NCBI GenBank assembly: GCA_003154195.1
Contig: PMCS01000029.1
Span: forward strand, 272,703-304,959
Length of the DNA stretch: 32,257 bases
Direction of reading: 5' to 3'
Source: Candidatus Omnitrophota bacterium
Lineage (GTDB): Bacteria; Omnitrophota; Gorgyraeia; Duberdicusellales; 4484-171
Positions 1 to 32,257 of this stretch are shown in pieces. The first letter of the stretch is position 1, and every line of letters starts with the position of its first letter. The translations under genes and the position numbers were made by a program. The notes under the pieces are model-generated. The model worked only from the letters and a program-made list of their open reading frames with translations. It was not told the origin of the DNA and searched no databases.

Positions 1-381
1 AAAATAACAGGTAAATTCTGGGTAGGTTTTAATCCTTATCATATTCAGATTTTTTCGCCGGGTACCCTGGGCAAACTTGTCCGGCAAAGTAAATTTGAAA
101 TATTCGATTTTTATACTACCTATAACGATATTTTTGCCAAAAGGAATCTGTGGCGCTGGTTTTCCAGTCAGGCATATTTAAAAAATGTTTTTAGCAAATT
201 ATGGCAACTCAAAAGAAGGGCGATGAAAGATGAGATATATTCGGATATCTCCCGGCTTGATACCAGTTACGGTAATCTAGAGAAAAATTTCAATTTAAAA
301 AATATGACCGAGGGCCGCGACAGTCTTATCGCAAAAAAATTATGGGGCGATCAGCTGGTAATTTTTCTGATTAAAAAATGA
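1..381 (+). CDS. Class I SAM-dependent methyltransferase, C-terminal fragment
   Basis: This reading frame is open from the first base and ends at TGA 379-381, giving 126 residues of the C-terminal part of a protein whose start lies outside the window. The segment around 'NPYHIQIFSPGTLGKLV' followed by 'KFEIFDFYTTYND' matches the typical C-terminal end of Methyltransf_23/11 type enzymes, where a His-containing strand is followed by a helix and an aromatic-rich stretch. The Rossmann SAM-binding part is not visible, so the family call rests only on this tail. Its position just before a flippase and an FkbM methyltransferase suits a glycan-modifying role, which is inference. It is partial because of the window edge, not because it is broken. 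Confidence 0.5.
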   Translation, partial: KITGKFWVGFNPYHIQIFSPGTLGKLVRQSKFEIFDFYTTYNDIFAKRNLWRWFSSQAYLKNVFSKLWQLKRRAMKDEIYSDISRLDTSYGNLEKNFNLKNMTEGRDSLIAKKLWGDQLVIFLIKK

Positions 382-384
382 TAA

Positions 385-580
385 TGAGACTTAGCCGAGC
401 CCAAGTTCGAAGGACGCCGGACGAGGCTGTAGTGCCGGATGTAGTTGAGCTATCTCCTTGCAGGGATAGTCGAATTTCCCGCCTTTGGCGGTATCCCGCT
501 TCTTTGATATGATTATCCAGGGAGGCGGTAAACCCTGAGTGAGCGAAGCGAGGCGAAGGGGAATGAGTTTGAGATTTAGG
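385..580. repeat. GC-rich structured intergenic repeat
   Basis: The gap between the first gene and the flippase is more GC-rich than its surroundings and contains local dyads, for example CTATC..GGATAG around a short loop. It ends in a 'GAGTGAGCGAAGCGAGGCGA' string flanked by CCCT and AGGGG. That string resembles the TGAGCGAAGCGAAGG-type intergenic repeats seen in many environmental bacterial genomes. The two minus-strand 70-residue ORFs listed here run through the hairpins and look like shadows. I see no tRNA or convincing promoter. Confidence 0.45.
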
Positions 581-588
581 CAAATTAT

Positions 589-2016
589 ATGGCCAGAAAG
601 CATTTAATAATGAAAAATATGTCTTTTTTGGTAGGCGCTCAGATTTTTAATATCGTCGGCCGCCTTCTATTTTCCATTCTTTTAGCCCGGTACCTGGGCG
701 TAGCCGATCTCGGCAAAATATTTTTTGCTTTATCGTTTGTCGAGCTGTTTAACATTATAACCGATTTTGGCTTAGGTGTAATTGTAACCAGGGAGGCGGC
801 CGCGGCCAGAGAACAGGGACCGAAATACCTTTCCAATACTATTGTTATAAAGTTGATTCTTTCTTTGATTTCCGCCTTGTTGATAATCCTGGCGGTGAAT
901 TTAATACCGCGCACCAACCATATCCGCCCCCTGGTTTATATTTTACTTCCCGCAATTTTTTTTAATTCCGGCTACGCCGCTTTTTCATATATATTCCGTG
1001 CCTACGAAGACATGAAACAGGAAAGCATGATTTCTCTTTTTACTAATTTTTTATATATAACTTTTGGCCTGGCAGCGATATATTTTAAATTGAACGTTTT
1101 TTCGATTGCTTTGATAACCACCGTCTGCGCTTTTTGCGGTTTTTCGGCGGCGGCCTTGATCTATTCGACAAAATATCAATCAATCGAACTTAAATTTGAA
1201 TGGGGTTTTGCTTTAAAGTTAATAAAAATGGCGTTTCCTGTCGGGATCGGCGCAATATTTTTTATGGCTTGCAGTAAGATTGACGTAATGATACTCTCCT
1301 ATTTTAAAGGCGTCAAGGCCGTCGGCCTCTATGCCGCGGCATATAAACTTATGTCGATATTTTTATTTGCTCCTTATGTTTTAGCTACTTCCATGTTCCC
1401 GGCGATGTCGCAGTGGCACAAAGAGGAGAAATTGGAAAGCTTACGCTCATTGCTGGAAAAGTCTCTTAAAATGATGATGATAATAATAATTCCCTTTGCC
1501 GTGTTCATTTCCCTGAAATCTTCGGTAATAATTTCAATAATATACGGAAATCAATTTTTAGAAAGCGTGCCGGTCCTGGCAATACTGCCGTGGTATTTAG
1601 TTGCGGTTTTCCCTGCGTTTATTTTTACTCATATTTTATGTATTGCCGATACAAAAAAATACGCTTTTTTTAATTTGATCACTTTGATTGTCAGTATCAT
1701 TTTAAATTTATCGTTGATTCCTGTTTTGAGCATAACCGGTATGGCAATTTCCGCAGTGGGGAGCGTTTTAGTTTTAACTTTTCTCTGTTATCGCGAGGTT
1801 TATACCGGTTTAGTGCATTTTGCCATCGCCAAATCAGTTTTACTGTCCGGCCTTGCGTCTCTGGGTATCGTGGGGGTTGTCTTTGTTTTCGGTAAACTCA
1901 AATTACTGCCGTCGGCAATAAGTTCTGCGGTAATATATTGCATAATACTTTACTGCATTAAGGGCATCGATAAACAGGATTTCTTATTTATCAGTAGTTT
2001 TATAAGGCGTAAATGA
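589..2016 (+). CDS. Wzx/RfbX-type polysaccharide flippase
   Basis: This 475-residue protein is hydrophobic throughout, with about 12-14 predicted membrane helices, and begins with 'SFLVGAQIFNIVGRLLFSIL' and 'ARYLGVADLGKIFFA', the usual N-terminal pattern of the MOP/MATE-like polysaccharide transporter family (PF01943/PF13440). Members move undecaprenyl-linked oligosaccharides from the cytoplasmic to the periplasmic face of the inner membrane. Length matches the family norm of 400-500 residues. A weak AGG precedes the ATG at 589; a second in-frame ATG lies at codon 8, so the start is slightly uncertain. It stands among glycosyltransferases and upstream of a WecA/MraY-type gene, fitting a Wzx-dependent pathway. 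No Wzy polymerase or O-antigen ligase is obvious unless one of the GT39-like membrane proteins fills that role. Confidence 0.88.
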   Translation: MARKHLIMKNMSFLVGAQIFNIVGRLLFSILLARYLGVADLGKIFFALSFVELFNIITDFGLGVIVTREAAAAREQGPKYLSNTIVIKLILSLISALLIILAVNLIPRTNHIRPLVYILLPAIFFNSGYAAFSYIFRAYEDMKQESMISLFTNFLYITFGLAAIYFKLNVFSIALITTVCAFCGFSAAALIYSTKYQSIELKFEWGFALKLIKMAFPVGIGAIFFMACSKIDVMILSYFKGVKAVGLYAAAYKLMSIFLFAPYVLATSMFPAMSQWHKEEKLESLRSLLEKSLKMMMIIIIPFAVFISLKSSVIISIIYGNQFLESVPVLAILPWYLVAVFPAFIFTHILCIADTKKYAFFNLITLIVSIILNLSLIPVLSITGMAISAVGSVLVLTFLCYREVYTGLVHFAIAKSVLLSGLASLGIVGVVFVFGKLKLLPSAISSAVIYCIILYCIKGIDKQDFLFISSFIRRK

Positions 2017-2166
2017 AGCTTTCTGCGCGTGCATGAGGCATTTTTTGGGATTATTCTTTTCCCGGTGCGGAGAGTGCAACCGCGGCGTAAGAAACGGCTA
2101 TCCATTTCTGGGTAAACGGAAGGTTCTCCGGTTTCGGGATAAAATACATGGCAAGAATTTAAAAGG

Positions 2167-2913
2167 ATGATTAAAATACTAAAGGAATTGCTAAAAGTAT
2201 TTTTAAATAAACTGGGTTATCGATTGAGCCATGTCGAGCAGACGGAACAGTTTTTTGACTTAGAGGCGCTTCTGTATTTACAAATCAGGAATAATGCCGA
2301 TCTTTTCTTTATCCAGATAGGCGCCTGTGACGGGGCCAGTTTTGACCCTATCTACAAATTTGTTGTCCGCAATCACAAAAAAGTCCGGGGAATTGTTATT
2401 GAGCCATTGAGCGATTATTTTAAAGAGTTACAGCGCAACTACAAAAAATATCCCAATATTGTTCCCGTACCTTTGGCAATCCATAACGCGCAAAAAGAGA
2501 TGATTTTATATAGGGTTAACCCCTCGAGAATGAAAGATTTACCCAAATGGGCTAAAGGGATCGCATCATTTAATAGAAACCATCATAAACTTTTAGGAAT
2601 TCCATCAGATTTAATTATTCAAGAAAAGGTGCCATGTATATCGTTTGCGCAGTTGCTGGATGATTATCGGGTAGAGAAGATAGATCTTCTGCAGATCGAT
2701 ACCGAAGGATATGATGGCGAAGTTATACTCGGTATTGATTTTAATTATATAAAACCAAAAATCATCCATTTTGAGCATGGTTTGCCCAGCGGGATTATGG
2801 GTAAGGAGCAATTTTTAAAGGTTATTGATGTCCTGCACAAAAATGGCTATGAGTTAGCGTTTGAAAAATATGATGCTATCGCTTATCAGCGTAATATCAT
2901 CGTAGATTTATAA
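2167..2913 (+). CDS. FkbM family methyltransferase
   Basis: The 248-residue protein has a SAM-binding Rossmann core: strand 'LFFIQIGACDG' near residues 46-56, then the acidic strand end 'GIVIEPLSDYF', and later 'KIDLLQIDTEGYDGEVI', which is the FkbM family signature (PF05050). FkbM enzymes methylate hydroxyl groups on natural products and surface sugars. Here it probably O-methylates a glycan residue, judging from the neighbouring flippase and glycosyltransferases. The Shine-Dalgarno-like AAAGG is almost touching the ATG, an unusually tight spacing, so translation might begin at another nearby codon such as the in-frame TTG eight codons on. About 150 bases separate it from the flippase; I see no clear signal in that gap. 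Confidence 0.88.
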   Translation: MIKILKELLKVFLNKLGYRLSHVEQTEQFFDLEALLYLQIRNNADLFFIQIGACDGASFDPIYKFVVRNHKKVRGIVIEPLSDYFKELQRNYKKYPNIVPVPLAIHNAQKEMILYRVNPSRMKDLPKWAKGIASFNRNHHKLLGIPSDLIIQEKVPCISFAQLLDDYRVEKIDLLQIDTEGYDGEVILGIDFNYIKPKIIHFEHGLPSGIMGKEQFLKVIDVLHKNGYELAFEKYDAIAYQRNIIVDL

Positions 2914-2924
2914 GGTGTGGATAA

Positions 2925-3761
2925 ATGAACCGTAACGATTACAAAAGAGGTTCGATTTCTGTTTGGGATAATGCCTGGGTGCATAAAAAAATCTGGTTTG
3001 ATCTAGGCAAACCGGTAGATGATTGGGGATATTTTGATTTTTTCCGCGCCGGGTATCTGGAAACCTGGCTCTTGAAAAATAAAAATATACTCTGCATCGA
3101 ATGCGGCTGCGGCAGCGCCAGCATATCCACGTATTTTTCCGCCAAGGGAATCAAAACGGTAATGCTTGATGCATCTCCCTCGGCTTTAAAAATAGCAAAA
3201 CAAAACTTCGCTAAATATAACCTCGAGGGTATTTTTATAAACGGTAATATGGAAAATCTTCCCATCGCCTCGGAAAAATTCGATTTAGTGATCAGCTTCG
3301 GCGTTTTGGAACATTTCGAGGATATGAAACCGGCAATAAAAGAGATGGTCAGAATATTAAAAAAGGGAGGGACATTTTTCGCGGCGGTATCGCCCAGGAA
3401 GCATTCGATACAACTCGTAGCCGACCTGACAATCAATGTTTTGATGAGATTTTTGTATAATATAAAACACGGTTGGTTTAAAGAAGCTTTTTTAAACAGT
3501 TATCCGGCTAAGCCGGAATTTTACGAAAATTCTTTTTCGGCGCGGCAGTATGTGAAAATTATTGAAGAATGCGGTTTAACGAATGTAAAATTATCCGGTT
3601 CCCGGCCTTTCCCCAGCCTTAATCTGCCGGTTTATTTATATTGTTTCTATATACAATTTATGAAAATTCTACGCTTCGCGCACCTTTTTTTTGAAACCCA
3701 TTCCTCTAAGCTTACGGAATTAATCGGCGTGGAGTGGAATATTATCGGTTATAAAAAATAA
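2925..3761 (+). CDS. Class I SAM-dependent methyltransferase
   Basis: This 278-residue protein carries motif I as 'LCIECGCGSASIS' (about residues 56-68), the acidic strand 'TVMLDASPSALKIAKQNF', motif II 'GNMENLPIASEKFDLVISFG' and the post-motif 'VLEHFEDMKPAIKEMVRILK', the standard layout of Methyltransf_11/25 enzymes. The start at 2925 lies 11 bases after the FkbM stop, suggesting co-transcription and probably translational coupling. The C-terminal third is not conserved in any way I recognise and presumably recognises the acceptor. Given the locus, the likely substrate is a nucleotide sugar, a lipid-linked sugar or a glycan, but this cannot be read from sequence. Confidence 0.85.
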   Translation: MNRNDYKRGSISVWDNAWVHKKIWFDLGKPVDDWGYFDFFRAGYLETWLLKNKNILCIECGCGSASISTYFSAKGIKTVMLDASPSALKIAKQNFAKYNLEGIFINGNMENLPIASEKFDLVISFGVLEHFEDMKPAIKEMVRILKKGGTFFAAVSPRKHSIQLVADLTINVLMRFLYNIKHGWFKEAFLNSYPAKPEFYENSFSARQYVKIIEECGLTNVKLSGSRPFPSLNLPVYLYCFYIQFMKILRFAHLFFETHSSKLTELIGVEWNIIGYKK

Positions 3762-3772
3762 GGATATAAATT

Positions 3773-4936
3773 ATGAAAATAGGTATCGATGCCCGGCTTA
3801 TTCCTTATGCGCAAAAAGAAGGTATAGCGTATTATTCTTTGTATCTTATTGAGAGTTTGTTAAAAAACGACAATATCAATGATTATATTATTTTTTACAA
3901 TTTATTCTTGCAGGGAAACAAAAAGTTTGTAATCGATTTAAAGGATTTTAAAAATGCCAGGAATAAAGTTTTTTGGATGCCGGGCAAAATATTAAATTTT
4001 TTTTGGACAAAAATGCAATTTCCTCCCATTGATTTTTTTTTAGGAAAGGTCGATATATTCCATACCTTGTCTTTTATGTCTATGCCGCCATATTTTTATC
4101 TGCCGCCGCAATTAAGCGGTAAAAAAGTCATCACTATCCATGACGTTTTTCCTTTATTGTTTCCCGACCAGACTAAGGATGTATTCGACATAAAAGCGTA
4201 TAGAAAGGGGCTTGAAGCGGTTGTAAAAAAAGCCGATGCGATTATCTGCGTCTCCCATGGCGCCAAAAAAGATTTGTTGGAATTTTGCGGCGCCGTCCCC
4301 CCGGAAAAGGCGCATGTTGTCTATTCGGGAATAAGCGAATCTATTTGTAAAGTAACCGATTTTGATAAAATAAAGCCGGTTCTCGATAAGTATAGAATCG
4401 ATAAGAAATTTGTTTTAAACATATCGCGTCTTGATTATAATAAAAATATCACCGGCATGGTTAAGGCTTTCGCTATTTTTAGAAAACACTATGATTTTAA
4501 ACTGGTAATCGCCGGCAAAAAAGGCAATGTCTCCGGTGAGGTTTTCAAGGCGATAGAAGAGTCGGGTGCCGCCGGTGATATTATTTATCTAGATTATATC
4601 GGCCGGGATGATTTAATATCATTATTGAGCGCGGCGCAAATTTTCATTTTTCCTTCTTTCTACGAGGCTTTTGGGTTTCCCAATCTTGAAGCGATGAAGT
4701 GCGAAGTCCCGGTAATTACTTCCGATATTGCGGCAATAAAAGAGATAGTGGGGGATGCCGCCTTTTTGGTTGATCCTTGTCGTCCTCAGGAAATCGCTTT
4801 GGCCATGGAACAAGTCGTCGGCGACAGCCGGCTGCGCCGGGATTTGATTAACAAAGGCCGGGAACGCGTTAAGTTATTTACCTGGGAAAAAACGGCAAAA
4901 AAGACGTTGGCGGTTTATAATAAAGTTTTATCCTGA
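3773..4936 (+). CDS. GT4 family glycosyltransferase (tandem copy 1)
   Basis: This 387-residue GT-B enzyme opens with 'MKIGIDARLIPYAQKEGIAY', the glycine-containing acceptor-domain start of GT4 proteins. It has the hinge region 'VLNISRLDYNKNITGMVKAF' and the donor-site EX7E motif in 'FYEAFGFPNLEAM'. GT4 enzymes are retaining transferases that use nucleotide sugars; the sugar cannot be told. It is followed by a clear paralogue of nearly the same length. A 68-base stretch (4316-4383) is identical in the other copy (5594-5661) while the flanks differ, which suggests recent duplication or gene conversion. In the donor loop this copy reads 'KCEVPVITSD' where the paralogue has 'KCGVPVITSR', with Glu in place of the usual Gly. 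Confidence 0.92.
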   Translation: MKIGIDARLIPYAQKEGIAYYSLYLIESLLKNDNINDYIIFYNLFLQGNKKFVIDLKDFKNARNKVFWMPGKILNFFWTKMQFPPIDFFLGKVDIFHTLSFMSMPPYFYLPPQLSGKKVITIHDVFPLLFPDQTKDVFDIKAYRKGLEAVVKKADAIICVSHGAKKDLLEFCGAVPPEKAHVVYSGISESICKVTDFDKIKPVLDKYRIDKKFVLNISRLDYNKNITGMVKAFAIFRKHYDFKLVIAGKKGNVSGEVFKAIEESGAAGDIIYLDYIGRDDLISLLSAAQIFIFPSFYEAFGFPNLEAMKCEVPVITSDIAAIKEIVGDAAFLVDPCRPQEIALAMEQVVGDSRLRRDLINKGRERVKLFTWEKTAKKTLAVYNKVLS

Positions 4937-5050
4937 AAGCAAAAGGCTGCGGGTAAAACCTGTAGGACGATGGCGATTGTAGGGGTAGTACCGCGTTACC
5001 TAAATTATTAAACATATGTGGAATATCATCGCCGTCAAAAATAATATTTT

Positions 5051-6220
5051 ATGAGAATAGGTTTAGACGCCAGGTTGGTGCCTTATGCCCAGAAAGAAGG
5101 GATTGGCTATTATTCTTTCTATCTCATCGATGCTTTATTTAAAGCCGGCTCGGCCGATGAATATATTCTTTTTTATAATATATTTTTCCAAGGTAATAAG
5201 AATTTTATTTTTGACTTAAGAGGAACGAAGGGCGCCGCCAATAAAATTTTTTATATTCCGGGAAGAATCCTCGATTTTTTCTGGATAAAGCTAAATTTTC
5301 CGCCCATTGATTTATTGACCGGCCGGCTCGATTTATTCCATACCCTGTCTTTTGTGCCCACGCCGCCATATTTTTACCTGCCGCCACAGTTAAGCGGCAA
5401 GAAAGTCGTTACTATCCATGACATTTTTCCTTTATTGTTTCCCGAGCAAACTAAAAATGTGTTCGACGTAAGCGCGTATAAAAGGGGGCTTAAGGCAGTC
5501 GTGAAAAAGGCCGACGCGATTATCTGTACTTCTTCTACTGCCCGAAAAGATTTGCTGGAATTCAGTGACACCGCTTCTTCGGAAAAAGTACACGTTGTCT
5601 ATTCGGGAATAAGCGAATCTATTTGTAAAGTAACCGATTTTGATAAAATAAAGCCGGTTCTTGATAAATATAGAATCGATAAACAATTTATTTTAAACGT
5701 ATCGCGTCTTGATTATAATAAAAATATTACCGGCCTGATTGAGGCTTTCGCTATTTTTAGAAAACACTATGATTTTAAACTGGTAATCGTTGGCAAAAAA
5801 AGCAATGCTGCCGGCGAAGTTTTTAAAGCGATGGAAGAATCGGCTGCTGCCGTCGATATTATTTATCTGGATTATATCGGCCGGGATGATTTAATATCAT
5901 TATTGAGCGCGGCGCAGGCTTTCGTTTTTCCTTCATTGTATGAAGGTTTTGGTTTCACTAATCTGGAAGCAATGAAATGCGGAGTACCGGTAATTACTTC
6001 GCGTATCCCTTCGATCCGAGAAATAGTGGGGGACGCTGCCTTTTTGATAGATCCGCGTAGCCCGGAAGAGATTGCCATGGCGATGAGGAAAGTTGTTAGT
6101 GACAGGCTATTGCGCGAGGATTTAATTAAAAAGGGGAGTGAACGCGTAAAAGCATTCACCTGGGAGAAGGCTGCGGATGATACCTTGGCGATTTATAAAA
6201 AAACGGCGGGCCGTGAATAA
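5051..6220 (+). CDS. GT4 family glycosyltransferase (tandem copy 2)
   Basis: This 389-residue protein is a paralogue of the preceding gene along its whole length, beginning 'MRIGLDARLVPYAQKEGIGY' and carrying the EX7E donor motif in 'LYEGFGFTNLEAM' with the canonical 'KCGVPVITS' loop. Divergence is greatest in the N-terminal acceptor half and in patches such as 'STARKDLLEFSDTASSEK', and lowest in the central linker and donor half. This fits the same donor sugar with a different acceptor. The 114-base spacer between the copies shows no clear terminator. The next gene starts 33 bases downstream, so the run is probably one operon. Confidence 0.92.
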   Translation: MRIGLDARLVPYAQKEGIGYYSFYLIDALFKAGSADEYILFYNIFFQGNKNFIFDLRGTKGAANKIFYIPGRILDFFWIKLNFPPIDLLTGRLDLFHTLSFVPTPPYFYLPPQLSGKKVVTIHDIFPLLFPEQTKNVFDVSAYKRGLKAVVKKADAIICTSSTARKDLLEFSDTASSEKVHVVYSGISESICKVTDFDKIKPVLDKYRIDKQFILNVSRLDYNKNITGLIEAFAIFRKHYDFKLVIVGKKSNAAGEVFKAMEESAAAVDIIYLDYIGRDDLISLLSAAQAFVFPSLYEGFGFTNLEAMKCGVPVITSRIPSIREIVGDAAFLIDPRSPEEIAMAMRKVVSDRLLREDLIKKGSERVKAFTWEKAADDTLAIYKKTAGRE

Positions 6221-6253
6221 TATGGAATAATAAAAGCAAAGGATGACGCGGAT

Positions 6254-7459
6254 ATGAATATACGCGCATTGACTACAAAGATAAAATATAAACCCATTAG
6301 AATATCGGCGCGAGCAATGCGATATCTGACTTTTTATTTGCTTAACTTTTTAGGAGGAATTTTATTCTATTGTTTAAGGCTGGTAAGATTATTGCCTCCT
6401 GTGGTTCCTTTCGAAAAGGAAAAAATAAATAAAATTGTGATATTTAGGCCGGACATGGTCGGCGATGTAGTATTGACCACGCCTCTGATAAAAAATACCC
6501 GGGAAAACTTCCCCGATGCCCATATAACTATTGTAGTTTCGGCAATTACCAAAGATATTGTCGCCGGCAACCCCTATCTCGATGAAATTATCGTAACCCG
6601 AGGCACCGGCTTAAATAATTTGCTCAAGGATTTTCCCTTGATTAAATTGCTAAGGAAACGGAAATTTGATTTGGCGTTGATGCCTTTTCCTGCTTTGTCC
6701 TGCAATTTTTTTGCTTTTTTGACCGGTGCTACTCATCGAATCGGCTACGGAGATAGAGGAAGCAGATTTCTATTAACAAAATCTCTTACCCTGGCGGGGT
6801 TTGAGGTAGGCAAAAAACATATTATCGATGTAGCTCTCGATTTATTAAGGGTATTAGACTGCGAAATACGTTCCCGGGATAGATTTGTTTCGGTTTATGA
6901 GGATGGTGAAAAAAAAGCGCAATATTTTTTCCTGAAGAATAATTTAAACCCCCAGGATAAAGTAGTCATTATCCATCCCGGGGCGAGAAAAGCTTACCAA
7001 CTCTGGCCGACCGCTAAATTCGCCGAACTCGCGGATAAATTAATCGAGGAGTTAAAAGTCAAAATAATCATGTTGGCCGGCCCGGCAGACGGTAATTTAG
7101 TCAATGATACAATTAAGAAAATGCGCAACCCGGCGGTTATTGCTTCGGGATTTGAGTTAAAAGATACGGTTTCTTTGATAAAACGCGGCGATTTATTTAT
7201 CGGGCATTCCACCGGTACAACTCATATTGCCGACGCCTTGGGCACATTAACCGTGATGCTTATCGCTTTTTTTAATTCCGGAGACAGCCCGAAAATTTGG
7301 GGGTTATCTAACCCTAATAATATAATGGTTTCTAATGATACCGGCTGCTGCGGGTGTATTCCTTCGGATTGCCGGGATTATCATTGTATAAGGGATATCT
7401 CCGTGGAAAAAGTTTTCACGGCGGCAAAAGAACAAATCGATAAAATAAGGGCAAAATGA
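6254..7459 (+). CDS. GT9 (heptosyltransferase-type) glycosyltransferase
   Basis: This 401-residue GT-B enzyme has a hydrophobic N-terminal segment (about residues 22-50) before the GT9 start 'IVIFRPDMVGDVVLTTPLIK', where the GD after the first strand holds the catalytic-type Asp. The donor domain follows with 'VVIIHPGARKAYQLWP', 'IIMLAGPADG' and 'LFIGHSTGTTHIADALGT' (usual form DSGxxHxA; here HSTGTTH). The C-terminal cluster 'DTGCCGCIPSDCRDYHCI' is the Cys-rich segment seen in many GT9 proteins. GT9 enzymes transfer heptose or related sugars in LPS core building. The N-terminal hydrophobic anchor is longer than in classic WaaC/WaaF. A second, divergent GT9 lies at 16178. Confidence 0.88.
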   Translation: MNIRALTTKIKYKPIRISARAMRYLTFYLLNFLGGILFYCLRLVRLLPPVVPFEKEKINKIVIFRPDMVGDVVLTTPLIKNTRENFPDAHITIVVSAITKDIVAGNPYLDEIIVTRGTGLNNLLKDFPLIKLLRKRKFDLALMPFPALSCNFFAFLTGATHRIGYGDRGSRFLLTKSLTLAGFEVGKKHIIDVALDLLRVLDCEIRSRDRFVSVYEDGEKKAQYFFLKNNLNPQDKVVIIHPGARKAYQLWPTAKFAELADKLIEELKVKIIMLAGPADGNLVNDTIKKMRNPAVIASGFELKDTVSLIKRGDLFIGHSTGTTHIADALGTLTVMLIAFFNSGDSPKIWGLSNPNNIMVSNDTGCCGCIPSDCRDYHCIRDISVEKVFTAAKEQIDKIRAK

Positions 7460-7478
7460 TTTTAGCGATAACACGGCG

Positions 7479-9098
7479 ATGAAAAAATACTTTTTTGGCT
7501 TTATCGTTATTCTGGCGGCGGGTATTTTAGTGAGGGTGATATTTGTTCTTTACTACCCCATGTGTTTTGATGAGGCATTTTTTGGATTAACCGCCAAACA
7601 TATAAGCGAATTTAAAGAATTCCCAATATTTCTTTCTAAAGCGCATTATGGTGGTGTGCTGTCTTGTTATATCGGAGCTGTTTTATTCAAATTATTTGGC
7701 GTATCATTGATTCTTTTTCGGAGTATAGTTTTGTTGGTTTATTGGCCGTTATTTGCGATATTTTCTTATTTATTTTGCCGCGTTTTTCGCGGTAGAGCCC
7801 ACGGGTTGCTGGTTTTACTGTTTGCTTGTCTCACGCCGCCCCTGATTACAGGCTTAACTTCTTTTAACCCCGGCATATACCCCGAAACTTTGGCGGTGAA
7901 TGGTATTTTGTTTTTTTTGACAGCCAAGTGGCTGAAGGCCAATGACCGCCGAAGAGAGAACAAAATACTTTTTCTGATGGCTTTTTTCGCGGGATTCGGA
8001 TCGTGGCTTACTCCGGGGACATCGTATTTTTTGTTTATGATGTTTATATTATTATGGTTAAAAGATAAGAAATTTTATATTTCTTTTCGGTTTGCCGGTG
8101 TTATACTTTTTTTCTGCTTGGGATTTTTGCCGGCGATAATCTATAATATCCAGTACCCCGGAGCGTCACTGTTTCGGTTTGCCGGACGGATATTGCACTT
8201 GGAAAGATCCGCCCTCGCTTCGCCCGGTTTAGTCAACACGGTAGTCGCGCAAATTATCTGGCGCCTATCCGCGATACCCGCTTGTTTTTCAGGGATGTTG
8301 GGATTGATTTTTAAAATGGCAAGCGAGATTTCCCTTTTTACCGGGCCGGTAAAGTTTTTAGTTTCCCTGGCAGGGTTATTCTACTTTTGCGCCCTTGGCC
8401 TGGCTTTATTTAACCGGAGGAAAATCCTGGCGGGAATCTTGAGAAAAAAAACACCGGTGAACGCGCTCGATGGAGCGGACATATGTCTGATTTATTTATT
8501 CTGTTTCAGCGTCCTGTTCTCCGCCGTGGTTTGCGATCCGTTGAATATCGGCCTGGATAGATACGTCGCGCCTTTATATATTATTTTTCTTTATCTTCTG
8601 GCAGATTTATTTATTTGGGTTAAAAAGTACGGCAAGAGTTTATTCCTGTTCAGTATTATTTTGCTGGTGTCGATAAATATCTTGGCAAACGCGCAAAAGC
8701 TGAAAAACTCATTTTCCGAATCGCCCGGCAATTATAAGAAATTAGAGAAATTCCTTCTAGCGCAAAGATTATTATACGGTTATTCCGATAATGATGTCGC
8801 TCATTCGCTTAATTTTATTTCTAACGAGGAATTGATTTTTTCCCCATTGTTAATAACGCAATTTGAAGAGCGTTATCCACGCTACAGCGAGATTGTAAAC
8901 ACAAAAGATAACTTGAGCTATATTTTTAATGCTTTAAAACATTCCCACGCCCGGCGATTTTTCGAAGATTTTTTAAATCATAATAATATTGCTTTTAAAA
9001 GAGAAAATATTTATCCGTTCGCGGTATATTACGGGTTATCCCGGGTTATCCGGCCGCGGGATGTTGTTTTTCCCAGGGCGATAAAAGAAGAGGAATAG
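7479..9098 (+). CDS. GT39/ArnT-like membrane glycosyltransferase (GT-C)
   Basis: This 539-residue polytopic protein shows a first membrane helix followed by 'YYPMCFDEAFFGLTAKHI', in which Asp31-Glu32 in the first periplasmic loop match the catalytic acidic motif of GT-C/PMT_2 enzymes (PF13231). About a dozen helices follow, and then a soluble C-terminal region from about residue 410. Such proteins use polyprenyl-phosphate sugars on the periplasmic face to decorate lipid A, glycans or proteins. No clear ribosome-binding site precedes the ATG, 20 bases after the GT9 stop. The gene is followed after a single base by a GTG-started methyltransferase, implying coupling. It could instead act as a ligase or polymerase-like enzyme; sequence reading alone does not separate these. 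Confidence 0.8.
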   Translation: MKKYFFGFIVILAAGILVRVIFVLYYPMCFDEAFFGLTAKHISEFKEFPIFLSKAHYGGVLSCYIGAVLFKLFGVSLILFRSIVLLVYWPLFAIFSYLFCRVFRGRAHGLLVLLFACLTPPLITGLTSFNPGIYPETLAVNGILFFLTAKWLKANDRRRENKILFLMAFFAGFGSWLTPGTSYFLFMMFILLWLKDKKFYISFRFAGVILFFCLGFLPAIIYNIQYPGASLFRFAGRILHLERSALASPGLVNTVVAQIIWRLSAIPACFSGMLGLIFKMASEISLFTGPVKFLVSLAGLFYFCALGLALFNRRKILAGILRKKTPVNALDGADICLIYLFCFSVLFSAVVCDPLNIGLDRYVAPLYIIFLYLLADLFIWVKKYGKSLFLFSIILLVSINILANAQKLKNSFSESPGNYKKLEKFLLAQRLLYGYSDNDVAHSLNFISNEELIFSPLLITQFEERYPRYSEIVNTKDNLSYIFNALKHSHARRFFEDFLNHNNIAFKRENIYPFAVYYGLSRVIRPRDVVFPRAIKEEE

Positions 9099-9099
9099 T

Positions 9100-9987
9100 G
9101 TGGATAAATATAAAGAGATCCAGCGAAAAGTATATAATGCCCGTGCTGCTCAGCTTACGCCATTGATGGCTGATTCTGATAAGCAGGGATTCAGGTACCC
9201 CATTAGATTTAAAGAGGAATATTTAAGAAGATTACTTAATGATATAAAATTAAGGCCGAATAGTTTAATTCTTGATATCGGCTGCGGCACCGCCCGTGTT
9301 TTAAATAAAATCTGCGCTTATTACGATTCGAGGGGCGTGGGCATCGATATCGCTTACGAACAGATGAAGTTAAACAAGGTTTTTAATCCCCTTGGGAATG
9401 ATTATTGTGTGGCTGATGCCGAAGAATTGCCTTTTTTGCCGGGTTCTTTTGATTTTATCGTCTGTCTGGATGTATTAGAACATGTTCCCAATCCGTCACG
9501 GTGCATAGTTCAAGCCTGCCGCTTGCTTAAAAAAGACGGGTTAGTCTTATTCTATGCAATCAGCAAACGAGACTGTTTCACCTGGCATTGGTTTTTAAGG
9601 AAAGTTACTTTTGGTAAGCTGGGGGTGGACCGGGGCATGAAAGACGAAGGCGACCATAATCGGGAATATTTTCTTGAACCCGGGCAAACTCTTAAATACT
9701 GCCGGGACAATGGATTAAAAATTTTAAAAATAAAGTATATCCACTGTTTTTTTTCTTTGCTTTATGACGAGTTGATAAGTTTTGTATCGGAGATCGTCCG
9801 CAGGCCGTCCCACGGAGCGGCATCCGGCAATTCCCATAGTGTAGGAAATCCACGACCGCCAAAAACGCTGATAATAATATTTTCTTTTTTTAATAAAATT
9901 ATTTTTTATTTTCTGGTATTATTAGATATGCCCTGGGCGTTAAAAGGCTATAGCAATGGATTTTTTATTCTGGCCGGAAAAAAATAA
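9100..9987 (+). CDS. Class I SAM-dependent methyltransferase (GTG start)
   Basis: The 295-residue protein contains motif I 'LILDIGCGTARVLNK' (about 56-70), 'GVGIDIAYEQMKLNK', 'VADAEELPFLPGSFDFIVCL' and 'DVLEHVPNPSRCIVQACRLL', the classic Methyltransf_11 order. The start is GTG at 9100, one base after the upstream TAG, with AGAGGA suitably placed before it. Downstream residues include 'DEGDHNREYFLEPGQTLKYC', as often seen in UbiE/COQ5-like or glycan methyltransferases. A hydrophobic stretch near residues 262-275 may lie at the membrane. Substrate unknown; the context between two GT-C enzymes points to methylation of a lipid-linked or nascent glycan. Confidence 0.86.
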   Translation: MDKYKEIQRKVYNARAAQLTPLMADSDKQGFRYPIRFKEEYLRRLLNDIKLRPNSLILDIGCGTARVLNKICAYYDSRGVGIDIAYEQMKLNKVFNPLGNDYCVADAEELPFLPGSFDFIVCLDVLEHVPNPSRCIVQACRLLKKDGLVLFYAISKRDCFTWHWFLRKVTFGKLGVDRGMKDEGDHNREYFLEPGQTLKYCRDNGLKILKIKYIHCFFSLLYDELISFVSEIVRRPSHGAASGNSHSVGNPRPPKTLIIIFSFFNKIIFYFLVLLDMPWALKGYSNGFFILAGKK

Positions 9988-10001
9988 GGAGAAAATTAAG
10001 G

Positions 10002-11768
10002 ATGGCTGATGGGTGCAAGACGAATATTTTAACTAAACCATATTTTTTTATAGGTTTTTTTTTAATTATTTATCTTGTTTGTGCTTTATTGTTTATCCAC
10101 AAACCCCTGACGGGGGATGAATTTGTTTTTGCGTTTGACGCCCAGCAGGTTCATTTCGGAAAAATAGGTACATGGCATCCTCCTTTTTATTTCGACAGCT
10201 TGAGGCTTTGTCATTTCCTCTTCGGTTTTACCGGAGAAAATTTAAGGTTTTTTAATATTTTTTGTTTCACCCTGACTCTATTCCTGGTTTATCCTATCGC
10301 CGAAGAAATATTTTCTCGCGATGAAAACAATAAGAGCGGTAAAACCTTTTGGCTATTTGCGATATTCATGTATGCCGTGCATCCCATGGCGCTGCAGGGG
10401 TCTTTGGTCCTCGATATCGACAACAGCCTGCTTAATCTTTTATTGCTGCTTTTTATCTTCGTTTTTTTAAAGTCCCATAACCAACCGGGCAATAAAAACT
10501 TAATTTTATTGGGATTTTTTTTATTTTTCTGTCTATGGACAAAGCTTTCGACATCGTTCGGGCTCATTTTAGTTATTTTTATTTTCCAAATACTGAGTAA
10601 AGGCGTCAAAAGGGGCATCGGGGCATCATTTCTTATTGCCGGTGTGGGAATAGGGATATTGTGTGCCGCCTGGGCCTTATACGCAAATTTTTATAAAATC
10701 CCCGTATTCGCCCTCGCGGAGAGAATTTCACAGCCCATTCAGGCAACGTTCTTTATCGCCTCCCATTATTTTTTAAGGGATTTTTTAAAGCGTACCATAA
10801 GAATTATTTTATGGATAAACCCTTTTATTATTTTGTTGTTTTTAAGAACATTCGGGATAAGGCTGAAAGAGTTTAGCGCAAGAAAAATTATCCAGCCCAT
10901 CGATTTCTGTTTTATCTACGTTATTGTTATTTTTACCGGATACCTTTTTGTCGGCGGCGGCGCCTGGAGTTTTCCCAAATATCATTTTCCTTTATTAGCT
11001 ATTTTAATCCTTTTGGTTTTCGGCCGGATCGGTAAGGCCGATTTCAACCTTATCGGGAAAGAAGCGGGTTTTTATATCGGCATGATTGTTGTGATGATTT
11101 TCTATAACGTTTTTATCGTGGGAGATTTGCTATACCTTCTTAATTATAAGATTAGAAACGCTTTTATCCTCGCGCCCCAGGATCTTCCGGTGTTGTATAA
11201 AGATTTTTTCCGGCAGCTCTTTCTTTATGTGTTGCCTATTTTTATAATTACCGCAATTTTAAAGATAATCTTTGCCGGCAGATATAAATTAGCGCGGGTA
11301 ATTTATATCGGTTTTATTATCGCGGCAATTTCTACCATTTTATCCGGCGATTTTATCCACTTGAAAGCCGATTACGCTACTTCTTTTTGTTACGGCCGCA
11401 GCACTGCCGATATGCGCAAGCTGGAAGGCTTTTTCCTCCGGCTTAAACATGATTATCCCAAAAGCATGATTATCGGTCCCGGAGATGTTCTTTTTAATGC
11501 CGGCCTATGGAATCTCGGGATGGAGCGCTATGTTTACTGTACTAGCGGGGAGAATTTCCTTTCCGCGATAAAAGACGAACGGGTGATCTGTGTAGCTTAC
11601 GGAGTATCTTGGAATGATATTTTTCAATACCGCAATATTTTCTACAACCGCTTGGTGCAAGGTTACCTTAAACAAAATTACCGGGCCGGACAAATGGGAG
11701 AATACACAATTTGGCTGCGTCGGAGTATTCGGCCGGAAGATTATTATGGATCAAGAAAACACGTTTGA
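10002..11768 (+). CDS. GT39/ArnT-like membrane glycosyltransferase (GT-C), second copy
   Basis: This 588-residue polytopic membrane protein has the same plan as the gene at 7479: a first helix, then 'KPLTGDEFVFAFDAQQ' with Asp39-Glu40 as the likely GT-C catalytic pair, followed by 'GTWHPPFYF', a motif typical of PMT_2/GT39 relatives. About 12 helices follow, and the last 130 residues look soluble and periplasmic. Its 3' end overlaps the following methyltransferase by 23 bases. It differs strongly in sequence from the other GT-C enzyme, so the two probably add different sugars or act at different acceptor sites. Confidence 0.8.
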   Translation: MADGCKTNILTKPYFFIGFFLIIYLVCALLFIHKPLTGDEFVFAFDAQQVHFGKIGTWHPPFYFDSLRLCHFLFGFTGENLRFFNIFCFTLTLFLVYPIAEEIFSRDENNKSGKTFWLFAIFMYAVHPMALQGSLVLDIDNSLLNLLLLLFIFVFLKSHNQPGNKNLILLGFFLFFCLWTKLSTSFGLILVIFIFQILSKGVKRGIGASFLIAGVGIGILCAAWALYANFYKIPVFALAERISQPIQATFFIASHYFLRDFLKRTIRIILWINPFIILLFLRTFGIRLKEFSARKIIQPIDFCFIYVIVIFTGYLFVGGGAWSFPKYHFPLLAILILLVFGRIGKADFNLIGKEAGFYIGMIVVMIFYNVFIVGDLLYLLNYKIRNAFILAPQDLPVLYKDFFRQLFLYVLPIFIITAILKIIFAGRYKLARVIYIGFIIAAISTILSGDFIHLKADYATSFCYGRSTADMRKLEGFFLRLKHDYPKSMIIGPGDVLFNAGLWNLGMERYVYCTSGENFLSAIKDERVICVAYGVSWNDIFQYRNIFYNRLVQGYLKQNYRAGQMGEYTIWLRRSIRPEDYYGSRKHV

Positions 11769-12429
11769 TAAGTTTGCCGATAAGTACGAGAAGATTATCC
11801 CCGGTTATATAACTTTGTACTATCGCGATAAGAGAGCAGCTTTTATATGCAGCCTTATTCGGCAGGGGATAATTTTAGATGTCGGATGCGGGACAGGGTT
11901 AGTGCTGGATAGATTACAGACTTTGGGGTTTAACGCGTTCGGGGTAGAGCCTTCCTTGGGAATGTTAAGAGAAATGAAAGAGTTGGGCCGAAAAGGCGGA
12001 ATTTGTGCAACATCCGGATTCCTGCCGTTTAAATCAGACAGTTTTGATTTAGTTTCGGCCATTGTCATTTTGCATCATATAAGCGGTAAAGAGGAAATAC
12101 GTCGGGCGATTTCTGAAATGGTGCGCGTGGTTAAACCCAAAGGGAAGATTTTAATCTGGGAACATAATCTAGGCAATCCTTACTGGCCGGTGCTGATGCG
12201 TAAACTTCCCTGGGATAATGATGTTGAGAGGCTGATCCCGCTTAAAGAAATATTGGAGGATTTGGAAATTTCCGGTATCCGGGAAATAAAAGTATACAAA
12301 AAAGGGTTTGTGGCCGATTTTATGCCGCAATTTATTTTGCCTTTGGTAAAATTGCTTGAGCCGGTCGCCGAATCGGCGCCGTTGCTTAAGAATTTAGCCG
12401 CTCACAATGTAGTGGTAGCGACAAAATAG
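11746..12429 (+). CDS. Class I SAM-dependent methyltransferase
   Basis: I place the start at ATG 11746, not at the 11614 start of the ORF track, because GGAAGA lies just upstream, the protein then opens 'MDQENTFDKFADKYEKIIPG' like its relatives, and the longer version would overlap the GT-C gene by 155 bases. The resulting 227-residue protein has motif I 'GIILDVGCGTGLVLDRL' (about 41-57), 'FGVEPSLGMLREMKE', 'ATSGFLPFKSDSFDLVSAI' and 'MVRVVKPKGKILIWEHNLGN'. These place it in Methyltransf_11/25. The 23-base overlap with the upstream gene suggests translational coupling. Substrate unknown, presumably a sugar of the glycan. Confidence 0.88.
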   Translation: MDQENTFDKFADKYEKIIPGYITLYYRDKRAAFICSLIRQGIILDVGCGTGLVLDRLQTLGFNAFGVEPSLGMLREMKELGRKGGICATSGFLPFKSDSFDLVSAIVILHHISGKEEIRRAISEMVRVVKPKGKILIWEHNLGNPYWPVLMRKLPWDNDVERLIPLKEILEDLEISGIREIKVYKKGFVADFMPQFILPLVKLLEPVAESAPLLKNLAAHNVVVATK

Positions 12430-12464
12430 ACAAGAAAATTGCTTTAGGCGATAACTTTAGGCTG

Positions 12465-12493
12465 TTTCCAGTGGCTCGTAAGTTTTTTATACT
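12465..12493 (+). promoter_or_regulatory. Candidate sigma70-type promoter before the SDR gene
   Basis: In the 100-base gap before the epimerase-like gene, TTTCCA and TATACT are separated by 17 bases, matching 4/6 and 5/6 of the -35 and -10 consensus. The inferred transcript would have a leader of about 30 bases with a good GGAGG site. It would start a second transcription unit (SDR, GT2, AsnB, GT9, GT4) within the locus. Confidence 0.38.
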
Positions 12494-12529
12494 TTCCTAT
12501 ACCATGAAAAATTCATATGGAGGCGCAAG

Positions 12530-13525
12530 ATGGCTAATATTTTAGTTACCGGCGGCGCCGGTTTTTTAGGCGCGCATTTAGCGCGCAATCTGGTTTCGGT
12601 TGGCCATAGGGTTACGGCGATCGATGATTTAAGCGGCGGATTTATGGATAATGTGGATTCCCGCTGTAAATTTATAAAAGCGGATGTCAGCGATCATAAA
12701 AAAATAACCATGATTTTTCAAAAACATAAATTTGAATATATCTTTCATCTGGCCGCTTACGCCGCCGAGGGGTTGAGCCATTTTATAAAGAGGTTTAACT
12801 ACATAAACAACTTGATTGGTTCGGTTAATTTAATTAACGAAGCAGTCAAAAATAATGTTAAATGTTTTGTATTCACGTCTTCCGCGGCGGTTTATGGTAA
12901 TAACCCGGCGCCGATGTGTGAAAATATGGTGCCTTGTCCCGAGGATTCTTATGGCATTGCCAAACATGCCGTAGAGGCGGAGCTCGAAATCAGCCGCCGA
13001 ATGTTCGGGCTACCCTATATTATTTTCCGGCCCCATAATGTTTATGGTGAATACCAGAACATCGGTGATAAATATCGTAATGTTATCGGAATTTTTATGA
13101 ATCAATTAATGCAGGATAAGCCGATGACTGTTTTTGGCGACGGCAATCAAACGAGGGCATTCAGTTATATTTCCGATGTAATTCCGGCTATCGCTGGATC
13201 AATAACGATGCCGGAAATGTATAATCAGATTTTTAATATCGGCGGAGATAAGGTTTATACCATAAACCAGTTAGCTGATGCGGCAGCCAAAGCGTTCAAT
13301 ACCAGGGCAGTTATCAAAAATTTTCCGGCGCGCAACGAGGTAAGGCACGTTTTCTGCGACCATTCCAAAATTAGAAAATTTTTCCCGGTAGAACAAACGG
13401 TACTTTTAGAAGAAGGTATCCGGAAAATGGCTGATTGGGCGAAAAAAGTCGGAGCGCGCCGGAGCAAAGTATTTAAGTGCATCGAAATTAAAAAGAACTT
13501 GCCGACTAGTTGGAAAAATACGTAA
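12530..13525 (+). CDS. NAD-dependent epimerase/dehydratase (extended SDR)
   Basis: This 331-residue enzyme begins with the Rossmann motif 'MANILVTGGAGFLGAHLARN' (TGxxGxxG near 7-14) and the acidic strand end 'TAIDDLSGG'. It has the catalytic set Ser in 'FTSSAAVYG' and Tyr141-x3-Lys145 in 'DSYGIAKHAVE', the pattern of UDP-glucose 4-epimerase and dTDP-glucose dehydratase relatives. The substrate-loop segment 'RPHNVYGEYQNIGDKYRN' resembles UDP-sugar C4 epimerases. It probably makes or interconverts a nucleotide-sugar donor for the local transferases. A good GGAGG lies 8 bases before the ATG, and a candidate promoter sits upstream. I do not assign galE, since many SDR sugar enzymes share these motifs. 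Confidence 0.88.
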   Translation: MANILVTGGAGFLGAHLARNLVSVGHRVTAIDDLSGGFMDNVDSRCKFIKADVSDHKKITMIFQKHKFEYIFHLAAYAAEGLSHFIKRFNYINNLIGSVNLINEAVKNNVKCFVFTSSAAVYGNNPAPMCENMVPCPEDSYGIAKHAVEAELEISRRMFGLPYIIFRPHNVYGEYQNIGDKYRNVIGIFMNQLMQDKPMTVFGDGNQTRAFSYISDVIPAIAGSITMPEMYNQIFNIGGDKVYTINQLADAAAKAFNTRAVIKNFPARNEVRHVFCDHSKIRKFFPVEQTVLLEEGIRKMADWAKKVGARRSKVFKCIEIKKNLPTSWKNT

Positions 13526-13558
13526 GCATATTGCTTTGGTTAGCTGAGGAGGTTCTAT

Positions 13559-14299
13559 ATGTGGAAAAATGAGAGCGTTTCGGTAGTCCTGCCGACCTAC
13601 CGGGATGTCGGTTCGATTCATGAGGTTATTGAAGATTTTTTTTCCACGGGATACGTGGATGAGTTGATTGTGGTAGATAACAACGCGGAAAGAGGGACCG
13701 ATGAACTGGTGCGAGCGACTAAAGCAAAATTGGTTTTTGAACACCGCCAGGGATTAGGGCACGCGATAAGACGTGGTTTAGAGGAGGCTATGTGCGACCT
13801 TATAATCGTATGCGAGCCCGACGGGACGTTTACCGGCCAGGATATAATAAAACTGTTGGCTTATACCGATCACTTCGATGTCGTATTCGGTACCCGCACG
13901 ACTAAGGAATTGATTTGGTCGGGAGCTAATATGGGTTGGTTTTTACGCTGGGGCAATTATGCCGTGGCAAAAATGCTGGAGTTTTCATTCAATACCTGTT
14001 CTTTGAGCGATGTGGGCTGTACGATGCGGCTGATCAGAAGGAACGCTTTGGAAAAAATAAAGGGCAAGCTTACCGTGGGCGGTTCACATTTTAATCCGGA
14101 ATTTATGATTATGGTTTTTATCAATAAAATAAAGGCGATCGAGATACCGGTTAATTACAAAAGAAGGGTGGGAGAATCAACTATAACCGGCAGCATGATT
14201 AAAGCATTTTTGTTGGGCATACGTATGAGTATGATGATTTTTTCTTATTGGTTTAGGTGGAAACTGGGGTTGCTGAAGCAAATTCGGGAGGCAAATTAA
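13559..14299 (+). CDS. GT2 family glycosyltransferase (polyprenyl-phosphate sugar synthase-like)
   Basis: The 246-residue protein is a GT-A fold GT2 enzyme: 'SVVLPTYRDVGSIHEVIEDF' at the N-terminus, 'ELIVVDNNAERGTDELV', the metal/nucleotide region 'LIIVCEPDGTFTGQDI' (E-P-D-G in place of the usual D-A-D-x), and 'DVVFGTRTTKELIWSGANMG'. A positively charged, amphipathic C-terminus with 'YWFRWKLGLLKQI' may lie on the membrane. Size and motifs resemble DPM1/ArnC-like enzymes that load a sugar onto polyprenyl phosphate, which would supply the GT-C proteins at 7479 and 10002. That link is inference. A strong GAGGAGG precedes the ATG. The stop TAA shares its final base with the next start (TAATG). 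Confidence 0.87.
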   Translation: MWKNESVSVVLPTYRDVGSIHEVIEDFFSTGYVDELIVVDNNAERGTDELVRATKAKLVFEHRQGLGHAIRRGLEEAMCDLIIVCEPDGTFTGQDIIKLLAYTDHFDVVFGTRTTKELIWSGANMGWFLRWGNYAVAKMLEFSFNTCSLSDVGCTMRLIRRNALEKIKGKLTVGGSHFNPEFMIMVFINKIKAIEIPVNYKRRVGESTITGSMIKAFLLGIRMSMMIFSYWFRWKLGLLKQIREAN

Positions 14300-16185
14300 T
14301 GTGCGGGATTTGCGGGACAATAGGCTCTCCCAATAAAGATTTACTTAAAAAAATGGCCGACGCCCTTATCCACCGAGGGCCGGATTCGGAAGGGTTCTAT
14401 CTGGACGAAACTGCGGGGTTGGGTATCCGGCGCCTGCGCATCATCGATTTAGAAACCGGCGACCAGCCTGTTTATAACGAAGATAAGACTCTGTGCCTGA
14501 TTTTTAACGGGGAGATTTACAATTTTAAAGAACTGCGCTCCGGCTTACAATCCCGGGGCCATAAATTTTATACCAGATCGGATACGGAAGTAATTGTCCA
14601 TCTTTACGAAGATTATGGTAAAGATTGCGTTAACAAATTGGAGGGGATGTTTGCTTTCGCGATATGGGATAAGAAAAAACAAGAGCTATTTATTGCCCGC
14701 GACCGGCTGGGCATAAAACCGCTATACTATTATTATAATAATGGTATATTCCGGTTTGCTTCGGAGATGAAATCGATATTGGCCGATAAGTCGCTTTCTT
14801 TCAAAATAAACCCGCAGGCTTTAGCTTATTTTTTCAGCTTTTTATATATACCTTGCCCGTTGTCGATATTCCAGGGCATATATAAATTGCCCCCGGCGCA
14901 CACATTATCCCTTAAGGGCGGGCAGTTGCGCATAGAAAAATATTGGGATTTGACTTTTAAGAACAAACTGGCTGGTTTAAGCGTTGCCGAATACGCCCAG
15001 ACCGGTTTAAAGTTATTGGAAGATTCGGTCGGCAAACACTTAATCAGCGATGTTCCCTTGGGGGTTTTTTTAAGCGGCGGGATCGATTCGAGCGCGATTA
15101 CGGCCCTGATGCGGAAAATAACGGGCGGCTCGATAAAGACATTTTCTATCGGTTTTGGCGAAAAAGACAAGAGCTACAACGAGTTGGATTACGCCCGGAT
15201 AGTTTCGGATAAATTCGGCACGGAGCATCGGCAGTTTATTATCGAGCCTAAAATAATCGATATTTTACCCGAAGTGGTATGGCATTTAGACGAGCCCTTC
15301 GCCGATTCATCGGCGATTTTAAATTTTCTCATCGCGCGGGAGGCAAGGCGCCATGTTACGGTAGCGTTAACCGGCATCGGCGGCGACGAAGTTTTTGGCG
15401 GATACCCGCGCTATCTGGGAGCGCGGATGTCTCTGGCTTATACTAAGCTTCCCCTGAGGTTACGTAAATTCATCAATATCAGCCTGTCGCCTTTCCTGAG
15501 GGAAACCTTGTCCAGCGGCAATACTGCCGGAAGAATTAAAAGATTTTTGAAAGGATGCCTGCTCGATGATTGCCAGAGGTATATTTACTGGCTGAGATTT
15601 TTTGAAAAGGCGGAAGGTTTTTCCTTATTCAGCGGCGAATTGAAAGAGGAATTGCTTAATGCGGATATAGCTAAAATACATACCGACTATTTTAACGGCG
15701 CGAATGCCGACGATTATCTGGACAAGATTTATTACGTCGACGCCAATACTTATCTACCTGATGATTTATTGCATATCGGCGACCGGATGTCGATGGCTCA
15801 TTCTTTAGAGGTACGAGTCCCTTTTTGCGACCATAAATTAGCAGAATTTTGCGCCGCCGTTCCGTATCAAGTTAAATTTAACGGGTTTAACCTCAAAGGG
15901 TTGTTGAAAAAATCATTGCGTGGGATTTTACCGGAAAGTATTCTGAACAAGCGTAAAAGCGGCTTTATGGCGCCCGTGGGAAGGTGGCTGAAAGATGATT
16001 TGAAAGATTACGTCGTCTCTGTTTTGTCCGAAGAGGCCATAGAGCGGACAAAACTTTTTAATTATAAAACCGTCCGGATTATTTTGGACGATCATTTCCA
16101 GGGGAGGGCAAATCATACCCATCAAATCTGGGCATTACTGGTATTCAAGTTATGGTATGATTCGTATATAGATAATCATGGCTGA
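14299..16185 (+). CDS. asnB: Asparagine synthase (glutamine-hydrolysing) family amidotransferase
   Basis: I start this at ATG 14299, giving 'MCGICGTIGS', because Cys2 must become the N-terminal nucleophile after Met removal and GGGAGG lies 8 bases upstream; the 14257 start of the ORF track would bury it. The 628-residue protein has an Ntn glutaminase domain (about 1-210; 'RGPDSEGFY', 'FNGEIYN') and an ATP-pyrophosphatase synthetase domain (about 230-620) with the PP-loop 'LSGGIDSS' near 258-265. The AsnB family makes Asn from Asp, Gln and ATP. In surface-glycan loci its members are also used to amidate uronic acids or other carboxylates, a reasonable reading here but unproven. It is coupled to the GT2 gene through TAATG and overlaps the next gene by 8 bases. 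Confidence 0.93.
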   Translation: MCGICGTIGSPNKDLLKKMADALIHRGPDSEGFYLDETAGLGIRRLRIIDLETGDQPVYNEDKTLCLIFNGEIYNFKELRSGLQSRGHKFYTRSDTEVIVHLYEDYGKDCVNKLEGMFAFAIWDKKKQELFIARDRLGIKPLYYYYNNGIFRFASEMKSILADKSLSFKINPQALAYFFSFLYIPCPLSIFQGIYKLPPAHTLSLKGGQLRIEKYWDLTFKNKLAGLSVAEYAQTGLKLLEDSVGKHLISDVPLGVFLSGGIDSSAITALMRKITGGSIKTFSIGFGEKDKSYNELDYARIVSDKFGTEHRQFIIEPKIIDILPEVVWHLDEPFADSSAILNFLIAREARRHVTVALTGIGGDEVFGGYPRYLGARMSLAYTKLPLRLRKFINISLSPFLRETLSSGNTAGRIKRFLKGCLLDDCQRYIYWLRFFEKAEGFSLFSGELKEELLNADIAKIHTDYFNGANADDYLDKIYYVDANTYLPDDLLHIGDRMSMAHSLEVRVPFCDHKLAEFCAAVPYQVKFNGFNLKGLLKKSLRGILPESILNKRKSGFMAPVGRWLKDDLKDYVVSVLSEEAIERTKLFNYKTVRIILDDHFQGRANHTHQIWALLVFKLWYDSYIDNHG

Positions 16186-17266
16186 ACCAATGATAGGAAA
16201 TATCGATAAGATCCTGGTGGTCGAGGTTGCCGGCATTGGCGATCTGGTAATGTCGATACCGGCACTGCGCGCTTTAAGGAAAAAATATCCCCGCAGTTAC
16301 ATCGCGGTGCTAGTTTCGCCGCGAACCGTCGATTTGTTGAAAGGATGCCCCTATATAAACGACGTGTTTACTCTGGAGAGGGATACTTTTAAATTTTTCC
16401 GGAAAGCGTTCAGTATTACGGCAGCTTGGCACGCTACGGCAAGCGTATTCCGGCTGCGCGCGAAAAAATTCGACGCGGTTGTTAATCTCTACCGTGTATC
16501 TTCTTTTTGGGGTAATCTGCGGATGCAGATCCTGTTTTTCCTGATTAAGGGGAAATTGAATGTTGGGAATGCTTATCGGAATTGGGGCCGGTTCTATGAT
16601 TTAAAAATTATTGCCGGGCCGGGAGATAAGCTTCATGAAGTCGAACGGAAAATAAAAGTAGTTAATCTGCTGGGAGCAGATACTTCCGATACTAAACTTG
16701 AGTTATGGATCGATAAAGAAGATGAGCGAGCCGTCCGGGTTTTGCTTAATAACGAAGGGGTAAAAGAAAACGATTTTTTAATCGGTTTAAATCCTAATTC
16801 ATTTCAGCGGGCTAATCTTTGGTTTGAAGAACGGTTTGCTTCGGTTGGTGATGCGATTATAGAAAAATATAACGCTAAGGTGATTATTTTTGGTGCGGCC
16901 GGAGATTTACCGAGAATAAATAAAATAACCGCCGGCATGAAAAACAAACCTTTGAACTTAGCCGGGAAGATTACGCTCGGCCAGTATGTTGCTTTAATAA
17001 AAAGACTCAAGGCGTTTATTACCTTGGACAGCGGGCCGATGCATATTGCCGATGTTTTCAAAATCCCCACGCTGGTTCTTTTAGGAGGGGAAGACCCTTT
17101 AAGGTTTGGCCCGTATCGTAATGATCGGGCAATGGTGCTGCAAAAAAAAGTCGGTTGCAACCCTTGTAATAATAAATTACGATGCAGAAAAATGGTATGT
17201 ATGGAAGCGATAACAAGCGAGGAAGTTTTAAAAGCATTCGAAGAATTAACGGATAAATACCTATGA
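16178..17266 (+). CDS. GT9 (heptosyltransferase-type) glycosyltransferase, second
   Basis: This 362-residue GT-B enzyme has the GT9 N-terminal pattern 'ILVVEVAGIGDLVMSIPALR', donor-domain segments 'LIGLNPNSFQRANLWFEERF' and 'KVIIFGAAGDLPRI', the sugar-binding motif 'ITLDSGPMHIADVFKIPT' and the C-terminal Cys cluster 'GCNPCNNKLRCRKMVC'. These features fit heptosyltransferase-like enzymes of lipopolysaccharide core or related glycans. The ATG at 16178 overlaps asnB by 8 bases and lacks a clear Shine-Dalgarno; a second ATG at 16190 is possible. Unlike the GT9 at 6254 it has the canonical DSG(P)xH motif and no N-terminal hydrophobic anchor. Confidence 0.9.
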   Translation: MAEPMIGNIDKILVVEVAGIGDLVMSIPALRALRKKYPRSYIAVLVSPRTVDLLKGCPYINDVFTLERDTFKFFRKAFSITAAWHATASVFRLRAKKFDAVVNLYRVSSFWGNLRMQILFFLIKGKLNVGNAYRNWGRFYDLKIIAGPGDKLHEVERKIKVVNLLGADTSDTKLELWIDKEDERAVRVLLNNEGVKENDFLIGLNPNSFQRANLWFEERFASVGDAIIEKYNAKVIIFGAAGDLPRINKITAGMKNKPLNLAGKITLGQYVALIKRLKAFITLDSGPMHIADVFKIPTLVLLGGEDPLRFGPYRNDRAMVLQKKVGCNPCNNKLRCRKMVCMEAITSEEVLKAFEELTDKYL

Positions 17267-18438
17267 TGAAGATTAAGGTTTTGCATATCCATACTTTACC
17301 GGTTATAAGCGGCTCCGGCATTAATACTTTGCTGACGATGGCCGGCCTTGATAAGGACCGGTTCGAAGTTGAATTTTCCTGCCGCCCCCATGGCGATCTA
17401 ATCGAAGAGGCGCGGAAAAACAATATAGTTTTCCGTCCGGTTAAACATTTTGTCCAGGCCGTAAGCCCTTACAATGACGTTATGGCTTTGTTTGAGCTTG
17501 TAACTTTACTGCGCAAAAATAAATACGATATTGTCCATACCCATAATTCCAAAGCCGGTTTTATCGGCCGGCTCGCGGCCAAGCTGGCCGGTATTCCGGT
17601 AGTTGTCCATACCATTCACGGGTTCGCGTTCCATGAATTTGAGAAACCGTGGCGCCGCAAATTTTTTATTGCCTTAGAAAAATTTGCCGCTAAACTGTGT
17701 GATAAGCTTATTGTTATTTCCAATCCGCTTAGAGAATGGGGTTTGCGCCTGGGCATCGGTGTGCCGTGGCAGTATATTACTATTTACAGCGGTATCGATA
17801 TCGAAAAGTTTCAACCATCCGCCGCCGGGGTGGATGGTAAAAAAAGCGAGCTCAACATCGCTTCCGGCGATAAAATCATCGGGATGACGGCAAAGCTTTG
17901 GCCGGGCAAAGGCCACCAATACGTTTTACGCGCCGTCAAAGCAGTCGCCGCTGCCGTTCCGAACGTTAAGTTTGTTTTTGTGGGCGAGGGTAATCTGCGG
18001 CAGGAATTAACCGCTTTAGCCGGGCAGCTGGACGTGGCGAGTTATGTCGTGTTTACCGGTTTTAGAAACGATATCGCCGAGATAACCAATATTTTTGATG
18101 TCGCGATACTTCCCTCCTTATTCGAGGGGATGGGGAGGAGTATTTTGGAAGCGATGAGCCTGGCTAAGCCGGTAGTCGCTACCAGGGTAGGCGGCATACC
18201 GGATCTTGTCGACGACGGCGTGACCGGAATATTAATCGAACCAGCCGACAGCGAGGCTTTAGCCGGAGCGTTAATTGCTTTATTGAAAGATGATGCTTTG
18301 AGGCTGGCGATGGGTAAAGCCGCCAAAAATAAAATTGACGCCAAATTTAGCGCGGCGGTTATGGTAAACGCGATACAAGATGTTTATGAGGGATTGATAA
18401 AAACCAAAAGGCTTAACGAATTACAAGAACCCGAATAA
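17263..18438 (+). CDS. GT4 family glycosyltransferase
   Basis: This 391-residue GT-B enzyme starts with ATGATG, the first ATG overlapping the previous stop (ATGA). The acceptor domain includes 'VLHIHTLPVISGSGINTLL' and 'IVHTHNSKAGFIGRLAAKL' and 'VVHTIHGFAFHEFEKPWRRK', typical of WlbH/PglA-like GT4 proteins. The donor domain has 'IGMTAKLWPGKGHQYVLRAV', 'FVGEGNLRQELTALAGQL' and the EX7E motif within 'FEGMGRSILEAMSLAKPVVA' followed by 'RVGGIPDLV'. Such enzymes often add an HexNAc to an undecaprenyl-pyrophosphate-linked sugar. The WecA/MraY-like gene begins about 100 bases downstream, so this may be an early transferase of the pathway. Confidence 0.93.
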   Translation: MMKIKVLHIHTLPVISGSGINTLLTMAGLDKDRFEVEFSCRPHGDLIEEARKNNIVFRPVKHFVQAVSPYNDVMALFELVTLLRKNKYDIVHTHNSKAGFIGRLAAKLAGIPVVVHTIHGFAFHEFEKPWRRKFFIALEKFAAKLCDKLIVISNPLREWGLRLGIGVPWQYITIYSGIDIEKFQPSAAGVDGKKSELNIASGDKIIGMTAKLWPGKGHQYVLRAVKAVAAAVPNVKFVFVGEGNLRQELTALAGQLDVASYVVFTGFRNDIAEITNIFDVAILPSLFEGMGRSILEAMSLAKPVVATRVGGIPDLVDDGVTGILIEPADSEALAGALIALLKDDALRLAMGKAAKNKIDAKFSAAVMVNAIQDVYEGLIKTKRLNELQEPE

Positions 18439-18541
18439 ACATTATAATGCTATTGCAATATTTGAGGAAAAAGCCGGCGATAAAACTATAAAATACATTC
18501 CTTTGTGGAAATGGCTGTTGGAAATTAGTTAATAGGTAAAT

Positions 18542-19657
18542 ATGGTTCAGAATATATTGATTATTTTTATAATTTCGTTTGTTCTTTCGGCAGTATTTAC
18601 GCCGTTATTAAGGCTTATCGCATTAAAAAGAGAATTCTTATCTTATCCCGGCGTCCGGCGTATCCATACTAAACCTGTGCCTTACCTGGGCGGGATTGCC
18701 ATGTATTTCGCGTTCTTTATGGCGCTTCTTTATATTTTCAGCGTGCCATCCGGAAAAATATCCGGCACGGGGCTGACTCATTGTCATTTCGAAGGCCTGG
18801 CGATCGCTGCGGCATTTATCGTAATCGTCGGGTTTATTGACGACGTAAGGGAGATAAAACCGCTGGCAAAATTGGCCGCGCAAATCATCAGCGCGGTTAT
18901 TTTATTTATCTATGGGTTTAGAATCCCGGTTTTAACCAATGTTTTTTCCGGCGTCGAAACTAAGCTGCCTTTCTTTTTTAGTTTTTTCCTGACCATCTTC
19001 TGGATTGTGGGGTTTATGAACGCGATGAATTTAATTGACGGCCTTGACGGTTTAGCCGCCGGGATAACTTCGATCGCTTGTTTTTCCCTTTTTTTTGTAG
19101 CGCTTTATTTAAATAATTACCTTACGGCGTTTTTATTGGCAGCGTTGGCCGGCTCAAGCCTCGGGTTTTTAATTTATAATTTTCATCCCGCCAAAATATT
19201 TATGGGCGACGCGGGGAGCATGTTTTTGGGGTTGGTTCTGGCAAGCAGCGCCCTGGTGGGTTCGCAATACAAATCGACCGCCGCTACGGCTTTTTTGATT
19301 CCTTTCACCGCTCTGGCTATCCCGATGTCCGATACTTTTCTGGCAATCGTCCGGCGCCTGTTTAAAAAAACGCCGATATTTAAAGCGGACAAGAAACACC
19401 TTCACCATCGGCTTTTAGATTTGGGCCTGACCCAGCCCCAGATCGTAATTTTTATTTACCTGATTACTATTTACCTGGGGATATTCGCTTTTTTATTCGT
19501 GCTGATCCCGGAAAAATACGCTTTCATCCTTTTGATTTTGCTTACTCTGGGGTTTTTAATGGTCGTAAGAATGCTCGGGTTTTTGGAAAGAAGAATCGGC
19601 ATCGTGTGCCGCCTGGAGATGAGAAGCAAAAAAAGAAAGGGGATTAATGAGGCTTAA
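18542..19657 (+). CDS. WecA/TagO/MraY-family undecaprenyl-phosphate sugar-1-phosphate transferase
   Basis: This 371-residue membrane protein shows the polyprenyl-phosphate HexNAc-1-P transferase signature set (PF00953): 'HTKPVPYLGGIAMYF' (about 42-56), Asp100-Asp101 in 'GFIDDVREIKP', 'NAMNLIDGLDGLAAG' (about 160-174), 'IFMGDAGSMFLG' with Asp223, and 'KKHLHHRLLDLG', the HxHHR-type motif (about 285-294) typical of the WecA/TagO group. It would transfer HexNAc-1-phosphate from UDP-HexNAc to undecaprenyl phosphate, starting glycan assembly at the cytoplasmic face. About 11 helices are expected. Peptidoglycan MraY is less likely because no mur genes are near and the HHR motif is of WecA type. The stop overlaps the following gene by 11 bases. 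Confidence 0.92.
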   Translation: MVQNILIIFIISFVLSAVFTPLLRLIALKREFLSYPGVRRIHTKPVPYLGGIAMYFAFFMALLYIFSVPSGKISGTGLTHCHFEGLAIAAAFIVIVGFIDDVREIKPLAKLAAQIISAVILFIYGFRIPVLTNVFSGVETKLPFFFSFFLTIFWIVGFMNAMNLIDGLDGLAAGITSIACFSLFFVALYLNNYLTAFLLAALAGSSLGFLIYNFHPAKIFMGDAGSMFLGLVLASSALVGSQYKSTAATAFLIPFTALAIPMSDTFLAIVRRLFKKTPIFKADKKHLHHRLLDLGLTQPQIVIFIYLITIYLGIFAFLFVLIPEKYAFILLILLTLGFLMVVRMLGFLERRIGIVCRLEMRSKKRKGINEA

Positions 19658-21260
19658 AGTTTTTGTTTCTTGCGAGGCAAAAAACAAAAAATTTTCTGAC
19701 GAAGGCAACACGCCGAAAACCACGCAGTTTTTTCCCCTCGCCGCCTTTGCCGGGAAACCAAAGCGGTTTTTTTTTATATTTTTTGGGCTAATCTGCCTGG
19801 TTGATTTTAACCATCACGCTTTTTGCCGGGATTTAATTCAAAAAAGAGCCATTGTTCATGTAGCTTCGACCATTAGCGACGGAAAATATACGCTGGGCGA
19901 AATAGCGCGGTTGGCTAAAAAAGAGGGAATAGCTGTTGTCATTTTTACCGACCGGGATTTAATGCGCTGGGAGTACGGCGCCTGGCCGTGGCGTAATATA
20001 ATTAAAAAGACAATTGAAAATAATTCTATATTTCGTTACGGCATAAATAATTACCTGAGAGATATAAATAACCTCCGGCGGAAATTTCCCGAAATGATTT
20101 TTATCCCCGGTACCGAATCGGCCCCCTTTTATTATTGGCGCGGTTCACCGGTAAAAAGTGATCTTGCGATATGTAATTGGCATAAACATATTTTAACGGT
20201 AGGCTTGGAAAATCCCCGGGATTACGAGAAGCTGCCGGTAATCGGAAACCGGGCAGGTTTGCGCGGCGGAATAAATTTAACCGGTATCGCCCTTACATTA
20301 TTATTGTTGCTTTCGGGCATTATCCTTTTCGGCAAGCGGCAATATTCTTATAAAGACCAGTGGGGCAGGCAATTAGGTCCGCCTTCCCGGATCAGCCGGG
20401 CGGCCGGCGTATTTTTTATTGTTGCCGCCGCGTTTTCTATAGGCAACGGTATATTTTACCGCGAAAAATTTAATCAGTACCAATATGATTTAGGCAGTAT
20501 CCCCTATCAGAATTTTATAAATTATGTAAACGAAAGAGGCGGTTTAACTTTTTGGGCGCACCCTGAGGCGGAGAATATTTCTGAGGTTGCCGGAATAAGT
20601 ATTGAAACAAAAGAATATGCCAGGCATCTTCTTGATACCAGAGACTATACCGGTTTTACCGTTTTTTACGAAGGTTACAATAAAGTCGGCAAGCCCGGAG
20701 GCGTCTGGGATGAGCTGCTCCGGCAATATTGCCGCTCGCTGCGCCGCCAACCGGTTTGGGCGATCGGCGGTTTAGCTTTTGACATAGGGGGCAACCTCAC
20801 GGAACGGATAAAAGGTTTGCAAACCGTAGTTTTATTACCATCCTTTAAAAAGGACGATGTCCTGAACGCTTTAAAAGAGGGCAGGATGTATGTTGCCGGC
20901 GGAAGCAATAGTTTAAATTTTTCTTTGGATGATTTCTCTGTTTACGACTCCCCGACTAAAGAAAAAGCTATATCGGGCCAGACGCTGCATTTGAATAGCC
21001 CCGCGGATGTGCGTATCGCCGGAAGTTTTTCGGGAAAAAGCCTTTCCGCGGGAATTGATATTATCAAAGCGGGCCGGGTGATTAAAACATATAAAGCCGA
21101 TACCCCTTTTAATCTTGATTTCACCGATAACGAGTCCTGGCCCGGGGGAGGGAAATCGTATTACCGTGTTCAAATAAGAGCTGAGGGGTTATTGCTGATA
21201 ACAAACCCGATATTCGTTACTACGGAAGCAAATGAAGGAAGAAGGAAGAGGGAAGAATAA
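19647..21260 (+). CDS. Membrane-anchored PHP-domain-like protein with altered metal ligands
   Basis: This 537-residue protein starts within the end of the upstream gene, with GGGGA before the ATG. A hydrophobic N-terminal segment lies near 40-60. PHP-fold landmarks follow: 'IVHVASTISDGKYTLGEIAR' (69-88) corresponds to the usual HxHSxxSDG block but the second His is Ala73; 'VVIFTDRDL' (97-105) corresponds to TDHD with Arg103 for His; 'FIPGTESAP' keeps Glu157; 'FWAHPEA' keeps His305. Two membrane helices near 210-228 and 253-270 are inserted inside the PHP region. A beta-rich C-terminal domain follows from about 400. PHP proteins are metal-dependent phosphoesterases; losing two ligands suggests a non-catalytic or changed-metal protein. 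Its coupling to the WecA-like gene suggests a glycan-related role. Confidence 0.7.
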   Translation: MRLKVFVSCEAKNKKFSDEGNTPKTTQFFPLAAFAGKPKRFFFIFFGLICLVDFNHHAFCRDLIQKRAIVHVASTISDGKYTLGEIARLAKKEGIAVVIFTDRDLMRWEYGAWPWRNIIKKTIENNSIFRYGINNYLRDINNLRRKFPEMIFIPGTESAPFYYWRGSPVKSDLAICNWHKHILTVGLENPRDYEKLPVIGNRAGLRGGINLTGIALTLLLLLSGIILFGKRQYSYKDQWGRQLGPPSRISRAAGVFFIVAAAFSIGNGIFYREKFNQYQYDLGSIPYQNFINYVNERGGLTFWAHPEAENISEVAGISIETKEYARHLLDTRDYTGFTVFYEGYNKVGKPGGVWDELLRQYCRSLRRQPVWAIGGLAFDIGGNLTERIKGLQTVVLLPSFKKDDVLNALKEGRMYVAGGSNSLNFSLDDFSVYDSPTKEKAISGQTLHLNSPADVRIAGSFSGKSLSAGIDIIKAGRVIKTYKADTPFNLDFTDNESWPGGGKSYYRVQIRAEGLLLITNPIFVTTEANEGRRKREE

Positions 21261-21268
21261 TTCTTTTA

Positions 21269-21312
21269 TTGTTGACGCAGTGTAATAAATGTTATAATAA
21301 TCACAATTATTA
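21269..21312 (+). promoter_or_regulatory. Candidate promoter with overlapping inverted repeat before the response regulator
   Basis: TATAAT at 21293-21298 is a perfect -10. Upstream, TTGTTG (21269, 18-base spacer) or TTGACG (21272, 15-base spacer) could serve as -35. The -10 runs into a 7-bp inverted repeat, TAATAAT-CACA-ATTATTA (21295-21312), which could be an operator or only an AT-rich dyad. The response regulator ATG lies 23 bases beyond the repeat, behind AAGGAGGAG. This probably separates region A from the response-regulator unit. Confidence 0.55.
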
Positions 21313-21335
21313 CCAATAAGGAGGAGTGCTGACCT

Positions 21336-21713
21336 ATGAGCGAGAAAAAAAGAGTTTTTATTGCCGATGATGAAGTAGAAACGCTGGAAAGTTTAAAGAA
21401 GTCTTTAACCCTCTCCGGATTTGAAGTCAGGGCGACGTTTAATCCCAGAGAAATAATTAAAATGATAAAAGAATTTAAGCCCGATGTGGTGCTGTTGGAT
21501 TTATTAATGCCGGACATCGGCGGTTTTGAGATATGCCATATCATTGACGCGGATATAGAGATAAAGGGTATCCCGATTATTATTATTTCCGCTTTATCCG
21601 GCTATACCGATATAAAAAACGCTTATGAATTAGGCGTGGTCGGTTATTTCACCAAGCCGTATGACTATAATAAATTGGTGAACGAAATCAACAAGATTGT
21701 CGCCAGGCGATAG
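21336..21713 (+). CDS. Single-domain response regulator (CheY-like receiver)
   Basis: The 125-residue protein is one complete receiver domain (PF00072) with no output domain. Acidic pocket residues Asp11 and Asp12 are in 'VFIADDEVE', the phosphoacceptor is Asp55 in 'VVLLDLLMPDIGGFE', the switch Ser85 is in 'IIIISALSG', and Lys107 is in 'YFTKPYD'. It therefore looks functional. It would be phosphorylated by a histidine kinase elsewhere, since none is in the window. A strong AAGGAGGAG site and a good promoter stand upstream. The prepilin-like gene begins 25 bases downstream, so the two probably share a transcript. The partner process cannot be inferred further. Confidence 0.94.
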   Translation: MSEKKRVFIADDEVETLESLKKSLTLSGFEVRATFNPREIIKMIKEFKPDVVLLDLLMPDIGGFEICHIIDADIEIKGIPIIIISALSGYTDIKNAYELGVVGYFTKPYDYNKLVNEINKIVARR

Positions 21714-21738
21714 TTTTCCCGCGGAGGAATATTTAACG

Positions 21739-22008
21739 ATGAAAAACCGATATAGGCGAAAAGGGTTTCTCGCGTTGATAGAAACATTAGCTGTTCTGCT
21801 GATAATTGCATTTTTGGCATATAAAATGTATGGGGGGTATTTTCGAAAAACAACCGGCGCTACGCCGGGTAACTCTTCTTCCGCCATGGATAATGACATC
21901 GATATTTCCAATCCCAGCGCCACGGTGAACGCCGCAAGAGAGAAGGTCAATGAAATCAATAAAAAAACTTCGGAGCGCGATAAACAAATCCAGGATATTG
22001 GTCTCTAG
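21739..22008 (+). CDS. Small prepilin-like single-helix membrane protein
   Basis: I choose ATG 21739, behind GGAGGAA, over the 21697 start of the ORF track, which would run into the response regulator. The 89-residue product has a basic N-terminus and 'RRKGFLALIETLAVLLIIAF', which resembles a type IV prepilin class III signal: Gly-Phe, a Glu, then a hydrophobic helix. The Glu is at +6 after the Gly instead of the usual +5. The remaining 55 residues are polar, with a Gly/Ser/Asn-rich linker followed by a charged helix 'NAAREKVNEINKKTSERDKQ' of coiled-coil type. It could be a minor pseudopilin-like protein or simply a small bitopic membrane protein. I know of no named family for it. Confidence 0.62.
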   Translation: MKNRYRRKGFLALIETLAVLLIIAFLAYKMYGGYFRKTTGATPGNSSSAMDNDIDISNPSATVNAAREKVNEINKKTSERDKQIQDIGL

Positions 22009-22100
22009 TAAGGTATTGGTGAAGGTCAGCCACGGATGCGGCAATCGCTAATAAAAGCAAAGGGTTTTTAACCAATAAAGTTTACATAATATTATTTATA

Positions 22101-22147
22101 TCACAATATATTGTATTTTAGTTATTGCAGTATACAATATATTGTGA
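22101..22147. promoter_or_regulatory. Tandem NrdR-box-like operator
   Basis: Two copies of the 12-bp palindrome ACAATATATTGT stand at 22103-22114 and 22134-22145, 31 bp apart centre to centre. Taken as 16-bp boxes (22101-22116 and 22132-22147) they are separated by a 15-bp linker. The NrdR repressor recognises paired boxes close to acaCwAtATaTwGtgt with this spacing, so both sequence and geometry fit. The flanks also make the pair a 19-bp perfect inverted repeat (22098-22116 against 22132-22150). The right box ends 19 bases before the DUF192 start. NrdR normally controls ribonucleotide reductase genes, none of which is visible here. Confidence 0.68.
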
Positions 22148-22166
22148 TATAGCCCGAGAAATCCCC

Positions 22167-22607
22167 ATGTTCAAAAAAATTATCTTTACTCTATCAGCAT
22201 TTTTTTTGGTAATTAACATCGCGGCGGCGCAAACCGAAATTTCCATCAATTTTAGAAAATATGCATTTAAGGCAAAACTTGCCTTAACGCCGCAGGAGCA
22301 GATAAAGGGTTTAATGTTTTGTAAAAAACTGGCACAGAATAGGGGGATGTTTTTTGTTTTCAATACTGAAGAGGAGCGCAATTTCTGGATGAAAAATACT
22401 TTGATACCTTTGGATATTATCTGGATTAATAAAGACAAAGAAGTTGTTTATATAAAAAATGAAGCACCGCCATGCAATGATACTGTTTGTCCTATAATCA
22501 GTCCCCAGGCCAAAGCGATGTACGTTCTAGAGTTAAACGGCGGCGTTTGCGAAAAAATCGGTTTAAAGACGGGCGATAAATTGGATTTCGAGGTAGGTTT
22601 ACCCTGA
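22167..22607 (+). CDS. Secreted DUF192 family protein
   Basis: I use ATG 22167 because it gives a clean signal peptide, 'MFKKIIFTLSAFFLVINIAA' with a likely cut after Ala-Ala-Gln; the longer ORF from 22125 would run through the palindromic operator. The 146-residue protein matches DUF192 (PF02643): 'GLMFCKKL', 'RGMFFVFNTEEERNFWMKNT' and 'IPLDIIWINKDKEVVYIKN', ending with 'YVLELNGGVCEKIGLKTGDK'. Extra Cys residues (in 'PPCNDTVCP') may form a periplasmic disulfide. Function of the family is unknown; it is exported to the periplasm or outer face. No good Shine-Dalgarno is seen. The NrdR-like boxes upstream suggest regulation by deoxynucleotide status, which would be new for this family as far as I know. 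Confidence 0.9.
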   Translation: MFKKIIFTLSAFFLVINIAAAQTEISINFRKYAFKAKLALTPQEQIKGLMFCKKLAQNRGMFFVFNTEEERNFWMKNTLIPLDIIWINKDKEVVYIKNEAPPCNDTVCPIISPQAKAMYVLELNGGVCEKIGLKTGDKLDFEVGLP

Positions 22608-22631
22608 GAGGGCATAGTCAAGCCTCATTTT
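22608..22631 (+). terminator. Possible weak intrinsic terminator after DUF192
   Basis: Directly after the stop, GAGGGC and GCCTC can pair (five pairs and one bulged G) around an 8-base loop, followed by ATTTT. The stem is short and the U-tract poor, so this is tentative. Confidence 0.3.
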
Positions 22632-22745
22632 GCTTGTCGCCTGACGGCAGGCAGGCCTGTTACCGGAAGCGCTGCAACAAGGGTGTGTTCAGGCGTGTTT
22701 TATCTTTTCCATCCGCGCAGCGGGTAATTTTTATTTTTTGCTGCG

Positions 22746-22778
22746 CAAAAAATAAAAAGAGGGGGCTCTTCGCCCCCT
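22746..22778 (-). terminator. Intrinsic terminator of the candidate small RNA
   Basis: Minus-strand stem AGGGGGC / GCCCCCT (22778-22772 with 22766-22760) has a GAAGA loop and a T-tract CTTTTTATTTTTT (22759 to about 22747). Read on the plus strand there is no T-tract after the stem, so it acts only for minus-strand transcription. Confidence 0.75.
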
Positions 22779-22867
22779 GAGGTTGGTAGTAATCTCACCT
22801 CCAAGATTTAAGTCGTTATTTTTATTTTTTATCCCCCTGGTAATTACTTCTTTTTGTCCTCCTTTCG
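22746..22867 (-). ncRNA. Candidate small RNA, about 120 nt
   Basis: On the minus strand a promoter (-35 TTGCTA, 17-base spacer, -10 TTATAT) predicts a start near 22867. About 120 bases on there is a textbook intrinsic terminator, AGGGGGC-GAAGA-GCCCCCT followed by CTTTTTATTTTTT. No sensible reading frame lies between: two purine-rich Shine-Dalgarno-like strings (AAAGGAGG and TTGGAGGTGAG) are not followed by usable start codons. A short stem GAGGT/ACCTC precedes the terminator. The simplest reading is an orphan small RNA with anti-SD-like, CU-binding surfaces. It could also be a remnant leader of a lost gene. I recognise no named RNA family. Confidence 0.45.
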
Positions 22868-22873
22868 CATTAG

Positions 22874-22902
22874 ATATAACATACAAACAAGTATCTTAGC
22901 AA
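22874..22902 (-). promoter_or_regulatory. Candidate minus-strand promoter of the small RNA
   Basis: Read on the minus strand, TTGCTA (22902-22897) and TTATAT (22879-22874) are separated by 17 bases. They match four of six consensus bases at each box. Transcription would run toward the intrinsic terminator at 22778-22746. Confidence 0.42.
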
Positions 22903-22936
22903 GGGGTAAAAGCACTAATTTTGAAAACGTTTTCCG

Positions 22937-22976
22937 AACCGAAGAATTCCTGCCGGACGGCAGGAATTCTTCGGTT
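22937..22976. repeat. Perfect 19-bp inverted repeat (hairpin)
   Basis: AACCGAAGAATTCCTGCCG (22937-22955) and its exact reverse complement (22958-22976) are separated by only GA. As RNA this would be a very stable hairpin. It lacks an immediate U-tract on either strand, so it is not a plain terminator. It may be a repetitive extragenic palindrome or an RNA-stability element. Confidence 0.8.
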
Positions 22977-22990
22977 AAGAGAGATTTTTC

Positions 22991-23026
22991 TTGACCAAAA
23001 TAAAATAGATAGTAAAATTTTACTAT
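22991..23026 (+). promoter_or_regulatory. Strong candidate promoter with 18-bp palindromic operator, upstream of the biosynthetic cluster
   Basis: TTGACC (22991-22996) and TAAAAT (23013-23018) each match five of six consensus bases and are 16 bases apart. The -10 sits inside the perfect 18-bp palindrome ATAGTAAAATTTTACTAT (23009-23026), an ideal place for a dimeric repressor. The predicted transcript would carry a leader of roughly 130 bases with three small hairpins before the ligase ATG at 23158, which itself has no clear Shine-Dalgarno. Confidence 0.55.
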
Positions 23027-23157
23027 TGTTTTTTGCGGAGCAAAAAACAACTGTCATCCGCTTACGCGGATAAAAAATATAAGAAGTATTCTAAACGTGC
23101 TTCATGTTTTGTGAGCCACGATAGATAGGCTCAAATATACATAGCGATTGGCCAAAT

Positions 23158-24657
23158 ATGAACATTAAGCAACTTTTAACCAATCGAGCGGCTGAATTCG
23201 GCGCTAAGTCGGCAATTATTTTTGAAGGAAAAACTACAACTTTTTTTCAGCTGCGCGATAATTCTTTTAAAATTTCCAATTATCTTCTCAGCCGGGGAAT
23301 AACCGGCAACGATAAGGCGGCATTATTTTTATCCAACACGCCGGAGGCGATTTGCGGGTTTTTAGGTATTTTCAGCGCCGGCGTCGCCTGTATTCCTCTC
23401 GATTATATGCTTACCGAGGCGGAGGTGATTAATTTTCTTAATCATAGCGAAACCCGGGTGTTGTTCATGCAGCCGAAAAAAGGATTAGACATCAATAATA
23501 TAAAGGTAAGATGCCCGGCTTTGCAGGAAATAATCGTTTGCCGGGAAAAGATGCCCGGATTCCCTTATCTGAACGATATTTTAGAAAACGGCAAAGGCGA
23601 TGAGCCTGTGGCGGAAATCAACGGAGATGATTTATCTTCGATATTTTATACTTCCGGTTCAACCGGTCATCCCAAGGGCGTGATGCTGAGCTATAAGCAT
23701 TTGGACAATCCGGTAAAAACCATCGGCCATTTTTTAACAGTCGGCGATAACGATATTTATTTATGCGGCGGCGTACCCTTTTCGCATTTAGGCGGCTTGG
23801 ATTATGTTCTCCTGATGCTTTATTTTGGTTCGACCCTTGTTCTTATAGAAAGGTTCCACCCCGTAGAATTTTTAAAGAGCCTTGCTCAATATAAAGTAAC
23901 GATATTTTGCATCGTGCCGGCGATGTATGTGGCGATTCTTTCTTTAAAGGAATACGATGTATTCGATCTTTCGAGCCTGCGCTACGCGGTGGTGTTCGGC
24001 GCGCCGTCGAGCCCGGCGCTGTTGGCTCGTTTTCAAAAAGCATATCCCGGCGCAAAATTACTTAATGGCTGGGGCATGACGGAAACCAGCGCGCCCAACA
24101 CTTTTTCGCCGGATGATGTAACTAAATTAGCCAGCATCGGTAAATTTGATTTTAATATGCAGGCGAAGCTTATTGACGATCAAAATAAAGAAGCTGCCCG
24201 GGGCGAGCTTTTAGTAAAAGGCGAAGGCGTGATGATGGGGTATTACAAATCTGAGCAGCTAACTGCGCAGATCCTAACCGGCGGCTGGCTTAAAACCGGC
24301 GATATCGCCCGCCGGGACAGCGACGGCCTTTACTATTTGGTGGGCAGGAAAAAAGATATGCTTAAAGTCGCCGGGGAAATAGTTTTTTGCGCCGAAGTCG
24401 AAGAAAAAATACAGATGCATCCGGCGGTAAAAGAAGCTGCGGTTATCGGTGTTCCCGATAAATTACGCGGCGAGGTTCCCAGAGCTTTTATCGTTCTTAA
24501 AGAAGGCGCCATGTTCGGCGAAGCCGAACTGTTAAATTTCCTGAAGGGAAATTTAGCGCATTTTAAAATACCTCATTATTTTGAATTTATCAAGGAATTG
24601 CCGAAAAACAAAACCGGGAAAGTCGATAAAGCAAAATTAAAGGAGAAAGCCAGATGA
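23158..24657 (+). CDS. AMP-forming acyl ligase (ANL superfamily)
   Basis: This 499-residue enzyme has the full ANL motif set: P-loop 'FYTSGSTGHPKGVMLS' (163-178), 'GWGMTET' (304-310), 'GWLKTGDIARRDSDGLYYLV' with Asp382, 'GRKKDMLKVAGEIV' hinge, and 'LPKNKTGKVDK' with catalytic Lys488. It activates a carboxylate with ATP to an acyl-adenylate and passes it to CoA, or to an acyl carrier protein. The 'FCAEVEEKI' segment has Cys where Pro is usual (xPAEVE). Being first in a cluster with ketosynthases and an ACP, it likely supplies the starter unit, which is inference. No clear Shine-Dalgarno is seen. Its stop overlaps the next gene (ATGA). Confidence 0.92.
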   Translation: MNIKQLLTNRAAEFGAKSAIIFEGKTTTFFQLRDNSFKISNYLLSRGITGNDKAALFLSNTPEAICGFLGIFSAGVACIPLDYMLTEAEVINFLNHSETRVLFMQPKKGLDINNIKVRCPALQEIIVCREKMPGFPYLNDILENGKGDEPVAEINGDDLSSIFYTSGSTGHPKGVMLSYKHLDNPVKTIGHFLTVGDNDIYLCGGVPFSHLGGLDYVLLMLYFGSTLVLIERFHPVEFLKSLAQYKVTIFCIVPAMYVAILSLKEYDVFDLSSLRYAVVFGAPSSPALLARFQKAYPGAKLLNGWGMTETSAPNTFSPDDVTKLASIGKFDFNMQAKLIDDQNKEAARGELLVKGEGVMMGYYKSEQLTAQILTGGWLKTGDIARRDSDGLYYLVGRKKDMLKVAGEIVFCAEVEEKIQMHPAVKEAAVIGVPDKLRGEVPRAFIVLKEGAMFGEAELLNFLKGNLAHFKIPHYFEFIKELPKNKTGKVDKAKLKEKAR

Positions 24658-25394
24658 TGCAGCGCGAAGTTCACATGAAACCGATGGACTTATTGTATTC
24701 TTTACAGTTCCGGCCGGGCGATTTTGGCGATACTGTATTGGTCTCCGGCCAGGCCCATCGCGCGCAGATGTGCTTGCAAAAAATGGAGAATCCGGTAAAA
24801 AATTTTACCTTTCTGGGGTATACTTTTTGGACCGGCATTTATAAGGGTAAAAAAGTAACTGTGGGCAATGGCGGCTTTTACGCCCCCGATTCGGCGTTTG
24901 TTACGGAGTTGTTGTGTGTGGGCGGTATTAAAAACTTAATACGTCTTGGCTCGTGCGGCGCCCTGCGTGAAGATATCAATATCGGCGATTACGTGCTGGC
25001 CACGGATATTATACGCGGCGACGGCGCGACCAGATATTATGTCGATGATAATTATCGGCCCATGGTCAGCCCTGATTTGACGGCGAAGCTAGAGGCAATT
25101 TTTAAAGCCGCCGGGACTATTCATAAGGGCGGCGTTTGGACGACCGACGCGATTTTCAGGGAAACCAAAGAAATCGTTAATTCTTACATCGCTAAGGGAG
25201 CGATTGCCGTGGATATGGTGACTTCTCCTTTTGTCACCGTGGCTAATATATATAAGGTAAAGGTAGGCGCGATTTTAGTCGCCAGCGATAACCTTATCAC
25301 CGGCGAAATGGGATTTACCGATTATAGGTTTTTTGAGAATGAGATGAAGATGACGGATTTAGCGTTCAGTGTGGCTGAATGCCTCACGGATTAG
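24654..25394 (+). CDS. Nucleoside-phosphorylase-superfamily (PNP/UDP fold) protein with altered ribose site
   Basis: The 246-residue protein matches the PNP_UDP_1 fold (PF01048): 'DTVLVSGQAHRAQM' at the phosphate loop, 'GIYKGKKVTVGNGGFYAPDS', 'NLIRLGSCGALREDINIGDY' with Arg97, and 'KVGAILVASDNL' with the catalytic-type Asp212. In true phosphorylases the ribose site reads E-M-E; here it is Asp187-Met188-Val189 ('AIAVDMVTSPF'), and the phosphate-loop GDP is GQA. This argues against ordinary nucleoside phosphorolysis and for a different substrate or a hydrolase/lyase-like role. The start overlaps the ligase stop by four bases, so the two are translationally coupled and probably work in one pathway. 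Family relatives include futalosine hydrolase and MTA/SAH nucleosidase. Confidence 0.85.
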   Translation: MMQREVHMKPMDLLYSLQFRPGDFGDTVLVSGQAHRAQMCLQKMENPVKNFTFLGYTFWTGIYKGKKVTVGNGGFYAPDSAFVTELLCVGGIKNLIRLGSCGALREDINIGDYVLATDIIRGDGATRYYVDDNYRPMVSPDLTAKLEAIFKAAGTIHKGGVWTTDAIFRETKEIVNSYIAKGAIAVDMVTSPFVTVANIYKVKVGAILVASDNLITGEMGFTDYRFFENEMKMTDLAFSVAECLTD

Positions 25395-25474
25395 CGCAGA
25401 TGAAAAGGATGCAGATAATCGCAGATAAAGATCAGTGATCATCTGTTTCATTTAATCTGTGATCATCAGCGTAA
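25389..25474. repeat. Bipartite palindromic repeat, GAT/ATCTGTGATCATC family (junction 1)
   Basis: The gap after the PNP-like gene is filled with short related words such as GCAGATAATCGCAGATAAAG and ATCTGTGATCATCAGCGTAA, arranged as imperfect inverted arms. The upstream stop TAG (25392-25394) lies in the first word GATTAGCGCAGATGA. The same words recur at 25731-25850 and, more distantly, at 29011-29192. They resemble widespread AATCTGTG/ATCTGCGTAA intergenic repeats of environmental genomes. Confidence 0.65.
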
Positions 25475-25490
25475 AAAAGAGGTTATAAAA

Positions 25491-25745
25491 ATGGAATGGT
25501 CGCCCAAAGCGCAAGAGATTTTTAATAAAGTCATAAAAGAATTGCCGCAATTTCATCGTACGATTGCCGAGCGTTTAGTGAAAGAGTCGGCCGAGGAGCT
25601 GGCTGAATTAAAAGGTTTGGCCGTCGTCGCGGAAAAAGAGCTTGTCGAAGCATTTTTTAAGGAAGTGCCGCCGGCGTTTAAACCGATGATGGAACGATTA
25701 TTTGAAAGATTAAATATTGCCTATAGTAAAACAGATAATCGCTAA
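25491..25745 (+). CDS. Small helical protein, PCP_red-like
   Basis: The 84-residue protein reads 'MEWSPKAQEIFNKVIKELPQ' then 'FHRTIAERLVKESAEELA' and is almost all helix. The Trp-x3-Ala start, the P-x3-R turn and the basic-acidic helix resemble PF08369 (PCP_red), the small domain found at the end of light-independent protochlorophyllide reductase subunit B and also as stand-alone proteins. The similarity is by eye and could be coincidental. AAGAGG precedes the ATG. The last residues 'TDNR' and the stop are encoded by the left arm of the next repeat. It stands between the PNP-like and ketopantoate-reductase-like genes. Function unknown. Confidence 0.72.
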   Translation: MEWSPKAQEIFNKVIKELPQFHRTIAERLVKESAEELAELKGLAVVAEKELVEAFFKEVPPAFKPMMERLFERLNIAYSKTDNR

Positions 25746-25850
25746 TTAGAAAAAGCAGATGATCGCTGATAAAAATATTCTTGTTTGGGGTTTGATATTT
25801 TTACAGTTATCTGTGATCATCAGTATCTTTTAATCCGCGATTATCCGCGT
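25731..25850. repeat. Nested bipartite palindromic repeat (junction 2)
   Basis: Outer arms ACAGATAATCGCTAATTAGA (from 25731) and TTTTAATCCGCGATTATCC (from 25828) are imperfect reverse complements sharing GATAATCGC. Inner arms around 25756-25779 and 25793-25822 pair through GATGATC and the A/T-rich ATAAAAATAT. The stop codon of the small PCP_red-like gene lies inside the outer left arm. Confidence 0.65.
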
Positions 25851-25866
25851 AAGACAAAATTATAAT

Positions 25867-26895
25867 ATGAAAATAGCAGTTATCGGTTCAGGCGCCATTG
25901 GCGCATTGGTGGCCGGTTATTTAAAGAATATCGGCCAGGATGTGTTTTTAGTCGGCCACCAGGATAGTGTTGAAACAATCAGGAAGAATGGTTTAAAAAT
26001 CAGCGGTGTTCGTTCAAACATAACCGTTCCGATTGATATTTGTTCCAGCACTAATATTAAAGAAGCGGTTGATTTGGCAATCATCGCCACTAAAACACAA
26101 GATGTCCAGTTCGCGGTAAGCTGTAACTTGAAAAATTTAGGTGAGGCGATAATCCTTACTATCCAGAATGGAGTCCGCGCTGACGATATTGTGGCTAAAT
26201 TTTTACCCCGGGAAAATATTATTTCGAGTATCGTGATGTTCGGCGCGACGTATTTGGAACCGGGCAGTGTCGTGCATAATTTCGAAGGCCGCTGGATTTT
26301 AGGCCGGCCGTATATTAAAAATGACGAAAAATTAAACAAAGTCGCCGCGATTTGTAAAAAAGCGTTTCCGGTTTTTATCACCGACGATATTTGGGGGATG
26401 AAATGGCTTAAGATTTTTGTTAATGCCCATAATTGCATCCCCGCTATTTTAGGGAAAAGTATGCAAGAGATTTACGCTGATTTAGAAATATGCAAGATAA
26501 GCCTTTCGGTCTGGCGGGAAGCTTTGGAGGTGGTCAGGAAAACGGGGATTAAATTAGTTTCTTTGCCGGATTTTTCCGTAGAACGATTAAATAATATTTC
26601 CGAATTGCCGCTCGAAGCCGGGGCGAAGATGTTTTCTGGTATAATGCTGGGGCTCAGCAAAGAGCCGCTTTACGGCTCTATTTTGCAAAGCATTAAAAGG
26701 GGCCGGCCGTCGGAAATTGATTTTATCAACGGCGAATTTGTGTCCTTAGCCAATAATAGCGGCCAACTCGCCTTGCTTAATGAAAGGTTAACCGCGATGG
26801 TCCATAAAGTGGAGTTGACCAAGAAATTTTTCTCAAAAGAAGAATTATTGGCGCAGACAAGAGAATTTATAAATACAGTGCCTAAAGTGCCCTAA
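25867..26895 (+). CDS. Ketopantoate reductase (PanE/ApbA) family oxidoreductase
   Basis: The 342-residue protein opens with the nucleotide-binding motif 'MKIAVIGSGAIGALVAGYL' (GxGxxG at 7-12). It has 'LAIIATKTQDVQFAV' and 'ILTIQNGVRADDIVAKFL', and the catalytic linker 'WGMKWLKIFVNAHNCIPAIL' carrying the Lys and Asn of the PanE group. The C-terminal 'RGRPSEIDFINGEFVSLANN' matches the substrate-binding helix. PanE reduces 2-dehydropantoate with NADPH, but this superfamily includes reductases of other 2- or 3-oxo acids. Within a ketosynthase cluster, reduction of a beta-keto or alpha-keto intermediate is plausible inference. At 342 residues it is a little longer than classic PanE (about 300). 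The final residues 'TVPKVP' come from the next repeat. Confidence 0.88.
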   Translation: MKIAVIGSGAIGALVAGYLKNIGQDVFLVGHQDSVETIRKNGLKISGVRSNITVPIDICSSTNIKEAVDLAIIATKTQDVQFAVSCNLKNLGEAIILTIQNGVRADDIVAKFLPRENIISSIVMFGATYLEPGSVVHNFEGRWILGRPYIKNDEKLNKVAAICKKAFPVFITDDIWGMKWLKIFVNAHNCIPAILGKSMQEIYADLEICKISLSVWREALEVVRKTGIKLVSLPDFSVERLNNISELPLEAGAKMFSGIMLGLSKEPLYGSILQSIKRGRPSEIDFINGEFVSLANNSGQLALLNERLTAMVHKVELTKKFFSKEELLAQTREFINTVPKVP

Positions 26896-26984
26896 AGTTG
26901 GAAGTGCCTAAAGTTAGAAACAAAAGAATAATTATTTTGTATTTAACTTTAGGCACCTCAGGGCACTTTGAACTTTAGGACACT
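26877..26984. repeat. GTGCCTAAAGT palindromic repeat, copy 1 (junction 3)
   Basis: A left arm built of AGTGCCTAAAGTGCCCTAAA and GAAGTGCCTAAAGTTAGAA is followed by an imperfect reverse-complement right arm (TTAACTTTAGGCAC, GGGCACTTTGAACTTTAGG) with an A/T-rich centre. The PanE-like stop TAA lies inside 'GTGCCCTAA'. A second copy of almost the same sequence begins 699 bases downstream, so the two flank the TIGR04076 gene in the same orientation. Confidence 0.85.
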
Positions 26985-26993
26985 TATAAAATT

Positions 26994-27584
26994 ATGATAA
27001 ACACTCCTTTTCCCAAATTAAAGCTTACGGTCAACAAGGTTGAAGGCGAATGTTATCATGGGTATAAAAAAGGCGATACGCTTATCCTGGAAGATTTTAC
27101 TCATCCGCCGCAATATTTTTGTTTAGGCCTGGCGCATGCCATGTTCCCCGTTATTTACGCGTTAAGCTTCGGCGCGCGATTTCCTTTTCGCGATAACCAG
27201 CGCTCGCTTTTAGTCACTTGCCCCGACGGCGGCAAACTTGAATTCTTAGCGGAAATTTTAGATAAAGACGGCAAGCCCGAGCATAACGCTAAAGACCCTG
27301 ATTGGAAAGGGCCACAGCCTAAAGATATGTACATTGAGGTAGTATGGGCAAAAGGGCATTGCGCTTTTAAATATAAAGTCGGCGATAAATGGGATTTGAA
27401 GGGGATGAAATGCCCGGAGGGGTTCTGCGGCGCCGCGTTTCATACCGCTTTCCCGGCGCTGTTTGCTTCCAACTTCGGCGCCAAGTTTTTCTTTATGAAA
27501 GACGACCAGGATTCAGTAAATACCGTGACCTGTCCGGATGGCGGGAATATTGTGTTTAGAGTAGGAAGAAAGAAAAGTGCCTAA
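26994..27584 (+). CDS. Tandem-duplicated TIGR04076 family protein
   Basis: The 196-residue protein is two TIGR04076-type units of about 85 residues. Unit 1 (about 8-88) has 'LTVNKVEGECYHGYKKGDTL', 'PPQYFCLGLAHAMFPVIYAL' and 'VTCPDGGKLEF'. Unit 2 (about 111-191) has 'YIEVVWAKGHCAFKYKVGDK', 'CPEGFCGAAFHTAFPALFAS' and 'VTCPDGGNIVF'. Each repeats the pattern GxC-x(3-4)-Y-K-x-GD, then FC, then TCPDGG, placing Cys at 20, 43, 76 and 123, 145, 180 (plus Cys140). The conserved Cys set hints at metal or thiol chemistry; the family has no known function. Most members I recall have one unit, so the fusion of two is notable. The gene is bracketed by direct copies of the same palindromic repeat. Confidence 0.8.
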   Translation: MINTPFPKLKLTVNKVEGECYHGYKKGDTLILEDFTHPPQYFCLGLAHAMFPVIYALSFGARFPFRDNQRSLLVTCPDGGKLEFLAEILDKDGKPEHNAKDPDWKGPQPKDMYIEVVWAKGHCAFKYKVGDKWDLKGMKCPEGFCGAAFHTAFPALFASNFGAKFFFMKDDQDSVNTVTCPDGGNIVFRVGRKKSA

Positions 27585-27684
27585 AGTGCCCTAAGGTTGG
27601 AAGTGCCTAAAGTTAGAAACAAAAGAATAATTATTATATGTATTTAACTTCAGGCATTTTAAGGCACTTCTAACTTTAGGCACT
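27576..27684. repeat. GTGCCTAAAGT palindromic repeat, copy 2 (junction 4)
   Basis: Near-identical to copy 1: the first 58 bases differ at one position, with more divergence in the right arm (TTCAGGCATTTTAAGGCAC). The stop TAA of the TIGR04076 gene lies in the opening word AGTGCCTAAAG. The right arm ends in GGCACTGGAG, whose GGAG may serve as the ribosome-binding site of the ketosynthase gene. Confidence 0.85.
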
Positions 27685-27698
27685 GGAGAAAAATAAAA

Positions 27699-28946
27699 AT
27701 GAGAAGAGTAGCTATAACGGGAATCGGCGTAATCAGTGCCGCCGGCGAAGACAAGAATACTTTTCACGATAATCTGGTAGCGGGTAAATCGTTTGTCGAA
27801 CGGGTAGAAAATTTTGATGTCAGTTTATTTGTGTCCAAAATTGCCAGCCAGGATTTAGGCTTTGACCCGCTTAAATTCGGCATCAAAGACCACGAGCGGA
27901 TGGATCGTTATGTTCAATTCGCGATTGCCAGCGCCAAACAGGCGGTAGAAGATTCCGGCATCGATTTTAGAAAAATCGACGGGCACCGCAGCGGCGTGCT
28001 TTTAGCCAACGCGATTTGCGGCACGCGTTGGATGGAAGAAGAATTTTTACTGGTTACCGATTGGGGTAAAAAACCTATTGATCCCAGGAAGGCCAGGCCG
28101 TATTTGTATGATGCGGCAATGTTTAACACGCCCAGTAGTGAAGTCGCGGCAATACACGGTACGCATGGCTGGAACGCTACCGTTTCCACCGGCTGTACCG
28201 CCGGGACCGATTCTTTAGGGATGTGCTTTGAACTTATCCGGGAAGGTATTCAGGATGTGATGATCGCCGGCGCCAGCGAAGCGCCGGTATGTCCGATAAC
28301 TTTCGGCGCGTTCGACGTGGTAAATGTGTTGGCTAAAAATAACGACGAACCGCACAAGGCGTCGCGGCCATTCGATAATAAACGTAACGGCTTTGTTATA
28401 TCCGAAGGCGCGGGGGTTTTAATCCTGGAAGAACTGGAACACGCCAAAAAAAGAGGGACGCGGATTTACGCGGAAATCGTCGGTTACGGGACAAGCTGTA
28501 ACGCTTTTCATATGACTGATTTGCCGGAAGACGGCGAGGCGATGGTGCGCTGCATCGAAGACGCGATAAAAGATGCCGGCATCAAAAAAACCGATATCGA
28601 TTACATCAATACTCATGGGTCAAGCACCCGGCAGAACGATATATTCGAGACTGCCGCCTATAAAACCGTTTGGGGCGATTACGCCTATAAAATACCCATC
28701 AGTTCGGTTAAGTCAATGATCGGCCATCCTCTGGCGGCGGCTAATGCCGTGGAGAGTGTTTTGTGTTGTATGATTTTCCAGAAGGGGATTCTCCCGCCGA
28801 CGATAAACCAGGAAGAACCGGATCCTAAATGCGACCTGGATTATATCCCTAATAAAGCCAGAGAATATAAGCCTAATTATATCATGAAAACTTCGAGCGG
28901 TTTTTCCGGGATACATTCTTCGATAATTTTTAAAAGATACAAATAG
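27699..28946 (+). CDS. Beta-ketoacyl-ACP synthase, catalytic subunit (KS-alpha/FabF-like)
   Basis: This 415-residue thiolase-fold condensing enzyme starts with 'RRVAITGIGVISAAGEDKNT', typical of FabF/type II PKS ketosynthases. All catalytic residues are present: Cys166 in 'VSTGCTAGTDSLG', His306 in 'INTHGSSTRQND', Lys338 and His343 in 'SVKSMIGHPLAAANA'. It should carry out decarboxylative Claisen condensation on ACP-bound substrates. The nucleophile context STGCTAG differs from the usual TACASG. The last gene pair but one downstream (29979) encodes a homologue without catalytic residues, so the two probably form a KS/chain-length-factor heterodimer as in type II polyketide, aryl polyene and ladderane systems. 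A DUF5674 cassette separates the two genes. Confidence 0.93.
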   Translation: MRRVAITGIGVISAAGEDKNTFHDNLVAGKSFVERVENFDVSLFVSKIASQDLGFDPLKFGIKDHERMDRYVQFAIASAKQAVEDSGIDFRKIDGHRSGVLLANAICGTRWMEEEFLLVTDWGKKPIDPRKARPYLYDAAMFNTPSSEVAAIHGTHGWNATVSTGCTAGTDSLGMCFELIREGIQDVMIAGASEAPVCPITFGAFDVVNVLAKNNDEPHKASRPFDNKRNGFVISEGAGVLILEELEHAKKRGTRIYAEIVGYGTSCNAFHMTDLPEDGEAMVRCIEDAIKDAGIKKTDIDYINTHGSSTRQNDIFETAAYKTVWGDYAYKIPISSVKSMIGHPLAAANAVESVLCCMIFQKGILPPTINQEEPDPKCDLDYIPNKAREYKPNYIMKTSSGFSGIHSSIIFKRYK

Positions 28947-29010
28947 ATAATAATGAATTGGAAAAATTGAAGTAGCATTTTGCGATATCAAGAAAGCTAA
29001 GAAATATCCA

Positions 29011-29192
29011 GTCCACAGATTTCCCGGGGTACCGGGGAAGTCTAAGGTATAATCTAAATGGCCGCTTAAGCGGCCGACTTTCTCAGATTGGTTAGATTTT
29101 AAATTAGAAAAAAAACAAAAAATTAATATTTTCTACAAATTTTTTGTTGTATATTTTTGACCAATCTGTGAAAATCTGCGTAATCTGTGGAC
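29011..29192. repeat. Long-spaced inverted repeat with internal palindromes (junction 5)
   Basis: GTCCACAGATT (29011-29021) and AATCTGTGGAC (29182-29192) are perfect inverted arms 160 bases apart. Between them lie a near-palindrome centred on GGTACC (CCCGGGGTACCGGGG), the perfect 16-bp palindrome GGCCGCTTAAGCGGCC (29060-29075) and an ACAAAAAATT / AATTTTTTGT dyad. The right arm is the common ATCTGCGTAATCTGTGG word. The 258-base gap between the ketosynthase stop and the DUF5674 start is almost wholly this element; I see no gene in it. Confidence 0.7.
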
Positions 29193-29204
29193 AAAATTTT
29201 TTAT

Positions 29205-29546
29205 ATGAAGATAATCGATAACTCAATAACGTTAAATGAATTAAAGCAGCTTGCCGAAAATATGTTCGGCGATATGGTTAAAGGGGTCGTTGATATCGAA
29301 CGCGGTATTCTGGCGGTTGACGCGGAATTACACGCTGATTTGGAAGCGGTTTTGTTGGAGAATGGTTCAAAACAAAATAATCTTTGGGGCATTAATTTAT
29401 ATCCGCAATTAACCGGCGATGATTTTATCGAATTCGATTCGATGATCAATGTCCGTCCCAGCCAGGGTAATAAGAGCCGTCTTGTGGAAGACGCCGCGGT
29501 CCAGCAGAAAATCCGCGCGATTATACTGCAGAAGGTGAGGCGATGA
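29205..29546 (+). CDS. DUF5674 family protein
   Basis: I start at ATG 29205 because the 29187 GTG of the ORF track lies within the repeat word AATCTGTGGAC. The 113-residue protein reads 'MKIIDNSITLNELKQLAENM', 'FGDMVKGVVDIERGILAVDA' and 'ELHADLEAVLLENGSKQNN', with 'EFDSMINVRPSQGNKSRLVE' near the end. This is the pattern I know as DUF5674, widespread in Patescibacteria and Omnitrophota and of unknown function. It looks cytosolic, with no signal peptide. It overlaps the next gene by four bases (ATGA), a tight two-gene unit. Such small coupled pairs invite a toxin-antitoxin guess, but nothing in the sequence proves it. It has no evident link to ketosynthase chemistry and seems to be an insertion between the two KS genes. 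Confidence 0.82.
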   Translation: MKIIDNSITLNELKQLAENMFGDMVKGVVDIERGILAVDAELHADLEAVLLENGSKQNNLWGINLYPQLTGDDFIEFDSMINVRPSQGNKSRLVEDAAVQQKIRAIILQKVRR

Positions 29547-29893
29547 CAATACAGCATAAAACGCTTTCCTCCGGACGATGGGAAGGATTCAGCCTTGTAG
29601 AACAATTGGCGAATGTGGGCAGTGAAGTAGAAAGGGCAATCAATTGGAAAAACAAAGGCCGCGCCGATTATTGCGCTAACGCGTTCGGCCGGGCGCTTGA
29701 GCTGATTGATTTGACCATTCAGGATAGGAAAAATAAGACACGGTTACGTGAAATCATGCGCGTGCGCGAGTTATTGGCTGATTATTTTTCCGGCCCAAAT
29801 ACATTTAGTTCAAGCGATCATTCGTGGAGTAAATATTTTCTGGCGTTTGCATTGGCTGCAAAAAATTTACCACAAAGACATAATAAAGCATAA
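29543..29893 (+). CDS. Conserved hypothetical helical partner of DUF5674
   Basis: The 116-residue protein contains 'FSLVEQLANVGSEVERAINW', 'KGRADYCANAFGRALELIDL' and 'LREIMRVRELLADYFSG', an all-helical pattern that I recall from small uncharacterised proteins of candidate phyla, often beside DUF5674. It starts inside the DUF5674 stop (ATGA), implying translational coupling and a functional pair. The sequence suggests a four-helix or HEPN-like bundle, but the RxxxxH motif of HEPN nucleases is absent, so I do not assign it. The last eight residues, 'LPQRHNKA', are encoded by the left arm of the next palindromic repeat, so the native C-terminus may have been replaced. Function unknown. Confidence 0.75.
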   Translation: MTIQHKTLSSGRWEGFSLVEQLANVGSEVERAINWKNKGRADYCANAFGRALELIDLTIQDRKNKTRLREIMRVRELLADYFSGPNTFSSSDHSWSKYFLAFALAAKNLPQRHNKA

Positions 29894-29938
29894 TCTTTGA
29901 TTTTTTTGCTCTTGGTGTCTTAGCGCCTTCGTGGTAAA
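29866..29938. repeat. ACCACGAAG-type palindromic repeat (junction 7)
   Basis: The left arm TTTACCACAAAGACATAA (from 29866) and the right arm TGCTCTTGGTGTCTTAGCGC...CTTCGTGGTAAA (29907-29938) are inverted copies, the left lacking about eight bases. The words match the common ACCACGAAGGCGCTAAGACA intergenic repeat family. The left arm is translated as the C-terminus of the upstream protein, whose TAA follows at once. The right arm ends 40 bases before the KS-beta start. Confidence 0.7.
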
Positions 29939-29978
29939 GCTTTTGGTAGAACGCTTTGTGGCAAGGGGAGTCTATAAA

Positions 29979-31217
29979 ATGAAAGAACGTGTCGCGATTA
30001 CCGGTATCGGCGTGGTCAGTCCTTGTGGGATGAAGAAAGAAACTTTCTGGGCGAATCTAAAACGGGCGGAATCGTTTATTGATGAAGTGAAACGTTTTGA
30101 CGCTTCGCTTTATCCTTCCCGCATTGCCGGACAGGTCCACGACCTTGATTGTTACAGCCATGTTTCCAGCCGCCTGGTTAAAAAGATCGACGTTTTCAGC
30201 CATATGGCCCTGGTTTCCTGCGAACAGGCATTACAGGATGCCCAGGTAGATTTAAACAATGTGGATAAGACCAGGGTGGGCGTGTTTATGGGTAATGCTT
30301 TAGGCGGTTGGCTGTTCGCGGAGACCGAATTGCGGGATATGTATATCGAGGGCCGGGAAGGTGTTTCTCCTTATATGGCCAGCGCCTGGTTTCCCGCTGC
30401 GCCCCAGGGGCAAATTACGATTTATTACGGGTTTAAAGGCTATTCCAAGACGATTGTCGCCGACCGGGCGTCGAGCGCCCTGGCTTTATGGTATGGCGCC
30501 AAAATTATCGCCGATAATAAAAACGACTATGTTCTTGCCGGCGGGATGGAAGCGCCAATCACCCCTTACGCGCTTTTAACGGCCAACACTTGCGGGTATC
30601 TTTCCAAAAATAATTTAACCCCCAAAAAAGCTTACCGGCCTTACGATTTATACCGCGACGGATTTGTTGTTGCCGAAGGCTCGGGGACAGTAGTGCTTGA
30701 GAAAGAGGAACATGCGAAAAAACGCTCCCGCCATATCTACGGCTATATAAAAGGAATCGGTGTATCCAGCGACGGGTATCACTTTGCGCGCGCTAAACCG
30801 GATAGCGAACATTTGGAGTACGCGATTAAGGCTTGTTTAACGGATAGCGGTTGGTCTAAAAAAGATGTCGATTATATCTGCCTTGACGCCGAAGCAACAG
30901 TCATGGGCGATTATTTAGAGGCGCGGGCGTTGAATAATGTGTTCGGCGAAGATTTGAAGAATATCGCCCTGTCCGCGCCCAAAACTATTTTCGGCAATTT
31001 GCTGGGCGCACAGACCGCTTTGGATTTAATCGTGACTTTACTTTCCATGCAGCACGATTTGATTATTCCTACGATTAATTATGACCAGCCCGATCCTTAT
31101 TGCGATATCAAAGTGACGCCGAACAAACCGGTGGAGCGAAAAATAAACAAAGCGTTGATTATCGCCAGGGGAAGAGGCGGGATAAATACGGTGTTGGCTA
31201 TTGAAAATAATGCCTAA
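29979..31217 (+). CDS. KS-beta / chain-length-factor-like ketosynthase homologue
   Basis: I start at ATG 29979, preceded by GGGGAG, because the upstream 29931 start adds a non-homologous tail. The 412-residue protein begins 'MKERVAITGIGVVSPCGMKK' and aligns without gaps to the KS-alpha through the active-site region. All three catalytic residues are changed: Arg163 replaces Cys ('IVADRASSALALW'), Asp303 replaces His ('YICLDAEATVMGD') and Asn340 replaces His ('APKTIFGNLLGAQ'), while Lys335 and the fold glycines remain. This is the behaviour of type II PKS chain-length factors, although those usually have Gln at the Cys position. It probably pairs with the KS at 27699. The stop TAA lies in the next repeat (ATGCCTAAAAT). 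Confidence 0.9.
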   Translation: MKERVAITGIGVVSPCGMKKETFWANLKRAESFIDEVKRFDASLYPSRIAGQVHDLDCYSHVSSRLVKKIDVFSHMALVSCEQALQDAQVDLNNVDKTRVGVFMGNALGGWLFAETELRDMYIEGREGVSPYMASAWFPAAPQGQITIYYGFKGYSKTIVADRASSALALWYGAKIIADNKNDYVLAGGMEAPITPYALLTANTCGYLSKNNLTPKKAYRPYDLYRDGFVVAEGSGTVVLEKEEHAKKRSRHIYGYIKGIGVSSDGYHFARAKPDSEHLEYAIKACLTDSGWSKKDVDYICLDAEATVMGDYLEARALNNVFGEDLKNIALSAPKTIFGNLLGAQTALDLIVTLLSMQHDLIIPTINYDQPDPYCDIKVTPNKPVERKINKALIIARGRGGINTVLAIENNA

Positions 31218-31253
31218 AATATAAAAATAAAATGTATTTATAATTTTAAGTAT
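31210..31253. repeat. ATGCCTAAAAT palindromic repeat, short form (junction 8)
   Basis: Left arm ATGCCTAAAATATAAA (31210-31225) and right arm TTTATAATTTTAAGTAT (31237-31253) are imperfect reverse complements. The KS-beta stop TAA (31215-31217) lies in the left arm. The AAGGAG site of the ACP gene follows the element. Confidence 0.65.
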
Positions 31254-31281
31254 TTAGCCATTTTTTAAAAGGAGATTATTT

Positions 31282-31512
31282 ATGACAGGTGAAATTATTA
31301 ATGCTATCGCCGATATTTTAGATGTTGAAGCCAAGGATGTCACCGCGGAGGAGAAATTGTATGATTCTATTGGGGTTGATTCTACCGAAATGGTGGAACT
31401 TTGCGTGGCATTGGGCAAAAAATTCGGCGTGAAGATCGCGGCGAGTGAAATATCTAAATTCTCCACACCGCTGGAGATTGCTGCAGTGATAGAAAAAAAG
31501 AAAAATGCCTGA
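31282..31512 (+). CDS. Acyl carrier protein
   Basis: This 76-residue acidic protein has the four-helix ACP pattern: 'IINAIADILDVEAKDVTAEE' for helix I and loop, then the phosphopantetheine site Ser34 in 'SIGVDSTEMVELCVALGKKF' at the start of helix II, and 'SKFSTPLEIAAVIEKK' at the end. The usual LGxDSL reads IGVDSTEM, as in many specialised ACPs. It would be loaded by a phosphopantetheinyl transferase encoded elsewhere and would carry the growing chain for the KS pair. AAGGAG stands 9 bases before the ATG. Its stop TGA lies inside the following repeat (ATGCCTGAAAT). No malonyltransferase is visible in the window. Confidence 0.94.
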   Translation: MTGEIINAIADILDVEAKDVTAEEKLYDSIGVDSTEMVELCVALGKKFGVKIAASEISKFSTPLEIAAVIEKKKNA

Positions 31513-31583
31513 AATGGCAAAACTCGAAATGCCTAAAATATATTTATAATTTTAGGCATTCAGCCATTTTGAATTACAGGCAT
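31505..31583. repeat. ATGCCTRAAAT palindromic repeat, long form (junction 9)
   Basis: Left arm words ATGCCTGAAATGGC and AAATGCCTAAAATATA face right arm words TATAATTTTAGGCATTCAGC and TACAGGCAT as imperfect reverse complements. The ACP stop TGA (31510-31512) lies in the first word. The element ends 9 bases before the cyclase ATG, which has no separate Shine-Dalgarno. Confidence 0.75.
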
Positions 31584-31592
31584 CTCGAAAAT

Positions 31593-32257
31593 ATGAAAAT
31601 AATAGATATTAGTTTACCTATCGACGATAAAGCCTTTGAAGTCCATAAAACCTCGATTGAACGTACTTCGCACAAAGAAGGTATCGCTAAATTAAATAAA
31701 GTCCTTTTATCGAAAACTCTTTCTGATAAGATAAAACATCTGCTCGGTAAACGCATCGTCAGGAAAGAAGATTTACCTGACGAAGAATTCCTTTCTTTAG
31801 AAATAGTCCATGCTTCGGTTCATATCGGAACCCACCTTGATTATTCGTTTCACTATGGTTCTCGATCTGAAGGCCGGCCGTCCAAAACCGCGGAAGAGAT
31901 ACCTCTGGAGTGGTGTTACCATGACGGCGTAAAATTAGACCTCACTCATAAAAAACCCCAAGAAGTTATTACCGGCCATGATATCGAGCAGGCGTTGCTA
32001 AAAATTAAATATACCATCAAACCGTTTGATATTGTCCTGTTGCAGACCGGTGCGGATAAGTTATTCGGTTCGCCGAAGTTCTTCAGCGATTACCCGGGCG
32101 TGGATATCTCCGCTATTGATTATTTGCTGGATTGCGGCGTCCGGATTTTCGGCGTGGATACGATGGGGATTGACCGGCCGTACCGGTTTATGATGAAAGA
32201 TTTTTTGGATTCCAAGAATCCAAAAAATCTCTGGCCCAGCCATTTTTACGGCCGTAA
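31593..32257 (+). CDS. Cyclase / kynurenine-formamidase-fold enzyme, partial at window end
   Basis: The frame is open from ATG 31593 to the window edge (221 codons), which is why the ORF track misses it. The protein starts 'MKIIDISLPIDDKAFEVHKT' and contains 'VHIGTHLDYSFHYG', matching the cyclase-family (PF04199) metal site HxGTHxDxPxH with His77, His81, Asp83 and His87; Ser85 replaces the usual Pro. Later 'DIVLLQTGADKLFGSPKFF' and 'GVRIFGVDTMGIDRP' match the family's second half. Members are Zn/Mn hydrolases such as kynurenine formamidase and isatin hydrolase, and some act in aromatic polyketide pathways. Following an ACP and KS pair, it may release or cyclise the product; this is inference. 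Confidence 0.85.
   Translation, partial: MKIIDISLPIDDKAFEVHKTSIERTSHKEGIAKLNKVLLSKTLSDKIKHLLGKRIVRKEDLPDEEFLSLEIVHASVHIGTHLDYSFHYGSRSEGRPSKTAEEIPLEWCYHDGVKLDLTHKKPQEVITGHDIEQALLKIKYTIKPFDIVLLQTGADKLFGSPKFFSDYPGVDISAIDYLLDCGVRIFGVDTMGIDRPYRFMMKDFLDSKNPKNLWPSHFYGR

Follow-up and report, generated by a model that had tools for sequence, protein, structure and literature searches.

Described NrdR operators and the element in front of the DUF192 gene

To our knowledge, NrdR is described as specific to ribonucleotide reductase (RNR) genes, and we know of no connection of DUF192 proteins to nucleotide metabolism. The NrdR box has the consensus acaCwAtATaTwGtg (Rodionov and Gelfand 2005, as quoted in PMC4009431), and known NrdR proteins form, in the presence of ATP and dATP, a tetramer on paired boxes, for which spacers of about 15–17 bp are best (PMC12051234). 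In the literature searched, topA of Pseudomonas aeruginosa was the only non-reductase target found, and it is experimentally supported (PMC4409342). No paper joining Omnitrophota and NrdR was found in this search.

The window, i.e. the whole stretch of 32,257 nucleotides that was analysed, contains at positions 22097–22151 the element TATATCACAATATATTGTAT - 15 nt - ATACAATATATTGTGATATA. Both cores are ACAATATATTGT (12 bp each; 22103–22114 and 22134–22145), and their starts are 31 bp apart. They belong to two boxes, TCACAATATATTGTAT (22101–22116) and ATACAATATATTGTGA (22132–22147), which are separated by a spacer of 15 bp (22117–22131) and repeat with a period of 31 bp, or about three helical turns. 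These coordinates confirm the tandem arrangement given in the preliminary description (cores 31 bp apart, 16-bp boxes, 15-bp linker). The 16-bp boxes were judged against acaCwAtATaTwGtgt; the first agrees with ACACWATATATWGTGT in 14 of 16 positions, and the second, which is also covered by the operator model R1 (see below), matches the consensus in 14 of 16 positions as well. Both boxes lie inside a perfect inverted repeat (22097–22151), the arms of which (22097–22116 and 22132–22151) show a complementarity of 100%. The perfect pairing had been recognised before, but the arms comprise 20 bp and not 19 bp as originally stated. Boxes, spacer and repeat were annotated without a strand.

Five matches to the 15-bp near-consensus were observed in the window in comparison to 0.72 expected, and four of these five, with both strands counted, belong to the element at 22097–22151; none of 100 shuffled windows gave five such matches. 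The exact 12-mer core is absent elsewhere in the assembly (2.48 Mb, 34 contigs). Because the core occurs at this one place in the genome, a repeat element was rejected as an explanation.

The gene next downstream (22167–22607, + strand) is the presumed target and encodes a secreted DUF192 protein of 146 amino acids (Pfam PF02643, E = 7.4e-34; 116.2 bits at a gathering cut-off of 27). Its N-terminus, MFKKIIFTLSAFFLVINIAAAQ, reads as a signal peptide, in line with the earlier annotation of this gene. Domain and signal-peptide-like N-terminus are shared with the secreted proteins of DUF192 (COG1430), for which two structures of relatives are solved (PDB 3m7a and 3pjy), neither with an assigned function. 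The operator spans 19–66 bp upstream of the DUF192 ATG and thus ends at a distance of 19 bp from it. As the preceding gene runs in the same direction (+ strand, end at 22008), the operator fronts the DUF192 gene only.

With the tandem NrdR operators of RNR genes, the element shares the two 16-bp palindromes, the consensus and the 15-bp spacer. It differs in its target, since such operators are expected upstream of an RNR operon, whereas here the next gene encodes a DUF192 protein and no RNR is present in the window. In P. aeruginosa, an NrdR box likewise precedes a non-reductase gene, but only one box is located at topA, which is reported to be activated, whereas the DUF192 gene is preceded by a full tandem pair with near-ideal spacing (PMC4409342).

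NrdR, nrdJ and the ranking of operator sites

The preliminary description had proposed to look for nrdR and for the same boxes at the reductase genes, and both were found. The nrdR gene (contig C22, 85850–86287; TIGR00244, E = 2.9e-60) encodes Zn-ribbon and ATP-cone domains. The sole RNR found with the two profiles searched is an nrdJ-like class II enzyme, and the profile search gave no match to NrdD in the genome. Upstream of nrdJ, a tandem pair is located at C22:192516–192556 (boxes TCAATATATTGTGA and ATACAATATGTAG) with the identical spacing of 31 bp, followed by a -35 region (TTGACA) and a -10 region (TATAAA). This operator starts about 170 bp upstream of the gene, just before the -35 region, whereas the DUF192 operator occupies positions -66 to -19 relative to the ATG.

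The genome was scanned by a pattern search and by R1, a sequence-only Infernal model built from 16 nrdJ operators, all of which originate from other genomes. With R1, the best match in this genome was the nrdJ operator at 30.2 bits; the DUF192 site came next with 29.2 bits (E = 2.7e-6 per genome). A position weight matrix (PWM) of the boxes, derived from the nrdJ boxes of other genomes, yielded 40.6 bits for the DUF192 pair, which is above every nrdJ pair (22–40 bits, with one outlier at -1.9). Together with the 14 of 16 matches per box and the 15-bp spacer, the R1 result upholds the earlier assignment to NrdR consensus and spacing. Recurrence of the element at unrelated loci, which had been named as an argument against this assignment, was not observed, as the exact core is unique and the third independent R1 site in this genome reached 16.8 bits. 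Further candidates in this genome, among them those upstream of pnp and of a PilZ-like gene, had scores close to background and were rejected.

Across the order (42 genomes), R1 detected about 31 distinct sites at E ≤ 1e-4, about 28 of them upstream of RNR genes. These are nrdJ genes, except for one gene that we read as nrdD-like (L096); a comparable site in another genome (G035) precedes a Pfam-confirmed NrdD. The three non-RNR sites at this threshold are the DUF192 site, which is the best of them, a pilM site and an rsmH site. NrdR-like tandem sites were seen before rsmH (L122, G027:C36:893–944) and mraZ/rsmH (L095, G026:C9:61390–61430) in two relatives, and R1 matches before genes for a PilQ/GspD-like secretin (L123, G014:C84:159) and a PEP-CTERM-type ATPase (L128, G002:C22:10182).

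The presence of nrdR, the same boxes at nrdJ, the rank of the site with R1 and the unique core all argue that a non-reductase gene is preceded here by an NrdR-type operator. It is therefore likely, with a probability of roughly three in four, that positions 22101–22147 represent a tandem NrdR operator that would place the single DUF192 gene under the control of NrdR together with nrdJ.

Conservation in relatives

In the family, nrdR was found in 33 of the 36 other genomes (34 of 37 including this one), and tandem boxes are present at nearly every examined nrdJ gene of the 36 relatives. The spacing of these boxes is 30–32 bp (30, 31 and 32 bp in 1, 17 and 12 cases, respectively), and the operators are not perfect inverted repeats. 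About ten relatives possess a second nrdJ-like paralogue with about 54–60% identity (e.g. G005:C1:390533 and G004:C1:1550487), which is absent in the genome studied here.

The link between operator and DUF192 gene is not conserved. The inspection of orthologous DUF192 genes that had also been proposed gave a negative result: within 500 bp upstream of the DUF192 homologues, tandem boxes occurred in none of 17 other family genomes, none of which belongs to the same genus. Three upstream checks (L042–L044) were invalid, as they were based on weak hits with the start set at a poor tblastn match; all 17 genomes retain a valid locus. Likewise, NrdR boxes, which this locus has, were present at none of 80 DUF192 loci from many phyla that were collected with an alignment query (best PWM score 3.5). 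For this reason, the claim is confined to this lineage.

Two of the compared DUF192 regions have kept a neighbour known from the window. In G007, the gene of a PHP-like protein adjoins the DUF192 gene, and in G011 that of the small pseudopilin-like protein is located about 1.1 kb from it. The other regions retained no window neighbours besides distant glycosyltransferase matches.

Proposed regulation and alternative explanations

At a high dATP level, NrdR carrying both ATP and dATP would form the tetramer, with one dimer per box on a common face of the helix. As the operator is located 19–66 bp before the ATG, the bound protein would directly cover the promoter or start region of the DUF192 gene, and transcription would be blocked. 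A drop of the dNTP level would release NrdR, and nrdJ and the DUF192 gene would be co-expressed. The connection between operator and DUF192 gene would have been gained in this lineage only. We infer binding of NrdR, repression, the position of the promoter and any physiological role of the DUF192 protein from the sequence.

Among the alternatives raised in the preliminary description, membership of the DUF192 gene in the NrdR regulon of this lineage is the best supported, with nrdR present, similar boxes at nrdJ also 31 bp apart and no recurrence of the element elsewhere. Alternatively, the boxes could be left over from an nrd gene after its loss or relocation, and would then be useless to the DUF192 gene. 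The second nrdJ paralogue of several relatives, which is missing here, and the lack of conservation at DUF192 genes would fit this explanation. However, no remnant of an RNR gene was found in the window (best tblastn E = 1.7), and the places of the second paralogue in the relatives gave no R1 match at E ≤ 1e-4. The site ends only 19 bp before the ATG, G007 and G011 each keep one window neighbour near the DUF192 gene, and the site is not degraded but the strongest box-PWM match of all, which is unexpected for an abandoned operator. A displaced nrd gene is therefore considered improbable.

The inverted repeat might also act as an RNA hairpin, i.e. as a leader structure or terminator, instead of a DNA operator. 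With -23.9 kcal/mol and z = -5.97 it would be very stable for its composition, and perfect arms of 20 bp go beyond the need of two 12-bp palindromes. Nevertheless, every arm is itself palindromic, follows the NrdR consensus and is spaced exactly as at nrdJ; a hairpin alone leaves the box palindromes, the 31-bp period and the nrdJ match unexplained. As the nrdJ operators of the relatives are imperfect inverted repeats, the complementarity of the arms is not the conserved property, whereas the paired boxes are. Since no T-run follows the repeat, it is not a typical terminator, and no Rfam match was obtained; terminator and riboswitch were therefore rejected, and a hairpin function is just as improbable as a displaced nrd gene. 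A different regulator recognising a similar palindrome, such as a factor acting at the conserved pilM promoter, is a slightly more remote explanation. Indeed, a very similar core pair in front of the HTH-pilM operon is conserved across about 25 genomes, but its cores are 29 bp (21 cases) or 30 bp (4 cases) apart in comparison to mostly 31–32 bp at nrdJ and 31 bp at the DUF192 gene. In addition, the pilM site of this genome reached 15.4 bits, whereas the DUF192 site, with its 29.2 bits, is nrdJ-like.

An NrdR operator of full strength at the DUF192 gene would be a hint at when this gene is expressed. It suggests that a secreted DUF192 protein is switched together with the supply of DNA precursors, and that the NrdR regulon may gain unrelated members.

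The conserved pair upstream of the pilM operon

The NrdR-like core pair upstream of the HTH-pilM type IV pilus operon was picked up by R1. In an alignment of 28 upstream regions, TTGACA, a -10 region and a small HTH_17 gene come after the pair, which lies about 315 bp ahead of pilM. In this genome it is located at C8:136839–136877 (L138:1501–1539; other pilM loci L140–L169). Among the regions above the cut-off, one case with a spacing of 31 bp occurred beside those with 29 and 30 bp. In many of the genomes, pilM adjoins lipA. With a 13-bp instead of a 16-bp spacer, binding was 1.4 to 11 times weaker in three of four characterised NrdR proteins and about 100 times weaker in the fourth (PMC12051234). 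The pilM pair may be a weak NrdR site or the site of another factor. It is conceivable, though rather doubtful, that NrdR of this family is not restricted to reductase genes and controls, in addition to nrdJ, functions of the cell surface through the HTH-pilM operon (in most genera, with 29–30 bp) and, in this species, the DUF192 gene, which would couple structures on the surface or the uptake of DNA to the pool of dNTPs. If confirmed, the pilM pair would link nucleotide sensing to type IV pili across an uncultured family.

Promoter region and neighbouring sequences

No convincing promoter and no convincing Shine-Dalgarno sequence were found in the region upstream of the DUF192 gene. A weak candidate sigma-70 promoter, TTAACC-N16-TATTAT (22068–22095, + strand), adjoins box 1 on its upstream side; it is a consensus match only (9/12), and a similar number of such sites is expected by chance. 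An alternative candidate, TTGCAG-N17-TATAGC, which was recognised by eye only, overlaps box 2, and its TGTGATATA resembles the -10 region of nrdJ.

Directly upstream of the operator, positions 21724–22008 encode a small protein whose N-terminus (KGFLALIETLAVLLIIAFLAYKMY) resembles that of type IV pseudopilins; the protein had no match in Pfam or NCBIfam. Downstream of the DUF192 gene, about 550 bp (22608–23157) are devoid of a long gene and contain several terminator-like stem-loops.
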